A program made the translations under genes and the position numbers. The notes beneath the pieces were generated by a model that did not search any database, was not told the DNA's origin, and saw only the letters and a list, made by a program, of their open reading frames with translations. From an uncultured Chitinophaga sp. (lineage in GTDB: Bacteria; Bacteroidota; Bacteroidia; Cytophagales; Cyclobacteriaceae): a stretch of 64,000 bases of DNA. This document shows positions 1 through 64,000 of the stretch, piece after piece (the stretch's first letter is position 1; the number at the start of each line of letters is the position of its first letter). The stretch lies in the NCBI GenBank assembly GCA_902168205.1, contig CABHOK010000007.1:124001-188000 (forward strand), given 5' to 3'.

Positions 1-898
1 GCAAACCGCGCAGGTACGCATTGCCACCGGTGATGTGAATTCCGTTCTGGTAAATATCAGCCGCTAATTCCGGAGGACATGTTTCGAGTGTCTGGATCAC
101 GGCATGTTCAATAGCTCCAATCGACTTGTCTAATATATGAGCAACTTCCGAGTGATCGATCTTGCGCGTTACCGGTATACCTTCCATCAGGTCTTTACCG
201 CGAACGATCATCGGCTCGGGCTTATCAACCAACGAATCCACTACTGCTCCTACTTTTATCTTCACCTGCTCGGCAGTCTTCAGGCCAATCGCCATGTTAT
301 AGTTTCTGCGGAAGTGGTCCTGTATCTCCTGGTCAAATGTATCACCGGCAATCTTCACGGATTGAAATGCAGCAACACCGGAAAGTGAAATGATCACGAT
401 CTCAGTAATGCCCCCTCCTATATCGATCACCATTTTACCATTCGGCTCCTGTATGTCGAGTCCCATACCCATGGCTGCCGCAAGTGGTTCATACATTAAA
501 TAAGTATACTTTGCATTGAACTGTCCTAACGCATCGCGAAGCGCTCTGCGCTCAACTTCGGTAGTAGAGAACGGAATACCGGAGATGATATATTCGTATC
601 CGCTCATGAATGATTTACCATTCACCTGGCGAACCAGCTCATGAATCATACGGCTTGCCGAATCGTAATCAGCAATCACACCACCCTTCAACGGTTTCAC
701 CGGCTTCAGTTCATCGTGGTGTTTTTCAAACATGCTATAGGCTTTCTCGCCTACAGCTTTCACGGTGTTATTCTCAACATTAAATACAATGTATGATGGC
801 TGCGATACCAACAGGTTATTCTTGTCACGCACCAATGTATTGTTATTACCCAGATCAATGGCCAGGCTCCGGTTTCTGAAAAAGTTGAAGTTCATCAT
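1..898 (-). CDS. mreB: MreB-like rod-shape actin homologue (3' end cut by window)
   Basis: The reverse-strand translation reads as an actin-fold MreB/Mbl protein, a cytoplasmic filament that guides lateral cell-wall synthesis. The phosphate-1 loop (AIDLGNNNTLV, near residue 13), the block IPFSTTEVERRALRDAL, the EPLAAAMG segment and the phosphate-2 loop VIDIGGGITEI are all recognisable, and the adenosine-motif start (ITGGNAYLRGL) is the last part visible. The canonical GTANTL of MreB is GNNNTL here, and several conserved positions deviate, so this may be a second, divergent paralogue rather than the MreB of the mreBCD operon. About 299 codons are present; the C-terminus lies before position 1. 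The start is ATG at 898, or ATG at 895. A near-consensus -7 box (rc of CAAATAAA, 901-908) sits just upstream, giving an almost leaderless arrangement. Confidence 0.85.
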   Translation of the reverse strand, partial: MMNFNFFRNRSLAIDLGNNNTLVRDKNNLLVSQPSYIVFNVENNTVKAVGEKAYSMFEKHHDELKPVKPLKGGVIADYDSASRMIHELVRQVNGKSFMSGYEYIISGIPFSTTEVERRALRDALGQFNAKYTYLMYEPLAAAMGMGLDIQEPNGKMVIDIGGGITEIVIISLSGVAAFQSVKIAGDTFDQEIQDHFRRNYNMAIGLKTAEQVKIKVGAVVDSLVDKPEPMIVRGKDLMEGIPVTRKIDHSEVAHILDKSIGAIEHAVIQTLETCPPELAADIYQNGIHITGGNAYLRGL

Positions 899-1008
899 CA
901 CAAATAAATTTTTCCGCTCGTAATCACTATTCCCCTAAAATCTACCATGCTTTTTGAAAGCTCTCAAATATCGTAACTTCCATAAGTCTAATCAACCAGA
1001 AGTACCTT

Positions 1009-2412
1009 ATGTATAATGAATCAAGAAAATCACGAAGAAGCTTTCTGAAGAAAGCTTTTGGTACTGCTATCATTACGGGAGCAGCACCTTCTTTACTTCA
1101 GGCTTCCAACACAAAAGTTGTAGCGTTGCAGCAACAGAAAGCTCCTGATAAAAAATATACCGCCAACGATCAGGTAAATATCGCTGTTATAGGCATGGGC
1201 ATTATGGGCTTTAGTAATGCAGAGACAAGTGTACAGATACCCGGTGTAAAACTGGTTGGTGTTTGCGACCTATATACCGGCCGACTGGACCGCGCGAAGG
1301 AGGTGTATGGTAATGACATTTTTGTAACAAAAAATTATAAAGAGATACTCGATCGAAAAGATATAGATGCTGTCATCGTAGCTACGTCCGATCACTGGCA
1401 CGACCGCATATCCATAGAAGCGATGAACAAAGGCAAACATGTATACTGCGAGAAGCCGATGGTACACAAACTTGAGGAAGGCGCAGAAGTTATTGCCACG
1501 CAAAAGAAAACCGGCAAAGTATTACAGGTCGGGAGCCAGCGCGTGAGTTCCATCGTAACGCAGAAAGCACAGGAGCTCTTTGAATCCAAAATCATTGGCG
1601 ATCTCGTGGTCGTTGAGACCTATATGGACCGGCACAGTTCCAATGGCGCGTGGCAATACTCCATCCCTACCGATGCAAAAGCCAACACGGTGGATTGGGA
1701 CAGCTTTATAGGAGATGCTCCGAAAATGCCATACGAACCCGTACGTTTCTTCCGCTGGCGAAATTACCAGGACTACGGCACCGGTATGGCAGGCGATCTG
1801 TTTGTCCACTTGTTCTCTGCGCTTCATGCTGTAACCAGCTCAAAAGGTCCGAACCGGATTTTTGCTTCCGGAGGTTTGCGCCATTGGAAAGATGGTCGCG
1901 ATGTGCCCGATGTAATCATGGGTATATATGACTACCCCGAGACGAAACAACATTCGGCATTCAATTTACAGATGCGGGTAAATTTTGTAGACGGAAGTGA
2001 GAGCGGTGAGCGACTTCGCTTTATCGGCACCGATGGCGTTATTACCCTCGGCTGGGGCGGAGTAAAAGTAGAACGACACAAATTGTCCAGCGTGCCCACG
2101 TATGGCGGTTGGGACTCCTTCGAGACCTTTACCGAAACGCAACAGAAAGAGTATAAGAAATGGTATGAGGCAACCTATAAACCCGGAAAGCCAGCAATGG
2201 TAGAGTCAGACCTCGAGTTCAAAGCTCCGGAAGGATATAGCGCGAACTACGATCATCACATGAATTTTTACGCAGGCATCCGCGAAGGCAAGACTATAAA
2301 AGAAGATGCACTGTTCGGCATGCGCGCAGCTGGCCCGGCACTTGCGAGCAACAAAAGCTATTTTGAAAAGAAGATCATCAATTGGGATCCGGAGGCCGCC
2401 AGACTCACCTGA
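1009..2412 (+). CDS. Gfo/Idh/MocA family oxidoreductase with Tat signal
   Basis: This is a predicted NAD(P)-dependent sugar or sugar-acid dehydrogenase of the Gfo/Idh/MocA family, exported folded. The N-terminus has a twin-arginine motif (SRRSFLKK, residues 8-15) followed by a hydrophobic stretch ending near residue 32. The Rossmann fold shows IGMGIMG (61-67), an acidic residue at the end of beta-2 (VCDLY) and the family EKP motif (148-150). The C-terminal half matches the usual alpha/beta substrate domain. The 467-aa length is typical of the Tat-exported members that are common in Bacteroidota and Planctomycetota. It is transcribed toward the HTCS regulator and GH5 gene and may act on products of that polysaccharide locus, but this is only inferred from position. 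The exact substrate cannot be told from sequence. Confidence 0.9.
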   Translation: MYNESRKSRRSFLKKAFGTAIITGAAPSLLQASNTKVVALQQQKAPDKKYTANDQVNIAVIGMGIMGFSNAETSVQIPGVKLVGVCDLYTGRLDRAKEVYGNDIFVTKNYKEILDRKDIDAVIVATSDHWHDRISIEAMNKGKHVYCEKPMVHKLEEGAEVIATQKKTGKVLQVGSQRVSSIVTQKAQELFESKIIGDLVVVETYMDRHSSNGAWQYSIPTDAKANTVDWDSFIGDAPKMPYEPVRFFRWRNYQDYGTGMAGDLFVHLFSALHAVTSSKGPNRIFASGGLRHWKDGRDVPDVIMGIYDYPETKQHSAFNLQMRVNFVDGSESGERLRFIGTDGVITLGWGGVKVERHKLSSVPTYGGWDSFETFTETQQKEYKKWYEATYKPGKPAMVESDLEFKAPEGYSANYDHHMNFYAGIREGKTIKEDALFGMRAAGPALASNKSYFEKKIINWDPEAARLT

Positions 2413-2622
2413 TACATTTGTCTCAAAGGTCGTTGTAAGACATTACCCGTTACAACCACTGATATGCCGTAAGCTCCTTTCAATCGATTGAATATAGCTT
2501 TCATGACTTAATTTGATTTACTTCATAAGAATCAGATCCAGGTGAAAGAAATGGCAGTCGTATCGGACAGGTGTATTTACACGATTCATTTTCGGTGTTG
2601 CCCCGGTATATTTCGCAAGCTG

Positions 2623-5600
2623 ATGAGTATACTCTGTCTGATTCAGCTTGCGTCTATAGTATATGTGTCTGGTCAGGATTATCGGTTTAAACATATTAAC
2701 CGGAATGATGGGCTGTCTCAAAGTAACGTTACCTGCATTCTGCAAGATCACAAAGGCTTTATGTGGTTCGGCACGCGCGATGGGTTGAATCGGTACGATG
2801 GCTATACAATTACCGTCTATCGGAACGACCCTGTCAACCCGCGAAGTCTCAGTCATAATTATATCCGGACGATCTTCGAAGACAACCAGCACAGGCTCTG
2901 GGTGGGCACGGAAGACGGTGGCCTGAGTTTGTACGACCGTGCGACTGATGACTTTACCAACTACCTGCACAACCCGCGGGATATACGCAGCATCAGTTCG
3001 AACAAGGTACGTGCCATCACACAGGATTCGAAAGGCAGACTCTGGATTGGCACGGGTGGCGGTGGACTCAATCGCTTCGATGCAAAAGAGAAAATCTTTA
3101 CATGCTATCGCCAAACTCCTGCAGATGCCTCTTCGCTAAGCGGAAACGACATTGAGGATATACTCGAAGACCGCGATGGTTCACTATGGATTGCTACCTG
3201 GAATGCAGGCCTCAATAAATTCAGGATCGATGAAGAAAAGTTTATCCATTACCGGAAAGAAGAAAACAATATATACTCGCTAAGTTCGAATTATTTAAAG
3301 AAACTATATATCGATGCTGGGGGAACACTTTGGATCGGCACGACCGAAGGCGGACTGAATCGCTACGATAAAACGCAAAACCGGTTTATCCGCTATATCT
3401 ATACACCGGGTACAAAACATGGCATCAGCAATAGCGATGTACTTTCGATTACGGAAGATGATGCAGGCAACCTGTGGATCGGCACGCAAAACGGAAGCAT
3501 TAATATTCTGAACAAGAGCCGCAATAAATTTCACTATATAAATCACGACAAGAACAATCCGGACGGCCTCAACAACGGATCGGTATACTCACTATACAAG
3601 GACCAGCAAGGCAATATCTGGGTCGGTACGTTTAGCGGAGGTATAAATTTCTGCGATCGTACTGCGAACAAATTCAGACACTTCACCAACAACAATACAT
3701 CCACCGGTCTTAATAACGAAAATGTCCTTTCTATTTACGAAGATGATAGCGAAATTATATACATCGGTACAGACGGAGGCGGGCTGAATATATACCAACG
3801 GCATAGCAAAGAGTTCACCCACCTCGTGCATGCAACTCAAAACACAAACAGCATTCCAAGCAATTATCCGCTGTGCATGTATGAAGACCGTGAAGGCTAT
3901 ACCTGGCTTGGGAGTTTTTACGGAAAGGTTTCCCTGTTCAACAAGCAGACCTATAGCTTTCAAAAAATTAATTTCAATGTTGATATAAAGCACGTAGCAG
4001 CTATTACCGAAGACACGATTACCGGTAAAATATGGATGGGAACCTGGGGAGAAGGATTAATTATATACGACAAGCAGAATCAAAAGGTACAGCACTATAT
4101 ACCCGATGCCACGAAGGAAGAAAGTCTCAGTCACGCCATTGTATTTTCTATATACCAGGACCAACAGGGAAATATGTGGGTTGGCACAGAGGGCGGAGGT
4201 CTTAACCTATACGATCGAAAGAAAGATCAGTTCATTCACTTCCAATACAATCGCGATAATCCGCAAAGCATCAGCAACAATATTGTCAATGTAATTTACG
4301 AAGACCGCAGCGGCAATCTCTGGATCGGCACACAGGGAGGATTGAATTTACTCGACCGGAATAAAAGTACATTTACCACCTATACTATTAAAGACGGTCT
4401 GCCCAACAACGTTATACAAGCCATTGAAGAAGACCGCCACGGCAATTTATGGCTCAGCACGAACAAAGGTATATCGCGGCTTGACACAAAAGCTGTGACC
4501 TTCCGCAATTATGAGATAGCCGATGGACTTCAAAGCAACTCCTTCAACCGGTTATCATCCTTTCGAAACAAACAGGGAACAATATACTTTGGCGGTATTA
4601 ACGGTCTGGACTACTTTCATCCGGATAGTATAGCCGATAACAATTTTATTCCACCGGTATATTTTACGGAACTGCAGGTGTTCAACAAGTCTGTAAATTT
4701 CCGGGAGGACCACGCTCCTATCGCGTGTCCTATTGATGAAGCTCAGGTGATAACGCTATCGTATAAAGAATCAGTGTTCTCGCTGGCGTTTGCGGCTCTA
4801 AACTATACATCTCCGGAGAAGAATCAGTATGCCTATAGACTGGAAGGTTTTGATGAACGCTGGAATTTCGTAGGGTCACAACGAAAAGCAACCTATACCA
4901 ACCTCGATCCCGGAGAATATATCTTGCGCATAAAGGCAACCAACAACGATGGTATCTGGAATGAACAAGGAAATTCAATTCGCATTATCATCACCCCTCC
5001 TTTCTGGAAAACATGGTGGGCAAAGATTATCTATGCTATACTTCTCCTGGCTTCGCTGTTTGTACTGCGCTATATACTTGTACAGCGCATGAAGGTGCGC
5101 AACCGCCTCGAAATGGATGACATAAAACTTCGGTTCTACGCCAACATCTCACACGAGTTCCGAACACCACTCACGCTTATACTCGGTCCGCTCAACCAGC
5201 TAACGACTTCAACGGATATACACGGTAAAGACAAGCAAATGCTTGACCTCATTCATCGTAATGGACAGCATCTGCTTCGCCTCATCAACCAACTGATGCA
5301 CATCTACGAACTGGACGCTGGGTTCATGAAGCTGAATGTTATGCAGGGCGATATCATCAGTTTTGTTAAAGGCATTAAGGAAGCCTTTCAATTTACGGCC
5401 GAGAAACGAAATATAGTTTATAACTTTTCAACTTCGGTACCGACGGCTGAAAAGTACTTCGATCCTGACAAGCTGGAGAAAATTATATTGAACATCCTGT
5501 CCAATGCGTTTAAATATACTCCCGACCAGGGGAAGATCAGTGTCAGCATCATGCTCTTTGAAGAAGGTATACCACCGGTTTCGGAAGTTATTCTGAAGAA

Positions 5601-6756
5601 GAAGCGTCATGCAAAATCGTTTCTCTGCATCCGCATTACAGACAGTGGTGAAGGTATATCGCAGGCGTATCATGAGAAAGTGTTTGATCCGTTCTTCCGC
5701 GTTGAACGTGAGCATCGCACCAAAGAAGGCACCGGCATTGGGCTCGCACTTGCACGGCAACTGGCTGTACTGCATCACGGAGATATACTATTGAAAAGTG
5801 ACATGGGCGAGGGCTGCGAATTTTCTGTATGGCTCCCCGTAGGACAAGAAGCCTTTGCCTCAAATGAATTCGCGAATAAACCGTATGATATCACGGACAG
5901 GCTACGGGATACACAGACAACGTATGGTATACCGGATACTAAACCTGCAGATCCGACCGACCAATCCGAATTACGCAGGCGTCCGTTGCTGCTAGTGGTA
6001 GAAGATAGCAGCGACATCCGCCAGTTTATCAAACTGAATTTTGACACTACGTTTCTCATCGAAGAAGCTGAGAATGGCGAGATTGGTTTTCAAAAAGCCT
6101 GCGATAGTATACCCGATATTATCATCAGCGATGTAATGATGCCAGTACTCGATGGTGTAGAGATGTGCTCACGGATAAAGAAAGATATACGCACCAGTCA
6201 TATACCTGTGGTGTTGCTTACAGCACGAAGCGATGAAGACTTTCAACTTCATGCCTTCAAAGCTGCACATGCAGATGACTATATTGTCAAGCCGTTCAGC
6301 ACCAATGTACTGCTCGCCAAACTCAGCAACATCATCGAGCTGCGCGATAGCTTCCGGAAAAAATACTATCGCGACTTCATCGCTAATCCTACTGCACCGG
6401 CAACAACATCTCCGGATGCCATCTTTATCAAGAAAGCAGTTGAGGCTGTTGAGCAAAATATAGAAGACCCGGATTTTAATGTTGAAACATTCTGTCGCGA
6501 CCTTGGCATGAGTCAGACAAATCTATACCGCAAACTTCAAAGTATACTGGGCGTTTCCGGCAATCAGTTTATCAAAGACATTCGCATGAAGCGCGCTGTC
6601 CAATTACTCGAGTCGGGTCAACACCCGGTACATGAAATTGCGTGCAGGGTTGGTTTTGCTGACGCTAACTATTTCAGCAAGTCGTTCAAAAAACAATTTG
6701 GTGTTTTACCATCCGCTTATCGTCCACCGCAAGCGCGTATACCCGGGTCGTTGTAA
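2623..6756 (+). CDS. Hybrid two-component system (HTCS) one-protein sensor/regulator
   Basis: This is a one-polypeptide two-component system of the kind that controls polysaccharide utilisation in Bacteroidota. In order it has a signal peptide (MSILCLIQLASIVYVSGQ), about a dozen Reg_prop beta-propeller repeats with the recurring pattern D..G.LWIGT..GGLNRYD, a Y_Y_Y domain, a TM helix near residues 799-818, a HisKA dimerisation domain with NISHEFRTPL (phospho-acceptor H about 844) and a HATPase with DSGEG and GTGIGLAL. A receiver follows, with VVEDSSD and phospho-Asp about 1170 in ISDVMMP, and then an AraC-type HTH at the C-terminus. Start choice: the frame opens with GTG at 2542 and ATG at 2551, but only ATG 2623 places the signal peptide at the N-terminus. 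The periplasmic propeller would bind an oligosaccharide. The GH5 gene 180 nt downstream on the same strand is the obvious target. No SusC/SusD pair is present. Confidence 0.95.
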   Translation: MSILCLIQLASIVYVSGQDYRFKHINRNDGLSQSNVTCILQDHKGFMWFGTRDGLNRYDGYTITVYRNDPVNPRSLSHNYIRTIFEDNQHRLWVGTEDGGLSLYDRATDDFTNYLHNPRDIRSISSNKVRAITQDSKGRLWIGTGGGGLNRFDAKEKIFTCYRQTPADASSLSGNDIEDILEDRDGSLWIATWNAGLNKFRIDEEKFIHYRKEENNIYSLSSNYLKKLYIDAGGTLWIGTTEGGLNRYDKTQNRFIRYIYTPGTKHGISNSDVLSITEDDAGNLWIGTQNGSINILNKSRNKFHYINHDKNNPDGLNNGSVYSLYKDQQGNIWVGTFSGGINFCDRTANKFRHFTNNNTSTGLNNENVLSIYEDDSEIIYIGTDGGGLNIYQRHSKEFTHLVHATQNTNSIPSNYPLCMYEDREGYTWLGSFYGKVSLFNKQTYSFQKINFNVDIKHVAAITEDTITGKIWMGTWGEGLIIYDKQNQKVQHYIPDATKEESLSHAIVFSIYQDQQGNMWVGTEGGGLNLYDRKKDQFIHFQYNRDNPQSISNNIVNVIYEDRSGNLWIGTQGGLNLLDRNKSTFTTYTIKDGLPNNVIQAIEEDRHGNLWLSTNKGISRLDTKAVTFRNYEIADGLQSNSFNRLSSFRNKQGTIYFGGINGLDYFHPDSIADNNFIPPVYFTELQVFNKSVNFREDHAPIACPIDEAQVITLSYKESVFSLAFAALNYTSPEKNQYAYRLEGFDERWNFVGSQRKATYTNLDPGEYILRIKATNNDGIWNEQGNSIRIIITPPFWKTWWAKIIYAILLLASLFVLRYILVQRMKVRNRLEMDDIKLRFYANISHEFRTPLTLILGPLNQLTTSTDIHGKDKQMLDLIHRNGQHLLRLINQLMHIYELDAGFMKLNVMQGDIISFVKGIKEAFQFTAEKRNIVYNFSTSVPTAEKYFDPDKLEKIILNILSNAFKYTPDQGKISVSIMLFEEGIPPVSEVILKKKRHAKSFLCIRITDSGEGISQAYHEKVFDPFFRVEREHRTKEGTGIGLALARQLAVLHHGDILLKSDMGEGCEFSVWLPVGQEAFASNEFANKPYDITDRLRDTQTTYGIPDTKPADPTDQSELRRRPLLLVVEDSSDIRQFIKLNFDTTFLIEEAENGEIGFQKACDSIPDIIISDVMMPVLDGVEMCSRIKKDIRTSHIPVVLLTARSDEDFQLHAFKAAHADDYIVKPFSTNVLLAKLSNIIELRDSFRKKYYRDFIANPTAPATTSPDAIFIKKAVEAVEQNIEDPDFNVETFCRDLGMSQTNLYRKLQSILGVSGNQFIKDIRMKRAVQLLESGQHPVHEIACRVGFADANYFSKSFKKQFGVLPSAYRPPQARIPGSL

Positions 6757-6935
6757 CCATTGCGGCCGCTGGTTTCATTTTGGAAGGTTTTTCCTTGTTA
6801 TATACTGATTTTTACTCTCCTTTTTTTTACGGTCCCTCCTACTTTTAGTCAAGCGCTGCAGGCTTGAACACATTGCCTTTCGACTTGTCTCAAAGGCACG
6901 CGTCACAAATTCAATACAACCAAAATCTATTTTTT

Positions 6936-9149
6936 ATGAAAACCAGACGATTACACGCACTTAAAAAATTCCATCCCGAATACTACCTCCTTGTCGTCCT
7001 TCTTATTGTACTGTCTTCTTTAGCGCATGCACAAAAGCCATGGCTACACGTGGACGGAAATCAGATCAAAGATCCCGCGGGTAATCCCGTTACGCTTCGG
7101 GGTGTATCGATTCTTCCAAGCGAACATCAGAACGAATGTACTACCTGTAACAACAAACCCATGACCGAAATGCTCGACTGGCAAGCTGATGGAAGTCGCG
7201 GCTGGTACTCGCGGGTGTTGCGCTTACCCGTTACAACAGCGAAAGTAAAAGATCCGGCTACGAGTTTCGCTACGCACATCGATCCGTATGTACAACAGGC
7301 TATAGCACGTAATCAATACGTGATTGTAGACTTGCACCTGGTGAGTAATTATGATGTGAACGGATCAGGCGGTGTGAAGCAGCAATTTGTATTGGACTTC
7401 TGGAACTACGTGGCACCACGGTATGCCAATACGCCCAACGTGATCTTCGAAGTTTTTAACGAACCGATCAATCCGGATAATTGGACATCGTGGAAGAACT
7501 ATATCCAGCCCGTCATCAATGCTATACGTGCTGTGGCTCCGAATAATCTGATTCTTGTCGGTAGTCCGCAGTGGAGCACACGGGTGAACAGTGCCGTAAC
7601 CGATCCGCTCGTTGGCAGCAACCTGGTATATGTATACCATATATACCCGAACCAGGGCGCTGCAACCGCTACCAACCTAAATGCTAAATTTGGTAACGCG
7701 GCCAATACCATACCGGTAATGCTGACCGAGTTTGGCTGGAATCAGGATTCGAATTATTCGGATGGCGTTACGTATGGAACGACCGGTGGCTGGGGCACTC
7801 CGTTTCGAAACTATATAGATGCACGTCCGTGGATAAGCTGGCAAAGCTGGATCTTCGATAACTTCTGGAAGCCACAGTTCTTTGACTGGAACTGGAACTT
7901 GATGTCGGGTGAGAACCAGGGGCGCTTCATTCAGAACTGGTTGTTCGATAAACAAAATCATAATCAACCGGGAGGCTCGGGTGGCGTTGGTACACAAACA
8001 CCGTTTACAACGCAAAATATACCCGGCAAAATACAAGCAGAGAATTTTGACAACGGCAACCAGGATGTGGCCTATCACGACACTGACTACGGCAACAACG
8101 GCAATACCTATCGCACCAGCGATGTTGATATTGGAACTACGAGTGATGTAGGTGGTGGTTATACGGTTGGGTATACCGTTGGGGGCGAATGGCTCGAGTA
8201 TACTATCGCCAATGTTGTGGGCGGTTCCTATACTATAGCATTGCGATCTGCCAGCGCCAGCTCGGGCACCGGCAGAAGTGTGACAGTAAAGCTGGATGGT
8301 GTTACGCTCGGTACCGTTATACCGAACAACACCGGTGGCTGGGAAACCTGGGAGTCACTAACGATAAATAACGTTGCTGTTACCGGTGGCAGCAATAAGG
8401 TATTGCGACTTGAGATTGCCGGTGGCGGATTCAACCTGAACTATATTGAGTTCACATCATCCACAGGTTCTGTTGCTCCTCGTGAAGCAGAAAGCACCAG
8501 TCGGTGGTCGAGCGGTGCAACCAACACAGTAGTAAGCGATGCTGCCGCCAGTAACAGTAACGTTGTTCGCTTAAATGCAGATGGTACAGGTGATTTTATA
8601 GAGTATACATTTCCCCATAGTGGCGTTGTGAATTACGATATATACCTCGGCTTCCGTGCAGGACCTGACCAGGGAACTTGCCAGGTATATAAAGATGGCG
8701 CGGCTTACGGATCGGTATTCGATCTTTACAGCGCTACTACCCAGTTTAAAGAAGTACTTGTAGCCAATGTGAATTTCTACACGGGCGATCAAAAAGTGCG
8801 CTTCACCGTAGCCGGTAAAAATGCAAGCAGCACCGGATATCAATTTACGCATGACTATATCAAGCTGGTAAACCACGCAACGGGAACCTCTGCTATTATC
8901 AGTTCTGCCCGTGCTGTCGATAATGCTATACAGGTATACCCTAATCCTGCGAAGACATCCATCACGGTGAGCGGTGTTTCACCGAATGCGCGGGTTACTA
9001 TTCACGATATGAGTGGACAAGTATGGCTCACGCAGGATGCCCGCGAGAAAGCCACTGCGATCGACATTCAAAAACTAAAAACAGGACTATATATACTTCG
9101 CGTAGAGTCCAACGAAGAAATATATAGCACTACTTTCAAGAAAGAGTAA
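6936..9149 (+). CDS. Secreted GH5 family glycosidase with CBM6-type modules and T9SS sorting domain
   Basis: This is an endo-acting beta-glucanase or beta-mannanase of glycoside hydrolase family 5. A signal peptide ending in LAHAQ is followed by the catalytic barrel. The acid/base Glu is in VFNEP (about residue 176) and the nucleophile Glu in LTEFGW (about 265). From about residue 365 comes a CBM6-like module (KIQAENFD ... VGGEWLEYTI ... FNLNYIEF), then a second beta-sandwich of CBM6/35 type (REAEST ... GTGDFIEYTF). The last 75 or so residues form a Por/type IX secretion sorting domain (VYPNPAKTSITV ... GLYILRV). The protein is therefore exported through Sec and then T9SS to the cell surface or medium. 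TTG at 6864 would add 24 residues before the signal peptide, so ATG 6936 is chosen. The HTCS regulator lies immediately upstream. GH5 subfamily, and hence glucan versus mannan specificity, is not decided here. Confidence 0.92.
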   Translation: MKTRRLHALKKFHPEYYLLVVLLIVLSSLAHAQKPWLHVDGNQIKDPAGNPVTLRGVSILPSEHQNECTTCNNKPMTEMLDWQADGSRGWYSRVLRLPVTTAKVKDPATSFATHIDPYVQQAIARNQYVIVDLHLVSNYDVNGSGGVKQQFVLDFWNYVAPRYANTPNVIFEVFNEPINPDNWTSWKNYIQPVINAIRAVAPNNLILVGSPQWSTRVNSAVTDPLVGSNLVYVYHIYPNQGAATATNLNAKFGNAANTIPVMLTEFGWNQDSNYSDGVTYGTTGGWGTPFRNYIDARPWISWQSWIFDNFWKPQFFDWNWNLMSGENQGRFIQNWLFDKQNHNQPGGSGGVGTQTPFTTQNIPGKIQAENFDNGNQDVAYHDTDYGNNGNTYRTSDVDIGTTSDVGGGYTVGYTVGGEWLEYTIANVVGGSYTIALRSASASSGTGRSVTVKLDGVTLGTVIPNNTGGWETWESLTINNVAVTGGSNKVLRLEIAGGGFNLNYIEFTSSTGSVAPREAESTSRWSSGATNTVVSDAAASNSNVVRLNADGTGDFIEYTFPHSGVVNYDIYLGFRAGPDQGTCQVYKDGAAYGSVFDLYSATTQFKEVLVANVNFYTGDQKVRFTVAGKNASSTGYQFTHDYIKLVNHATGTSAIISSARAVDNAIQVYPNPAKTSITVSGVSPNARVTIHDMSGQVWLTQDAREKATAIDIQKLKTGLYILRVESNEEIYSTTFKKE

Positions 9150-9231
9150 CGGACTCTTGAGACCGCGCAGGAAGTAATTTACATTCAGTAAATGCTTGTA
9201 ATGCGCTGATAATTGGTTAACTTCCGTCAGG

Positions 9232-9275
9232 AGCCCATCGATCTGCAAACCCTGCAGAACGGTGGGCTTTTTTTG
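9232..9275 (+). terminator. Rho-independent terminator after the GH5 gene
   Basis: GCCCATCG pairs with CGGTGGGC (one G-T wobble), with an inner stem CTGCA/TGCAG, followed by a run of seven T. It lies 83 nt after the glycosidase stop and just before the patatin gene, so it separates the two transcription units. Confidence 0.8.
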
Positions 9276-9314
9276 CGTTCTTAAATTACGTTGCACCATT
9301 TAAACAAAAGACCC

Positions 9315-10349
9315 ATGACCTACAACATCCTGACCATTGACGGAGGCGGTCTCCGTGGCATTGTACCCGTGCGCATTCTCCAGGAAGTACAGAAAATGAC
9401 TGGACGAAATATACTCGATACGTTCGATATGCTGGCCGGCACTTCTACCGGTGGACTGATTGTGTCCTGTCTCACCTTGAAAAATGGGAGCGGTCCTAAA
9501 TATACTTTGGATGATATCGCGAATATCTATATCAAGCAGGGTAAAGTAATTTTTCCGATCCGCTCCGGCATCAGTAAATTCTTTCATCGGGCAACTAACC
9601 TTTTCTCTCCTGCCTATAATGCTGATGGTATCGAGAAAGTATTGAAAGAATATGTGAAAGAAGAAACGATAAAAGAATCGCTGCGGCCGATCATGGTATC
9701 AACGTACGATCTCAACGGCAACAAGCCTGTCTTCTTCAAATCGAGTGAAGCGGTCGGAGATCCTACTGCCAACGCCAGGATACATGACATCTGTCGTGCT
9801 ACATCCGCTGCACCAACATATCTGCCTGCGTATACCTTCACCTATAAGAATGCACGCCTCACCGGTATAGATGGCGGAGTATATGTGAACAACCCGACCA
9901 TGGCATCCATTGCTGAGATAAGCCGGTATGGTAACCAGGGCTTCTACAAGAAGCGCGATGGAACAGATATAGCCTTTAACGATATACGTGTACTCTCGCT
10001 TGGCACCGGAAGTTACTGTGGCACCATTACCGAGAAGGAAGCCGTACGCTGGGGTGAGCTTCAGTGGATACAGGAGATCACGGATATTATGATGCGCGGT
10101 GTTAACCAGACCACAGACTATGAAAGCCGTGAGATGCTCGGCACCGGAAACTATATGCGACTGAACATCAATATAGCAAATGAAGAATATTCTGACATGA
10201 CCGATGCACGCGAATCCACAAGACAGTATTTGGAAGAACAAGTTCAGAAGCAGATCTTCGATACCGATCAGAAGCAGGCGTTACAAAAATTCCTGGATAG
10301 CATCGTGCATAAGGAACCACACCGTGCACCAGAACTTGTGGTGAATTGA
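9315..10349 (+). CDS. Patatin-like phospholipase
   Basis: This is a cytoplasmic-type patatin hydrolase, which cleaves acyl chains from phospholipids with a Ser-Asp dyad. All hallmarks are present: oxyanion loop DGGGLRG (residues 9-15), nucleophile elbow GTSTG (Ser about 44) and the catalytic Asp in DGG (about 186), followed by VYVNNPT. At 344 aa it is a minimal patatin with no signal peptide or extra domain. It resembles CapV-type effectors and fungal/bacterial CotR-like enzymes, but no cyclic-nucleotide synthase or other CBASS gene is adjacent, so a defence role is unsupported. TTG at 9291 could start the frame earlier; ATG 9315 fits the family N-terminus. Upstream is the GH5 terminator and downstream a repeat-rich gap, suggesting a single-gene unit. 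Confidence 0.93.
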   Translation: MTYNILTIDGGGLRGIVPVRILQEVQKMTGRNILDTFDMLAGTSTGGLIVSCLTLKNGSGPKYTLDDIANIYIKQGKVIFPIRSGISKFFHRATNLFSPAYNADGIEKVLKEYVKEETIKESLRPIMVSTYDLNGNKPVFFKSSEAVGDPTANARIHDICRATSAAPTYLPAYTFTYKNARLTGIDGGVYVNNPTMASIAEISRYGNQGFYKKRDGTDIAFNDIRVLSLGTGSYCGTITEKEAVRWGELQWIQEITDIMMRGVNQTTDYESREMLGTGNYMRLNINIANEEYSDMTDARESTRQYLEEQVQKQIFDTDQKQALQKFLDSIVHKEPHRAPELVVN

Positions 10350-10351
10350 AA

Positions 10352-10462
10352 AATTTAAGATTGGGAGATTAAAAGATTGCAAGATTAGAAGATTGAAATA
10401 TTGAAAGATTGGGCTCCAACCAGCAGCTCGCAGCTGGTAGCTAGCAGCTATTTTTTGCTACC
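10352..10462. repeat. Degenerate AGATT repeat and AGCAGCT cluster
   Basis: The first 60 nt after the patatin stop contain about six imperfect copies of (A)AGATTG/AGATTA spaced 8-10 nt apart. Next comes a short cluster of AGCAGCT, CAGCTGG and TAGCTAGCAGCT words that can fold on themselves. It resembles the simple intergenic repeat tracts often found between Bacteroidota genes; function unknown. Confidence 0.5.
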
Positions 10463-10485
10463 TTGCTGCCATGTATGCTAACTAT

Positions 10486-12273
10486 ATGAAAAAACTTTTG
10501 ATCTACATTGTCGCTGTACAGATGCTTGTTGCCTGTTCAGCGCCTCCGAAAGAAGAAACCCAATCTACTGAGAAGCAAGCTTCGCTTGATAGTCTGTTGC
10601 AACAGTATCATGAAGAGCGGCTGAAGCTTTTCCCGATGGATGCTACGATGATGGGTGACAACCGGTATAATGACCAGTTGCCCAACAACATCACACAGGA
10701 GTATCGCACGCGGTTAAAAGATTTTTATACGCAATACCGCGATGCACTTCAGGCTACCGATCGCAGTAAACTTTCAGAAGAAGACCAGATGAGCTACGAC
10801 ATTCTGAAATGGGAATGCGATATAGCACTGGAAGGTTTACAATTTAAAGACTACCTCACTCCGGTAAATCAGTTCTGGTCCGCACATTTGCTCATCGGAC
10901 AACTTGCCAGTGGCAGCAGCTTGCAACCTTTTAAAAGTGTAAAAGATTATGAAGACTGGCTGAAGCGTCTGGACGCTTATGTAGCCTGGACGGATACGGC
11001 TATCGTAAACATGAAAAAAGGTGTAGCACAAGGCTATGTTATTCCGAAAGTATTGGCACAAAAAGTTGTTCCTCAACTCGCAGACCTGGATCATGGTCCG
11101 GTAAAAGATCACCTCTTCTACAACCCGATCAAGTTATTTCCGAACGAGTTCTCGGCAGAAGATAAAGCGCGACTGACGAAAGCATACGAAGATGCTATCC
11201 AGAATAAAGTTATACCCGCTCACAAGAGACTGAATGATTTCATCAAGAAGGAATATATACCAGCTTGTCGCGAAACGTCCGGCATATCTGCATTGCCGGC
11301 GGGTAAGGAATACTATAATTACCTGATCAAGCTCTATACGACCACCGATAAATCGGCTGACGAAATTTTTGCTTTAGGTAAAAGTGAAGTAGACCGCATT
11401 ACCAAAGAGATGGAAGCGGTAAAAGAGCAGGTCGGTTTCAAAGGCGACCTGAAAGCATTCTTCGTTCACTTGCGTGACAAGAAAGAACTGATGCCGTTCA
11501 CTAAGCCGGAAGAAGTGATTGCACACTTCAATGCTATACACGACCGCATGAAGCCGAACCTTGCCAAGCTGTTTGATAAAACTCCGAAGACACCATTCGA
11601 AGTGAAACGTACCGAAGCTTTCCGCGAAGCATCTGCCAGTGCCGAGTATAATCCGGGGTCGCAGGATGGTACACGTCCGGGAGTATTCTATGTTCCCATA
11701 CCGGATGCAAAGAAGTATAACACGCTTTCGGATGAAGACCTGTTTTTGCATGAAGCTATACCGGGCCACCATTACCAGATATCGCTGCAACAGGAAAATA
11801 TAGCATTGCCTGCTTTCCGCAGAATACTGGGCTATAGCTCGTATGCTGAAGGATGGGCCCTTTATACCGAATCACTTGGTAAAGAATTAGGACTCTATAC
11901 CGATCCGTATCAATACTTTGGTATGCTCAGTGCCGAGATGCACCGCGCGATCCGCCTGGTAGTAGATGCCGGTATGCACACACAAGGCTGGACACGCGAA
12001 CAGGCAATTCAATATTCCCTTGACCACGAAGCTGAAACAGAAGAAGGTATCATCTCAGAGATAGAACGCTATATGGCTATACCGGGGCAAGCACTGTCTT
12101 ACAAAATAGGACAATTGAAAATCCGCGAGCTGCGCACCAAAGCAGAAAAAGAATTGGGCGACAAATTCAGTGTGTCTCAATTCCACAACCAGGTACTGGA
12201 TTCCGGATGTATACCGTTAAAAGTTCTGGAAGAAAAAGTAAACCGCTGGATCGAGTCGGTGAAGAAAACATAG
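10486..12273 (+). CDS. DUF885 family lipoprotein (putative metallopeptidase-like)
   Basis: The start at ATG 10486 gives a clean lipoprotein signal (MKKLLIYIVAVQMLVAC; lipobox LVAC), so the protein is membrane-anchored. ATG 10471 would add five residues. The 595-aa body matches the DUF885 family. The signature segment LHEAIPGHHYQ (His422-Glu423 and His428/429) is followed by YAEGWALYTESLGKELGLY, in which the Glu of AEGWALY could be the third zinc ligand. These features suggest a gluzincin-like zinc peptidase, although DUF885 members are mostly uncharacterised. Its neighbours (patatin upstream, TPR kinase converging from downstream) do not point to a pathway. The substrate is unknown; the family assignment is firm. 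Confidence 0.9.
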   Translation: MKKLLIYIVAVQMLVACSAPPKEETQSTEKQASLDSLLQQYHEERLKLFPMDATMMGDNRYNDQLPNNITQEYRTRLKDFYTQYRDALQATDRSKLSEEDQMSYDILKWECDIALEGLQFKDYLTPVNQFWSAHLLIGQLASGSSLQPFKSVKDYEDWLKRLDAYVAWTDTAIVNMKKGVAQGYVIPKVLAQKVVPQLADLDHGPVKDHLFYNPIKLFPNEFSAEDKARLTKAYEDAIQNKVIPAHKRLNDFIKKEYIPACRETSGISALPAGKEYYNYLIKLYTTTDKSADEIFALGKSEVDRITKEMEAVKEQVGFKGDLKAFFVHLRDKKELMPFTKPEEVIAHFNAIHDRMKPNLAKLFDKTPKTPFEVKRTEAFREASASAEYNPGSQDGTRPGVFYVPIPDAKKYNTLSDEDLFLHEAIPGHHYQISLQQENIALPAFRRILGYSSYAEGWALYTESLGKELGLYTDPYQYFGMLSAEMHRAIRLVVDAGMHTQGWTREQAIQYSLDHEAETEEGIISEIERYMAIPGQALSYKIGQLKIRELRTKAEKELGDKFSVSQFHNQVLDSGCIPLKVLEEKVNRWIESVKKT

Positions 12274-12276
12274 AAG

Positions 12277-12441
12277 GCTGCTGGCCACTGGACAAATACA
12301 ATGGCTGCTGGTTGCAAGCTACTGGCTTCAGGACAAACAGCCTGTAACCAGTGGCCCGTAGCTTGCAGCCTTCACTATATACCGGGCCGGCTTTTCAGCC
12401 CCAGAGCGAACTGCCTGTAACCAGAAGTCTGCAGCCAGTGG
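12277..12441. repeat. Cluster of inverted CTGCTGGCCACTGG-type repeats between convergent genes
   Basis: Four related units fill the gap between two convergent genes. Two are in one orientation: GGCTGCTGGCCACTGG at 12277 and GGCTGCTGGTTGCAAGC at 12303, the latter running on through TACTGG. Two are inverted: CCAGTGGCCCGTAGCTTGCAGCC-like at 12348-12370 and GCAGCCAGTGGC near 12430. The arms can form a long imperfect hairpin that could end transcription from both sides. Confidence 0.65.
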
Positions 12442-12444
12442 CTC

Positions 12445-15138
12445 CTATAGTTTGAAGCGTGACGTCAATAGGCTTTCGTGGTAACTTACCGGGAGGCGAA
12501 CGATAAAGCGTGAACCTTCATTTATACTGGCTTCGAGGGCGATGGTGCCGTTCAGTTTCTCTACTGCTTTGCGCACTATATAGAGTCCCAGTCCGTTGCC
12601 TTTGCTGCGATCGCTGGCGCGGAAATACATTTCAAAAACACGTTCGTGATACTCCTTGAGTATACCTTGTCCGTTGTCTTCCAGTATCACGATACATTCA
12701 TCATTTTCCTGGTGAACCTGCAGGCGTATAAACGGATTTACCGGTGTGCAGAAGTTGATGGCATTCTCCACCATGTTCTCCAATATGATACGAACCATGG
12801 CGGGATATGATATGAACGGTTCATGCAAGGACACCTCGCAAAATGTTTTGATACCTTTTGCCAGAATATCTTCGCGAAAATCATCACAGATATTCTGGTA
12901 TATTTCTTCAATAAATACTTCTTTATATACCAACTGCTGTGCCCCTACATCGCTGATGGATTGCAGCTTGATCAGCATCTTATCGAGGCTGCGTGCCGTT
13001 TCACGCACCTTATCAAATAGCTCGAGTGCGTTGTGATCTTTTACCGTTACGCTGGCTACTTCGGCAAGTCCCATAAACGTTGTAAGCGGTCGTCTGAAGT
13101 CGTGCGAAGACCGGTAGAAGAATGTATCGAGCTCTTTATAGGCTTCGTTCAGCTGTGCCGTACGTTTGCTTACCATTTCATCCAGGTCACGGTTTATCTC
13201 TACGATCATCTCGTTCGTTTCACGAAGTTCTTCTGATTGTGCCTGTATCTCTTCCGTCTTTTCAATGAGTTCTTCGTTTAATCGTACGAGGCGCTGGTTG
13301 GCCTCCGTGAGCTCTTCCGACTGCGCCTGTATCTCTTCCTTCTGCTCGATTATAGATATATTTGCTTTACGCATTTGACGGTTATACCGGTATATATTTA
13401 TAGCCAGTATGGAGATCAGTATAGTGCCGGCTATACCAAACAAGATCACCGTGTTCTGAAGGTTGATTTGTGACTGCTGAATATCGATCCGGTTCTTCTG
13501 CAATTCGCGTTGCTGGTTCAGCATTACAATCGCTTCGTCTTTCTTTTCAACCTGGTATAGCGCCTCCAGTTCTGCAAGCTTACCCGCATTGCTCTCGCTA
13601 TAGATACTATCATTCAACTGTGAGTATTGCTCATGATATACCAATGCATTCTTAAAATCACCTTTCGCTTCGAGGTATTGCGACCAGAATAGTTTGTTAT
13701 ACATCCGCAGTGTTTCCGAATGGATTTCTTTTCCTATATCTCTTGCTTTTTCCAGGTAGTGTTTCGCATCCGCCAACCGGCCAACCCGGGTATATAAATT
13801 ACCTATGGAATTATAGGATATACCCAGACCGTAACGGTTGCCAATGCGTTCGTCCATCACCAGCGCTTCTTCCTGGTAACGCATGGCATTGTCAAAATCC
13901 TGCTGTGCTTCGCTGATCAATCCCAGGTTGAACAGACTGGCCGATATACCCTTCTTGTGATCGATGCGTTTACGAATGGCGAGTGACTTCAGCATATAAT
14001 CCTGCGCCAGGGTATACTTCTTTTCCAGTAAATAAATCAGGCCCAGTACGTTGTAGCAGTTCGATACACCGTGTTCATCCTGTATCTGCTCACGAATGGC
14101 AAGTGACTTCTTTATATAGTCGTGGGCGAGGCCGAAGTTCAACTGGTTCTTGTAGATCCACGCCACGCTACTCTGTATTCTTGCCGCTTCATGTTTATCG
14201 CCCAGCTTCTCGGCTATCTTAAGAGCTTCCAGAAAATACTTCAACGCCAGGTCATTCTGACCGCGTTCTTCATAGACAGACCCAATGTTATAGTACAGAT
14301 TTCCAGTAATGGTGGGAATGTTTTTTGAAGTAAGCATTTTCAACGCCCTGAAATATAGTTCGAGCGCCTCGGTATAATCACCGTTATCAGCCCGAACTTC
14401 GCCCGTTATTCCGAGACATTGAAATTGCAGGAAATCATCTTTCAGGGCGTTGGCAGTTTCGCAGGCCTTCGCTATATATACATCTGCTTTGGAGTACTCC
14501 GTTTTATTCCGGTAGAGACGTGCCAGCAAAAGCTCCGTATCGGCAACGCTGCGGCTGCTGTTCTTTTTCTTATATAGTTCCAGCGCTTTTATGAGACTCT
14601 CCTCCGCCTCTTTGTTTTTCCATTGCACCATATAGAGGCGGGCCATACTTTTGTAGGTATACGCGCGATAGGTTTCCGATTTTATGTTGTCCTGCACAGC
14701 CAATCCTCTGGCATACGCTATACTGGCAGAATCGTATTGTGCCATGATGCGGTATAAATTACCAGTCATTACATAGCCGTACGCCTGCAGATCGTCAGGC
14801 GAATCATATAGTGCAGATGCTTCGCGATAGTATTTTAATGCAGTCTCATTTTCACCAATGTCCTGGTGATAAAATCCTTGCAGGATAAGGGCATAGCGCA
14901 TGCCCTTTTTATAGTTGAGACGCTTGGCTTTAGCATAGGCTTGCTGGGCATAAGAATACCCGAGCTCAATATCATAATTATAGCTTACGGAACTCAGCTC
15001 GCACAAGACATCGACCCGGGCGGCATTGTTCTCGGTAGCATTCAAAACATGGACAAGGCTATCGACCAGTACCTGCTGTGCCCATGCCCCTACCGTTGTA
15101 AAAAGAAAGCATACCAAGACTAGTAAAAGTCTTCTCAT
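12445..15138 (-). CDS. TPR-repeat sensor histidine kinase
   Basis: This is a membrane-bound sensor kinase with a periplasmic TPR array. After the signal peptide (MRRLLLVLVCFLFTTVGAWA) come many tetratricopeptide repeats, roughly residues 40-460, several with the Rapsyn/LGN-like pattern A..Y..KSLAIRE. A TM helix lies near 550-570 (VILFGIAGTILISILAINIY), followed by a coiled coil with two near-identical heptad blocks containing QAQSEEL. The kinase core has SSHDFRRPL (H about 680), then an HATPase with NMVENAINF, LEDNGQG and KGNGLGLYIV. The histidine motif is HDFRRP rather than HEFRTP, a common variant in this TPR-kinase class. No response regulator is adjacent. The convergent upstream gene is separated by an inverted-repeat cluster. 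Confidence 0.92.
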   Translation of the reverse strand: MRRLLLVLVCFLFTTVGAWAQQVLVDSLVHVLNATENNAARVDVLCELSSVSYNYDIELGYSYAQQAYAKAKRLNYKKGMRYALILQGFYHQDIGENETALKYYREASALYDSPDDLQAYGYVMTGNLYRIMAQYDSASIAYARGLAVQDNIKSETYRAYTYKSMARLYMVQWKNKEAEESLIKALELYKKKNSSRSVADTELLLARLYRNKTEYSKADVYIAKACETANALKDDFLQFQCLGITGEVRADNGDYTEALELYFRALKMLTSKNIPTITGNLYYNIGSVYEERGQNDLALKYFLEALKIAEKLGDKHEAARIQSSVAWIYKNQLNFGLAHDYIKKSLAIREQIQDEHGVSNCYNVLGLIYLLEKKYTLAQDYMLKSLAIRKRIDHKKGISASLFNLGLISEAQQDFDNAMRYQEEALVMDERIGNRYGLGISYNSIGNLYTRVGRLADAKHYLEKARDIGKEIHSETLRMYNKLFWSQYLEAKGDFKNALVYHEQYSQLNDSIYSESNAGKLAELEALYQVEKKDEAIVMLNQQRELQKNRIDIQQSQINLQNTVILFGIAGTILISILAINIYRYNRQMRKANISIIEQKEEIQAQSEELTEANQRLVRLNEELIEKTEEIQAQSEELRETNEMIVEINRDLDEMVSKRTAQLNEAYKELDTFFYRSSHDFRRPLTTFMGLAEVASVTVKDHNALELFDKVRETARSLDKMLIKLQSISDVGAQQLVYKEVFIEEIYQNICDDFREDILAKGIKTFCEVSLHEPFISYPAMVRIILENMVENAINFCTPVNPFIRLQVHQENDECIVILEDNGQGILKEYHERVFEMYFRASDRSKGNGLGLYIVRKAVEKLNGTIALEASINEGSRFIVRLPVSYHESLLTSRFKL

Positions 15139-15250
15139 GGTGTAGATTAAAGCGCTCTAAATCGCGGAATTTAAAGAATAGCTTTCAAAAAAGTATTTAT
15201 TTCGAATAATTCATATTCAAATAGTAACTTTCTAAGGTTATACGGTAAAA

Positions 15251-16012
15251 ATGTTCAAGTCTATCAGCCTCCTGACCAGTAAGTCTGAGCTCACCCGCGA
15301 GAAACAAAAGGACTATCGCAATGTAGTGGTGATCCAGATCGTCATCATTATCCTTGGTCTTACGCTCTCACAATTTCTGCTGGAGGGCACACAAACCAGT
15401 GCCGCCAAACTGGTAACCACGATCTTCTCTTCGTTCGGAGCGATCTACGCATTTTTACTTTGGGACATGCTTCGAAATTTTACCCGGAGTGCATTACTGG
15501 TGCGCACATACCTGATTATACTCGTGGGCATTGTATGTACCGGTGTACTTGTGGAGTTTCCATACTATACTATACTCGAAGTGCCTGATCGTCAGATATA
15601 CCTGATGATTATCCACGGCTTGTTGTTCCCCATCGAAGTAACCGTGATAGCGTTTGCTATACGCGATATATTTTCGAGTGAATTTCTAACACCGGATAAA
15701 CTCTGGGGCTCTGCGTGTATTTACCTGATGATCGGTATATCCTTCGGAAGCCTCTATGATCTTATTTGCATTATAAACCCGGGAAGCATGGGACCCAACC
15801 TGGCTTTAGGACTGCCCAATTACTCGGAGTGTGTGCGGTATAGCATGTGTATTCTGGGCGGTCTCGATCCTGCACAGCCTGATACCACGCGACTCATCCG
15901 CAACATCAGTGTTATTGAAGCCGTGTGGAGTAATTTATTTGTCGTATTAATAATAGGTAAACTGATGGGATTGCCTAAACCACCCAAAGGAAATGAAACT
16001 GCCGAAGCATAA
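15251..16012 (+). CDS. Potassium-channel-like membrane protein with degenerate selectivity filter
   Basis: The 253-aa protein has about six predicted TM helices (near residues 25-45, 52-75, 82-104, 116-140, 152-175 and 222-243). The last two match the outer and inner helices of two-TM-pore (Ion_trans_2/KcsA-like) channels: LWGSACIYLMIG before the pore, then ISVIEAVWSNLFVVLIIGKLMGL after it. The pore loop between them should read like TLTTLGYGDI, but here it reads SMCILGGLDPAQP, so the K+ filter is lost. It may be a non-conducting or differently selective relative. It stands alone on its strand, downstream of the divergently transcribed TPR kinase, and precedes an SPFH protein by 115 nt. The homology is inferred from pattern, so the function is uncertain. 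Confidence 0.6.
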   Translation: MFKSISLLTSKSELTREKQKDYRNVVVIQIVIIILGLTLSQFLLEGTQTSAAKLVTTIFSSFGAIYAFLLWDMLRNFTRSALLVRTYLIILVGIVCTGVLVEFPYYTILEVPDRQIYLMIIHGLLFPIEVTVIAFAIRDIFSSEFLTPDKLWGSACIYLMIGISFGSLYDLICIINPGSMGPNLALGLPNYSECVRYSMCILGGLDPAQPDTTRLIRNISVIEAVWSNLFVVLIIGKLMGLPKPPKGNETAEA

Positions 16013-16127
16013 CAACCGGCTATAAGCAGGATACATTTCTTCTATTAGCCTACTTTAAATCGTACTGTTATCTGATATAATATAGAGTATATATAGTTTC
16101 TGAAAAAAAATTTAAACCTGATCATAT

Positions 16128-16946
16128 ATGAACAACCGCAGACTCTTACCTTTTATTATACTGGGCGTGATCGCTCTTTTTATACTGGCAGGACTTTCAT
16201 CCAGTATCTTTTACAAGATTGGCCCTTCCGAACGCGCTGTTATATTCTATCCGTTCGGCAAAGCGCTTGACAAGGAAAACATCATTGACCCTGGCACGCA
16301 CATGAAAGCCCCCTGGAATGATGTGATTATATACGAAGTGGCCGAGATTACTTCTGAAGAGAACATGGACATTAACGACAAGAATGGTTTGCCGATTCAC
16401 GTAGAAGTATCGGTACGTCACTTCCCGATGCACGGCAAGATTGGCGACATTCACGAGAAGTTCACCAAAGACTATATTAACCGCCTGGTAATTCCGGAGG
16501 TGCGTTCGGTGTCGCGGCAGGTAATGGCCAAGTATACTGCCGAAGAGATTTACTCTACCAAACGCGCTGAAGTTGAAACGTCTATTAAAAGTGAAACCGA
16601 AAAGATATTGAACGCCAACTACGTAAATGCTACAGCCGTGCTGATACGCTCTATAAAATTACCCGACCAGATACGTGTTGCCATTGAGAATAAACTTCAG
16701 CAAGAGCAGGAAGCACTCGCCTATCAATACCGGTTGGAGAAAGAAAAGAGTGAAGCCGAACGTAAACGTATAGCAGCCGAAGGTGAAGCGCGAGCTAACA
16801 ACATCGTTAACAGCAGCTTAACAGATAAACTCTTAAAAATGCGCGGCATTGAAGCTACGTTGGAACTTTCCAAGTCGCCAAATTCAAAAGTAGTGGTGGT
16901 AGGTTCAGGTGGTGATGGATTGCCTCTGATTTTGGGCAACAATTAA
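16128..16946 (+). CDS. Prohibitin/SPFH-domain membrane protein
   Basis: A single N-terminal TM helix (residues 6-28) is followed by the SPFH/Band-7 domain (FYKIGPSERAVIFYPFGKA ... IDPGTHMKAPW) and a long charged helix rich in Glu, Lys and Ala (about 180-240) that in prohibitins drives ring or oligomer assembly. The glycine-rich end (VVVVGSGGDGLPLIL) is typical of bacterial prohibitin homologues. Such proteins organise membrane microdomains and chaperone proteases such as FtsH. The 272-aa length is normal. Upstream is the channel-like gene; downstream, an AT-rich gap with two direct TTTTTAATGCATT copies (16957-16981) leads to citrate synthase. Confidence 0.88.
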   Translation: MNNRRLLPFIILGVIALFILAGLSSSIFYKIGPSERAVIFYPFGKALDKENIIDPGTHMKAPWNDVIIYEVAEITSEENMDINDKNGLPIHVEVSVRHFPMHGKIGDIHEKFTKDYINRLVIPEVRSVSRQVMAKYTAEEIYSTKRAEVETSIKSETEKILNANYVNATAVLIRSIKLPDQIRVAIENKLQQEQEALAYQYRLEKEKSEAERKRIAAEGEARANNIVNSSLTDKLLKMRGIEATLELSKSPNSKVVVVGSGGDGLPLILGNN

Positions 16947-17041
16947 AAAAAATATATTTTTTAATGCATTTTTAATGCATTCCTTTCGATTGCAACGATC
17001 TGCCCTGTATATTTAAAACCGCTGTTAAATCTCATATTAAA

Positions 17042-18328
17042 ATGTCGAAAACTGCTGAATTAATCATTGATGGTAAGTCGTACACACTGCCAGTCATTGA
17101 AGGAACTGAAGGAGAAGTAGCTGTTGATATCAGTGATCTTCTGGAGAAGGCCAAAGTGATTACTCTGGACTTAGGTTATAAAAATACTGGAGCTACCAAA
17201 AGTGCTATTACCTTTCTGGATGGCGACAATGGGATTCTTCGTTACCGCGGATACTCAATTGAAGAACTGGCTGAAAAGTCTAACTTCCTGGAAGTTGCTT
17301 ACCTCTTGATATTCGGAGAGTTACCAAGCAAGCAGCAGTACGACAAGTTTTCCAACGACATTAAAACACATACACTCGTACACGAGGATGTGAAGAAGAT
17401 ACTCGATGGTTTTCCGTCAACAGCGCATCCGATGGGTGTACTGGCTTCGTTGTTCTGTTCACAGACTGCCTTCTATCCGGAGTCACTCGATCCGAACCGT
17501 TCGGCAGAGGGAGTATATCTCAGCATTGTACGTTCACTGGCCAAGATGCCAACCTTCGCGGCATGGGCGTATAAAAATGCAGTAGGTCACCCGGTGAATT
17601 ATCCTGATAACTCACTGGCTTATAGCGCTCGCTTCCTCAAAATGATGTTCGCGCTTCCGGCTGAACAGTATGAAGTTGACCCGGTAGTAGCCGATGCGTT
17701 GGACAAGTTGTTGATCCTTCACGCTGATCACGAACAAAACTGTTCTACTTCTACTGTACGTATCGTAGGTTCATCCAAAGCCAGCATATACTCATCTATA
17801 TCTGCCGGTATCAACGCCCTGTGGGGACCGCTTCACGGTGGTGCTAACCAGGAAGTTATTGTGATGCTCGAAGCCATTAAGAAAGATGGTGGCGATACCG
17901 AGAAGTGGATCAACAAAGCAAAAGACAAGAACGATCCGTTCCGTCTTATGGGCTTCGGACACCGTGTATATAAGAACTTCGATCCGCGCGCGAAGATCAT
18001 CAAGAAAGCTGCGGATGATGTACTGGGGAAATTAGGTATAAATGATCCGGTGCTGGAGATTGCACAGAAGCTTGAAGAAGCTGCGCTGAAAGATCCATAC
18101 TTCGTGGAACGCAAACTATATCCAAACGTAGACTTCTACTCGGGTATCATTTACCGTGCATTAGGTTTACCAACCGATCTGTTCACTGTAATGTTCGCTA
18201 TGGGACGTATGCCGGGCTGGATCGCGCAGTGGAAAGAACTTCGCGAGAACAAAGAACCAATCGGCCGTCCGCGCCAGATATATACCGGAGCACAACTGAG
18301 ATCGTACGTTGACATCACCAAACGATAA
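17042..18328 (+). CDS. gltA: Citrate synthase
   Basis: This is the TCA-cycle enzyme that condenses acetyl-CoA with oxaloacetate (type II, hexameric, NADH-sensitive length class; 428 aa). Catalytic and binding motifs are present: the LHADHEQNCSTSTVRIVGSS segment, the GPLHGGAN histidine, GFGHRVYKNFDPRA and the DFYSG aspartate. The N-terminal extension with the small beta domain (residues 1-60) is as in Gram-negative GltA. The next gene encodes an acyl-CoA-binding protein after an 87-nt gap filled with a palindromic repeat, so co-transcription is possible. Confidence 0.98.
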   Translation: MSKTAELIIDGKSYTLPVIEGTEGEVAVDISDLLEKAKVITLDLGYKNTGATKSAITFLDGDNGILRYRGYSIEELAEKSNFLEVAYLLIFGELPSKQQYDKFSNDIKTHTLVHEDVKKILDGFPSTAHPMGVLASLFCSQTAFYPESLDPNRSAEGVYLSIVRSLAKMPTFAAWAYKNAVGHPVNYPDNSLAYSARFLKMMFALPAEQYEVDPVVADALDKLLILHADHEQNCSTSTVRIVGSSKASIYSSISAGINALWGPLHGGANQEVIVMLEAIKKDGGDTEKWINKAKDKNDPFRLMGFGHRVYKNFDPRAKIIKKAADDVLGKLGINDPVLEIAQKLEEAALKDPYFVERKLYPNVDFYSGIIYRALGLPTDLFTVMFAMGRMPGWIAQWKELRENKEPIGRPRQIYTGAQLRSYVDITKR

Positions 18329-18333
18329 GGGAA

Positions 18334-18412
18334 TGTTAATCGTTATCCGTTAATTGTTATCCGTTATACTGGATTACGATTAACGGATAACCGTTAACGA
18401 TTAACGTTAAAC
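18334..18412. repeat. Palindromic repeat, GTTAATCGTTATCCGTTA family
   Basis: Several tandem GTTAATCGTTATCCGTTA-like words are followed by their inverse complements (ATTAACGGATAACCGTTAACG), with a short ACTGG centre. This can fold into a long AT-rich hairpin between gltA and the acyl-CoA-binding protein gene. Related copies lie at 21266, 21437, 25365, 30510, 31532, 32793 and 40005. Confidence 0.75.
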
Positions 18413-18415
18413 ATC

Positions 18416-18679
18416 ATGGAACTACAGCAACAATTCGAAAGTGCAGTAGCACGTTCAAAGGAACTCACAAGACGTCCTACCAACGAAGAACTGCTCTTGC
18501 TATATGCACTCTTTAAACAAGCTACAGAAGGCGATGTATCGGGCGAGCGTCCGGGAGGCTTCGACTTCAAAGCCATCGCGAAGTACGATGCCTGGGAAGA
18601 ACTGAAGGGTAAATCCAAAGAGCTGGCCATGCAAGACTATATTCAATTGGTTGAAAAACTCCATCAGCAATACGCGTAA
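18416..18679 (+). CDS. Acyl-CoA-binding protein (ACBP)
   Basis: The 87-aa protein is the four-helix ACBP fold that binds medium and long acyl-CoA esters in the cytoplasm. The conserved stretch ELLLLYALFKQATEGDVSG, the following PGGFDFKAIAKYDAW block and KGKSKELAMQDYI match the family, including the Tyr and Lys residues that contact CoA. It sits between gltA and rsmE on the same strand with a 3-nt gap to rsmE, so the two are probably co-transcribed. ACBP is far more common in eukaryotes, but it is known from Bacteroidota. Confidence 0.93.
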   Translation: MELQQQFESAVARSKELTRRPTNEELLLLYALFKQATEGDVSGERPGGFDFKAIAKYDAWEELKGKSKELAMQDYIQLVEKLHQQYA

Positions 18680-18682
18680 CGC

Positions 18683-19378
18683 GTGAACCTCTTTTATCAG
18701 CCGCTAATCCCCCAGGGAATTTCTTATCTCGATGCCGATGAGTCACGTCATTGTGTGAAAGTGCTTCGCCATACCGTTGGTGATACGCTTCGCATAACAG
18801 ACGGACACGGCTTCTTCTATGATGCAGTTATTACGAAAGCAGACGACAGGCAATGTACATTTCGCATCGCTGAAAAGATTGCGCAGCCTCTTCGCAATTT
18901 CACTGTTCATATAGCAATTTCTCCTACGAAAAATGCTGATCGGATAGAATGGTTTGTAGAGAAAGCGGTTGAGTTTGGAGTTGATACAATCTCGATCGTT
19001 GAATGCGAGAACACCGAGCGAACGTATCTGAAAAAAGAGCGCCTGGAAAAAGTAGCGATCAGCGCCATGAAGCAATCGCTCAAGGCAACACTTCCCCGCA
19101 TCGAAGGTCTTCTCCCCTTTCAAGATATACTCGGTAGCAATGCAACGCAGAAATTTATCGCGTATGTTGATCAACAGAATCCAGATCACTTGAAAAATAT
19201 GGCAACAGCCGGAAAAGATTACGTTGTATTGATTGGTCCGGAAGGCGATTTCTCTCTCGATGAGCTTAACGCGGCATTGCAAAATGGTTTTAAAAAAGTA
19301 AGCCTCGGTCCCAGCAGACTGCGAACCGAAACCGCGGGTCTTGCAGCGTGTCATATTCTCAACCTCATCAACAACTAA
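18683..19378 (+). CDS. rsmE: 16S rRNA (uracil-1498-N3)-methyltransferase RsmE
   Basis: This is a SPOUT-fold methyltransferase that modifies U1498 of 16S rRNA with SAM. The N-terminal PUA-like domain (NLFYQP ... DESRHCVKVLRH) is followed by the knotted domain with KNADRIEWFVEKAVEFGVD, the GPEGDFS motif and LGPSRLRTETAGLAA, all diagnostic. At 231 aa it has the usual length. The start is GTG at 18683, 3 nt after the ACBP stop; no ATG lies nearby in frame, so translational coupling is likely. Confidence 0.96.
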   Translation: MNLFYQPLIPQGISYLDADESRHCVKVLRHTVGDTLRITDGHGFFYDAVITKADDRQCTFRIAEKIAQPLRNFTVHIAISPTKNADRIEWFVEKAVEFGVDTISIVECENTERTYLKKERLEKVAISAMKQSLKATLPRIEGLLPFQDILGSNATQKFIAYVDQQNPDHLKNMATAGKDYVVLIGPEGDFSLDELNAALQNGFKKVSLGPSRLRTETAGLAACHILNLINN

Positions 19379-19471
19379 TCAGTAATCATCTTACATACTG
19401 AACCATTATTGGTTTCAACAGAAGTATAGAGTTGCCGATCTTTATACTAAATTTACTTTTTTACAACGCCT

Positions 19472-20704
19472 ATGATTCTGAATTACATTTGGGTCTCCTT
19501 CTTCCTGATCGCGTTTGTTGTCTCTCTTGTGAAGCTGATTTTTTTCCAGGACGTTGAAGTGTTTCCCCACATGTTGCAATCAACTTTTGATATGGCGAAG
19601 ACTGGCTTCGAAATTTCTATTGCACTTACCGGTGTCATGTCGTTATGGTTAGGGCTGATGAAGATTGGTGAACGTGCCGGTATTGTTCCTATACTTTCCA
19701 AACTGGTTGGTCCTTTCTTCTCGCGCTTGTTTCCCGAAGTTCCGAAAGATCACCCGGCCACGGGTTCAATCATCATGAACTTTAGCGCCAACATTCTTGG
19801 TTTGGACAATGCCGCTACTCCGCTCGGACTAAAAGCCATGAAGGAGTTACAGGAATTAAATCCTAATAAAGATACAGCGTCCAACGCACAGATCATGTTC
19901 CTGGTGTTGAACACATCGGGGCTTACCGTTATACCTCTATCGATCATTGCCGATCGTGCCACACTGGGTGCCGTAAATCCTACGAGCATTTTTATACCGA
20001 CACTCATCGCTACATTCTGCTCAACGATTGTAGGACTTATATACTTAAGCATCAAGCAACGTATCAATTTACTCGAGCCTGTTGTACTTGCATACCTGGT
20101 AGGTCTTAGCGCAATTGTATGGGCCGGTGTATCATACTTTGCATCGTTACCACAGGAAGAGTTGCAGCGGCAATCAACATTGTTCACCAGTGTTATTATC
20201 ATCACCATTATTGTATCCTTTCTGCTGCTCGGACTCAGGAGGCGCATTCCACTTTTTGAGACATTTGTAGAAGGCGCGAAAGAAGGCTTTGAGACATCGA
20301 TCAAGATCATTCCGTTTCTCATTGCTATACTTGTAGGCATCGGGTTGTTCAGAACATCGGGTGCATTGACCTATATCATCCAGGGCATAGCATGGGTCTT
20401 CGGGCTAATGAATATCAACACCGACTTTGTTGAAGCGCTACCCGTAGCATTCCTCAAACCTTTAAGTGGCCAAGCCGCTCGCGGTATGATGATTGAAGTA
20501 TCGAAGAGTGTTGGTCCCGATTCGTTTGTTGCAAACCTCGCGGCTATCTTCCGTGGTTGTGCCGAGACTACATTTTACATATTGGCAGTTTATTTTGGTT
20601 CTGTAAGCGTGCGCAAAACACGATACGCATTAACCGGAGGATTAATCGCAGATGTTGCAGGAATAATTGCAGCCATCTTTGTTGGTTACATGTTCTTCCA
20701 TTAG
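19472..20704 (+). CDS. Fused SpmA/SpmB-like nucleoside-recognition (Gate) domain protein
   Basis: This polytopic membrane protein carries two Gate/nucleoside-recognition domains. The first (SpmA-like, residues 1-200) has GVMSLWLGLMKIGERAG and NFSANILGLDNAATPLGLKAM. The second (SpmB-like, 240-410) has EGAKEGFETSIKIIPFLIAILV and the conserved RGCAETTFYILAVYFG. In sporulating Firmicutes the two halves are separate proteins linked to spore-core dehydration; in Bacteroidota they are fused and have an unknown transport role. A weak imperfect hairpin precedes it (TGAACC/GGTTTCA, near 19400). Confidence 0.9.
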   Translation: MILNYIWVSFFLIAFVVSLVKLIFFQDVEVFPHMLQSTFDMAKTGFEISIALTGVMSLWLGLMKIGERAGIVPILSKLVGPFFSRLFPEVPKDHPATGSIIMNFSANILGLDNAATPLGLKAMKELQELNPNKDTASNAQIMFLVLNTSGLTVIPLSIIADRATLGAVNPTSIFIPTLIATFCSTIVGLIYLSIKQRINLLEPVVLAYLVGLSAIVWAGVSYFASLPQEELQRQSTLFTSVIIITIIVSFLLLGLRRRIPLFETFVEGAKEGFETSIKIIPFLIAILVGIGLFRTSGALTYIIQGIAWVFGLMNINTDFVEALPVAFLKPLSGQAARGMMIEVSKSVGPDSFVANLAAIFRGCAETTFYILAVYFGSVSVRKTRYALTGGLIADVAGIIAAIFVGYMFFH

Positions 20705-20759
20705 AATATAAAGTAAAGTAATTGTTGTTAAACTCCTTAATCAGGATTATCATTGTTAT

Positions 20760-21209
20760 ATGGAAAGAAAAGCGGATATCCAAAAGACTATTTACGATAA
20801 CGCAAAGAGTCACTTCCTTGGAAATTTCCCGGACTCACTACCAATCGAGCAAGCCTATGTACACATCGGTATGTACCTCGGGTGGATCATAGATTCCGGT
20901 TTATACTCTGAGTACTTTGAAGACGAAGCATCCAACCAGATTTTCCGCTTTAAACGCAGAGAAATATCCTGTACAATTCTCAGTGAGATATGGGACGGAT
21001 ATTTAGGCTATGAGCTCTTTAATCGCCAGGGTAATATGTTTACCTACTACTACTATGGTGGCGGCCTATACAGAAATGATTATGACGAAATTCTCGTAAG
21101 AACACTCCCGTCAATTTATCACGTAACCGATAGCTGGGAGAACTATGAAAAAATAAAGAACCGCATCGACATGCGCTTCTCCGACTGGAAGAAATTAGTG
21201 GGAAGTTAA
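20760..21209 (+). CDS. Hypothetical protein, 149 aa
   Basis: Not recognised with certainty. It is a soluble, acidic and aromatic-rich protein with no signal peptide or TM helix. It begins with a short helical segment (KADIQKTIYDNAKSHFLG), continues with YVHIGMYLGWIIDSGLYSEYFE and ends with a charged helix (YEKIKNRIDMRFSDWKKL). The HIGMYLGW..D.GL pattern resembles small DUF proteins of the immunity-protein or DUF7832-like kind, but this is a weak resemblance. It is followed by a strong terminator, so it forms its own unit or ends the spmAB unit. Confidence 0.75.
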   Translation: MERKADIQKTIYDNAKSHFLGNFPDSLPIEQAYVHIGMYLGWIIDSGLYSEYFEDEASNQIFRFKRREISCTILSEIWDGYLGYELFNRQGNMFTYYYYGGGLYRNDYDEILVRTLPSIYHVTDSWENYEKIKNRIDMRFSDWKKLVGS

Positions 21210-21233
21210 GCGAAGCTTGAAGATATTTTGTGA

Positions 21234-21265
21234 AGAGACTGCTCCTATTCGGGGCAGTCTCTTTT
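21234..21265 (+). terminator. Rho-independent terminator
   Basis: The stem AGAGACTGCTCC / GGGGCAGTCTCT has a 4-6 nt loop and is followed directly by TTTT. It lies 25 nt after the stop of the 149-aa hypothetical gene. Confidence 0.85.
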
Positions 21266-21480
21266 CGTTAATCGTTATCTGTTAATTGTTAATCGTTGGA
21301 GAAATATTACATATCTAAGTATACTGCTGCTAATTACGTTTTGTAAAATCCATTACACAAGCGCACAGAGTTATATATACCCTTTGTGATTTGATTTGTG
21401 CCTTCTCTGCGTCCTCCCGTGCTTTGGATTTATTTCACGATTAACGGTTAACCTGTAACGGATAACGATTAACGGATAAC
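21266..21480. repeat. Composite palindromic element: outer GTTAATCG arms around an AAATCC...GGATTT hairpin
   Basis: The outer arms are GTTAATCGTTATCTGTTAATTG (21267-21297) and the inverse GATTAACGGTTAACC / GGATAACGATTAACGG (21439-21480). Nested inside, AAATCC (21346-21351) and GGATTT (21426-21431) bound a second imperfect hairpin with CACAGAG-type words. The right arm overlaps the last codons and stop of the minus-strand gene ending at 21469. Confidence 0.7.
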
Positions 21481-23259
21481 CATCTTCCCATTCTTATCCA
21501 CAATACTCTCCAAAGCATCTGCCTTGATCGTGAGTTCACCCGTATCCTGCTTGAACATGAGTTCTTTCGGTACGAAGGCCAATTGATAGTTGGTGCTCCA
21601 GGCAAGTCCGTCAGAACGGTATATCTTTGCGAGCGTTGCTGTGTATTTATTTTCCTTGTTTGCTTTCTCGCTATACATCAGCACAAAGTATATCTGCCCG
21701 TTAGCATCCGAGAAGGTAAGTGACTTGGCAGCCGGCAAGCCTGATTGTTTAAAGCATGTTTTATCAACAGCAAATTTGATCTTTATATCGGGCACACGCG
21801 TAGGTGTGATGGAGTAAAAATATCCCTCAGCGTTCAGTGAATCTTTATAATATAGACCTGCAGTATATTTCTCATCAATAATTGACAGTGGCTTGAACTT
21901 CGAGCGCTTGGCATCGGTAAACAATGGAATAGAGTCCGGCAATTGCACCAGCCAGCGTAACGCTTCATTACGTCTGGTCAGTTTTTTATCGAGCTGCTTC
22001 TTCTCACGTTCAGCAAAATCTTTTAATGTACTTACGTAGCTCTTCAACACGATGGAATTATTATAGGTGTTGGTAATGAAGTAAGTATAGTCTTCCGCTT
22101 TAGCTTCTATATTTTCACCATTCAGTTTGCCTGCTATACTATCAAGTTTGGAAAGGTAACGCAGCTCGCGTGTTGTACGCTCCAGTTGCTGATGTACGTT
22201 GGTTGAGTCGCTTTGCTTTTTATGTTCGATGAGCGTTGATCTATACTCCAGCTCGGCCATCTTCAGACTAAACACTTCCATGGGCAGCGGGTCTTTATCA
22301 AACTTCTTCAGTTGTGTCATCAATAACTTATCGATCAGAGCGGTAAGATCGCTGCGAACCGAAACAGAATCTTTCGCAAGCTTATCGCGCAGCTTGTTGA
22401 TCTCGATATCATACTCCACCAAATGTTTATTCATCGGCAGTATCTCTTTCTCGATAACAATTTTCGATTTATCAGCGAACTTGCGATAGTCCCATACCTC
22501 GAGTTCGTTCTTGTAAAAATCAGCCGCAGCCGATCCTTCATTCTTGAAATCGGTTATCTCACGCGGTACCATCACCTGGTTATAGCCTACTTTGCCTAAT
22601 GTAGCAAGACCGCCTTTATAGGTATCAAAAGCTTTCACAGCCGAATCATACCGCACTGCCAAGGCTGTAAGCGAGCTTAGAAGTTTGTCATCCGCGCGCA
22701 GGTAAAATTCTTTTTCACCGGGATATGTTTTTTGAATCGAGCGGTATAGCGCATTGGACTTTTTATACAAACTATCAGCCAGCACAAAGTAATGCTTCAC
22801 CATTTTTAGTCGGTCGATGCGTTCGCGGAGTCCTTCGAGTTTTTTCTGTATATCAAATTGTACGTCTGAAAGCTTTACACCGAACTCACCGGTACGCAGA
22901 TCTCTGCGGTTGTAGAGTTCGTAATATTCATCGTTGCGCTTCAGTTCTTTTTCCGTGATGGTCTGGTAGGCTTTGGTGTAGAAATATATAGCCGTATCCA
23001 TCTGCGAGATAGTCTTCGCGGTGTTTCTCAGAATATCTTCTTTAGCGGATTTCTCATGCGCAATGATACCCATGTAGAGGAAGGCGTTCGGATTATCATC
23101 GTTCTCTTTCAGGTATTTCCGGAGGAAGGGTTCTGCAGCTTCGTATTGCTTCGTTTTAAGCAGTCCGAAAATGTCCTTATACTTTACCTTCTGCGCATGC
23201 GCAGCAGACGAGACAAGCAGCATAAGGGCCACAATCTTGATAAAACCAACTTTAATCAT
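21469..23259 (-). CDS. Secreted TPR/coiled-coil protein of unknown function
   Basis: A signal peptide (MIKVGFIKIVALMLLVSSAAHAQ) is followed by two TPR-like helix pairs (FGLLKTKQYEAAEPFLRKYLKENDDN-type). A long charged helical region spans roughly residues 120-450, and a C-terminal beta-rich part (about 480-596) includes ITPTRVPDIKIKFAVDK. The protein is probably periplasmic or attached to the outer membrane. The family is not recognised; such proteins are frequent in Cytophagales. The last three residues and stop (VIR*) are supplied by a dispersed palindromic repeat, so the ancestral C-terminus may have differed. No operon partner is evident. Confidence 0.8.
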   Translation of the reverse strand: MIKVGFIKIVALMLLVSSAAHAQKVKYKDIFGLLKTKQYEAAEPFLRKYLKENDDNPNAFLYMGIIAHEKSAKEDILRNTAKTISQMDTAIYFYTKAYQTITEKELKRNDEYYELYNRRDLRTGEFGVKLSDVQFDIQKKLEGLRERIDRLKMVKHYFVLADSLYKKSNALYRSIQKTYPGEKEFYLRADDKLLSSLTALAVRYDSAVKAFDTYKGGLATLGKVGYNQVMVPREITDFKNEGSAAADFYKNELEVWDYRKFADKSKIVIEKEILPMNKHLVEYDIEINKLRDKLAKDSVSVRSDLTALIDKLLMTQLKKFDKDPLPMEVFSLKMAELEYRSTLIEHKKQSDSTNVHQQLERTTRELRYLSKLDSIAGKLNGENIEAKAEDYTYFITNTYNNSIVLKSYVSTLKDFAEREKKQLDKKLTRRNEALRWLVQLPDSIPLFTDAKRSKFKPLSIIDEKYTAGLYYKDSLNAEGYFYSITPTRVPDIKIKFAVDKTCFKQSGLPAAKSLTFSDANGQIYFVLMYSEKANKENKYTATLAKIYRSDGLAWSTNYQLAFVPKELMFKQDTGELTIKADALESIVDKNGKMVIR

Positions 23260-23430
23260 GGGTAGGGACAGTGTAGATTAACTTTCGAAATTAATTAAAA
23301 AAGAGGGAACAATAGTAACCCTAACATATTGATGTGAGTTAGTTATCTTTATAGCGGAAAGGCTGACCACAGGTGCTTAGGGCAAGTCGTTTCAGATTTT
23401 CCACACTTTCTAAAAGTAAAATTGATTGCT

Positions 23431-24051
23431 ATGAAAAAACTGCTTGAAAATCCGCGTATAGCCTCCGTTGTAAGGGTTATAAAACCTTGGGTGACCATCG
23501 CTGTGTTTGTGCTGGTGTTGCGTTACACGGGAATTCTGGCGGGTATTTCATCGATCACCGGTGCGGCCATCATCAGCACGGGCGTAATGGATGCCGAACC
23601 TGAAGCCCCGGTGGTAACAAAAAGTTTCGACTATAACTTTACCCTCACCGACCTTGGGAACAACAAGGTTGATATGAATCAATTCAAAGGCAAAACGATC
23701 TTCCTCAACCTGTGGGCAACGTGGTGCGGACCTTGCCGCATTGAAATGCCGAGCATACAAAAGCTATACGACAAGGTTGACCATGACAAGATCGCATTTG
23801 TAATGCTTTCGCTGGATCGTGCTGAAGACAAAGAGAAGGTTGAAAAATTCCTGACTGACAAAAAACACAGCTTCCCGGTATATATACCTGCCGGTGCTTT
23901 ACCCGAGCTGTTGAACGTACCTTCTATCCCGACAACTTTTGTAATTAGTCCGGATGGAAGAGTGGCCTCCAAAAAAGTAGGTACTGCCAATTACGATACC
24001 GAAGAGTTCAAGAAATTCCTGGAAGATCTTTCTGCTACAGCTAAGAAATAA
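23431..24051 (+). CDS. TlpA/ResA-like membrane-anchored thioredoxin
   Basis: One N-terminal TM segment (about residues 20-45) anchors a periplasmic thioredoxin fold. The active site is WATWCGPC, followed by RIEMPSIQKLYDK, and a cis-Pro loop (VPSIPTTFVISPDG) is present. The family includes TlpA and ResA, which reduce disulfides in apocytochromes c or other envelope proteins. TTG at 23422 could add three residues; ATG 23431 is preferred. The 3' end overlaps the convergent sirtuin gene by 11 nt. Confidence 0.93.
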   Translation: MKKLLENPRIASVVRVIKPWVTIAVFVLVLRYTGILAGISSITGAAIISTGVMDAEPEAPVVTKSFDYNFTLTDLGNNKVDMNQFKGKTIFLNLWATWCGPCRIEMPSIQKLYDKVDHDKIAFVMLSLDRAEDKEKVEKFLTDKKHSFPVYIPAGALPELLNVPSIPTTFVISPDGRVASKKVGTANYDTEEFKKFLEDLSATAKK

Positions 24052-24736
24052 GGTCGAGCAGTTCGCGCTTCACGACTTCCATACCAGTACTCGCTTTATC
24101 AACTATCATTCTGACGTTCGGTATACCTAAGTTGATTTCAGGCTTCTTAGGGTCCACTACGTATTTCATAGTTTCGTCAGGAACATAATTAATCAGACCT
24201 GCGGCAGGATATACTACCATCGAGGTACCCACCACTATAAATATATCTGCATACCTGGCGTGATGTGTTGCGACCTCCATCAACGGAACCATCTCACCAA
24301 ACCATACTATATTCGGACGAAGCTGTGATCCAATTTCACATGTATCCCCTATCTTCAGCTCCCATCCATCTATAGGGTATACGAGACGCTCATCTCGCGT
24401 ACTGCGTGATTCAAACAAACTGCCATGCAGGTGTATAACTTTGGAAGAGCCGGCACGCTCGTGAAGATTGTCAACGTTCTGCGTTACGATGGTAACATCA
24501 AAATGCTTTTCAAGTTCAGCGAGTATTTCATGGCCGCGGTTCGGTTTAACTTCCAGGGCTTTCTTTCTGCGTTCGTTATAGAAGTCCAGAACGAGCTCTG
24601 GATCTCTCAACCATCCTTCCGGAGATGCAACATCCTCCACACGGAAACCTTCCCACAGACCATTCGAATCGCGAAAAGTAGGTATACCACTCTCTGCACT
24701 GATGCCGGCACCGCTGAGGACTACTAATTTTTTCAT
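24041..24736 (-). CDS. NAD-dependent protein deacylase (sirtuin), zinc-cysteine-less type
   Basis: Sir2-family enzymes remove acyl groups from lysine using NAD+. All NAD motifs are present: GAGISAESGIPTFR (residues 9-22), TQNVDNLHERAG and the catalytic His in HLHGS, with VWFGEMVP and VGTSMVVYPAAGL. The four Cys that normally bind structural zinc are missing. Only one Cys is seen in the small domain (GDTCEIGSQ), so this belongs to the short 231-aa class common in Bacteroidota. The gene converges on the thioredoxin gene, with an 11-nt overlap of the 3' ends. Confidence 0.94.
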   Translation of the reverse strand: MKKLVVLSGAGISAESGIPTFRDSNGLWEGFRVEDVASPEGWLRDPELVLDFYNERRKKALEVKPNRGHEILAELEKHFDVTIVTQNVDNLHERAGSSKVIHLHGSLFESRSTRDERLVYPIDGWELKIGDTCEIGSQLRPNIVWFGEMVPLMEVATHHARYADIFIVVGTSMVVYPAAGLINYVPDETMKYVVDPKKPEINLGIPNVRMIVDKASTGMEVVKRELLDLIS

Positions 24737-24769
24737 GTTAAAGCTATATTTACCAGGCTATATTACGAT

Positions 24770-24986
24770 TCAAACAACGTTTTTAGGTACACCAGATTGC
24801 CTGATGATTGATAACAGTGTTCCTAATTTGATTTCTTTATGATTGGGAACAGGCACTGTAATAGTCGAATTATCTGTTCGCTTTTTGCATAATAATATGA
24901 CTACCCTTTTGTCGTACCTGAACAAAGTTTTGCTGTGCCAGAATATCACAAACTTCTGCACCGGAGAGTATACGAAGCTTACCCAA
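24770..24986 (-). pseudogene. hicA: HicA-family mRNA interferase toxin, frameshifted
   Basis: Two reading frames together spell a complete HicA. The first part runs from TTG 24986 (GKLRILSGAEVCDILAQQ then QVRQKGSHIIMQK). The second part is in the next frame (KRTDNSTITVPVPNH then KEIKLGTLLSIIRQSGVP). The HicA catalytic-His region (KGSH) lies in the first part. The switch is at an A5 run (CAAAAAGCG, around 24890 on the minus strand). With four A the codons read CAA AAG CGA and the protein is continuous; as written, frame one stops at TAA soon after. TTG is the only usable start because in-frame TAG codons precede it. The 5' end overlaps hicB by 8 nt, typical of coupled TA genes. It may be a true pseudogene, a phase-variable run or an assembly indel. 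Confidence 0.8.
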
Positions 24987-25206
24987 CTGCTACTTCTAAA
25001 CGTGTTATAAATACTTCACTGTGAAGTCTGTTCCCTACTTCTTCTGCTGAAGCATGTTCGAAAAACAGCTCTACAGCTTCTTTTAAATTTTGTTTCGCTT
25101 CTTCAACAGAATCGCCCTGTGATGCAATATCCAACTCCGGGCAAAGAGAAACGTAAGCGTCTCCTCCCCTCTCTATAACTGCTGTGAATTGATATGTACG
25201 GTTCAT
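24979..25206 (-). CDS. hicB: HicB-family antitoxin
   Basis: The 75-aa protein is the partial RNase H-like HicB domain: TYQFTAVIERGGDAYVSLCPELDIASQGDSVEEA, followed by KQNLKEAVELFFEHA. It would bind HicA and neutralise it. The frame is open upstream to 25338, but the extra N-terminus lies in a palindromic repeat, so ATG 25206 is chosen. There is no separate DNA-binding domain, so autoregulation would need another factor or the repeat itself. A consensus -7 box (TAgcTTTG, complement of 25210-25217) sits only 3 nt before the start codon, suggesting a leaderless mRNA. Its partner hicA is frameshifted, so HicB may be an orphan here. Confidence 0.85.
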   Translation of the reverse strand: MNRTYQFTAVIERGGDAYVSLCPELDIASQGDSVEEAKQNLKEAVELFFEHASAEEVGNRLHSEVFITRLEVAVG

Positions 25207-25209
25207 ATC

Positions 25210-25241
25210 CAAAGCTACTATTTTAACGGGATAAATACCAA
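25210..25241 (-). promoter_or_regulatory. Candidate Bacteroidota promoter for hicB
   Basis: On the minus strand TTG (complement of 25239-25241) is separated by 21 nt from TAgcTTTG (complement of 25210-25217). This matches the TTG-N19-21-TAnnTTTG consensus. The expected transcription start would fall at or beside the ATG at 25206. Confidence 0.5.
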
Positions 25242-25244
25242 CCC

Positions 25245-25342
25245 AAATCCAATTGCACAAGAACATCAAGAAGACACAGAGTAACACCGAGTAAAAACTT
25301 TTTGAAACTCTGTGCCTCCTTCGTGAACCTCTGTGCAATAGC
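25245..25342. repeat. Dispersed hairpin repeat, AAATCC/CACAGAG family, copy b
   Basis: It starts with AAATCC and contains GACACAGAGTAACACCGAGT, then the approximate inverse ACTCTGTGCCTCC and CTCTGTGCAATAG. The right-hand GGATTT terminus is missing or altered. It lies upstream of hicB. Confidence 0.65.
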
Positions 25343-25352
25343 TTGGTATTCC

Positions 25353-25396
25353 GCGAAAAAAAATCGGTTAACCATTACCGAAGTAATCGTTAACCG
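25353..25396 (-). terminator. Repeat-derived Rho-independent terminator after the TonB-dependent receptor
   Basis: On the plus strand CGGTTAACCATTAC (25365-25378) pairs with GTAATCGTTAACCG (25383-25396), 13 of 14 positions, with a 4-nt loop. Read on the minus strand the stem is followed by eight T (complement of 25357-25364), an ideal terminator 25 nt beyond the receptor stop. The stem belongs to the GTTAATCG/GTTAACC repeat family. Confidence 0.8.
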
Positions 25397-25420
25397 AAAA
25401 TCTCCAACACAGAATATATC

Positions 25421-27868
25421 TTAGAAGCGGAAGCTTATGCTTGTAGTAAAGCTTCTTGGCTTTTGCGGGTTGATGGTAGACCAACCGGTGTAGTATTCTT
25501 TATCCGTCAGGTTATCAAGTTTGAAAGCTATACGGAACGCATCGGTGTTATAGGACAGCGCTGCATTCAGCAAAGTATATGAAGGGAGTTTGAATGTGCC
25601 CGTAGTAGCACGATCCAGTATAGCATACTCGCTTGAGTAATTTCCTCCAACGGCAAATCCCAATCCCTGCAGGGCACCTTCACGCAGGCGGTAGCTTATC
25701 CAAAGGTTACCCATGTGTTGCGCACCGGCACTCTCTGGTCTTCTGCCGATATAGTCTTCACTGTCGGTCTTGGTGATCTTGCTGTCGTTATAGCTATAGC
25801 CAGCTATCACGTTCAGTCCCGGAAGCGGAGCAGTAATCATACTGAACTCAACACCCTTGCTATAGTTTTCACCATCCTGTACATAATAGTTCACGCGGGT
25901 TGGATCCTGGCGAACCACATTGGACACCTGTATATCATAGTAGCTCAGGGTAGCGCTTACTTTACCATCTAACAAATCGGTTTTAACACCGGCTTCCCAT
26001 TGGTTGGCTTGTTCAGGATCAAACGATCTTACGGCAATATCACTGCCTGAACCTTCAGTGCGCGGTGCTACGTTGCTGAAACCGTTCATATAGTTTGCAA
26101 AGATCGAAAGCTGATCTTTCAGCGGCTGATATACTATGCCAAATTTAGGAGACAACGCGGTCTGGTTGCTTTCTTCATTATCCTTGTTCACGAAATGATC
26201 AATACGCAAGCTTACCATCGTTGACAAGGTTGGTGTGATGTTCAACACATCTGAAACGTACGCACTATATACTTCCTGTTTTGCGGTAGTGTTGTTAGAA
26301 CCCGCGTTCGCCAGAAGAGCATCGGTAGCAGCACGAGACAACTGACCATTGTCATTGTCAGTTTCGTATTGCTCCGGATCAGTAATTCCGAAAACAACCT
26401 GGTTTACTTCTTCTATACTTGCGTTACCGATGTAGATTGAACCGTTACCTACGTAACCTGTATCATTGTTCTGAGCGCTGTTAGCATAGTAATCAAGACC
26501 AGCCACCACGCGGTTGCGCAGATTGCCGATGGTGAAATCACCAATGAAATTCTGTTGTATATCGGTAGTAAGCGTAGTAGAATTCTGCTTGCTGAGATAG
26601 CGACCAAATATACTTCCTTCACTGATCGGATAGAATCGTGTTGATTCATAAATATATGAATAGTATCCATCCGATTTAGCAGAGCTTCTTGACAATACAG
26701 TCTGTGATCTCCATTTGTCAGACAGCTTGTAATTCATCTGGGCCTGTAGGCTAAACGTTGGATTTTTCATAGACAGATCGTTGCTGGTATAGGAACGTTC
26801 ATGATCATAGTTCAACGCATCAAGATTGGCCGCAGTCAGCGGAGCACCTCGGTCGAGGAAGAGCATTGTTTGGTTGGTGCTTTCCGAGCTTAAGAACTCC
26901 GTGTTCACAAGGAACGAAAGTCTTTCGTTTACCTCATACGCCAAGGATGGTGCAAAGAAGATTGCCTTCTTGAAGCCTGCATCCTGGAAACTGTTTTCGC
27001 TGTGATAGGCTGTGTTCACACGTAATGCTATCTTCTTGTCTTTGCTTAGCGGAGCATTTACATCCGCAGTAATTCTGTTCAGGCCAAAGCTGCCGGTGTT
27101 ATAGGCGATCTCTCCACCGAATTTACTGAACGTAGGTTTCTTCGTTACGATGTTGATAAGACCACCATACGAAATAAGACTGCTACCATAGAGCGTTCCG
27201 GAAGGACCTTTCATGATCTCGATCGTTTCAATGTTTGCTACATCAAGTCCACCGTTGGTTAGTCCGGGTACACCGTTGATCAGTGTAGGCTGCACCGAAA
27301 ATCCGCGTAGCGAAAAATATCCGGCACCATCACCACTGCGGCCGGTAGACTCCCATAGTCTGCTTACACCCGGAGCATTTTTAAGTGCATCGTTAAAGCT
27401 TGTTACCACCTGGTCTTTTATAAGCTCAGCACTGATGGTATTATATACCTGCGGGTTCTCAATATTTTTCAATGGAAGCTTGGCTACATAATCGCTTTGC
27501 TTGCGATCGAACTCATTGGTTTTATAACCGCTGATAACAATCTCATCCAGTTGCTGTGAGTTTTCGTTCAGAACGATCTCATCCACAACAGTTGTCTCAC
27601 CGGCCTTTATCTCTATAGGAGTCTCAGACGTCTGAAGTCCTAAGAAAGACACTTGTAAAGTATAATTACCGGCATCGACATTCTTTATTTCATACTCGCC
27701 TTTGTTGTTGGCAGTGGTTCCTCTGCTGGTGCCTTTCAGGATCACATTTACATGAGGAGCAGGTTGTCCGTCAGATGATTTCACAACACCTTTCACAGAA
27801 CCTTTATTCTGTGCCATGAGGCTGGCGCTGATCATCAGGAATAAAAAGAGTAAATACGTACGTTGCAT
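25421..27868 (-). CDS. TonB-dependent siderophore-type outer-membrane receptor
   Basis: This is a 22-strand outer-membrane receptor for active uptake of a ferric siderophore or similar ligand. ATG 27868 gives a signal peptide (MQRTYLLFLFLMISASLMAQ); the longer frame to 27904 has no signal. A carboxypeptidase-regulatory-like beta-sandwich (about 22-105, GSVKGVVKSSDGQPAP) precedes the plug (about 125-240, with ALKNAPGVSR, GYFSLRGFSV and ETIEIMKGPSGTLYGSS). The barrel follows and ends in the terminal aromatic FRF. The plug features fit the FhuE/FecA siderophore subclass rather than SusC. It is probably energised by a TonB such as the one at 48689. No Fur box was identified by eye. Confidence 0.93.
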   Translation of the reverse strand: MQRTYLLFLFLMISASLMAQNKGSVKGVVKSSDGQPAPHVNVILKGTSRGTTANNKGEYEIKNVDAGNYTLQVSFLGLQTSETPIEIKAGETTVVDEIVLNENSQQLDEIVISGYKTNEFDRKQSDYVAKLPLKNIENPQVYNTISAELIKDQVVTSFNDALKNAPGVSRLWESTGRSGDGAGYFSLRGFSVQPTLINGVPGLTNGGLDVANIETIEIMKGPSGTLYGSSLISYGGLINIVTKKPTFSKFGGEIAYNTGSFGLNRITADVNAPLSKDKKIALRVNTAYHSENSFQDAGFKKAIFFAPSLAYEVNERLSFLVNTEFLSSESTNQTMLFLDRGAPLTAANLDALNYDHERSYTSNDLSMKNPTFSLQAQMNYKLSDKWRSQTVLSRSSAKSDGYYSYIYESTRFYPISEGSIFGRYLSKQNSTTLTTDIQQNFIGDFTIGNLRNRVVAGLDYYANSAQNNDTGYVGNGSIYIGNASIEEVNQVVFGITDPEQYETDNDNGQLSRAATDALLANAGSNNTTAKQEVYSAYVSDVLNITPTLSTMVSLRIDHFVNKDNEESNQTALSPKFGIVYQPLKDQLSIFANYMNGFSNVAPRTEGSGSDIAVRSFDPEQANQWEAGVKTDLLDGKVSATLSYYDIQVSNVVRQDPTRVNYYVQDGENYSKGVEFSMITAPLPGLNVIAGYSYNDSKITKTDSEDYIGRRPESAGAQHMGNLWISYRLREGALQGLGFAVGGNYSSEYAILDRATTGTFKLPSYTLLNAALSYNTDAFRIAFKLDNLTDKEYYTGWSTINPQKPRSFTTSISFRF

Positions 27869-28091
27869 ATCGCTTACAGTTAGGACAATAGCATTTCTGT
27901 ACACCCCGCATGAGGTCTATTGGAAGCGCTATTATTTATATTGATTTTAAATAGTGCACAAATATGAATGTGGCACCGCAAGAAATCAAAGCCACGGGAG
28001 TAATTCACCACAAAAATACCCTCTACGGGGTATACAGGTAACCGAATGAGTGTAGGCAGGGGGCGAGGGTACTCGACTATCAAGGACAAAG

Positions 28092-28122
28092 TTGTCCGAT
28101 CGGACTACTTTTATTATCTTTG
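28092..28122 (+). promoter_or_regulatory. Candidate promoter of the higBA unit
   Basis: TTG (28092-28094), a 20-nt spacer, then TAtcTTTG (28115-28122), a full match to the Bacteroidota sigma consensus. The predicted start lies at or next to the GTG codon at 28127, so the toxin message would be leaderless. Confidence 0.6.
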
Positions 28123-28126
28123 TTGT

Positions 28127-28483
28127 GTGAATCAAAAACGTTGCCTCCTATTTTATAAGGATTACTTTCAGGACTTCTATGACGATCAGACATCAAAGGT
28201 TCAAAAGAAGATACTTTGGACTCTGAGAATAATTGAAGACCTGGACAGAATTCCAGAAATTTATTTCAAACATTTAGAAAGCACTGATGGGCTTTACGAA
28301 ATCCGAGTTCAAAGCGGAAGCGATATATATAGAATCTTCTGCTTTTTTGATGACAATAATTTAGTTGTTGTCGGGCATGGGTTTCAAAAGAAAACTCAAA
28401 AGACGCCAGACAAAGAAATTGAACGAGCTGAGAAAATTAAAAGAGACTACTATGAAGAAAAAAAATTTAACACCCCTCAATGA
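28127..28483 (+). CDS. HigB/RelE-like toxin (phage Gp49-like family)
   Basis: The 118-aa protein matches the RelE-superfamily Gp49-like/HigB toxins, ribosome-dependent mRNA interferases. Its signature blocks are FYKDYFQDFYDDQ, VQKKILWTLRIIEDLDRIPE, KHLESTDGLYEIRV, YRIFCFFDDNNLVVVGHGFQKK and the basic tail ERAEKIKRDYYEE. The frame is open from ATG 28046, but the extra 27 residues do not look like the family and the promoter lies inside them, so GTG 28127 is preferred. Its 3' end overlaps the XRE antitoxin by 32 nt. The toxin-first order is the HigBA arrangement. Confidence 0.88.
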   Translation: MNQKRCLLFYKDYFQDFYDDQTSKVQKKILWTLRIIEDLDRIPEIYFKHLESTDGLYEIRVQSGSDIYRIFCFFDDNNLVVVGHGFQKKTQKTPDKEIERAEKIKRDYYEEKKFNTPQ

Positions 28484-28751
28484 ATTTATCGACAAAAAGG
28501 TTGGTAAAAAAGGTACCCGAAAAAGAGACAAGTTTGAAACAGACTACGAAGCGTTCAAGCTGGGAGTCCTTATTCAACAAGCAAGACAAGAAAGAGGATT
28601 GACTCAGGAACAAGTTGCTGAACTGTCGGGCACCAATAAATCCTATATTTCAAAACTTGAAAAAGATCTAAAGGACGTTCGCTTCTCCACGCTGCAGAGA
28701 ATTATTACCGAAGGACTTGGCGGACATCTGGAGATTTCGATTAAGTTCTGA
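28452..28751 (+). CDS. HigA-like XRE antitoxin
   Basis: The 99-aa protein has a charged N-terminal extension (KKKNLTPLNEFIDKKVG) and a Cro/CI-type HTH (LGVLIQQARQERGLTQEQVA, then SGTNKSYISKLEKD). It ends in LEISIKF, a usual ending for HigA partners of Gp49-like toxins. It should neutralise the upstream toxin and repress the shared promoter. ATG 28452 is chosen because upstream in-frame ATG codons lie deep inside the toxin gene and encode a low-complexity basic stretch. Confidence 0.88.
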   Translation: MKKKNLTPLNEFIDKKVGKKGTRKRDKFETDYEAFKLGVLIQQARQERGLTQEQVAELSGTNKSYISKLEKDLKDVRFSTLQRIITEGLGGHLEISIKF

Positions 28752-28778
28752 GCATGGCTGTATAATGAGAAGTATAGA

Positions 28779-29231
28779 ATGACAGACGAACAAATCAAAC
28801 AATATCACAAACAGGTTGACGAGAATATAGTTAAGTACGGCTATCATTCTACTTTTGTGTTTACCGGCAATACTCCCTCCTTCTGTTACTCAACAGGAAT
28901 TTACAAGAGCTTTGGCATACCGGAGCTTTTCATTTCGTCTTTACCTCAAAACCTCTCGCACGAACTTATTCAGAACTATGTGCACAAGTTCAAAAATATG
29001 GACAAGGTTCCGTTGGATATAAAGATAGACGATCTCACTGACAGGTTCCCTGTATATTTGATTGAAGTACCAATAGACAAACTAACAGACTATGTCCTTT
29101 CAAGCATTCGATTTTATGAAGGCAAGAACTATAAATATATACAATTGATTTACCCCGATACCAATGGATACTTCCCTAACAATAAGGGATACAACTACGA
29201 TCAAGTAATACTCGGACAATTTGAGCAGTAG
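28779..29231 (+). CDS. DUF4262 domain protein
   Basis: The 150-aa cytoplasmic protein matches DUF4262: an N-terminal helix (KQYHKQVDENIVKYGYHSTFVF), then TPSFCYSTGIYKSFGIPELFISSLPQ and a second alpha/beta half. Function is unknown; family members often occur near mobile or toxin-immunity genes. It follows the HigBA pair by 27 nt on the same strand and may share the transcript. The low use of GC-rich codons fits an acquired segment. Confidence 0.8.
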   Translation: MTDEQIKQYHKQVDENIVKYGYHSTFVFTGNTPSFCYSTGIYKSFGIPELFISSLPQNLSHELIQNYVHKFKNMDKVPLDIKIDDLTDRFPVYLIEVPIDKLTDYVLSSIRFYEGKNYKYIQLIYPDTNGYFPNNKGYNYDQVILGQFEQ

Positions 29232-29257
29232 TAATTATATAGTTATTAGCTAATATT

Positions 29258-29482
29258 ATGACAAGAGAAGAACGAAAGCTGCTATCAAAAGAGCCTATTC
29301 AGTGGACTGGCGATCTCACGGATGATTGTACTGCCAAGTGGGGAGGCCTTATGTTACGAGCGGAATCAATGAATGACTATCACTGGTGGTGGGCTGTCTA
29401 TGATATGCAACGGGATGAGATAACAATTGATAGTTCTAACGACTATAAGGAAAGATTTCTAGGAGGAAGAAGTATACGTTGA
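29258..29482 (+). CDS. Small hypothetical protein, 74 aa
   Basis: Not recognised. It is a soluble, Trp-rich peptide (KWGGLML and DYHWWWAVYDM) with a charged N-terminus (TREERKLLSKEPIQW). Its position 26 nt after the DUF4262 gene suggests the same operon. The W/Y-rich pattern recalls small immunity-like proteins, but there is no firm family signal. Confidence 0.55.
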   Translation: MTREERKLLSKEPIQWTGDLTDDCTAKWGGLMLRAESMNDYHWWWAVYDMQRDEITIDSSNDYKERFLGGRSIR

Positions 29483-29550
29483 TTCAAAAAAAATCAACAT
29501 TCATTAAACCTGCGATTGAGTTTCAAGTCAAATTGAAAATTTAATCTTCT

Positions 29551-30510
29551 ATGATTGTACGAATCATTCTACTCCTGCTTTTTACAACGATCTTATCAGC
29601 CTGTACGTCCGATGAAAATTTAGAGTCAATACCTCAGGTTCCTGAGGACGGTATTTATATAACAGAACAATTCGATGAGGCAGATCTGTCGCTCTTGTTT
29701 GACGTGCCTTTCTCGACTCGTGATAATTACAATGGCATTCAATATACCGCTGCGAATAGAAAAGAACTCGAAGCAGGTTTGGAAGAATTGACAATGCACC
29801 TCGACCTTGCTATTCCGCCCAATGCCACAGCAACAACCCCTCAACCGCTAGTTGTTTATATACACGGTGGTGGATTTACGAGTGGAAGCAAGGAAGACAC
29901 CTATGATAAAATATTAGGCTATGCGAAGGCCGGTTACGTGGCCACAACAATAAATTACCGACTTACCCCCGACAATCAGTCCAGCAACGCACTGCGTAAC
30001 CTTGCCGTTACCAATGCAGTGGAAGATGCCATGAATGCTATTCGGTTCCTCAAGAGCAAAGCATCGGTATATCACATCGATGTAACCCGCATTGCCGTAA
30101 TAGGATCGTCAGCCGGAGGCGGCATAGCACTCACCAACGCTGTAGGTGCAGATGAACTGGGATTTCAATCCGATTACTCAGATCAGAGTGCCAAGGTACA
30201 AGCTACTATATCTACCGGGGCCACGTTGACGGGCGATAGCCTGGTTGACAAGTCTGCTCTTGCTTTTGATTCGTATGATTGTCCGGCACTACTGTTTCAT
30301 AACAGTGCTGAAGATCCGGTTACCGGGGCCACCTGGCAAAATGCTCTTGATACAAAAAAACTCATGGATGACGCTGGAAATACCTGCACGCTGGTAGCGC
30401 AGCCTTCCGACACGCATACGGTAAGCCTTGCCCTTGATGGTAAATACTGGAACAGTATAAAATCATTTCTCTGGCAACACCTGCGGCTCTATGAATTACG
30501 ATTGGAATAG
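29551..30510 (+). CDS. Alpha/beta-hydrolase lipoprotein (carboxylesterase, HSL/BD-FAE-like)
   Basis: The lipoprotein signal (MIVRIILLLLFTTILSAC) is followed by an esterase of the hormone-sensitive-lipase-like group. The oxyanion motif is HGGGF (about residues 105-109), the nucleophile Ser187 is in GSSAGG, and late Asp (SAEDP) and His (DTHTVSL) complete the triad. At 319 aa it is a typical size. It probably de-esterifies sugars or small esters at the cell envelope. It follows the accessory toxin-antitoxin stretch but its codon use looks like the host genes. A dispersed repeat begins at its stop codon. Confidence 0.92.
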   Translation: MIVRIILLLLFTTILSACTSDENLESIPQVPEDGIYITEQFDEADLSLLFDVPFSTRDNYNGIQYTAANRKELEAGLEELTMHLDLAIPPNATATTPQPLVVYIHGGGFTSGSKEDTYDKILGYAKAGYVATTINYRLTPDNQSSNALRNLAVTNAVEDAMNAIRFLKSKASVYHIDVTRIAVIGSSAGGGIALTNAVGADELGFQSDYSDQSAKVQATISTGATLTGDSLVDKSALAFDSYDCPALLFHNSAEDPVTGATWQNALDTKKLMDDAGNTCTLVAQPSDTHTVSLALDGKYWNSIKSFLWQHLRLYELRLE

Positions 30511-30532
30511 TTATTCGTGAATCGTTATTCGG

Positions 30533-30632
30533 AAATCCAGAAACACTAAGACCACAGAGGAGAGTTACACAGAGAGAAATATACTTTGTGTAACTTCTTG
30601 TCTTCTTTGTGATTTCTTTGTGCAATGGATTT
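30533..30632. repeat. Dispersed hairpin repeat, AAATCC...GGATTT family, copy c
   Basis: It is bounded by AAATCC and GGATTT. The left half (CCACAGAGGAGAGTTACACA) pairs imperfectly with the right half (TTTGTGTAACTTCTTGTCTT ... CTTTGTGCAATGG). It sits between convergent genes, preceded by a GTTATTCGTGAATCGTTATTCGG word of the other family. Confidence 0.75.
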
Positions 30633-30650
30633 GGGAATCGTTGTGATGTG

Positions 30651-31028
30651 CTATCGCTTCTCTCCCAACAATGCCAGTAGCTGATTGTTTTGCTTCTTTA
30701 GATACTCGATTTGTTCTTTCAATTCTTTTATCTGGTCATCTTTGGCAGCAATGATCTTCTCAAAAGCTTCCGGCTGAAATTCTTCATTAAGGTTATTGAT
30801 ATAGCCATAACCCTTCTGAGTATTTTCGAATGATATGGAAACACTTGGCGCGAGTATATCCGCTACTCCTACATCATACAGTTGTGCTAACTTTTCTACT
30901 TGCTCAGCTTTCAAAACGCGCGGGTTTCGTTCGATCTTGGAATATGTACTTTGATCTACACCGATTTGTGAAGCAACGTATTCTTGTGTGTAGTTATTGA
31001 TCTCACGTAACACTCTCAGGTTTGACAT
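30651..31028 (-). CDS. XRE-family transcriptional regulator
   Basis: A 125-aa regulator. An N-terminal Cro/CI HTH (LRVLREINNYTQEYVASQIG, then VDQSTYSKIERN) spans residues 3-55. A linker leads to a C-terminal coiled coil (AAKDDQIKELKEQIEYLKKQNNQ-type, about 90-118) that should mediate dimerisation. It is a single-gene unit with a consensus promoter at 31057-31086. Its target is unknown; a TACTATAGTA palindrome (31123-31132) upstream is a possible operator. Confidence 0.88.
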   Translation of the reverse strand: MSNLRVLREINNYTQEYVASQIGVDQSTYSKIERNPRVLKAEQVEKLAQLYDVGVADILAPSVSISFENTQKGYGYINNLNEEFQPEAFEKIIAAKDDQIKELKEQIEYLKKQNNQLLALLGEKR

Positions 31029-31056
31029 ACTCGAAGTTGATATAATAGCGAAAGTA

Positions 31057-31086
31057 CAAAATTACCTGCAAGCTGCAAGGCATCAA
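31057..31086 (-). promoter_or_regulatory. Promoter of the XRE regulator gene
   Basis: On the minus strand TTG (complement of 31084-31086), a 19-nt spacer and TAatTTTG (complement of 31057-31064) exactly fit the Bacteroidota TTG-N19-TAnnTTTG consensus. The leader would be about 20-25 nt. Confidence 0.65.
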
Positions 31087-31204
31087 GCACAATCCTTCCC
31101 TCCTATTTCAGGCCGATATGCCTACTATAGTATGCTAAATTAAATGGTTTAGGATTATCGCTGCCAACATCTTTGCTCCGTATTCTAAACCAAATTACTC
31201 AACG

Positions 31205-31540
31205 ATGGCTAACATGAAAGTTACTTTGCCCGAAGGTGTATCGCTCATCAAACTACCGGCAACGGCCGAGCTTGCTATTTACATGATTCATAAAGAACTG
31301 AGAAACCGAAGGATTATTACGAAGCTGGAAGATGCAGGCTTTGATTCCTCCAACCTGTCATTCGATCTCACGGAAGTGATTCTGCAACTGGTCGGTATAC
31401 AGAATGATTCCAACGAGACTTATGAATGGTATATTCAGCTACAGGACAAATATACCGCTCTGCCGGAGCCGGAAGAGCCTTCGGAGTATTATCAACAGGC
31501 GCTTGACTTCTATATCGAACTAAGGGGCGTTAACCGTTGA
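31205..31540 (+). CDS. Hypothetical protein, 111 aa
   Basis: Not recognised. It is a soluble acidic protein that opens with a short beta strand (MKVTLPEGVSLIKLP), then alpha-helical segments (ELAIYMIHKELRNRRIITKLEDAG) and a PEEPSEYYQQALDFYIELR tail. The last three residues and stop (VNR*) lie in a copy of the GTTAACCGTT repeat. It is divergent from the XRE regulator gene across about 176 nt. Confidence 0.7.
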   Translation: MANMKVTLPEGVSLIKLPATAELAIYMIHKELRNRRIITKLEDAGFDSSNLSFDLTEVILQLVGIQNDSNETYEWYIQLQDKYTALPEPEEPSEYYQQALDFYIELRGVNR

Positions 31541-31559
31541 TCGTTACACGTTACCAGAG

Positions 31560-31664
31560 AAATCCAGAACCACAAAGCTTAGAAAGAAGGCACAGAGTTA
31601 CACAGAGTAAATATATACTTTGTGAATCTTTGCGTCTTCTTTGTGGACTTGGTGCAATGGATTT
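31560..31664. repeat. Dispersed hairpin repeat, AAATCC...GGATTT family, copy d
   Basis: The clearest copy. AAATCC and GGATTT termini enclose AGAACCACAAAGCTTAGAAA and GGCACAGAGTTACACAGAG on the left, with CTTTGTGAATCTTTGCGTC and TTCTTTGTGGACTTGGTGCA on the right. The arms pair over most of their length around an ATATATAC centre. It is preceded by a GTTAACCGTTGATCG word (31532-31546) of the other family. Confidence 0.8.
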
Positions 31665-31688
31665 AGAAATATAGCCGTATAGTTCGCA

Positions 31689-32090
31689 CTACTTCTCGCA
31701 AAGCTTCTCTCTTGCCTTCCACGGCTCAATCATTTTACTATCGGTCGTAAGATCGGCAGGTTTGATTCTTACCTTGCCATCCGACTTATCGGTAACAAAC
31801 TCGAGCACCAGACGAGTACAGAATTTTCCTTTGCCGTGATCGATCTCAACGGTGGCTAGTGCCTTATCGATTTTAGTGATCTGGTATTTATCTACCATAA
31901 ACATGTTTACTTTTTTACCACGAGCTGTCTCCATGAAGGCGGTTGATATATAGGGTTCGAGGTCTTCCCAATTTTTCATGGCTGTCATAAATTCATCAGT
32001 AGCTTTACGAACAGCTTTTTCATCCTGTGCCTGCAAGGCCAATGAAAAAACAAAAACAAAAAAAAGGATTAGAGGGGTTTGGATACGCAT
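31689..32090 (-). CDS. Small secreted protein of unknown function, 133 aa
   Basis: A signal peptide (MRIQTPLILFFVFVFSLALQAQ) precedes a short alpha/beta domain (KAVRKATDEFMTAMKNWEDLEPYIS ... KITKIDKALATVEIDHGKGKFC) with two Cys that could form a disulfide. The fold may be NTF2/DUF4878-like, judging by the helix then strand order, but no motif confirms it. The protein is probably periplasmic. It is a single gene, convergent with the upstream hypothetical gene and separated by a repeat. Confidence 0.7.
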   Translation of the reverse strand: MRIQTPLILFFVFVFSLALQAQDEKAVRKATDEFMTAMKNWEDLEPYISTAFMETARGKKVNMFMVDKYQITKIDKALATVEIDHGKGKFCTRLVLEFVTDKSDGKVRIKPADLTTDSKMIEPWKAREKLCEK

Positions 32091-32345
32091 AGGAGTATTG
32101 GGTTAATGGTTACCCTAACAAACAGCTTTAAATTCATATCCACAAGTATCATAACACACAAAACTGGCAGGCACGTAGTAATGAAACAGGTAGAAATACC
32201 TGTTTTTAAATTACCGTATTTATACTGCTGTAAGAATTTATTCTTAAGCGCTACTTCGTATCGTTATTTGAAGCTTCACAAAATAACAAGGCAACTCTCG
32301 AAAAGCCTTCAATAGAGTAGAGACTAATTTCTTAACAAGTTTTTT

Positions 32346-32669
32346 ATGCCACGAATAATGCAAACAAACGGAGCTGTAAAAGATTACAAGTTCAACCTGG
32401 GAAAAAGATCACTCACTGGAGAAGCAGCCGTAATAGGTGATATTATATCATCAAACTATAGCGGCAATATTGCTGACCCTCTTTACACTGCACTCGACTC
32501 CACGATTGTTGAAGTTCGAGGTCGCAATAGCCTTCCAACCGGAAATGTGGATGCCGTATTGCTTGACAACAACTATAAACAATTGGTGCTCGGAGTCTTC
32601 AACGAAAAACTATCGGATGCCTTGCAACAAGACACGTTATTGGGATCAAGACCTCATTCGCACATATAG
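32346..32669 (+). CDS. Hypothetical protein, 107 aa
   Basis: Weakly supported. The frame encodes a plausible soluble protein (IMQTNGAVKDYKFNLGKRSL ... IVEVRGRNSLPTGNVDAVLL). A second frame (32437-32757) overlaps it but has a poorer composition. The 255-nt region before it (32091-32345) shows nothing else clear. It converges on topA across a shared terminator. Confidence 0.45.
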   Translation: MPRIMQTNGAVKDYKFNLGKRSLTGEAAVIGDIISSNYSGNIADPLYTALDSTIVEVRGRNSLPTGNVDAVLLDNNYKQLVLGVFNEKLSDALQQDTLLGSRPHSHI

Positions 32670-32710
32670 TTTAACAATCCCACGGAAATTTTCTTACGGC
32701 ACGTGTAACG

Positions 32711-32742
32711 AAAAAGCCCTGCTTCTGGTTGGAAGCAGGGCT
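32711..32742 (-). terminator. Terminator downstream of topA
   Basis: A perfect 11-bp stem AGCCCTGCTTC / GAAGCAGGGCT with a 6-nt loop. On the minus strand it is followed by TTTTT (complement of 32711-32715), so it should end topA transcription and may also serve the convergent small gene. Confidence 0.8.
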
Positions 32743-32817
32743 ATTGTTAATTTGTAACGAGTTAACCTCTATTCATGAACAGTATATATACACTATTAAC
32801 GGATAACAGTTCACGAT

Positions 32818-35244
32818 TTACTTCTTCTTCTTTGCAGCCTTCTTCGGTGCTGCTTTCTTGGCTACTTTCTTCGCTGCGGTTTTCTTCGCGGGTGCTTTCT
32901 TGGCTGGTGCTTCGGTTTTAGCGGGAGCGCTTCTTCCGAATCGGCCCTTCTTCTCAGGTGTGGCATCGGCCAGTGTTATACATTCCTGCAAGGTTAGCTC
33001 CTTCGGATCTTTACCTTTTGGAATCTTCACATTCTTTTTACCGGCTTTGATATAGGGGCCGAAACGACCGTTGAGAATTTGTATATCTGGATTCTCATCA
33101 AACGCCTTGATCAGTTTGTTTGCATCTGATACACGCTTGTTCTCGATCAGCTCGATCGCTTTATCAAGTTCTATAGCATACGGGTCATTATCTTTCGGTA
33201 TCGATACAAACTTTTTATCGTGCAATACATACGGACCGAAGCGTCCTATATTTACTACTACCGGCTTCTCTTCAAACTGTCCTAAATCGCGTGGCATTTT
33301 GAAGAGCTCCATGGCATCTTCCATCGTGATGTTCTCGATGAACTGTCCCGGACGAAGACTTGCAAATTTAGGCTTTTCTCCTCCTGAATCATCTGGGTTC
33401 TCTCCTATCTGCACATACGCTCCGAACTTACCGAGCTTGGCATATACCATCTTGCCGGTCTTCTCATCTATACCTAACTCGCGACTCTTACCAACCGATG
33501 AACGTTCTATCTTCTCCGTAGAAGATACCTTCTTATGGAAAGGTTGATAGAAGTTATCGATCATCTTCTTCCAGTCGAGTTTACCACTGGCAATCTCATC
33601 AAACTCCTGTTCAATTTCAGAAGTAAAGGAAAAGTCCGTTACATCCGGAAAGTGTTCTACAAGGAAGTCAGTAACCACCATCGCAGTATTGGTCGGGAAG
33701 AGTTTATTTTTCTCTGCACCGGTAATTTCAGTCTCTTCTGCTTTCGCGATGTTGTCGTTCTTCAGTGTAAACACATTGTATTTACGTTCAACACCTTCGC
33801 GAACTTCTTTCACTACATAACCACGCTTCTGCACCGTTGTAATGGTTGGCGCGTACGTAGATGGTCGGCCTATACCAAGTTCTTCAAGTTTCTTAACAAG
33901 ACTCGCTTCCGTATATCTTGGCGCGTGGCGGGTAAATACCTGCTTCGCGGTGAGCTCATCCAGTTTAAGGTCTTGTCCTATAGTAAGTGGCGGCAACACT
34001 TTGCTGTTCTCCTCCTCATCTTCATCATCACCCGATTCCATATATACCTTTAAGAATCCTTCGAACTTCACAACTTCACCGGTTGCGATTAACGTGCGTG
34101 GATTAGTAGATATACCGATAGTAGCCGTTGTCTTTTCAAGTTCAGCATCGGCCATCTGCGAAGCTATAGCACGCTTCCAGATGAGATCGTATAAACGCAG
34201 GGCGTTACGGTCCATACCGGGATCGCTCACCGAAAAATCAGTAGGACGAATTGCTTCGTGAGCTTCTTGTGCTGACGATGATTTTGTTTTGAACTGACGC
34301 GGCTGTACAAACTCTTTACCGAATGCCGATTGAATTTGTCGCATCGCACCGTTGCGTGCTTCGTCTGATAAGTTCACAGAGTCCGTACGCATATAGCTTA
34401 TCTTACCGGCTTCGTATAGTTTCTGCGCCACCATCATGGTTTGTATAACCGAGAAGCCGAGCTTGCGCGAAGCTTCCTGTTGTAATGTTGACGTTGTAAA
34501 CGGAGGTGCCGGTGATCGCTTGGACGGCTTGGTCTGCAGATCTTTTATAGTATATTTTGCTCCCTTACACGACTCTAAAAACTTGAGCGCTTCTTCTTCT
34601 GTCTCAAATCGTTCGGAGAGTTCGGCAACGAGAGTCTTTCCTTTATCAAGGGTGAACTCGGCAGTAACACGATACGCAGATTTAGCTTTGAACTCGCTGA
34701 TCTCGCGCTCGCGTTCAACAATCAGTCGCACCGCTACACTTTGCACGCGACCTGCTGATAAACCGGTTTTGATTTTCTTCCAGAGTATAGGAGAAAGTTC
34801 ATAGCCAACGAGGCGATCGAGTACACGTCTTGCCTGCTGTGCATTTACAAGGTCGATATCTATACCGCGTGGGCTTTGCAGTGCGTTGAGAATTGCATTC
34901 TTGGTAATTTCCGTAAAAACAATTCTGCGTGTTTTAGCATCTGTGAGATCAAGCACTTCTTTCAAGTGCCAAGATATAGCTTCTCCCTCGCGGTCTTCAT
35001 CGCTTGCGAGGTATACCATTTCGGCATCCTCGGCAAGTTTTTTAAGTTTCTGTATTACGTCCTTCTTTTCCGGACTGACTTCATAGGTCGGCTCAAAGCC
35101 ATTTTCTACATCAATCGCATCGCCACCCTTGGGCAAATCGCGGATGTGTCCCATGCTGGAAGCCACCTTGAAATCCTTTCCCAGGTAGCCTTCAATGGTT
35201 TTCGCCTTCGCTGGTGACTCTACAATTACTAGATTTTTTGACAT
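32818..35244 (-). CDS. topA: DNA topoisomerase I
   Basis: This is the type IA topoisomerase that relaxes negative supercoils. The TOPRIM domain occupies residues 1-115 (VIVESPAKAKTIEGYLG; acidic DEDREGE). The catalytic Tyr is about 284 in ISYMRTDSV. The C-terminal part lacks tetracysteine zinc fingers and instead has three TopA C-repeat domains (KLGKFGAYVQIG, NIGRFGPYVLHDKKF and LNGRFGPYIKAGKKN), as usual for Bacteroidota. The last 40 residues are an Ala/Lys/Pro-rich, histone H1-like tail (KKAPAKKTAAKKVAKK), which may aid DNA binding. The length is 808 aa. Confidence 0.97.
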   Translation of the reverse strand: MSKNLVIVESPAKAKTIEGYLGKDFKVASSMGHIRDLPKGGDAIDVENGFEPTYEVSPEKKDVIQKLKKLAEDAEMVYLASDEDREGEAISWHLKEVLDLTDAKTRRIVFTEITKNAILNALQSPRGIDIDLVNAQQARRVLDRLVGYELSPILWKKIKTGLSAGRVQSVAVRLIVEREREISEFKAKSAYRVTAEFTLDKGKTLVAELSERFETEEEALKFLESCKGAKYTIKDLQTKPSKRSPAPPFTTSTLQQEASRKLGFSVIQTMMVAQKLYEAGKISYMRTDSVNLSDEARNGAMRQIQSAFGKEFVQPRQFKTKSSSAQEAHEAIRPTDFSVSDPGMDRNALRLYDLIWKRAIASQMADAELEKTTATIGISTNPRTLIATGEVVKFEGFLKVYMESGDDEDEEENSKVLPPLTIGQDLKLDELTAKQVFTRHAPRYTEASLVKKLEELGIGRPSTYAPTITTVQKRGYVVKEVREGVERKYNVFTLKNDNIAKAEETEITGAEKNKLFPTNTAMVVTDFLVEHFPDVTDFSFTSEIEQEFDEIASGKLDWKKMIDNFYQPFHKKVSSTEKIERSSVGKSRELGIDEKTGKMVYAKLGKFGAYVQIGENPDDSGGEKPKFASLRPGQFIENITMEDAMELFKMPRDLGQFEEKPVVVNIGRFGPYVLHDKKFVSIPKDNDPYAIELDKAIELIENKRVSDANKLIKAFDENPDIQILNGRFGPYIKAGKKNVKIPKGKDPKELTLQECITLADATPEKKGRFGRSAPAKTEAPAKKAPAKKTAAKKVAKKAAPKKAAKKKK

Positions 35245-35355
35245 GCCGATAAACGTTTCGAAAAGGTCAAATATCTGGAAATTTTTAAAAAATCAAATTT
35301 CACGTGTTAATATTGACGTCCAGCAACCTTAACACCAGTCAGAAAATTATTGAGT

Positions 35356-35856
35356 ATGCCACGCTATTTATATTTGGTTCGTCACGCACAAAGTGCTGAG
35401 AAACAGGTCAATCAAAACGATTTTGGCCGCGAATTAACCTCCACCGGAGTGAAGCAGGCTTTGCTTGTGGGGAATTATCTGCTACAACAACAGATTATGC
35501 CCGATGTTATCATGACCAGCACGGCCGAACGTGCCCGCATGACGGCCAGCATGATAGCCGATGCATTGAAAACAGACATCGAAAAAATAAATCTGCAGGA
35601 AGATCTGTACGAAGCCTCCACGCGCACCTTCTTCCAGTTTATAACCCAACTCGAAGATCATCTTCACCATGTGATGTGTGTTGCGCATAACCCGGTTGTT
35701 ACTTACCTCGCAGAGTATCTTACCGGTGCTGAAGTTGGCGACATGGTGCCGGCCGGATTGGCCATTATCAAATTCAATATCCAATCGTGGAAAGAAGTTA
35801 GCCAGGGTAATGGCGAACTTGAAAATTATATCACACCGGAAATGCTAACACCTTAA
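35356..35856 (+). CDS. SixA-like phosphohistidine phosphatase
   Basis: A 166-aa histidine-phosphatase fold protein. It opens with the catalytic RHA motif (YLYLVRHAQSAEK; His10) and has the second catalytic His in MCVAHNPVV. Length and motifs fit SixA, which dephosphorylates phosphohistidine in HPt domains or PTS proteins. TTG at 35350 would add two residues; ATG 35356 matches the family start. It is divergent from topA across about 110 nt. Confidence 0.9.
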   Translation: MPRYLYLVRHAQSAEKQVNQNDFGRELTSTGVKQALLVGNYLLQQQIMPDVIMTSTAERARMTASMIADALKTDIEKINLQEDLYEASTRTFFQFITQLEDHLHHVMCVAHNPVVTYLAEYLTGAEVGDMVPAGLAIIKFNIQSWKEVSQGNGELENYITPEMLTP

Positions 35857-35930
35857 TATTGCAGCGTGTATAGCATGGTATGATTATGAAGTAAAGATGA
35901 GTTTGAAGAAACTCACCGGCAAAATCTGTA

Positions 35931-36983
35931 ATGACTAAAGACCAACTCATTCAAAGTTTTGATCCGAACGGCCCCGGCATAAACGGCAATCTGTTCGGGC
36001 TCCCCTTTACACCTGAAACTTCCGACCTGGTAATTGTACCGGTTCCCTGGGAAGTTACTGTATCCTATCACACCGGTACTGCACTGGGGCCGGCTGCCGT
36101 ACTGGATGCTTCTTCACAGGTAGATGTATATGTTAAAAATATACCCGATGCCTGGAAGCTTGGTGTGAGTCTTTCAAAGATACCGGAGAATTTATTGGAA
36201 GAGAGTAAACTTCTGCGCGAGCTTGCTGCACAGCACATTAAACGTGTTGAAAGCGGTGAAGCTTTACTGGCCAACGATCCGTTGATCGGTAAAATCAATG
36301 AAGCTACCGAGAGTCTGAATATATATGTGAAGTCGGCTACGCAACGTTACCTGCGCGATGCAAAAATGGTTGGGTTGCTCGGTGGTGATCACAGTACTCC
36401 ATTAGGATTTCTGCGTGCCCTCAGCGAGAAGTATAATCGCTTCGGTATACTGCAGATTGATGCGCATGCCGATCTGCGCAAAGCATACGAAGGTTTTACT
36501 TACTCGCATGCATCCATCATGTATAATGCGTTGAAGATACCGGCCGTAACCAAGTTGGTGCAGGTGGGTATACGCGACTTCTGCGAAGAGGAACAGGATG
36601 TCATTACGCAATCAAACGGACGCGTAACAACTTTTTTTGATGACGACCTGAAAGACTGGCGTTACCGTGGCGAGACGTGGGATTCGCTCTGCAACTCTAT
36701 CATTAAAGAGCTTCCTCAACATGTATATATCAGCTTTGATATTGACGGACTCGATCCGAAACTTTGTCCGGGTACAGGTACACCTGTTGCAGGAGGACTG
36801 GAATTTCAGGAAGCGGTATATCTCATCAAAAAAGTAGCACAGGCCGGAAAAAAAATTATAGGCTTTGATCTGAGCGAAGTTGCACCTGGCACCACCGATT
36901 GGGATGCCAACGTAGGTGCGCGCCTGCTATATAATCTCTGCAACTGGATGGCCGTGTCGCAGGGAAAATTAAAAACTACGTAG
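35931..36983 (+). CDS. Arginase/agmatinase/formiminoglutamase family ureohydrolase
   Basis: This is a binuclear-manganese amidinohydrolase. The metal ligand motifs are all present: GGDHS, the DAHADLR block and SFDIDGLDP. N-terminal segments (VPWEVTVSYHTGTALGPAAV) also fit. At 350 aa it resembles the Bacteroidota arginase/formimidoylglutamase group; the substrate (arginine, agmatine or formiminoglutamate) cannot be told without structure-based alignment. It follows the SixA-like gene by 74 nt and may share its transcript. Confidence 0.92.
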   Translation: MTKDQLIQSFDPNGPGINGNLFGLPFTPETSDLVIVPVPWEVTVSYHTGTALGPAAVLDASSQVDVYVKNIPDAWKLGVSLSKIPENLLEESKLLRELAAQHIKRVESGEALLANDPLIGKINEATESLNIYVKSATQRYLRDAKMVGLLGGDHSTPLGFLRALSEKYNRFGILQIDAHADLRKAYEGFTYSHASIMYNALKIPAVTKLVQVGIRDFCEEEQDVITQSNGRVTTFFDDDLKDWRYRGETWDSLCNSIIKELPQHVYISFDIDGLDPKLCPGTGTPVAGGLEFQEAVYLIKKVAQAGKKIIGFDLSEVAPGTTDWDANVGARLLYNLCNWMAVSQGKLKTT

Positions 36984-37078
36984 TGCGATCTATACTCCTC
37001 CAAAAATTTTATTACGCTGATTGTTAAACTTTAAGCGTAAAAAATTTAGCAACAACATCGTCAATTGTAAATATCTTC

Positions 37079-37086
37079 TATCTTTG
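37079..37086 (+). promoter_or_regulatory. -7 promoter box of the SRP RNA gene
   Basis: TAtcTTTG is a full match to the Bacteroidota -7 element and ends about 6 nt before the predicted RNA 5' end. No good TTG is found at the -33 distance. Confidence 0.6.
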
Positions 37087-37091
37087 CCCCC

Positions 37092-37190
37092 CGGCAAGCC
37101 GGCACGACCAGCTCCTGCTGAACTCCCCCAGGATCGGAAGGTAGCAAGGGTAGGCGGTTGTAGCGGTGCGATGTTCGGCTTGCTATTTTT
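37092..37190 (+). ncRNA. ffs: Signal recognition particle RNA (4.5S type)
   Basis: This is the RNA component of the SRP that, with Ffh, targets nascent membrane proteins. The conserved domain IV tip is present as CCAGGATCGGAAGGTAGCA, with the GGAA tetraloop and the asymmetric AGCA bulge. The RNA closes on itself: GCAAGCCG (37094-37101) pairs with CGGCTTGC (37176-37183), and inner GCACGACC and related arms also pair. A run of seven T right after the closing stem acts as terminator. The size of about 95 nt fits the small Alu-less bacterial class. It stands alone between the arginase and transaldolase-family genes. Short protein frames across it on both strands are chance. Confidence 0.93.
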
Positions 37191-37312
37191 TTCTGAAGAC
37201 ATTCAGATCCGATTTTAGAATTTCAGAAAGCAACTCACATGAACCATTCTTGGTTTAAATTCCTTCTCTAAACAGGCATCCTCAAACGAACCGAATAAAA
37301 CTCAACACAAAC

Positions 37313-37969
37313 ATGAAATTTTTCATTGACACCGCTAACCTGAACGAAATTAAAGAAGCTTATGACCTGGGCGTATTGGATGGTGTAACGACCAACCCAT
37401 CGCTGATGGCTAAAGAAGGAATTAAAGGATTGGACAATATCAAGGCGCACTATAAAGCGATCTGCGATATTGTTGACAACAACGTAAGTGCTGAAGTAAT
37501 TGCTACTGACTTTGATGCGATCATCAAAGAAGGTAAAGAGCTTGCCAAGATTGATGACAAGATTGTTGTGAAGGTGCCAATGATCAAGGATGGTGTAAAG
37601 GCAATCAAGAAATTTACAAGCGAAGGTATACGTACAAACTGCACACTCGTGTTCTCGGCTGGTCAGGCTATACTGGCTGCTAAAGCGGGTGCGAGCTATG
37701 TATCGCCTTTCATCGGTCGCCTTGATGATATATCGCAGGATGGACTTGAACTTATATCGCAGATCAGACTGATCTATGATAACTATGCATACGATACTGA
37801 AATTCTTGCAGCATCGGTTCGCCATACCATGCACCTGATTCAGTGTGCAGAGATCGGCTCTGATGTTGTTACGTGTCCGCTCAACGTAATCACAGCTTTG
37901 CTGAAGCACCCGCTTACCGACAGCGGTCTGGAGAAATTCCTGGCTGACCATAAGAAAGTAAACGGATAA
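37313..37969 (+). CDS. Transaldolase-family enzyme (fructose-6-phosphate aldolase/TalC type)
   Basis: This is a short (218 aa) class I aldolase of the TalC/MipB family: transaldolase of the pentose phosphate pathway or fructose-6-phosphate aldolase. The N-terminus [13 protein letters not shown] and the [11 protein letters not shown] block are diagnostic, and the Schiff-base Lys is about residue 87 in [17 protein letters not shown] and SPFIGRLDD complete the barrel. In most Bacteroidota this short form serves as the transaldolase, so the fsa label is not forced. It is downstream of the SRP RNA and upstream of ftsE, from which it is separated by a hairpin repeat. Confidence 0.94.
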
Positions 37970-37987
37970 TTTTGTCCGTTCAAGGCT

Positions 37988-38046
37988 AAAAGGTTCAAGG
38001 TTTAATGTTGAAATGATTAAGTTTAACGTTGAACTTTGAACCTTTC
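37988..38046. repeat. Inverted repeat of the GTTCAAGGTTTAATGTT type
   Basis: AAAGGTTCAAGGTTTAATG on the left faces GTTGAACTTTGAACCTTT on the right with few mismatches. It may end the transaldolase-family transcript, although no strong T run follows. Confidence 0.6.
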
Positions 38047-38066
38047 ACTATTTATAAAGCGATAGT

Positions 38067-38783
38067 ATGTTTTCAAACGAACCGGTTGTAAGCGTTCAGG
38101 ACGCGAGTATCTTTCAGGATCAGAACACTATATTAAGTGATCTCAACTTCACCATCGACAAAGGCGAATTTGTATACCTTGTAGGTCGCACGGGCTCCGG
38201 AAAATCATCGTTACTGAAAACACTATATGCCGATCTTCTGCTTCGTCTGGGAGATATACATGTAGCAGGATACAACATTCGCGGTATAAAGTCTTCGCAG
38301 GTACCGTTGTTGAGAAGAAAGCTCGGCATCATCTTCCAGGACTTTCAATTGCTGAACGATCGCACGGTTGCCGAAAACCTGATCTTCGTAATGAAAGCCA
38401 CCGGCTGGAAAGATAGCACCAAGATGAAGGCAAGAATGAACGAAGTACTGATGAACGTTGGTCTTGGTTCTATCGAAAAGAAAATGCCGCATCAATTGTC
38501 AGGTGGTGAACAACAGCGAGTAGTGATTGCCCGCGCACTCATCAACGAACCACTTATACTTCTGGCTGATGAACCTACCGGGAATCTTGACCCGGAAGTA
38601 TCACAAGGTATATTGAAGATATTCCAGCAGATCAACAAAAGCGGAACCGCTATATTTATGGCAACGCACAGCTATGGTCTTATTAAAAAATATCCTGCGC
38701 GTGTGTTAAAATGTGAAGACGGAAAAATTCTTGACTCTGCAAAAGAATCATTCGAGCTCACCACCACTGAACCCTGGAATTAA
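38067..38783 (+). CDS. ftsE: Cell-division ABC ATPase FtsE
   Basis: This is the ATPase partner of FtsX at the divisome, which controls peptidoglycan hydrolases. Walker [10 protein letters not shown], the Q-loop FQDFQLL, signature LSGGEQQR, Walker B LLADEP and the switch His (ATHS) are all present. FtsE-specific features include the [15 protein letters not shown] start and DRTVAENL. At 238 aa it is the normal size. No ftsX lies next to it, so the permease must be elsewhere, which is usual in Bacteroidota. Confidence 0.92.
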
Positions 38784-38795
38784 AAACAACGCGAA

Positions 38796-39323
38796 TCAGA
38801 TATTAGCTTCCTGCTTCTCTTTATCACTATGCGTTTTATAACCTTTCTCCAGCGCGTGTAATTGCTGATTGAGTAAATCTATACGCACGAGTAAATTCAG
38901 TACCAGTGCATCCTTTACTTTCTGACTGGGGCGTGCATGCATCTCTTCTTTCAACACCATATACATCGCTTCGAGTTGCTGGAAATCCTGTGTAAAGCCG
39001 TTGAGACCTTCGCTCTTCTGAAATTCATCAATCATTTCTACTTTCTCCGAGATCTGCTCGACATAAAACGCTTCCACGTCCTTGAATTCTTTCAGTGCCA
39101 TTTCAGAGCCTCGCGGTGGCTTCGCTCCTCCTCCCTTCTGCACAAACATATATACCGACAACACCATGAATACCACGGCCGCAGCACGCCACAACGTGAG
39201 CGAGTTCCACCAGCCACCCCGTTGTAAACCAACGGAAGCTTCTACATTCTTCCAGATCTTGTCGGAAGGCTCTTTGTCATCAAACGCGCTTCGGTTCTGT
39301 TTTACAAAATCTTCTAATTTCAT
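38796..39323 (-). CDS. Putative membrane anti-sigma factor
   Basis: The 175-aa protein has a cytoplasmic N-terminus (MKLEDFVKQNRSAFDDKEPS, then DKIWKNVEASV), one TM helix (about 46-62, WRAAAVVFMVLSVYMFV) and a helical periplasmic C-terminus. This layout, and its position directly downstream of an ECF sigma gene, fit an anti-sigma factor. No zinc-binding HxxxCxxC motif is seen, so it belongs to the non-ZAS kind. The 42-nt gap to the sigma gene consists of ACACGTAAACACC-type repeats. Confidence 0.75.
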   Translation of the reverse strand: MKLEDFVKQNRSAFDDKEPSDKIWKNVEASVGLQRGGWWNSLTLWRAAAVVFMVLSVYMFVQKGGGAKPPRGSEMALKEFKDVEAFYVEQISEKVEMIDEFQKSEGLNGFTQDFQQLEAMYMVLKEEMHARPSQKVKDALVLNLLVRIDLLNQQLHALEKGYKTHSDKEKQEANI

Positions 39324-39362
39324 GTGTTTCGGTGTTTACGTGTTTAGGTGTGTACGTGTGTT
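39324..39362. repeat. Short tandem GTGTTTACGTGTTTAGGTGTG repeat
   Basis: Three to four imperfect copies of GTGTTTACGT/GTGTTTAGGT (10 nt period) lie between the sigma and anti-sigma genes. Function unknown. Confidence 0.55.
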
Positions 39363-39365
39363 GAT

Positions 39366-39959
39366 TTAATGTTTTATGGTTACGCCTGTGCTTTCCAGCG
39401 ACTCGCGGAGTTTTGCTTTGGCGCGGTTTAACTGAGACTTGGAGGTTGATTCGGTTATGCCCATGATCTCAGCGATCTCCTGGTGGTCGTAACCTTCCAG
39501 CAAATATAGCGAGAGTACACTTCTGTATCCATCCGGAAGTTGCGCTATAGCACGCTTCACGCGTTCAACCGTCAGTTCATCACCATACTCCACCGGTGCC
39601 TCCTCCTCGGCAACATCCCATCGATCGTCATCGGGTATCGGATCGTACTTGCGCTTGTTCAGTGCATTGATCGCTTTATTTACCACGATGCGTTTGAGCC
39701 AGGCACCAAAAGCAGAATCGCCCCGATAGCTGTCCAGGCTACGGAAGGCGCTTATAAAAGCTTCCTGAAGCACATCGGCTGCATCATCTTCATTACCGGT
39801 AATGCGATAGCCCACGTTGAACATGGCCTTCGAGTATAATTTGTAAAGCTTATAATGAGCTTCACGATCGCCCACTCTGCAGCGCGCAATCAGTTCTTCG
39901 TGCACATTCAATACCGGTGACTCCAAGCTATGTGGTTCAATCTTCTGGTTAAAAGACAA
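39366..39959 (-). CDS. ECF-type RNA polymerase sigma-70 factor
   Basis: The 197-aa factor has sigma region 2 (LYSKAMFNVGYRITGNEDDA, DVLQEAFISAFRSLDSYRG, FGAWLKRIVVNKAINALNKR) and region 4 (IAQLPDGYRSVLSLYLLEGY, DHQEIAEIMGITESTSKSQL). It should direct RNA polymerase to a stress or envelope regulon together with the following anti-sigma candidate. The annotated start is TTG at 39959; no ATG precedes region 2, so a GTG or TTG further in remains possible. Confidence 0.93.
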   Translation of the reverse strand: MSFNQKIEPHSLESPVLNVHEELIARCRVGDREAHYKLYKLYSKAMFNVGYRITGNEDDAADVLQEAFISAFRSLDSYRGDSAFGAWLKRIVVNKAINALNKRKYDPIPDDDRWDVAEEEAPVEYGDELTVERVKRAIAQLPDGYRSVLSLYLLEGYDHQEIAEIMGITESTSKSQLNRAKAKLRESLESTGVTIKH

Positions 39960-40191
39960 GATAGGGAGAAAAAGGTTGCATAGGGGCGGAGGGAATTGGT
40001 TACAGTTAATCGTGAATCGTTAACCGCGGGTGGTTTTGATAATGTTTGGCTGCTGAGATGTTAAAATAGATGGTTAGCACCTGTAATCTGTAACAAATTC
40101 CCCCCATGCGGGAAATTTGAATTGTCGTTTTTTGTATGAATCGGTGGAAAGAAAAAATCTTGATTCCGGTGCGTAAACATTTACTATTGCC

Positions 40192-41424
40192 ATGAATAAA
40201 CTATTTCTGTCAGTTTGTGCCGCTATAGCGATTGGTTTTGCCAGCTGCTCCAGTGATGACTCTACCCAAGACACTACGGAAACACCTGATACCCCCGCAA
40301 AAAATGACACTATTGCGATAACGGCAGCCAACGTACGTGATTATATAGTGGATGCGAACGCGACTGATGAAACCGTAGCACTCTTTTATAACCTGAAAAA
40401 ACTCTCCGCGAACAGTTTTGCCGTTGGTCAGCAAGATGCGTTCAGCAGTTTTTACAAAAGCGACAACTCGATGTCGGATATCAAGAAGACAACGGGCAGT
40501 GATCCTGCTTTGCTGGGATCAGACTTCATGTTTATTACAGATAAACAGAATGATGGAACTGCAGGCAACTGGTTTTACCAACAAGAGCAGACCATTATTG
40601 CCAATGTAAAGGCAGCGTATGCCCTGGGTATGATCAACATCTTTTCATGGCACATTCGCGAACCGTATGCCGAAGACCATTTCTACGTGAGCGAGATGAC
40701 AGCAGAAGTGAAAGCAAAAGCCTTCAAAAGTATATTACCGGGCGGTGAAAATCACGAGTGGTACAAGAAGAAACTGGATAAGGTAGCATCGATATTCAGC
40801 AGTCTGAAAGATGCCAATGGAAAATTGATTCCGGTTATATTCAGACCTTTCCATGAGTACGATGGCAGCTGGTTCTGGTGGGGGGCTTCGTTCTGCACCG
40901 AAGAGGAATACAAGACTATATTCAAATTTACCATAGAGTATTTACGCGACACCAAAGGTATACACAACGTGCTCTACGCGCTCGGCCCCGACAACAGTTA
41001 CGATACAGAAGCAAAATATCTGAGCCGATATCCGGGTGATGATTATGTAGATATACTCGGCATGGATAACTATTGGGACTTACGCAGCGGTGCCGGACAG
41101 ACGGGAGCAAATCTCGCCAACAAAAAACTTCAAGTAATTTCAGACATGGCTAAACTCAGAGGAAAAGTAGCAGCCTTGACCGAAACAGGTTACGAAGTAA
41201 CTCCTTCCACCTCCCCGGTGAGTGGCTGGTTCTCAAACTATATTAACTACGTAATGACCGCCAACGATGTTGAACTTGCCTTCGTGATGTTCTGGAGCAA
41301 TTCTGGTGATAATTACTACGTACCGACACCCTCCAACTCAAACGCAAGTGACTTTAAAACTTTCACAGACAAACCAGGGGTGTTGCTTCAAAACGAATTA
41401 TCAAATTTATATGCAATCCAATAA
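40192..41424 (+). CDS. GH26 beta-mannanase, surface lipoprotein
   Basis: This is an endo-beta-1,4-mannanase of glycoside hydrolase family 26. The lipoprotein signal (MNKLFLSVCAAIAIGFASC) is followed by the acidic SSDD tail that acts as the surface-export signal in Bacteroidota, so the enzyme is expected on the outer face of the cell. The catalytic acid/base Glu222 is in RPFHEYDGSWFWWG and the nucleophile Glu331 in LTETGY. At 410 aa it is a single catalytic domain without a CBM. It sits 311 nt upstream of a Reg_prop sensor kinase on the same strand, parallel to the HTCS/GH5 pair at the start of the window. Confidence 0.94.
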   Translation: MNKLFLSVCAAIAIGFASCSSDDSTQDTTETPDTPAKNDTIAITAANVRDYIVDANATDETVALFYNLKKLSANSFAVGQQDAFSSFYKSDNSMSDIKKTTGSDPALLGSDFMFITDKQNDGTAGNWFYQQEQTIIANVKAAYALGMINIFSWHIREPYAEDHFYVSEMTAEVKAKAFKSILPGGENHEWYKKKLDKVASIFSSLKDANGKLIPVIFRPFHEYDGSWFWWGASFCTEEEYKTIFKFTIEYLRDTKGIHNVLYALGPDNSYDTEAKYLSRYPGDDYVDILGMDNYWDLRSGAGQTGANLANKKLQVISDMAKLRGKVAALTETGYEVTPSTSPVSGWFSNYINYVMTANDVELAFVMFWSNSGDNYYVPTPSNSNASDFKTFTDKPGVLLQNELSNLYAIQ

Positions 41425-41734
41425 TACCGGAAATCATCAAACTATTGGAAAATATTTTTACTCATTTATAGTTACCATCTGATTGCTGAGATCACCCCGT
41501 TCAATGCATTGATTTGCACCAAAACTTTTACATGCTGCATAGTATATTGTCGGTTCATAGGTATTATAGGTAATCCATACTATGCATATACAACAAGATA
41601 GTAAGGTATATATTCAAATAGGCCATCACCCTAAATAGTGTCCGTAAAAATACGGAGCAGAACCTATCTTTTATACCGATTCATCAGGCTACCGTGTTCG
41701 ATATCTTTGATAAATCGGATAACATAATTTTAAT
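41425..41734 (+). promoter_or_regulatory. Intergenic region with hairpin and -7 box before the sensor kinase
   Basis: An AT-rich gap of 310 nt with no gene seen. It holds a perfect palindrome TCCGTAAAAATACGGA (41641-41656), a possible operator, and a full -7 box TAtcTTTG (41702-41709) about 26 nt before the kinase start. No clear -33 TTG was found. Confidence 0.5.
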
Positions 41735-44700
41735 TTGAGCAACTTAATTTACCGAAATGGTTTCAGCTTATCTGTTACCATCCTGCGATTATATATATTA
41801 GTTACCCTGCTTATCATTTGCCTTTCCGAAACAAAAGGACAACAACTCTTTATAGTTAAGTATCCAACAGAAACACATCAGGCTTCTATACAAAACTTCG
41901 ATATAGCGCAGGATAAACAAGGCACCCTTTACTTCGCCAACACAAACGGAGTTCTCATATTTGATGGAATTCATTGGCAGATACTTGAATTGCCGGGGAA
42001 AGCGTATGTCAGATCACTTTGTATTGATCAAAATGACAAGGTATACGTTGGAGCCTTGGGAGAATTGGGATACCTCGAAAAAACCGTGTCTGGCGGTTTC
42101 AAATACATATCCATAATGTCGTCACAGAAAGAATCAATACGGAAGCGTATAAAAAATATAGAGGACATAGAGATTTTAGGAGAATCCGTTTTTTTTAGTG
42201 ACGAGTATCATAGCTATATATACAAAAACGGAAAGATTGATATTCTGAACAAAGAGAACTTATCATTTATCCAATTGAGAGATTCGATGTACGCGTTCAT
42301 AAAGAACAAATCAGCGCTGTATGTTTACAGGAATAATGAGCTTGTTGAAGCGTATATATATTCGGGGCTTAGCGATAAAATCAGAGATGTTAGTACTTAC
42401 CAAGAAAAAAGTTATCTGTTACTGGACAATCAAAACAGAATATGGCACTTCAATCCGAACGCATCCATCCAACCAAAAGCATCAATACTGTCCGAAAGCC
42501 TGAATGCTAGTTTGAAAGATCTCCCCATAAGAAGAATCGTTCCCTTATACGATGGAAGACTCTCAATTCTTACCGATAATGAGATAATTATCGCTGGTAT
42601 CGATGGTAAAATTCTTCATAGAATAACCAGGTCAATGCTGGGTGAGAGTAATCTGGATCATTGGATCCTGTATGAAGATGCCCAACACAATCTCTGGTTT
42701 TCAACAGATGAATTTATAGGTATGATCATTACAAGCTCTCCGCTTACCTATTATGACAAAACAAATGGCTTTCGCGGAATTGTAATGACATTTGGTGAGC
42801 TGGGAGGCAAGTGTTATGTGGGCACAAATTCAGGACTGTACTATCAAAAAGAAGACAATCAGTTTCAACTGATTTCCGGAACAGCAGGAGTTATTTGGGG
42901 AATCTATAATTTGGACAATCACCTTTATATAGCGCATGATAATGGTATATATGAGATCGTGCAACAAAGCGCTCTTAAACTAATATCACAGCAATACCCC
43001 CAATCGCTATATGCTCTTAAAAGACATCGTGATTGTTTCATTATGGGTACTTATAGTTCAGGTATCTGGTTATTGAAAAAGAACAAGAACGTATGGACGA
43101 AACACAAAATAAAAGGCTTTGAGGAAGAAACCAGGTTCATCCACCAGGATGACAAGGATAACTTGTGGATTTCACATCAGGGAAAGGGGATCTGGAAGCT
43201 GCGGTTAAATGAAGCGATGGATTCTGTTAGTATTATTAAATTTTACACATCGCACCATCACCTGCCGTCCAGCGTAAACAATAGAATTTTTGAATTAAAC
43301 GACCGGAAAATTATTGTCGCAACGGAGGATGGTATATATTCTTACAATGAATCAAAAGATATTTTTGAACCTGATCACCGCTTCCGCAGAGCTTTACGGG
43401 GTATTACTATTTACTCATTAACAGAAGCAAAGGAGGGCCAGCTATATTTCCGGGGAAGAGATCATGTAAATGAGATTGCCGGCTTGCTGACAAAGGAAAC
43501 CGATGGTACTTACTCACTCATGCGCACGCCATTTAATAAGATCACATGGGCGGATTCTGACGCCCCCCTGATAGCGACAAATGGAGGAGCATGGTTTGGC
43601 AATAATGGCAGGGTTATAACCTATAATCTTAATCATAAAACATATTATCACGAAACGCTGCAGCCCATTATAAAAAAAGCAACAGCATCCGATTCTATTA
43701 TCTATATAAATGGCATTACTCATCAAATACCAAGAATACCCTACACGTGGAACAGTGTGTTATTTGATTTCGATCTGATGTATTATGAAGACGCGGAAAA
43801 AAATGAATTTCAATACAAGTTAATTGGTTTTGATAAAGAATGGTCTCCCTGGTCTGGCGCAAGAGAAGCACACTTTACGAATTTACCGGAAGGCGACTAT
43901 ACATTTGCTGTACGAGCCAGGAACGTCTATCGAAACAAGAGTCACGTTGCCCGAATGTCTTTTCACATAGACCCGCCCGTTTATAGAACAATATGGGCCT
44001 ATATAGTATATCTGATACTAGTCGTTATTGTATTTGCAACGCTGCTATACTGGCTAACAAATCTCAAAACAAAAAGAGTAAAAAGGCAAAAGAAAATTCT
44101 AAAAAGAGAAGTTGATAAAAAAACCAGGGAGTTGTTGGTGATGAATAAAGAGGCTAAACATCAGGCGGAAATTCTGAAGGTTTCAAACTACACCAAAGAC
44201 AAATTATTTTCGATCATATCTCATGACATGCGCGGTCCGATACACCAGCTTCGTGAGATCTTCAACATGATTGAGTCGGGATATATATCCGCAGATGAAT
44301 TCAGAACACAACTCATACCTGATCTGAAGGAACGGATAACCTATGTAGCAACACTAACGGATAATTTACTGCACTGGGCAAAAGGACAAATGGAGGGCAT
44401 ACAGGCAAAACCTTCTGCATTCCTGCTTTCAGAAATTATTGAAGAGAACATTAAATTGTTAAATCCGCAGGCATTGAAAAAATCCGTTAGCCTGGTGGCA
44501 GGTTCACACCAGGCTGCGAATGCTTATGCTGACAAAGATATGATTAGACTTGTGCTCCGAAACCTGATTAGTAACGCCATTAAGTTTACTCCTGAAAATG
44601 GTACCATCGAAGTGAACACCAGAATAGAATACGAGCACATATATATTTCTGTTCGGGATAGCGGAACGGGACTTTCTACGGAGGAGATCAGTAAGATTCT

Positions 44701-44881
44701 TGGAAAGGAATATTTCACCAAGTATGGAACAGCCGGTGAGAAAGGTTCGGGGCTTGGCCTTATGCTATGCCGGGAGTTTGTAGAAAAGAATAATGGTAAA
44801 CTGCTGATCGAAAGTCAACTTGGCGTTGGAAGTATATTTACATTTTCCGTGGCAATTCACACTCCGTTCCATCAACAATAA
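41735..44881 (+). CDS. Reg_prop/Y_Y_Y sensor histidine kinase
   Basis: A 1048-aa membrane sensor. A signal peptide or TM segment (LRLYILVTLLIICLS) leads into a periplasmic two-blade-set propeller (LYFANTNGVLIFDG ..., then WFSTDEFIG and WISHQGKGIWKLRL). A Y_Y_Y domain follows (FQYKLIGFDKEWSPW, then TNLPEGDYTFAVRARN), a TM helix near 748-770, a coiled coil, a HisKA-like domain with SHDMRGP (His about 830) and a HATPase (NLISNAIKFTPENG, DSGTGLS, GSGLGLMLC). Unlike the HTCS at 2.6 kb it lacks receiver and AraC domains, so a separate regulator must exist. The start is TTG at 41735; no in-frame ATG precedes the signal. Proximity to the GH26 gene suggests sensing of mannan products. Confidence 0.92.
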   Translation: MSNLIYRNGFSLSVTILRLYILVTLLIICLSETKGQQLFIVKYPTETHQASIQNFDIAQDKQGTLYFANTNGVLIFDGIHWQILELPGKAYVRSLCIDQNDKVYVGALGELGYLEKTVSGGFKYISIMSSQKESIRKRIKNIEDIEILGESVFFSDEYHSYIYKNGKIDILNKENLSFIQLRDSMYAFIKNKSALYVYRNNELVEAYIYSGLSDKIRDVSTYQEKSYLLLDNQNRIWHFNPNASIQPKASILSESLNASLKDLPIRRIVPLYDGRLSILTDNEIIIAGIDGKILHRITRSMLGESNLDHWILYEDAQHNLWFSTDEFIGMIITSSPLTYYDKTNGFRGIVMTFGELGGKCYVGTNSGLYYQKEDNQFQLISGTAGVIWGIYNLDNHLYIAHDNGIYEIVQQSALKLISQQYPQSLYALKRHRDCFIMGTYSSGIWLLKKNKNVWTKHKIKGFEEETRFIHQDDKDNLWISHQGKGIWKLRLNEAMDSVSIIKFYTSHHHLPSSVNNRIFELNDRKIIVATEDGIYSYNESKDIFEPDHRFRRALRGITIYSLTEAKEGQLYFRGRDHVNEIAGLLTKETDGTYSLMRTPFNKITWADSDAPLIATNGGAWFGNNGRVITYNLNHKTYYHETLQPIIKKATASDSIIYINGITHQIPRIPYTWNSVLFDFDLMYYEDAEKNEFQYKLIGFDKEWSPWSGAREAHFTNLPEGDYTFAVRARNVYRNKSHVARMSFHIDPPVYRTIWAYIVYLILVVIVFATLLYWLTNLKTKRVKRQKKILKREVDKKTRELLVMNKEAKHQAEILKVSNYTKDKLFSIISHDMRGPIHQLREIFNMIESGYISADEFRTQLIPDLKERITYVATLTDNLLHWAKGQMEGIQAKPSAFLLSEIIEENIKLLNPQALKKSVSLVAGSHQAANAYADKDMIRLVLRNLISNAIKFTPENGTIEVNTRIEYEHIYISVRDSGTGLSTEEISKILGKEYFTKYGTAGEKGSGLGLMLCREFVEKNNGKLLIESQLGVGSIFTFSVAIHTPFHQQ

Positions 44882-44952
44882 AGAACTGTTAATCTGGCAA
44901 AGTCCGAACAGCATTGGCAGAATGTGCTATGAAAGCGATTAACGTCTGCACA

Positions 44953-45768
44953 CTACTTCACGATATTCAATGGATTCTTCAAGCCCGAATATTCCGTAAG
45001 CTCCACCCCTGCGCTACCGATAAACATCTTAGCATCGATCTTGAGTGGTATACGGTTCTTGTCATCCGAGAACCAGGCCGTGATCGAATTCTCGCCATCG
45101 AACAATTTATTATCAGGCATCACTGGTTTAAAAACCAGCGCACGTACTTTACCAGCCTTTATCTTGATGGTCTGCTTACCATGGTAGATTATTTTCAACT
45201 TGTAAAATTCATCTTCAAAAAAGCCGGCAATGGTAACGGTATCCTTTATTTTCAACTTGGAAAAATCCATGACACGCAGGTATAAAAACCCACCCACCAT
45301 ATCGCGCACATGCGAAGGAGCTTCGTAAAATTTGGGTTCTTTAAATTTTCCGGTTTTGTTATCGAGCGTCTTTACTTCGATCTTTTTATTCGTGTGATCA
45401 AAGTTTGTCCACTCATCTTTTTTATAGCGGCCTTCACGGATTCTGCGATAAAACTGGTGCGGTACCAAAGCAGCCGTATCGATATAGGCTCCCCACTTGT
45501 CATCAACATCGGTAACCCAGTTTACCATACCAACGGTTTTACCTTCCACATCAACCTTGAAGCAGTGGCGATCATTCATTTTATAGTATGTAGGCGCAAT
45601 GGTGGCACTACCCTTCCCTACCGTGAAAATGCCATAAGTCATTTTAAACTTAATGACTTCTCCACGCGAAAAGCTTTCATTACGCACCGATAAATATCCA
45701 TCGCTCTTTTCGCCCACAAAGCCGGAAAGAACGGATATCAAAAAAAATCCAAAGGCCAACTTCTTCAT
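44953..45768 (-). CDS. DUF3108 secreted protein
   Basis: A signal peptide (MKKLAFGFFLISVLSGFVG) is followed by a beta-rich DUF3108 domain (SRGEVIKFKMTYGIFTVGKGSA, FYRRIREGRYKKDE, TAWFSDDKNRIPLKIDAKMFIGS). The family is thought to be periplasmic with a lipocalin-like or beta-barrel-like fold; its function is unknown. At 271 aa it is the normal size. A -7 box TAaaTTTG (complement of 45779-45786) lies 10 nt before the start. The dapD gene is upstream on the same strand but separated by a terminator. Confidence 0.9.
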   Translation of the reverse strand: MKKLAFGFFLISVLSGFVGEKSDGYLSVRNESFSRGEVIKFKMTYGIFTVGKGSATIAPTYYKMNDRHCFKVDVEGKTVGMVNWVTDVDDKWGAYIDTAALVPHQFYRRIREGRYKKDEWTNFDHTNKKIEVKTLDNKTGKFKEPKFYEAPSHVRDMVGGFLYLRVMDFSKLKIKDTVTIAGFFEDEFYKLKIIYHGKQTIKIKAGKVRALVFKPVMPDNKLFDGENSITAWFSDDKNRIPLKIDAKMFIGSAGVELTEYSGLKNPLNIVK

Positions 45769-45819
45769 ACTACGTTGTCAAATTTACGCAAACCAGTTTA
45801 TTGATACGTAAATGCAATG

Positions 45820-45864
45820 TTAAATTCAAAGGATGTGCCAACCCGTTGCGTGGCACCATCCTTT
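45820..45864 (-). terminator. Terminator after dapD
   Basis: TGGCACCATCCTTT pairs with AAAGGATGTGCCA (one bulge) around a 10-nt loop. Read on the minus strand it is followed by a T-rich stretch. It lies just beyond the dapD stop. Confidence 0.65.
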
Positions 45865-45876
45865 GGCATGCCTTCG

Positions 45877-46689
45877 CTATACTGACACGTTATTTTCGCG
45901 CAAAGCGTCATTCAACGATGTTTTTTTATCGGTGCTCTCTTTGCGTTTACCGATAATCAATGCACACGGCACCTGAAATTCGCCAGCCGGGAATTTCTTA
46001 GTATAGGAACCTGGTATAACTACCGAACGCTCCGGCACATAATTTTTATATTCTACCGGCTCCGGTCCGGTTACATCTATAATTTTCGAGCTCGCTGTAA
46101 GCACTACGTTGGCACCGAGCACCGCTTCTTTACCTACGCGCACACCTTCCACAACAATACAGCGTGACCCAATAAAGGCATTATCTTCCACAATTACGGG
46201 AGCAGCCTGTACAGGTTCAAGCACACCACCTATACCTACACCACCACTCAGGTGAACATTTTTTCCGATCTGCGCGCAGCTTCCTACCGTTGCCCAGGTA
46301 TCCACCATCGTGCCTTCATCTACATACGCACCAATGTTTACATACGATGGCATCATGATCACGCCCTTGCTCAAAAACGCTCCGTGACGAGCAATAGCAT
46401 GCGGCACTACACGCACACCGAGTTCTTTATAATTACGCTTAAGTTTTATTTTGTCATGAAATTCGAACGGACCAACTTCGATGGTCTCCATCTGCTGGAT
46501 CGGGAAGTATAAAATGACAGCCTTCTTTACCCATTCATTTACCTGCCAGCCGTTCGCCACAGGCTCTGCAACACGAAGCTCGCCCTTGTCAAGTTTATCG
46601 ACAACCGAACGTATTGCATTCTGAATTTCAGGTGATTGAAGAAGGGAACGATCTTCCCAGGTCTTTTCAATGAGTTGTTTCAATTCCAT
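45877..46689 (-). CDS. dapD: 2,3,4,5-tetrahydropyridine-2,6-dicarboxylate N-succinyltransferase
   Basis: This is an enzyme of the succinylase branch of lysine and diaminopimelate synthesis. It transfers succinyl from succinyl-CoA to tetrahydrodipicolinate. The left-handed beta-helix shows hexapeptide repeats (GAYVDEGTMVDTWATVGSCA, then HLSGGVGIGGVLEP and AFIGSRCIVVEGVRVGKEA). The C-terminal PVEYKNYVPERSVVIPGS block completes the family pattern. Length is 270 aa, as in E. coli. It is divergent from a glycosyltransferase gene with only 21 nt between the two start codons. Confidence 0.97.
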   Translation of the reverse strand: MELKQLIEKTWEDRSLLQSPEIQNAIRSVVDKLDKGELRVAEPVANGWQVNEWVKKAVILYFPIQQMETIEVGPFEFHDKIKLKRNYKELGVRVVPHAIARHGAFLSKGVIMMPSYVNIGAYVDEGTMVDTWATVGSCAQIGKNVHLSGGVGIGGVLEPVQAAPVIVEDNAFIGSRCIVVEGVRVGKEAVLGANVVLTASSKIIDVTGPEPVEYKNYVPERSVVIPGSYTKKFPAGEFQVPCALIIGKRKESTDKKTSLNDALRENNVSV

Positions 46690-46710
46690 TTATCTTATTT
46701 TTAAATCGAC

Positions 46711-47850
46711 ATGCAAGAAAGAAAAAAAAGGAGAATAGTCATCGCCTCGGTGCTGAAACCCATTGACGATACGCGTATGTATGGGAAGATCGGCCAAAGT
46801 CTGGCTGAAACGGGGAAATTTGACGTTCACATTTTCGGATACCCGTCACCCCGATCTATACCTTCGGAATCCATACAGGTATATCCGTCTGATTCTTTCA
46901 AGCGCCTTAGCATCGACCGCCTGCTGCAACCGTGGCGATTAATCGGAGACGTTGTGAAGCTGACACCGGATCTGCTCATCATCACCACGCACGAATTGCT
47001 TCTCGTGGCCATGCTCGTAAAGCTGTTTACCCGGTGTCATGTACTATACGACCTGCAGGAAAATTACTATCGGAATATACGCTATACCAACGCATACCCG
47101 AAATTACTAAGACCGCTGCTCGCGGCTTATGTCAGGCTCAAAGAAATTATATTGGCCCCTGCCATTGATTATTTTATACTCGCGGAAAAAGGCTATCGCG
47201 ATGAACTGCCTTTTCTGAAAACCAAATACATAGTATTAGAGAATAAATTACTGAGACCATCCGGCAGTTTGCCAAAGAAGAGCAGTGTAGATCAACATAT
47301 ACATTTACTCTTCAGCGGAACGCTTGCTGAAAGTACCGGTGCGTTTGAAGCCATCGACCTCGCCCGTTCCCTGCACGCCCAGGAACCGCGCATCAGGTTA
47401 ACCATCATCGGGTATAGTTCGCAAGTCAGTATACTAACCAGGATCAAACGCATTACGGAACAACATCACTATATTTCGCTGATCGGAGGTGATACACTCG
47501 TTCCGCACAACGACATTGTCAGGGAAATTTTTCAAAGTGACTTCGGTATCATTTCGTATCCTCCGAACAAATCCACCGAAAATTGTATTCCCACCAAGCT
47601 ATTCGAATACATCGGATGCAAGTTGCCCATATTACTGGTAAACCATCCACAGTGGGTAGAACGATGTGAAGTATACCATGCGTGTATCCCCATCGATTTC
47701 AAGAACCCGGATATACCTGCTATACTTCACGATATGCGTACCAGGCAATTCTACCTCACCGATCCGCACGGAGTATATTGGGAAGAAGAAGCCACCAAAC
47801 TGATCAACCTCATCGAGTATATATTAACGTTAGAAAAACCAGAACTCTGA
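46711..47850 (+). CDS. Glycosyltransferase, GT4-like fold
   Basis: The 379-aa protein has a GT-B architecture. The N-terminal domain binds the acceptor (RIVIASVLKPIDDTRMYGK, VHIFGYP) and the C-terminal domain binds the nucleotide sugar (HLLFSGTLAESTGAFEAIDL, RLTIIGYSS, FGIISYPPNKSTENCIPTKL). The ENCIPTKLFEYIGC segment matches the donor-binding E-x7-E-like motif. It likely adds sugars to a surface polysaccharide or lipid. A sulfotransferase gene starts immediately after its stop codon (TGA-ATG), so the two should work together. Confidence 0.88.
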   Translation: MQERKKRRIVIASVLKPIDDTRMYGKIGQSLAETGKFDVHIFGYPSPRSIPSESIQVYPSDSFKRLSIDRLLQPWRLIGDVVKLTPDLLIITTHELLLVAMLVKLFTRCHVLYDLQENYYRNIRYTNAYPKLLRPLLAAYVRLKEIILAPAIDYFILAEKGYRDELPFLKTKYIVLENKLLRPSGSLPKKSSVDQHIHLLFSGTLAESTGAFEAIDLARSLHAQEPRIRLTIIGYSSQVSILTRIKRITEQHHYISLIGGDTLVPHNDIVREIFQSDFGIISYPPNKSTENCIPTKLFEYIGCKLPILLVNHPQWVERCEVYHACIPIDFKNPDIPAILHDMRTRQFYLTDPHGVYWEEEATKLINLIEYILTLEKPEL

Positions 47851-48600
47851 ATGCACCATTATTTCCAGTACCTGCGTACCTACCTGATTATTAAACGAAA
47901 GCAACTGCTGAACGCTTTCAGTTTCTCCAAATCAAAAAGCTATATACCGTTTGTTATACTCAGCGAACCACGGTCAGGCTCAACCATGCTACACACCTAC
48001 TTGAATTCGCATACACAAATCAAATCGTATGGCGAAGTACTTCGCGAAAATATAGAAGCAAATGCTATAGCCACAGAAACAGCTCCCTATATCGAAAGTC
48101 TTGCATTTAAACCACACGCAACAGCATTAAAAGCGATTGGACTGAAACTATTTTACGAATACTATGAAGATGCGCGATACTCGAATTCCTTCAACTACGT
48201 TATAAACCGGAAGGATGTAAAGATCATTTACCTCATCAGGCGCGATATACTGAAAGTATATGTCTCCCTAAAGATCGCGCAAAAGACAAATGTATGGAGC
48301 AGTATAAAGTCAGCGGAAAATGAACCGCGACCCAAAATCGCGATCGATCGCAATGACTATATACAGTTCCGCGAAGAACATTTGAGACACAGGCGGTTAT
48401 TTGTAACGTTGCTGAAGGATCACCCCTTGCTCGAGGTTGCTTACGAAGATCTTGTTCAGAATCCTCAGCCTGTACTTAAATCGATACAACAGTTTCTGGG
48501 GGTTAAACCCAAAGCATTATTTACGTTGCTGAAACAACAGAACCCGGGTTCTGTTGAATCGATGATCACCAACTACGATGAAGTAAAAGATATAGTATAG
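47851..48600 (+). CDS. Sulfotransferase family protein
   Basis: The 249-aa protein has a PAPS-dependent sulfotransferase fold. The 5'-phosphosulfate loop is FVILSEPRSGSTML (Arg-Ser-Gly-Ser-Thr), and the 3'-phosphate region is IIYLIRRDILKVYVSL with a downstream Ser. It probably sulfates a glycan, lipid or sugar made with the preceding glycosyltransferase. The two genes are translationally coupled with no gap. It resembles the Stf0/Sulfotransfer_3 groups; the acceptor is unknown. Confidence 0.85.
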   Translation: MHHYFQYLRTYLIIKRKQLLNAFSFSKSKSYIPFVILSEPRSGSTMLHTYLNSHTQIKSYGEVLRENIEANAIATETAPYIESLAFKPHATALKAIGLKLFYEYYEDARYSNSFNYVINRKDVKIIYLIRRDILKVYVSLKIAQKTNVWSSIKSAENEPRPKIAIDRNDYIQFREEHLRHRRLFVTLLKDHPLLEVAYEDLVQNPQPVLKSIQQFLGVKPKALFTLLKQQNPGSVESMITNYDEVKDIV

Positions 48601-48643
48601 ATATAGATAAAATTATCTATTGCTACAGGTATGGTTAGGAGAT

Positions 48644-48670
48644 CAGATCGCCCTGTTTACAGGCGATCTG
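48644..48670. terminator. Bidirectional hairpin between sulfotransferase and tonB
   Basis: A perfect stem CAGATCGCC / GGCGATCTG with a 9-nt loop lies between the convergent ends of the two genes. There is no long T run, so termination would be moderate. Confidence 0.55.
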
Positions 48671-48688
48671 GCACTATACGTCTATCAA

Positions 48689-49495
48689 TTACTTATCGAG
48701 TTGGAATTTTATTGGAACCGTCATGCGCACGGATACAGGATTGTGGTTCTGCATACCAGGCGACCAGTTCGGCAACATAGAGACCACGCGCTCGGCTTCT
48801 TTATCGCAATCGGGACTTATACCTCTTATCGTTTTTACATCTACAACTTTACCTTCGTGGTTTACAACGAATGATACATATACCGTTCCTTCAACACCAA
48901 TTCGTCTGGAAGCTGCCGGATAATGTATTTTCTTCCTGATGAATTTATACATCTCTTCCAGTCCTCCTTCAAAGGCAGGCATTACCTCAGCTATATCCAG
49001 AACTTGAGGCGGTGCTACAACAGCAGGTACGGCTGTCGGTACTGTTCCTGGCCCCTCAGATACTATACTTTCTCCAGGCGTGCCTACAACGGGATCGGTT
49101 GTATTACCTACTACCATCTGATCATTCGGTGCTATATCTACAGGTTCTACTTGTGCAGTTGTAACAACTGGCGTTAGTGCTGTAGTTTGCACCTGCTGTG
49201 CCGGAGCTGATGGCGGTGGCTGAATTTTAGGCAGTTCAATAGACGGAGGCTGTACAATTTCTATTATGTCACCCAGCGGAGGAAGATCCTTAATAGGCCC
49301 TGTAACATCTCCTCTTATTAGGGAAAATAATATAGGTATAATAAACGCCAGCAAAGCAATTCCCATACTAACCGAAAAACCGGCTACAAGATTACCGGAA
49401 TATGCTTTGCGTACCTCGTAGGCTCCATACTCCTTATTACGGTTTTCAAACACCAGATCATCCCAGTCTTTGGCTGCTAAAGTTTCTGTTTTCAT
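48689..49495 (-). CDS. TonB energy transducer
   Basis: This inner-membrane protein couples proton-motive force to outer-membrane receptors. The N-terminus has an FENRNKEYGAYEVRKAY motif found in Bacteroidota TonB, then a TM helix (about 38-60). A Pro-rich periplasmic spacer follows (PPSIELPKIQPPPSAPA), with a TonB C-terminal domain (about 170-268; KKIHYPAASRRIGVEGTVYV, VVDVKTIRGISPDCDKEA). It would serve receptors such as the one at 25421. No exbB/exbD genes are adjacent. Confidence 0.93.
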   Translation of the reverse strand: MKTETLAAKDWDDLVFENRNKEYGAYEVRKAYSGNLVAGFSVSMGIALLAFIIPILFSLIRGDVTGPIKDLPPLGDIIEIVQPPSIELPKIQPPPSAPAQQVQTTALTPVVTTAQVEPVDIAPNDQMVVGNTTDPVVGTPGESIVSEGPGTVPTAVPAVVAPPQVLDIAEVMPAFEGGLEEMYKFIRKKIHYPAASRRIGVEGTVYVSFVVNHEGKVVDVKTIRGISPDCDKEAERVVSMLPNWSPGMQNHNPVSVRMTVPIKFQLDK

Positions 49496-49624
49496 AATAT
49501 AGGCGGTTTAGTTTAAGATTTATTTGACTTTAAAATGCCATGGACGGCAGATCGTCACAGGAATCTTTAACTATTTTTTCCGGCCAAAACCATCTCCCAG
49601 ATTAAAAATTATCCTAAATATTTT

Positions 49625-49640
49625 TTTAGACTAATCTAAA
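49625..49640. promoter_or_regulatory. DtxR/MntR-type operator
   Basis: TTTAGACTAATCTAAA is a palindrome with perfect 6-bp arms around CTAA. It resembles the TTTAGG-type boxes of DtxR/MntR/IdeR repressors. It lies between the -33 and -7 regions of the predicted promoter, about 35 nt before the repressor gene, so metal-loaded repressor would block transcription of its own operon. Confidence 0.75.
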
Positions 49641-49644
49641 TTTT

Positions 49645-49652
49645 TATTTTTG
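49645..49652 (+). promoter_or_regulatory. -7 box of the metal-uptake operon
   Basis: TAttTTTG is a full consensus match, 22 nt before the ATG and 4 nt after the operator. Confidence 0.6.
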
Positions 49653-49674
49653 ATCGTCAGTTAAAGCATATAGT

Positions 49675-50331
49675 ATGCTCAGTTATACCGAAGAAAATTA
49701 CCTGAAAGCTATTTATCACTTGTCAGACAGTGGCACGAAAGCCGTATTGACCAGTGAGATTGCTGAGACCATGAACACGAAGGCTGCATCTGTAACCGAC
49801 ATGATCAAAAAGCTTTCGAATAAAAATCTGATAGCCTACGAAAAGTATTATGGTGTAAAGATTACCAAGCAGGGACGACATGAAGCATTGATGGTGGTAC
49901 GCAAGCATCGCCTGTGGGAAACTTTCCTGGTACAGAAACTTCAGTTCTCGTGGGATGAAGTACACGATGTAGCCGAGCAGCTTGAACATATACAATCATC
50001 TTTACTGATCGAGAAGCTCGATGAATTCCTCGAGTTTCCAACAGTAGATCCGCACGGGCATCCTATACCGGACAAAAGCGGAAAGATTGTAGAAGTACGC
50101 CAGATACCACTATCCGAATGTTCGGGTAAAAAGAAAATTATAGTACGATCTGTGAAACATGGCTCTCCCTCCTTCCTGCAATACCTCAGTAAAATAGGAG
50201 TATATATAGGTGCCAGCGTATCAATACTCGATAAAGTGGAGTTCGATGGTTCACTGGAGATCATGATCGATAGCAAGAAGAAAGTATTTATATCGCGCGA
50301 GGCTGCGCAAAATCTGTTAGTAACTGAATAA
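49675..50331 (+). CDS. DtxR/MntR-family metal-dependent repressor
   Basis: The 218-aa regulator has a winged HTH (LSYTEENYLKAIYHLSDSG, VLTSEIAETMNTKAASVTDM), an iron-dependent repressor dimerisation domain (LWETFLVQKLQFSWDEVHDV; EQLEHIQSS) with metal-ligand His and Glu, and a C-terminal SH3-like FeoA domain (about 150-218). It is the first gene of a five-gene metal transport operon and is followed after 2 nt by the binding-protein gene. The operator in its promoter supports autoregulation. Mn versus Fe specificity is undecided from sequence. Confidence 0.92.
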   Translation: MLSYTEENYLKAIYHLSDSGTKAVLTSEIAETMNTKAASVTDMIKKLSNKNLIAYEKYYGVKITKQGRHEALMVVRKHRLWETFLVQKLQFSWDEVHDVAEQLEHIQSSLLIEKLDEFLEFPTVDPHGHPIPDKSGKIVEVRQIPLSECSGKKKIIVRSVKHGSPSFLQYLSKIGVYIGASVSILDKVEFDGSLEIMIDSKKKVFISREAAQNLLVTE

Positions 50332-50333
50332 TT

Positions 50334-51284
50334 ATGAAATATAGAGTTTATCCAATGAATTCCCCCCTCCTATACCTGCAGGTTGCACTGGTAAGTATAG
50401 GATTATTGTTAACAGGCTGCGGCAGTAAAGAATCTGCTGCGAAACATGACAAACTGGTTATCGTTGCCACCACCGGCATGATTAAAGATGCCATTGAACA
50501 CGTAGCAGGCGATCACGCTGAAGTTATTGCGCTGATGGGTCCGGGCGTAGACCCGCACTTGTATAAAGCCACACAAGGTGATGTTGAAAAACTTACAAAC
50601 GCCGATATAGTCTTCTATAACGGTTTGCACCTCGAAGGAAAAATGGGTGAAGTGCTTGAGAAATTAGGACACACTAAACCTGTAATAGCCGTAGCATCGG
50701 ATATACCCGATAGTTTACTGCGTGCAGTACCGGGCTTTCAGGGTACACACGATCCGCATATCTGGTTTGATGTAAAGCTGTGGGAGAATGCGGTGCGCAC
50801 CGTCTGCAAGACACTGGAAAAACAGGATGCGGCCAATGCAGCGTTCTATACTTCACATCGCGATGCCTATATCAAACAACTGGATTCGCTTCACGAAGCT
50901 GTAAAAATAAAAGTTTCCGGGATTCCACAGCAACAACGCGTATTGATAACAGCCCACGATGCCTTCGGATATTTTGGCGATGCCTATCATATTGAAGTAA
51001 AAGGATTGCAAGGTATATCTACTATGTCTGAGTTCGGAGTGAAAGACGTAACCGACTTGGTGAACTTCATCATCTCGCGCAAGATCAAAGCTATATTTGT
51101 AGAGACCTCGGTATCGCAGAAGTCGATCGAAGCCGTGGTGGAAGGCTGCCGCGAGAAAGGCTGGGATGTAAAAATTGGCGGAAGCTTATTTTCGGATGCC
51201 ATGGGAAATGCCGGAACACCGGAAGGAACCTATGTAGGCATGGTAAGCGCCAATGTAAAAACAATTTCAGAAGCGTTGAAATAA
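50334..51284 (+). CDS. Metal ABC transporter substrate-binding lipoprotein (ZnuA/MntA/TroA type)
   Basis: This is a cluster A-I binding protein for Mn, Zn or Fe. The lipoprotein lipobox LLTGC has the acylated Cys at about 29; a start at ATG 50355 would shorten the signal. Metal ligands are visible as GPGVDPHLYKAT (His), HDPHIWFD (His) and later Glu and Asp residues near ITAHDAFGYF and VFVETS. There is no His-rich loop, which argues mildly for Mn/Fe rather than Zn. It is in the same operon as the repressor, ATPase and permeases. Confidence 0.92.
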   Translation: MKYRVYPMNSPLLYLQVALVSIGLLLTGCGSKESAAKHDKLVIVATTGMIKDAIEHVAGDHAEVIALMGPGVDPHLYKATQGDVEKLTNADIVFYNGLHLEGKMGEVLEKLGHTKPVIAVASDIPDSLLRAVPGFQGTHDPHIWFDVKLWENAVRTVCKTLEKQDAANAAFYTSHRDAYIKQLDSLHEAVKIKVSGIPQQQRVLITAHDAFGYFGDAYHIEVKGLQGISTMSEFGVKDVTDLVNFIISRKIKAIFVETSVSQKSIEAVVEGCREKGWDVKIGGSLFSDAMGNAGTPEGTYVGMVSANVKTISEALK

Positions 51285-51326
51285 CACGCCTCATCTATAC
51301 TATATGTATACTTTAACTGAACACGT

Positions 51327-52139
51327 ATGAACGAGGAGATAATAACACCTGCACTGGAAGTACACGACCTGACTGTGGCGTTTGATCGAAAGCCCGTGCT
51401 GTGGAATATAGACCTTAAATTACCGGAAGGAAAACTGGTGGGGATTATCGGTCCGAATGGAGCCGGTAAATCTACGCTCATAAAAGCGGTAATGGGTTTG
51501 TTACCGTTGAGCAGTGGCTATGTAAAACTGTTCGATCATCCTATTGACGAAGTACGAAAAAAAATAAGTTACGTGCCGCAGCGGGAATCCGTAGACTGGG
51601 ACTTCCCTGCGTCTGTACTGGACGTAGTGTTGATGGGTCGCTATGGTAAATTAGGATTGTTCAGACGACCGCGCAAAGCGGACTATGATGTAGCGTTGGA
51701 TTGCCTGAAGAAAGTTGGTATGGAAGCCTATATCAACCGGCAGATATCACAATTATCCGGAGGACAACAGCAGCGTACATTCCTTGCACGCGCACTCGCA
51801 CAACAGGCCGATATATACTTTATGGACGAACCGTTCGCGGGAGTAGATGCTGCTACCGAGAAAGCCATTATCAGCTTACTGCGCACCATGACGGAAGCCA
51901 AGAAAACGGTTATCGTGGTTCACCATGATCTGCAGTCGGTAACACAATACTTTGACTGGGTGCTGCTGCTGAACACGCGACTCATTGCGTGCGGTCCTAC
52001 AGCAACAACGTTCACACAGCAGAACCTGCAGGAAACCTACGGAGGTAAACTCACATTGCTCTCCGATGTAGGAGACCTGATTCGCAGAGAACATTTTCCC
52101 AACCGCGAAGGTGTTATCAAGCAACCGAAGACTATATGA
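51327..52139 (+). CDS. Metal ABC transporter ATPase
   Basis: The 270-aa ATPase (MntB/ZnuC/TroB-like) energises metal import. Walker A GPNGAGKST, Q-loop VPQRESVDW (the W after the Q-loop is usual for metal transporters), signature LSGGQQQR, Walker B IYFMDEP and switch His HHDLQ are present. Its stop overlaps the next start by 4 nt (ATGA), so translation is coupled. Confidence 0.94.
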   Translation: MNEEIITPALEVHDLTVAFDRKPVLWNIDLKLPEGKLVGIIGPNGAGKSTLIKAVMGLLPLSSGYVKLFDHPIDEVRKKISYVPQRESVDWDFPASVLDVVLMGRYGKLGLFRRPRKADYDVALDCLKKVGMEAYINRQISQLSGGQQQRTFLARALAQQADIYFMDEPFAGVDAATEKAIISLLRTMTEAKKTVIVVHHDLQSVTQYFDWVLLLNTRLIACGPTATTFTQQNLQETYGGKLTLLSDVGDLIRREHFPNREGVIKQPKTI

Positions 52140-53425
52140 ATTCACTCCTTGACTTCTTCTCGTTTGCCGATCCCAACATCCGGTTTGTAGTGATAGGTTC
52201 GGTATTGCTCACGGCAAGTTCAGCGATCGTGGGGACATTTACCTTCCTGCATAAAAAATCACTGGTAGGGGATGCAATAGCGCATGCCGTGCTGCCGGGT
52301 ATATGCCTGGGATTCATGCTTTCCGGCACCAAGAACCCGGCATACCTCATTGCCGGTGCATTTGTTACCGGCTGGATATCGCTTATCGGTGTCGAGTATA
52401 TTACACGCCATACTCGTATCAAGGAAGACACCGCTATAGGACTTGTGTTATCGGTTTTCTTTGGTATAGGTATATTAATGCTCACCGTCATTCAGAAATC
52501 CGGTAACGCAGCACAATCTGGTCTCGATCACTTTCTATTTGGAAAAGCAGCCGCCTTGGTAGGACAAGATCTGTTTGTATTCGGCACCGTGGCGGTACTT
52601 TTACTCATCGCGGTGTTTCTGTTGTTCAAGGAATTTGCATTACTCGCGTTCGATAAAGATTATGCAAAAGCTATCGGACTGCCGGTACGCGGCATTGAAC
52701 TTACGCTTACATCGCTTATTGTACTTGCTGTTGTTATCGGTATACAAGCTGTTGGCGTAGTGCTGATGGCTGCTATACTCATTACACCGGCTGCCGCGGC
52801 ACGCTTCTGGACGAACAAGATCAGCGTCATGATTACACTGGCCAGTATATTTGGTGCTTTCAGCGGATTGAGCGGTGCCTATATATCGTACATCGCTCCT
52901 GCCATGCCAACCGGCCCGTGGATTGTGATCGTCATTTCAACAGTAGCCTTTATATCGTTCTTCTTTGCCCCCAAACGCGGTGTTATAAACCGGTTGCTGC
53001 GCCAACGTAATATTCGCAGAACTATAAATGATGAGAACGTTTTGAAGACGCTATACCAGCTGAGCGAAGAGAGCAGAAATTTTTTCATTCAGCGCAGTGC
53101 TGAAGAGATCATTCGCAGGAGAAAGTTTTCGCTGGAAACACTTGGCAAAATATTGAAACGGCTCGAGCGCCAGGGATACGTGGAGCGAACCGGCAAACAC
53201 TGGTCGCTTACCGAAGAAGGCAAAAATCGCGGTCAACGGGTAGTAAGAATTCACCGCTTGTGGGAATTATACCTCACCACGCATTTGAACATTGCCCCCG
53301 ATCACGTACACGATGATGCCGACACCATTGAACACTTGCTGACACCGGAGCTCGAAGCAGAACTGGAAAAACTGCTGAACTATCCAAAAGTAGATCCGCA
53401 TAAATCAGAGATACCTTATTCATGA
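52136..53425 (+). CDS. Metal ABC permease fused to a DtxR-like domain
   Basis: Residues 1-285 form the ABC-3 permease fold with 8-9 TM helices (FTFLHKKSLVGDAIAHAVLPG, GVVLMAAILITPAAAARFWT). The C-terminal 140 residues (about 290-429) are soluble and match a DtxR winged HTH plus dimerisation domain (RKFSLETLGKILKRLERQGYVE, RIHRLWELYLTTHLNIAPDHVHDDAD, LLNYPKVDPHKSEIPYS). This fusion occurs in Bacteroidota, but its role is not established; it could sense cytosolic metal and gate the transporter. It overlaps the ATPase gene by 4 nt. Confidence 0.92.
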   Translation: MNSLLDFFSFADPNIRFVVIGSVLLTASSAIVGTFTFLHKKSLVGDAIAHAVLPGICLGFMLSGTKNPAYLIAGAFVTGWISLIGVEYITRHTRIKEDTAIGLVLSVFFGIGILMLTVIQKSGNAAQSGLDHFLFGKAAALVGQDLFVFGTVAVLLLIAVFLLFKEFALLAFDKDYAKAIGLPVRGIELTLTSLIVLAVVIGIQAVGVVLMAAILITPAAAARFWTNKISVMITLASIFGAFSGLSGAYISYIAPAMPTGPWIVIVISTVAFISFFFAPKRGVINRLLRQRNIRRTINDENVLKTLYQLSEESRNFFIQRSAEEIIRRRKFSLETLGKILKRLERQGYVERTGKHWSLTEEGKNRGQRVVRIHRLWELYLTTHLNIAPDHVHDDADTIEHLLTPELEAELEKLLNYPKVDPHKSEIPYS

Positions 53426-53450
53426 TATATATACTATACTACATAGTGTT

Positions 53451-54329
53451 ATGAACGACCTTTATATAATTATCACCGCATCGCTCGTAGCCAGCAGTTG
53501 CGCATTACTGGGGTGTTACCTCATACTCCGCAAAATGGCTATGGTTGGCGATGCTATATCGCACGCTGTTTTGCCGGGTATTGTAATTGCGTTCCTTATC
53601 TCCGGCTCGCGCGATTCCATGACGATGTTGATCGGTGCCGGCCTGATCGGTATCCTGACTACATTTCTCATCGAGTTCCTCCATAAGAAAGCACGCCTGC
53701 AGACGGATGCATCTATCGGTGTAACCTTTACATGGCTATTTGCCATAGGCGTTGTATTGATATCACTCTTTGCCGGAAAAGTGGATCTCGACCAGGATTG
53801 TGTACTCTACGGAGAAATTGCCTACGTGCCGCTGGACACACTCATCATCGGCAATCAAAGTATAGGGCCGCGTGCGCTCTATATCATGGGCATGATACTC
53901 ACGGCCATTATACTGTTCATCGTGTTCGGATATAAAGAATTATTTCTTACTACATTCGATCCTGCGTATGCAACTGCCATAGGTATATCTACAACATTGT
54001 GGCACTACTTGTTGATGGGCGCTGTCTCTGCAACAACAGTGGCTTCGTTTGAATCAGTCGGGGCCATCCTGGTGGTTGCCCTGCTCATCGCTCCTGCAGC
54101 TACGGCCTATCTCCTTACCGACAATTTGAAGTGGATGCTGGTATTCGCGTGTATCGCAGGCGTTGCAGCATCGGTTACCGGTTACTATATAGCCGTGTGG
54201 CTGGACGGTTCCATTGCCGGAGCAATTGCCATGATGGCGGGAATTATCTTTATCATAGCGATGTTATTCTCTCCTACCCATGGGATCTTTACGAAAAAGT
54301 TCAGTCGAACAGCTGCAGCAGATTCTTAA
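53451..54329 (+). CDS. Metal ABC permease, second subunit
   Basis: The 292-aa polytopic ABC-3 permease (MntC/ZnuB-like) has no extra domain. Motifs include LILRKMAMVGDAISHAVLPGI, FGYKELFLTTFDPAYATAIG and ESVGAILVVALLIAPAATAY. It would pair with the DtxR-fused permease in a heterodimer. It is the last gene of the operon, 25 nt after the previous stop. Confidence 0.93.
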   Translation: MNDLYIIITASLVASSCALLGCYLILRKMAMVGDAISHAVLPGIVIAFLISGSRDSMTMLIGAGLIGILTTFLIEFLHKKARLQTDASIGVTFTWLFAIGVVLISLFAGKVDLDQDCVLYGEIAYVPLDTLIIGNQSIGPRALYIMGMILTAIILFIVFGYKELFLTTFDPAYATAIGISTTLWHYLLMGAVSATTVASFESVGAILVVALLIAPAATAYLLTDNLKWMLVFACIAGVAASVTGYYIAVWLDGSIAGAIAMMAGIIFIIAMLFSPTHGIFTKKFSRTAAADS

Positions 54330-54372
54330 ACAAATTCTATTGGTAAACTTTTATATCACCCGAACACACGTC

Positions 54373-54380
54373 TATTTTTG
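54373..54380 (+). promoter_or_regulatory. -7 box directly before mnmE
   Basis: TAttTTTG matches the consensus and ends 5 nt before the ATG at 54386, suggesting a very short leader. Confidence 0.45.
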
Positions 54381-54385
54381 CCCAC

Positions 54386-55759
54386 ATGTCTGCTAACATT
54401 TTGTTGAACGATACTATTGTAGCATTGGCTACTGCACAAGGTTTATCTGCTATCGCGGTGATCAGACTTTCCGGAGAAGATGCTATAGCCATTACACAAA
54501 AAGTATTTAAGGGCAAGAATCTCCTGGAGCAGCCTTCGCATACCGTTCATTTCGGATTACTGCACGATGAAGCAAAAACCATTGACGAAGTACTCGTTAC
54601 TATATTTAAAGCTCCTAACTCTTTTACTAAGGAAAACAGTACCGAAATATCGTGTCACGGCTCACCGGTTATTGTAAAAGAGATTATCAAAGTATTGCTG
54701 AAGAACGGGGCGCGTTTGGCAGAACCCGGTGAATTTACCAAGCGTGCTTTTCTCCACGGACGATTTGATCTCGCGCAGGCCGAAGCGGTCGCGGATCTCA
54801 TCAATGCGGAAACAGATAATGCGCGACAGGCAGCGCTCAACCAGATGCGTGGTGGTTTTTCAAAAGAGATCAGCATTCTTCGTGAAGAGCTTATACACTT
54901 CGCTTCGCTCATCGAACTCGAACTCGACTTTGGTGAAGAAGATGTTGAGTTTGCCAAACGTGACGATCTGAAAAAACTCATTAAGCGTATACAGGCATAT
55001 TTACTTCCGTTGATACAGTCGTTCGATGAAGGCAACGTTATCAAGAATGGTGTACCTACCGTTATAGCGGGTAAACCAAATGCTGGTAAATCTACGTTAC
55101 TAAATACATTACTGAACGAAGAGAAGGCAATCGTATCCGATATACCGGGAACAACGCGCGATGTTATTGAAGATGAAATGGTATTGGGAGGTATAAATTT
55201 TCGTTTCATTGACACCGCTGGTCTTCGCGAAACCCAGGATGTTATCGAAGCAATTGGTGTAGAACGCACGCGCGATCGCATGAAGAAAGCTTCGCTGATT
55301 ATATACCTGTTCGATCTCACACAAACTACATTAGCCGAAATCATCAACGAAGAAGAACACCTGGCATCATTAGGTATACCCTATATTAAAGTCGGCAATA
55401 AAGTAGATAAAGCAGACGCTTCCCTTGTGGAAGAACTGAAAAAGCACGACTTCATTTTTATCAGTGCATCGCACAAAACAAATATAGTGGAGCTTAAAGA
55501 CAAGATACTCGCTTCGTTCCAGGTGAAGACCGTAAAGGCAGGCGATGTACTGGTAACAAACCTTCGTCACTATCAAAACCTGCTACAAACCAACGATGCA
55601 CTCGACCGTGTCCTCGAAAGTATGTACAACGGAGTGACTGGTGATTTTCTCGCAATGGACATCCGCCAATCCCTACACTATCTCGGTGAAATAACCGGTA
55701 CCATCACTACCGATGATCTGCTGGATAATATATTCTCGAAGTTTTGTATCGGGAAATGA
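54386..55759 (+). CDS. mnmE: tRNA modification GTPase MnmE (TrmE)
   Basis: With MnmG it installs the carboxymethylaminomethyl group on the wobble uridine of certain tRNAs. The N-terminal formyl-THF binding domain (ILLNDTIVALATAQGLSAIAV, NSFTKENSTEISCHGSP), the G domain with GKPNAGKSTL, DIPGTTRD, DTAGLRE and NKVD, and the C-terminal Cys in FCIGK are all intact. At 457 aa it is normal. Its 3' end is the insertion point of the mobile element that follows, and the coding end is preserved. Confidence 0.98.
   Translation: MSANILLNDTIVALATAQGLSAIAVIRLSGEDAIAITQKVFKGKNLLEQPSHTVHFGLLHDEAKTIDEVLVTIFKAPNSFTKENSTEISCHGSPVIVKEIIKVLLKNGARLAEPGEFTKRAFLHGRFDLAQAEAVADLINAETDNARQAALNQMRGGFSKEISILREELIHFASLIELELDFGEEDVEFAKRDDLKKLIKRIQAYLLPLIQSFDEGNVIKNGVPTVIAGKPNAGKSTLLNTLLNEEKAIVSDIPGTTRDVIEDEMVLGGINFRFIDTAGLRETQDVIEAIGVERTRDRMKKASLIIYLFDLTQTTLAEIINEEEHLASLGIPYIKVGNKVDKADASLVEELKKHDFIFISASHKTNIVELKDKILASFQVKTVKAGDVLVTNLRHYQNLLQTNDALDRVLESMYNGVTGDFLAMDIRQSLHYLGEITGTITTDDLLDNIFSKFCIGK
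55742..55759 (+). other. Candidate left attachment site (attL) at the 3' end of mnmE
   Basis: TTTTGTATCGGGAAATGA, the last 18 nt of mnmE, corresponds to the segment used as attachment site by SGI1-like islands in Enterobacteria (encoding FCIGK-stop). A second copy should mark the right end, outside this window. Confidence 0.45.
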
Positions 55760-55878
55760 CTTCCCTAAACATCCCTAACAAAATCGCAATAACCCTTTAT
55801 TAGTCAGTGCGTTACCAAAAGTAAGTCTGGGGATTCTTCGGCATCTTTAAGGCTTGTTTAGGTACTTTTTGTTACTGG

Positions 55879-55918
55879 TTTGTTACTCGAATTCCTGAAG
55901 CGGTTTACGAGTAACAAA
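55879..55918. repeat. Perfect inverted repeat near the element's left end
   Basis: TTTGTTACTCG (55879-55889) and CGAGTAACAAA (55908-55918) are exact inverse complements around an 18-nt centre. A nearby TTTTTGTTACT (55868-55878) repeats the left arm. The spacing suits a recombinase core or accessory-protein site. Confidence 0.75.
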
Positions 55919-55950
55919 AAAGTTGTGTCAGGTGTATTCGTGTCTCGCGT

Positions 55951-55990
55951 AGGCACAACCTGGCACATCTAGGCACAAGTAGACACGTAC
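55951..55990 (+). repeat. Four phased 10-bp repeats (iterons)
   Basis: AGGCACAACC, TGGCACATCT, AGGCACAAGT and AGACACGTAC follow each other with an exact 10-bp period, sharing the core GGCACA. Inverted relatives (TTGTGTCAGG, TCGTGTCTCG) lie just upstream. One-turn phasing is typical of cooperative protein binding, such as recombinase arm sites or repressor sites. They end 4 nt before the first gene of the element. Confidence 0.75.
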
Positions 55991-55994
55991 TGAC

Positions 55995-56363
55995 ATGAAT
56001 ACAAAAATTCCAATCCAGAAGGTTTGTGAGTTCTGTGGGAACAAATTCACAGCCCAAAAGCTATCAACACGATTCTGCTCTAACAGATGTTCCAGCAGGA
56101 ATTACAAGCTGGTCGAGCGGCAGCAGAAGACTGCGTCCAACAATGAAAAGTTAATCGACACTAACTTATCAAAAACGCCCCTCGAACTATTACTCAACAG
56201 CAATCAGGAATACTTCGATGTTGATGAGGCTGCAACGATCATGCGGATTAGCCGAAGAACATTGTACCGGCTGATCGCATTGAAGAAAATCAAAAAGAAA
56301 AAATTACTATCAAGAACAATCATTCTAAAGGACGATATCAAATCATTTTTTGCCAAACAATAA
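55995..56363 (+). CDS. Zinc-finger plus excisionase-type HTH protein
   Basis: The 122-aa protein starts with a treble-clef-like zinc motif (VCEFCGNKFTAQ then RFCSNRCSSRNYK; Cys pairs at about residues 11/14 and 28/32). The C-terminus has a MerR/excisionase HTH (EYFDVDEAATIMRISRRTLY, RLIALKKIKKKKLLSRTII). It stands directly behind the phased repeats and 12 nt before the integrase gene on the same strand, so it may be a recombination directionality factor or repressor of the integrase. The function is inferred. Confidence 0.78.
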   Translation: MNTKIPIQKVCEFCGNKFTAQKLSTRFCSNRCSSRNYKLVERQQKTASNNEKLIDTNLSKTPLELLLNSNQEYFDVDEAATIMRISRRTLYRLIALKKIKKKKLLSRTIILKDDIKSFFAKQ

Positions 56364-56375
56364 AATAAGACGGCT

Positions 56376-57509
56376 ATGAAGAAGAAGGAAAAGCAAAGAA
56401 AGGAACCCATCAAAATCCGTGAGAAAAGACTTGCTAACGGCAGCGTAAGTTTATACCTCGACATTTACTGGCGGGGTGATCGCGAATACGAGTTTTTAAA
56501 TCTCTACCTAACTCCCCCTAAAACTACAGTTGACCGTGAACAAAATAATCAAACCTTACTCCTGGCCGAACAAATTAAATCGCAGCGATTGCTCGATTTG
56601 CAGTCAGGCAAATACAAACTCAAGCAGGCAAAGCAAGACTCAAGCTTCGTTGAGTACATGAAAAAATGCGCGAATGATCGCCTTAGCAGCAAGGGCAACT
56701 TCGGAAACTGGGATAGCGCACTACGGCATCTCGCAATTTTCACAAAAGGAAAGGATGTGTTCTTTAGTGAAATTGATGAGACATGGCTTCTGGACCTCAA
56801 ACATTATCTCCTCAATGAAGCAAAGACTCCAGGCAACTCAAAGCTCAGTCAAAATTCAGCGCACTCATATTTTAACAAAGTAAAGGCTACGCTCCGTCAA
56901 GCGTTTGAAGAAAAATACATCAATGAAAATCCTGCTACGAGGATCCGAGGGATAAAGCAAGCCGAGACGAAACGCGAATTCTTAACATGGGAAGAGGTAG
57001 AAATGATTACAAAACAACCCTGTGACGCAACAAAATTGAAAGAAGCTTTTTTGTTCAGTATAATGACGGGTCTAAGGTGGTCAGACATCGTGAAAATGAA
57101 ATGGTCAGAAGTTAGAGGCAGTAAGGCAGCCGGATGGTACGTCCAGTTCCAACAACAGAAAACAAAAGACCATGAAGTATTACCAATTACGCAGGAAGCG
57201 AGAGAACTCATGGGAAAGGCTAAAGCCCCGGACGAAAGAGTCTTTATTGGTCTGCGATACAGCTCAAAAACAAACGTTGCTCTCGCGCGATGGTTGGCAA
57301 AGGCAGGTATTACTAGACCGATAACATTCCACTGCGGACGTCACACTCACGCTACTCTCCTACTATCTCAGGGTGTTGATATCTACGTAGTCTCAAAACT
57401 ATTGGGTCATAAGACGATCAAGACCACGGAGATTTATGCGAAAGTAAGCAACATCAAGAAACAGGAAGCAGTGAACAAACTACCCAAGCTTAAAATCTCT
57501 CAAGTATAA
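56376..57509 (+). CDS. Tyrosine recombinase (integrase), intact
   Basis: The 377-aa Bacteroidota-type integrase has an N-terminal arm-binding part, a SAM-like core-binding domain (FVEYMKKCANDRLSSKGN, DLKHYLLNEAKTPGNSKLSQ) and a catalytic domain. All catalytic residues are readable: Arg in TGLRWSD, Lys in QQQKTKD, HxxR in FHCGRHTHAT, the third His in LLGHK and the Tyr nucleophile in EIYAKV. It should excise and integrate the element at mnmE. The next gene is a paralogue that has lost these residues. Confidence 0.95.
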   Translation: MKKKEKQRKEPIKIREKRLANGSVSLYLDIYWRGDREYEFLNLYLTPPKTTVDREQNNQTLLLAEQIKSQRLLDLQSGKYKLKQAKQDSSFVEYMKKCANDRLSSKGNFGNWDSALRHLAIFTKGKDVFFSEIDETWLLDLKHYLLNEAKTPGNSKLSQNSAHSYFNKVKATLRQAFEEKYINENPATRIRGIKQAETKREFLTWEEVEMITKQPCDATKLKEAFLFSIMTGLRWSDIVKMKWSEVRGSKAAGWYVQFQQQKTKDHEVLPITQEARELMGKAKAPDERVFIGLRYSSKTNVALARWLAKAGITRPITFHCGRHTHATLLLSQGVDIYVVSKLLGHKTIKTTEIYAKVSNIKKQEAVNKLPKLKISQV

Positions 57510-57526
57510 CTGAACAAGGCAATAGC

Positions 57527-58348
57527 ATGAAGAAAGAGAAAGCATCAACCGCGAAAGAATTCAAATCATTCTTTAACCAAATCATGCGCGACCGGGAAAC
57601 TCGCAATTTGTCGGTATTTAACTATGACATGGCTCTTAGATATTTGAAAAGGTTTTCTGACGGCAAAGACATTCCAATGAAATCCATCAATCAAACGTGG
57701 GCTGTATTGTTCCAACAGTTCCTGATGACGACATCAACTTTCAAGAACGAAAAGAAACTCAGTACGGCTTCGGCACGTCAATATTATTACATCGTTACAA
57801 GTGTGATCAGGGTCGGGATCGATTTATCATATATCCAAGCGGATGCCCTTAAGGGATGCAAATTTGCTAAAACCGTAAAGGGGTCAATTGAACCGCTATC
57901 ACTTGATCAGCTTCAGAATCTCGCTAAAGCCGAATGCGATTCGTTAGTATTAAAGAAAGCATTTTTATTCAGTGCACTGACCGGCATGCCGTGGAAGGAA
58001 ATTTCATCATTGAGGTGGAAGCAGGTTGAAAAATACAACATCGGATCGATTTCGGTACACTGTGAAGACTCATCACGAAGTGTTCCATTAAATCAACAAG
58101 CTTTTAAACTGCTAGGAGAAACAGGCGCTGAAGGTGAAAGAGTGTTCGAATTGAAATGGAACTCGTATCTCTACATCAACCTTAACAAGTGGGCAATTCG
58201 TGCAGGCATTTTAACGAACATTAAATTTGAGACAGCACGAATAACTTTCGCACACATGCTTCACAAGCAAGGCGTTCCAATTGAACTTATCTCAGAATTG
58301 ATGGGACACAAAAACATCAAATCGACATTGCGAATAACTCAAGGATAA
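57527..58348 (+). CDS. Tyrosine-recombinase-like protein, catalytically degenerate
   Basis: The 273-aa protein aligns end to end with the core-binding and catalytic domains of the preceding integrase. The motifs differ: TGLRWSD is TGMPWKE (Arg lost), FHCGR is FETAR (His lost, Arg kept), the beta-Lys hairpin reads HCEDSSRSVP, MGHK keeps its His, and the Tyr position (EIYAKV) is LRITQG. The frame is open and clean, so it looks selected for rather than decayed. It may act as a partner, inhibitor or directionality factor. It starts 17 nt after the integrase stop and ends 7 nt from the convergent HTH gene. Confidence 0.9.
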   Translation: MKKEKASTAKEFKSFFNQIMRDRETRNLSVFNYDMALRYLKRFSDGKDIPMKSINQTWAVLFQQFLMTTSTFKNEKKLSTASARQYYYIVTSVIRVGIDLSYIQADALKGCKFAKTVKGSIEPLSLDQLQNLAKAECDSLVLKKAFLFSALTGMPWKEISSLRWKQVEKYNIGSISVHCEDSSRSVPLNQQAFKLLGETGAEGERVFELKWNSYLYINLNKWAIRAGILTNIKFETARITFAHMLHKQGVPIELISELMGHKNIKSTLRITQG

Positions 58349-58355
58349 GTTTCTT

Positions 58356-58682
58356 CTATTTCTTAGAACCAAACCGGGTTGCCGCCTCCTTTCGGATCTC
58401 GTGGATTGTCTTTACTCTGCGAGATTCGACCCAGGCAAGCAGCTCAGATTTCTTAAACATGATCTTCTTCCCATGCTTATAGTGAGGGATAATCTTTTCG
58501 GAGGTTTTCTCGTAGACGGTGGTAACCGCAAGATTCAACAGCGCAGCCGCCTCCTGTATGTTAATTAGTGTGCTTTCATTTTCAGAGACAATCTTCCCTT
58601 CCGACAAGATTTCCGTCAGTGTCTCCTTGAGCAGAGATTTAAACTCATCCCGGCTGAATTGAAATATCATCGGTGAATCCAT
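58356..58682 (-). CDS. Excisionase-family HTH protein
   Basis: The 108-aa protein has a charged N-terminal helix (FSRDEFKSLLKETLTEILSE) and an HTH_17-type winged HTH (LINIQEAAALLNLAVTTVYE, YKHGKKIMFKKSELLAWVES). Such small proteins are common next to integrases in Bacteroidota mobile elements and act as excisionase or regulator. TTG 58691 precedes; ATG 58682 is chosen (ATG 58670 also possible). Confidence 0.85.
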   Translation of the reverse strand: MDSPMIFQFSRDEFKSLLKETLTEILSEGKIVSENESTLINIQEAAALLNLAVTTVYEKTSEKIIPHYKHGKKIMFKKSELLAWVESRRVKTIHEIRKEAATRFGSKK

Positions 58683-58868
58683 AAGCTTCAATCATTTACA
58701 TACGAATTTGAGATCCTCGATCAGGGAAAGCTACACAGTTGGTACCCACGTTGGGAAAAAAAATCGGGGCTAGCGGCCTTGAAATCGACTAAAATCATGA
58801 AATTCTATAAGCTCAACCGACAATTGTATAATAGTCAACAATTCAAATTGGCGATCTTTGGCGAACCT

Positions 58869-59447
58869 ATGACAACTCTTTACATCAAGAACATGGTATG
58901 CAACCGATGCATTATGGTTGTAACGCAGGAATTGGAAAGGCATGGCCTTCATCCGGAAAAAGTCTCGCTGGGAGAAGTCACGATAAAAGAAGATAGCTTG
59001 ACTGATGACCAGCAGAATAAGCTAGATGCCTCACTTGTCCATCTAGGATTTGAGAGAATCGATGATCGAAAGGCACGCCTTATAGAATCAATCAAGAATA
59101 AGATCATTCAAATGATCCATCATTCCGATAAGGTCGATCTGAAAGTTAACTGGTCGACACTTCTGTCGGATGAAATGCACTATGAATACAATTATCTAAG
59201 CAATCTATTTTCGAGTGTTGAAGGAGTAACTGTTGAACAATACATCATCAAGCAAAAAATAGAAAAGGTTAAAGAATTACTTTTCTATGATGAACTCAGC
59301 TTAAGTGAAATCGCGGATAAGCTCGGATACAGTAGTGTCGCTCACCTTTCAGGTCAGTTCAAAAAGATCACCGGGTTCACTCCTTCTGAGATGAAAAAGT
59401 CCAGGGACATCGATCAAAACAGAAAACCTCTCGATTCGGTTTCTTAA
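58869..59447 (+). CDS. HMA-like metal-binding domain fused to AraC-type HTH, copy 1
   Basis: The 192-aa regulator has an N-terminal HMA-like domain of about 70 residues with MVCNRC (Cys11 and Cys14) and the strand-helix pattern of copper chaperones. The linker is helical (LIESIKNKIIQMIHH) and the C-terminus carries an AraC/XylS HTH (about 120-185; YIIKQKIEKVKELLFYDELS, LSEIADKLGYSSVAHLSGQF). It would sense Cu(I) or a similar soft metal and activate the adjacent copA. TTG 58779 and ATG 58797 precede; ATG 58869 aligns with the paralogue. It is tandem with copy 2. Confidence 0.85.
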   Translation: MTTLYIKNMVCNRCIMVVTQELERHGLHPEKVSLGEVTIKEDSLTDDQQNKLDASLVHLGFERIDDRKARLIESIKNKIIQMIHHSDKVDLKVNWSTLLSDEMHYEYNYLSNLFSSVEGVTVEQYIIKQKIEKVKELLFYDELSLSEIADKLGYSSVAHLSGQFKKITGFTPSEMKKSRDIDQNRKPLDSVS

Positions 59448-59526
59448 AACTCTGTAAGCCTTTCCGGCAATTTTATAAATTCAAACGATCTATATCTCAC
59501 GTTCTTTGATCTATAATCAAAAGCTC

Positions 59527-60108
59527 ATGACATCCGAGATATCAATAAAGGGCATGGTCTGCGAAAGGTGTGTTTCCGTCATCAGAGAAGGAATCACGAA
59601 ACTTGGATATGACGTTGCTAAAGTCAATCTTGGCAAATTGTTTCTCAAATCCGAAATTGATAGTGACGGACATCATCGCATTGAACTGTTCCTCGCTGAA
59701 AATGGATTTGAAATGATTTCAAACCGTCAGGTCAGAATCGTGAATCAGGCAAAAGAATTAATAAGCGAAGTATTTGGGCAAAATGTAAAGTATGATGCTA
59801 AGCTTAAATTCTCTTCGCTACTCTCGGAAAAACTTCACATGAATTATGATTCCATCAGTGAGTTATTCACTGACCTTGAAGGAATCACACTTGAGAAATA
59901 TATCATTACGAAGCGCCTTGAGAAGGTCAAGGAGCTTCTCGTTTACACCGAATTTACCCTGACCGAGATCGCGTACATAACTGGGTTTAGTAGCATCAAT
60001 CATCTCTCCAGGCAGTTCAAAGAATTGACGGGTTTTTCTCCTTCGCATTTCAAGGAAGTCAGATCTTCGAAGCAAAAGCTGTCTGGTAAAATCAACGCCA
60101 ATCTTTAA
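59527..60108 (+). CDS. HMA-like metal-binding domain fused to AraC-type HTH, copy 2
   Basis: The 193-aa paralogue of the preceding regulator has the same order: ISIKGMVCERC (Cys12 and Cys15) then an HMA-like fold, a linker and an AraC HTH (YIITKRLEKVKELLVYTEFT, LTEIAYITGFSSINHLSRQF). Divergence from copy 1 is broad, so the duplication is not recent. The two may respond to different metals or form heterodimers. TTG 59506 precedes; ATG 59527 is chosen by alignment. It lies 64 nt before a small membrane-protein gene and upstream of copA. Confidence 0.85.
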   Translation: MTSEISIKGMVCERCVSVIREGITKLGYDVAKVNLGKLFLKSEIDSDGHHRIELFLAENGFEMISNRQVRIVNQAKELISEVFGQNVKYDAKLKFSSLLSEKLHMNYDSISELFTDLEGITLEKYIITKRLEKVKELLVYTEFTLTEIAYITGFSSINHLSRQFKELTGFSPSHFKEVRSSKQKLSGKINANL

Positions 60109-60171
60109 ATCATATAAACCTTACCCCGAAAAGTGCAAACCACTGGCTGAATCATCCGTGTTAATTGCACT

Positions 60172-60309
60172 ATGATTACAAAGATTTACAAAGCAATGAT
60201 AGTAGCTGGAAGCGTAACTGCGGTAGTCATTATTTCCTACTATCTGAATTTTCCCATTGATATGAAATCCATCAGCATTTATCTAAAAACGAAGATGCAT
60301 GTTGGTTAA
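60172..60309 (+). CDS. Small single-TM protein, 45 aa
   Basis: The frame encodes 45 residues with one hydrophobic segment (AMIVAGSVTAVVIISYYL, residues 8-25) and a basic tail (KTKMHVG). It lies between the second regulator and copA. A TATAAA word 59 nt before the ATG and a GTGCAA word 20 nt further on recur before the other small gene at 62803, supporting a real gene. It may be an accessory subunit of the copper pump; this is an inference. Confidence 0.55.
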   Translation: MITKIYKAMIVAGSVTAVVIISYYLNFPIDMKSISIYLKTKMHVG

Positions 60310-60426
60310 ATACCTGTCAAAATCAGTCGACAGTTAGCCGGAAATCATATAAATGAAAGAGGCTAAAGTATAAAACGAAAAGAAGCCCCATGGTGTAGTA
60401 TTGTAGCAACGTAAAGACAAAAGAAA

Positions 60427-62679
60427 ATGTCAACAGCAGCAATAGAAGTTAAAAAAGCCGCCAACGGCCAATATAAAAAAGAAACATTCCCGGTTCTTGA
60501 AATGACATGTGCCGCTTGTGCGGTAAGTGTTGAGTCAATGCTCAAATCAACAGCGGGAGTCAAAGACGCAAGAGTCAACTATGCGAATCAAACCGCCTCG
60601 GTGGAGTATGATGCAAAACAAACGAAGCCTTCTGACCTACAGAATTCTGTAAGAGCTATTGGCTACGATTTGGTTGTCGATGTAGAAGATCCACAAGCCG
60701 TTCAGGAAGAAGCGCAGCGCAAACATTATGATGCCGTTAAGCAACGCACGATCTGGTCTATTATCCTTTCAATACCAGTTGTGGTGATCGGAATGTTTTT
60801 CATGGACATGCCTTATGGAACGTACATTTCAATGGTGTTGACAGCACCCGTTGTATTCTACTTTGGACGCAACTTCTTCGTTAACGCCTGGAAACAAGCC
60901 AGACACGGAAAAGCAAACATGGATACGCTTGTAGCATTGTCCACTGGAATTGCATTTGTGTTTAGTGTGTTCAACACATTCTTCCCTGACTTCTGGCACA
61001 CAAAGGGTATGCACGCTCACGTCTACTTTGAGGCGGCTGCTGTAGTGGTGGCATTTATCTCGCTGGGGAAACTTCTGGAAGAAAAAGCAAAATCAAACAC
61101 CTCATCCGCCATAAAGAAACTGATGGGACTTCAGCCAAAAACGGTTAGAGCAATCATCGATGGCGTTGAACAAGAAATTCCAATCGCTGTTGTGAAGGTG
61201 GGTTATAAACTTCAAGTAAGACCTGGAGAAAAAATTCCAGTTGATGGTGTCGTTTTAAGCGGGTCTTCTTATGTTGATGAAAGCATGATCTCCGGTGAGC
61301 CTGTGGCTGTTGAAAAGAAAGCAGGAGAGAAAGTGTTTGCCGGAACAATCAATCAAAAAGGAAGTTTTCAATTTGAAGCGGAAAAAGTAGGTGGCGATAC
61401 AATCCTTGCACAAATCATTAAAATGGTGCAGCAAGCACAAGGTAGCAAAGCACCTGTGCAGAAGCTCGTTGACAAAATCGCAGGAATCTTCGTTCCCATT
61501 GTTATAGGCATTGCTATTCTGACTTTCATTACATGGATGGTGATTGGAGGAGACAATGCCTTCACCTATGCTCTACTTAATTCAGTCACCGTTCTTGTGA
61601 TCGCTTGTCCTTGTGCGCTTGGGTTAGCTACGCCCACTGCCATCATGGTCGGAGTTGGCAAGGGTGCCGAAAATAACATTCTCATTAAGGATGCAGAAAG
61701 CCTTGAGCTTGCTCATAAAGTAAATGCAGTAATCCTTGACAAAACAGGAACAATCACCGAAGGCAAGCCTGTCGTAACAGATTTCGAATGGTCGACACCT
61801 GGCGCAAACTCAATTGAAAAGAAGATTTTATTCACCCTTGAATCTCAGTCTGAACACCCTCTGGCTGAAGCTGTAGTTAATAGTCTGAAATCCGAAGTGA
61901 TCAATTCCATCACACTGGATTCCTTCGAGAGCATTACCGCACGTGGTGTGAAGGGAAGCGTAGATGCCAAAACATATTTTGTCGGTAACAGAAAATTGAT
62001 CGATGAAAATAACATCAGCGTTTCCAACCATATTTTGGATCTCGCACTAAAGTCACAGTCCGAGGCGAAAACTGTGGTATACTTCTCGGACACGAAAAGT
62101 GTTTTGGCAGTTATTGCTATTGCTGATAAAATAAAATCGACATCTAAAGCCGCGATCAACTCTCTTCAAAAGAAAGGAATTGATGTGTACATGCTGACTG
62201 GCGATAATGAACAAACCGCAAAGGCAGTGGCAAGTCAGGTCGGACTGAAACATTACAAAGCGGAAGTATTGCCTTCAGACAAAGCTCAATTCGTGAAAGA
62301 ACTCCAGGCCAAAGGTAAAGTTGTTGCAATGGTTGGTGACGGAATCAATGATTCACACGCTCTTGCGGAAGCCGATGTAAGTATCGCGATGGGTAAAGGT
62401 TCTGACATTGCTATGGACGTGGCCAAAATGACTTTGATAACATCAGACCTTCAGTCCATTCCAAAAGCATTGAACCTATCAACCAAGACCGTGATGGGAA
62501 TAAAACAGAATCTTTTCTGGGCGTTCATCTACAACGTCATCGGTATTCCAATCGCTGCAGGAGTGTTGTATCCGGTAAACGGTTTCTTACTTGATCCGAT
62601 GATTGCCGGTGCTGCAATGGCCATGAGTTCCGTAAGCGTGGTTGGCAATAGTTTAAGATTGCGATCTGCTAAAATATAA
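60427..62679 (+). CDS. copA: Copper-translocating P-type ATPase
   Basis: This 750-aa P1B-1 ATPase exports Cu(I). The N-terminal HMA domain has MTCAAC (Cys28 and Cys31). Eight TM helices include the CPC motif (394-396, VIACPCALG). The phosphorylation site is DKTGTI (Asp438); the actuator TGE-type loop reads SGEP and the hinge [22 protein letters not shown]. In the nucleotide-binding domain the conserved HP is [12 protein letters not shown]. The downstream TM pair has [15 protein letters not shown] and [12 protein letters not shown], as in CopA. A terminator follows at once. Confidence 0.97.
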
Positions 62680-62687
62680 ACCTCTTG

Positions 62688-62715
62688 AAAGCCTGGCTAA
62701 GTCGTCAGGCTTTTC
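62688..62715 (+). terminator. Terminator after copA
   Basis: AAAGCCTG pairs with CAGGCTTT around a 10-nt loop and is followed by TTTT. It lies 8 nt after the copA stop. Confidence 0.75.
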
Positions 62716-62802
62716 ATTTATAACATTCTTGGAATAGTATAAATCAAACAGGGTATAGTGCAACAGAGATCGCGCATGCACCAATTAATTTTGATTCATC
62801 AA

Positions 62803-62886
62803 ATGAAATCAAGTGCAAAAATAGCGGTTCTGGTTTTGGGCGTTGTAGTCGCTGCAGTTTGTGCTATAACGATACTAGTTCCGTAA
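62803..62886 (+). CDS. Small single-TM protein, 27 aa
   Basis: A 27-residue frame made almost entirely of one membrane helix (KIAVLVLGVVVAAVCAITIL) with a Lys-containing N-terminus. It sits between copA and a broken ferredoxin-reductase gene, and its upstream region shares TATAAA-N14-GTGCAA with the gene at 60172. It is too short for routine calling; coding status is plausible but unproven. Confidence 0.45.
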   Translation: MKSSAKIAVLVLGVVVAAVCAITILVP

Positions 62887-62897
62887 AATCCTCGCTC

Positions 62898-63946
62898 ATG
62901 GAATTACAAGTTTTACGCATTTCAAAACCCACAGACGATTCTGTTTCAGTATGGTTTAAAAGGGATTCAAACCTGATCAGTTATATATCTGGTCAACATG
63001 GTATTTTTTCTTTCTCAATCGGTGAAAAGCGATTTAATCGCACGTACTCCTTTCACACCTCTCCACAGGTTGACGATGAAGTAGCGATCACTGTCCGGCT
63101 GTTGAAGGTGGATTCGTATCAAACTTTCTGGCGAACACCTCACATGACGAAATAAAAATTGAACTTGAAAAGATCGAAGGAGGATTTACGCTTGAACCGT
63201 CTCAAGATGTAAAGCGCCATCTGATTATGTTTGCCGGTGGCAGTGGCATCACTCCTATTTTTTCAATGATTCGTTCTTTGCTGTACGGTGAACCAAGATC
63301 AACAGTGTCATTGATCTATTCGAATAAAACATATCACAAAATCATATTCAATAGAGAGCTGAATACTCTGCAAGCTGAATTTCCAAAGCGGCTGAGAGTA
63401 TATCATGTCATCACCCAAGATGACAATATTCCCGCTGAGTTCCCGGTCTTTTACAAGGGAAGGCTTTCGAAGCTGATTGCAAAGAAAATCCTCAAGACGA
63501 TCCTAGCCGAAGCGAATTATCACGTTGAATATTATCTCTGCGGGCCACATTCATTCATGCAGCTGATTGAGGAAGTCATTCGGTCGGTTAGCGAGGATCA
63601 TTTGAAAATACACAAGGAACATTTCTTTATTCCAAATCAAGAGCCAGTCTTTGATCCCACTGTTTTTCCTGATCGCGAAATTATCCTTCACGTAAAGAAT
63701 GAAGAACGACTTCTCACTGTAAAAAGTGGAAAATCAATCTTGCAGGCGTCACTCGAAAGTGGAATTCAGGTGCCATACTCCTGCATTGAAGGTCAATGCG
63801 GCACCTGCCGGGCGAAGCTGATCAGTGGCGAAGTTAAGCTAAGGAAAAATCATATTCTGACGGAAGACGAGCTAAAGGATGGACAGATTCTTCTTTGCCA
63901 GGGATTTCCTGCTTCTGATGGAATTACGATCCGAACCAGCTTATAA
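62898..63946 (+). pseudogene. Ferredoxin reductase-like flavoprotein with 2Fe-2S domain, frameshifted
   Basis: Two frames together give one PaaE/ring-hydroxylase-reductase-like protein of about 349 aa. The first part (from ATG 62898) holds the FAD-binding RTYSFHTSP motif. Near 63105 the frame shifts: as written it runs to a stop at 63155, while the next frame continues with GGFVSNFLANTSHDE and the NAD-binding FAGGSGITPIFSMIR. The C-terminal plant-type ferredoxin domain has CIEGQCGTC and a later LLCQG (four Cys ligands). One missing base, probably A in TTGAAGGTGG, explains it. It could supply electrons for metal or redox chemistry with copA. It may be a real pseudogene or an assembly indel. 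Confidence 0.85.
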
Positions 63947-64000
63947 TTATATAAATCGTCCCAGCTATAATATAAAGCAAAAAGACCCCTCCGGACGTTT

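What the first reader, a model, noticed from the sequence alone, without database searches (positions are those of the whole stretch)
55742..64000. Copper island integrated at the 3' end of mnmE/trmE in a Bacteroidota genome
The element begins directly after the mnmE stop, with an integrase nearby, and the end of mnmE reads TTTTGTATCGGGAAATGA. SGI1 and related islands in Gammaproteobacteria use the corresponding 18 nt of trmE as attachment site (established knowledge). The same target in a distant phylum, with an unrelated Bacteroidota-type integrase, suggests convergent choice of a conserved, tolerant gene end. Cargo is copA and novel-looking regulators.
Basis: partly seen in the sequence, partly recalled or inferred. 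Interest (0 to 1): 0.7.

Follow-up and report, generated by a model that had tools for sequence, protein, structure and literature searches.

The report
Copper ICE in mnmE gene end
The copper genes sit at the left end of a 90-kilobase element, probably self-transferring, inserted in the last codons of the tRNA-modification gene mnmE, a spot that a related group of integrases uses in many Bacteroidota.

Summary
Confirmed and extended. The boundary at window 55742 is exact. The contig continues past the window and holds the predicted second copy of the mnmE end at C7:269484, 89.7 kb on, then two more at 277816 and 283502, same strand. The reported piece is the left 9% of a probable integrative and conjugative element (ICE): transfer genes, relaxase, coupling protein, copper and other metal genes, CBASS and Lamassu-like genes. 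Two smaller site-bounded segments follow (103.8 kb in all). A collinear 121-kb relative with nearly the same ends lies at mnmE in another genus; in G004 a site copy abuts the same chromosomal AraC-type gene.

The choice is general: of 80 named loci with related integrases, 77 lie directly behind mnmE and 79 have the site; 0 of 20 other integrases of the same Pfam family do. Counter-evidence: G036, with seven site patterns in 80 kb, showed no such integrase there. SGI1 uses the same gene end in Gammaproteobacteria; independent origin was not tested. New detail: a second integrase gene lacks catalytic residues in three hosts yet shows purifying selection between two of them. Eight literature searches showed no Bacteroidota case. 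Excision and transfer are inferred.

The parts
54386..55759 (+). mnmE (trmE), intact; its last six codons (stop included) form the attachment site
   Evidence: mnmE found in 53 of 59 genomes searched, own included
55742..55759 (+). attL, TTTTGTATCGGGAAATGA (FCIGK-stop); first 11 bases identical in the copies at C7:269484, 277816, 283502
55763..55776 (.). CCCTAAACATCCCT, left-end motif; CTAAACATCCCT of it recurs inverted (AGGGATGTTTAG) before the right att of E1
55869..55886 (.). two TTGTTAC heptamers 11 bp apart (55869, 55880), inverted copy at 55911; a like pair lies 57 and 46 bp before the right att with an inverted copy at 122 bp: probable arm-type integrase sites (inference)
   Evidence: some direct heptamer pair in 57 of 79 related left ends vs 11.2 expected from single-base shuffles, which do not keep dinucleotides, and 10 of the 57 are CTTTTTT
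55995..56363 (+). 122-aa protein, Cys-rich N-terminus and HTH_17 (excisionase-like, below the NCBIfam cut-off); a homolog stands before the integrase in most of the 80 named loci
56376..57509 (+). Int1, tyrosine recombinase with Arm-DNA-bind_5, SAM_5 and catalytic domains; catalytic R, H-xx-R, H and Y present
57527..58348 (+). Int2, paralog without arm domain and without the catalytic first Arg, first His and Tyr
58356..58691 (-). 111-aa HTH_17 protein, excisionase-family match above cut-off; 96% and 87% identical in G111 and G006
58779..59447 (+). AraC-type regulator with N-terminal CxxC (MVCNRC) stretch
59506..60108 (+). second AraC-type regulator of the same kind (39% identical); sub-cut-off CopZ match at its N-terminus
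60427..62679 (+). copA, copper-type P1B ATPase with one HMA domain
62859..63946 (+). reductase-like gene in two ORFs (62859-63155; 63227-63946); NAD-binding plus 2Fe-2S ferredoxin domain in the second

Best explanation
Window 55742 is the left end (attL) of an 89.7-kb ICE, C7:179742-269501. Int1 recombined an 18-bp site carried by the circular element with the end of the host's mnmE. The ICE supplies the last codons and stop, so MnmE keeps its FCIGK end and the host loses nothing. Exchange most likely fell between positions 6 and 12 of the 18 bp. The ICE carries relaxase, coupling protein and type IV secretion genes and should transfer itself; copper, other metal and phage-defence genes are cargo. 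Each insertion rebuilds a usable site at mnmE, so further elements can stack there: here three site-bounded segments in tandem. Shown by sequence: both ends, site copies, transfer genes, a collinear relative in another genus, integrase-site linkage in many Bacteroidota. Inferred: excision, circularisation, conjugation, the arm-site role of the heptamers, the directionality-factor role of the HTH_17 proteins.
For: Four same-strand site copies and no others on 534 kb of C7. TraM, TraJ, TraG, TraN, coupling protein, MobC and a MobB-like relaxase. G111 (another genus) has a 121.4-kb collinear element between two site copies with nearly the same terminal sequences. In G004 a perfect site copy lies 131.6 kb behind mnmE and 54 bp before a stretch 80% identical to the AraC-type gene that abuts the last site here. 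In G021 a right-end sequence with a site lies 27 kb before the same gene, same strand. 77 of 80 named Int1 relatives follow an MnmE C-terminus and 79 of 80 have the site pattern; 0 of 20 other PF13102 integrases have it within 1.5 kb. Family: 207 pattern hits vs 12 for the reversed control in 118 genomes; among 149 hits entered, 31 same-strand against 2 opposite neighbour pairs within 200 kb.
Against: No empty mnmE-AraC site was found in the nine relatives searched, and in G002 that gene lies on another contig than mnmE. The G004 and G001 left ends keep only the small HTH gene, so occupancy there is a relic. The two copies bounding E1 differ at 3 of 18 positions. E3 is a mosaic with a transposase gene. 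G036 and G117, the genomes with the most site patterns near mnmE, have no PF13102 integrase in the array at E <= 1e-8, and the first 8 kb behind mnmE in G036 shows two-component and ABC-transporter-like genes, by my reading, not an integrase. No read or experimental data on excision.
Confidence: 0.92

Rival explanations
1. The far copies of the mnmE end are chance look-alikes and the region is an ordinary metal-resistance region.
For: With 3 mismatches the genome holds 22 hits; two strict-type hits lie elsewhere in the genome; G+C differs little (E1 41.9%, left flank 44.2%).
Against: The strict pattern has only four hits on 534 kb of C7, all +, each far copy preceded by the same kind of right-end sequence, and the same pair bounds a collinear element in G111.
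Confidence: 0.02
2. It is a decayed, immobile relic rather than a working ICE.
For: I saw no integrase among the listed ORFs of E2 and E3; E3 holds a transposase gene and partial copper genes; left ends in G004 and G001 are relics.
Against: E1 has both ends and uninterrupted integrase, relaxase, coupling and secretion ORFs; G000-G111 dN/dS is 0.020 for Int1.
Confidence: 0.16
3. Int2 is an active second recombinase that works with Int1, as in tyrosine-recombinase pairs.
For: Adjacent, intact, same fold class; a 'Tyr duo' class is named in PMC5704250 (passages).
Against: The catalytic Arg is P, A or Q, the first His E, E or Q, and the Tyr has no counterpart in all three hosts.
Confidence: 0.03
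4. The Bacteroidota and SGI1 integrases share one ancestral trmE-targeting integrase, so the shared site is inheritance, not convergence.
For: Same gene end, nearly the same 18 bp (E. coli TTCTGTATTGGTAAGTAA).
Against: Int1 has Arm-DNA-bind_5 and SAM_5; SAM_5 was found in 2 of 14 control genomes, Bacillus subtilis and Bacteroides ihuae. That SGI1 Int is built differently is recalled, not tested.
Confidence: 0.12

Closest known systems
Bacteroidota conjugative transposons (CTnDOT-like, MPF-B ICEs; class names recalled)
   Same: TraJ and TraN pass the NCBIfam Bac_Flav_CT cut-offs; TraM, TraG, MobB-like relaxase, coupling protein, SAM_5-type integrase
   Different: Site is the end of mnmE; copper and defence cargo; extra non-catalytic integrase paralog
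SGI1 and MGIVchHai6 (trmE islands of Gammaproteobacteria)
   Same: Tyrosine recombinase, 3' end of trmE/mnmE as site (PMC5704250 and PMC8409611, passages)
   Different: SGI1 is mobilised by IncA and IncC plasmids; this element has its own transfer genes
dusA-specific integrase family (PMC4482086; only the start of the abstract in a search listing)
   Same: One integrase family tied to one conserved tRNA-modification gene in many bacteria
   Different: Uses the 5' end of dusA

Membership tests
Integrative and conjugative element (ICE) | Flanking direct-repeat sites with an integrase gene at one end | tested here: met
Integrative and conjugative element (ICE) | Relaxase and coupling protein | tested here: met
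   Relaxase PF03432 and T4SS-DNA_transf above cut-off; the MobB model is matched below its cut-off, 288.8 vs 400 bits
Integrative and conjugative element (ICE) | Own type IV secretion genes | tested here: met
   TraG, TraJ, TraM, TraN
Integrative and conjugative element (ICE) | Excision, circular form, conjugative transfer | not testable with these tools
   no reads, no experiments
SGI1-type trmE island | Integration at the 3' end of trmE/mnmE | tested here: met
SGI1-type trmE island | SGI1-type integrase and xis | not tested
   no SGI1 sequence could be obtained
SGI1-type trmE island | Depends on an IncA or IncC plasmid for transfer, no full transfer system of its own | tested here: not met
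   Bacteroidota transfer genes present
CTnDOT family proper | IntDOT-type site and regulatory genes | not tested
   only transfer genes were compared, by family models

The most novel reading that the evidence does not exclude
A clade of mnmE-specific integrases spread over Bacteroidota makes one tRNA-modification gene a standing docking site, where ICEs and defence-bearing segments stack in tandem. In the lineage of this window a duplicated integrase gave up catalysis and became a protein that binds the att sites or Int1 and steers direction or blocks competitors: a recombination factor derived from a recombinase.
Probability: 0.38. Interest if true: 0.72.

Novelty: new variant of a known kind. 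Interest (0 to 1): 0.6.

Why it matters
It gives a sequence rule for finding both ends of some mobile elements in Bacteroidota, and shows that the gene end used by the multidrug island SGI1 is also a common docking site in a distant phylum. Metal and phage-defence genes move with it. The non-catalytic integrase paralog is a testable case of a recombinase turned accessory factor.

Tried and rejected
Chance repeats: rejected. tRNA gene as the site: ARAGORN found none in L005-L007 and L018-L021. Chromosomal right flank from relatives: gene order behind mnmE is not conserved in the genus; G004 gave the shared AraC-type flank. My first scans of relatives did not turn minus-strand loci round; redone, and the first versions are used only for the inverted site in G003. 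SGI1-type integrase through E. coli: 5374 of 5426 genomes matched the mnmE end and 4596 over 80% of the query; 4 of the broken ones were viewed and held another insertion without an annotated integrase. E. coli could not be used as a search centre. Further Int2 genes: in 118 family genomes only G000 and G111 have a close match, the other hits (26-34% identity) being Int1-like; in 291 order genomes nothing but the window's own lies below E 1e-60; G006 is the third known. Regulators as novelty: dropped. Foldseek matches of the Int2 model are many but loose (in the 50 listed, TM by query 0.41-0.48, rmsd 8-16) and support the fold class only. A third job type (VIA-align) was not used.
Full report
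1. The observation. mnmE at window 54386-55759 ends in TTTTGTATCGGGAAATGA, encoding FCIGK and a stop. The window is C7:124001-188000 of a genome of 7.3 Mb in 20 contigs. I read on to the end of that contig. A pattern that accepts any spelling of FCIGK-stop has four hits on both strands of C7:177000-711179, all on +: 179742 (mnmE itself), 269484, 277816 and 283502. A looser search with three mismatches had shown the 269484 copy among 22 genome-wide hits. With TRR as the last codon the whole genome has six hits, two of them elsewhere (C5:44003, C14:373846).

2. The element (E1). Between 179742 and 269501 lie 89.7 kb. Left end: a small Cys/HTH_17 protein, Int1 (Arm-DNA-bind_5, SAM_5, catalytic domain), Int2, an HTH_17 gene on the other strand, two AraC-type regulators and copA. 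Further on, Pfam names a split AcrB/CusA-type pump, an outer-membrane efflux protein, a CusB-type protein and a multicopper oxidase; other P-type ATPases and metal genes are my reading of ORF translations. The transfer region holds TraN, TraM, TraJ, TraG, a coupling protein, a MobB-like relaxase and MobC. Before the right end stand CBASS-type genes (two cyclases, E2, 4TM effector); a Lamassu LmuB match lies inside the transfer region. This looks like an ICE; the reported 8.3 kb is its left end.

3. The array. The stretches before all three far copies share GGGATGTTTAG, a pair of TTGTTAC-like heptamers (TTGTTGC at 277816; one heptamer changed at 283502) and about 45 bp before the site. The left end has the motif inverted and a like heptamer pair. 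Segment 2 (8.3 kb) holds an Xre/RES toxin-antitoxin-type pair, an Avs-like NTPase match and a SMEK-domain protein. Segment 3 (5.7 kb) begins with 39 bp of the chromosomal flank (one mismatch), then an rve-type transposase gene and partial metal genes related to E1 and G111: a mosaic that suggests an earlier copper element at the same site.

4. Independent hosts. G111, another genus of the family, has a collinear element of 121.4 kb between two site copies. Identities: Int1 94%, small HTH proteins 92% and 96%, Int2 75%, copA 89%, TraN 69%, TraM 75%, TraJ 91%, TraG 92%, coupling protein 79%, relaxase 63%, MobC 47%; its terminal sequences are nearly the same, and several E1 genes have no match there, the CBASS ones among them. 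G004, same genus, has a perfect site copy 131.6 kb behind mnmE, 54 bp before a stretch 80% identical to the AraC-type gene that abuts the last copy here. In G021 a right-end sequence with a site lies on C14 27 kb before that gene, with mnmE on another contig; in G002 the gene is on another contig than mnmE, without a site in the 20 kb read. No empty site was found.

5. Where the exchange falls. In G111 the two copies differ at position 6 (C in attL, T in attR), 15, 17 and 18; here at 12, 17 and 18. Positions 7-11 agree in both pairs. If no later mutation intervened, strands were exchanged between 6 and 12.

6. Generality. A search with four Int1 relatives kept the best 80 of 532 confirmed named loci, itself a capped list. 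In 77 of 80 an MnmE C-terminus lies upstream and in 79 of 80 the site pattern does, 204-727 bp before the integrase match; of the three without mnmE, two begin at a contig edge. The titles name Flavobacteriales, Bacteroidales, Sphingobacteriales and genera that I recall as Cytophagales and Chitinophagales. Of 26 PF13102 matches in six genomes, three are mnmE-site Int1, two Int2, one a 128-aa fragment that I dropped; of the other 20, 0 have the pattern within 1.5 kb. In a quick tree of 66 rows, 44 mnmE-site integrases (41 of the 80 plus window, G111, G040) are one side of a branch with SH-aLRT 88, below the 95 mark, and the program warned of long branches. Of 30 genomes whose region behind mnmE I read (own included; 53 had mnmE), 9 have an Int1 homolog and 12 the small HTH gene or Int1 within about 1.5 kb. 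In 118 family genomes the pattern has 207 hits against 12 for the reversed control, and 57 genomes have two or more. Part of these are stray: of 149 hits entered, the neighbour pairs within 200 kb are 31 same-strand and 2 opposite. Over the phylum 236 of 247 genomes have a hit; by my count of the table 196 have exactly one and 40 two or more, so stacking is not universal. G036 has seven patterns in 80 kb, G117 four in 56 kb; neither has a PF13102 integrase there, so those arrays are not explained by this integrase.

7. Int2. Aligned with Int1, Int2 lacks the catalytic Arg (P here, A in G111, Q in G006), first His (E, E, Q) and the Tyr; the second Arg and the last His remain. The catalytic residues of Int1 align with those of an archaeal Xer (4a8e). 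Int2 is an intact ORF in all three hosts. Between G000 and G111 dN/dS is 0.094 for Int2 and 0.020 for Int1 (dS 1.67 and 1.66, near saturation; one pair, Nei-Gojobori). A model from 7 sequences has mean pLDDT 83, pTM 0.60, and matches tyrosine recombinases loosely. I read it as a retained non-catalytic factor; its role is a guess.

8. Prior knowledge. PMC5704250 (passages) lists SGI1 and MGIVchHai6 at the 3' end of trmE, and PMC8409611 (passages) treats SGI1 at trmE in Gammaproteobacteria. Eight searches on the site listed no paper that, from title, abstract start or passages seen, describes mnmE/trmE as a site in Bacteroidota; most listed papers were not opened. Two more searches, on the regulators and on inactive recombinases, listed nothing on point. 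One Bacteroidota island paper read in passages (PMC6764341) uses an Arg-tRNA gene. Most subscription papers are missing from that library, so the site may be known elsewhere.

9. Verdict. ICEs are a known kind; the mnmE-linked Bacteroidota integrase clade and the non-catalytic paralog make it a new variant.

Noticed in passing
L006:1-2710, L006:3327-6545, L020:3301-6455 (beyond the window): CusA-type pumps are each split into two ORFs near the same place in both E1 copies and in E3; one pair covers Pfam ACR_tran positions 2-415 and 416-1019 exactly. Matching ORF pairs exist in G111.
   Followed up: partly
L087 (G007:C13): 1.19 kb behind mnmE a second site is preceded by a duplicated MnmE C-terminus (84-99 aa aligned), as if an element carried a longer gene end.
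   Followed up: no
L075 (G003:C42): An inverted site preceded by codons for IFSK lies upstream of mnmE, perhaps a trace of an inversion through att sites.
   Followed up: no
L089 (G036:C1) and G117:C1:425982-481732: Seven and four same-strand site patterns near mnmE without a PF13102 integrase there; origin unexplained.
   Followed up: partly
window 58779-60108: Two AraC-type regulators with an N-terminal MVCxRC stretch beside copA; relatives on Bacteroidota plasmids. Possible copper sensors.
   Followed up: partly
C3:1253434-1256139 of the same genome (L002, L003): A second copA-like locus with a matching stretch next to it, 68-72% DNA identity to the window, without a site pattern in L002.
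   Followed up: no
MT837961.1 (L277): A fecal 'Bacteriophage sp.' record holds mnmE with the site and an Int1 relative behind it; probably host DNA or a prophage edge.
   Followed up: partly
window 62859-63946: The reductase-like gene is in two ORFs here and matches two adjacent pieces in G111.
   Followed up: no
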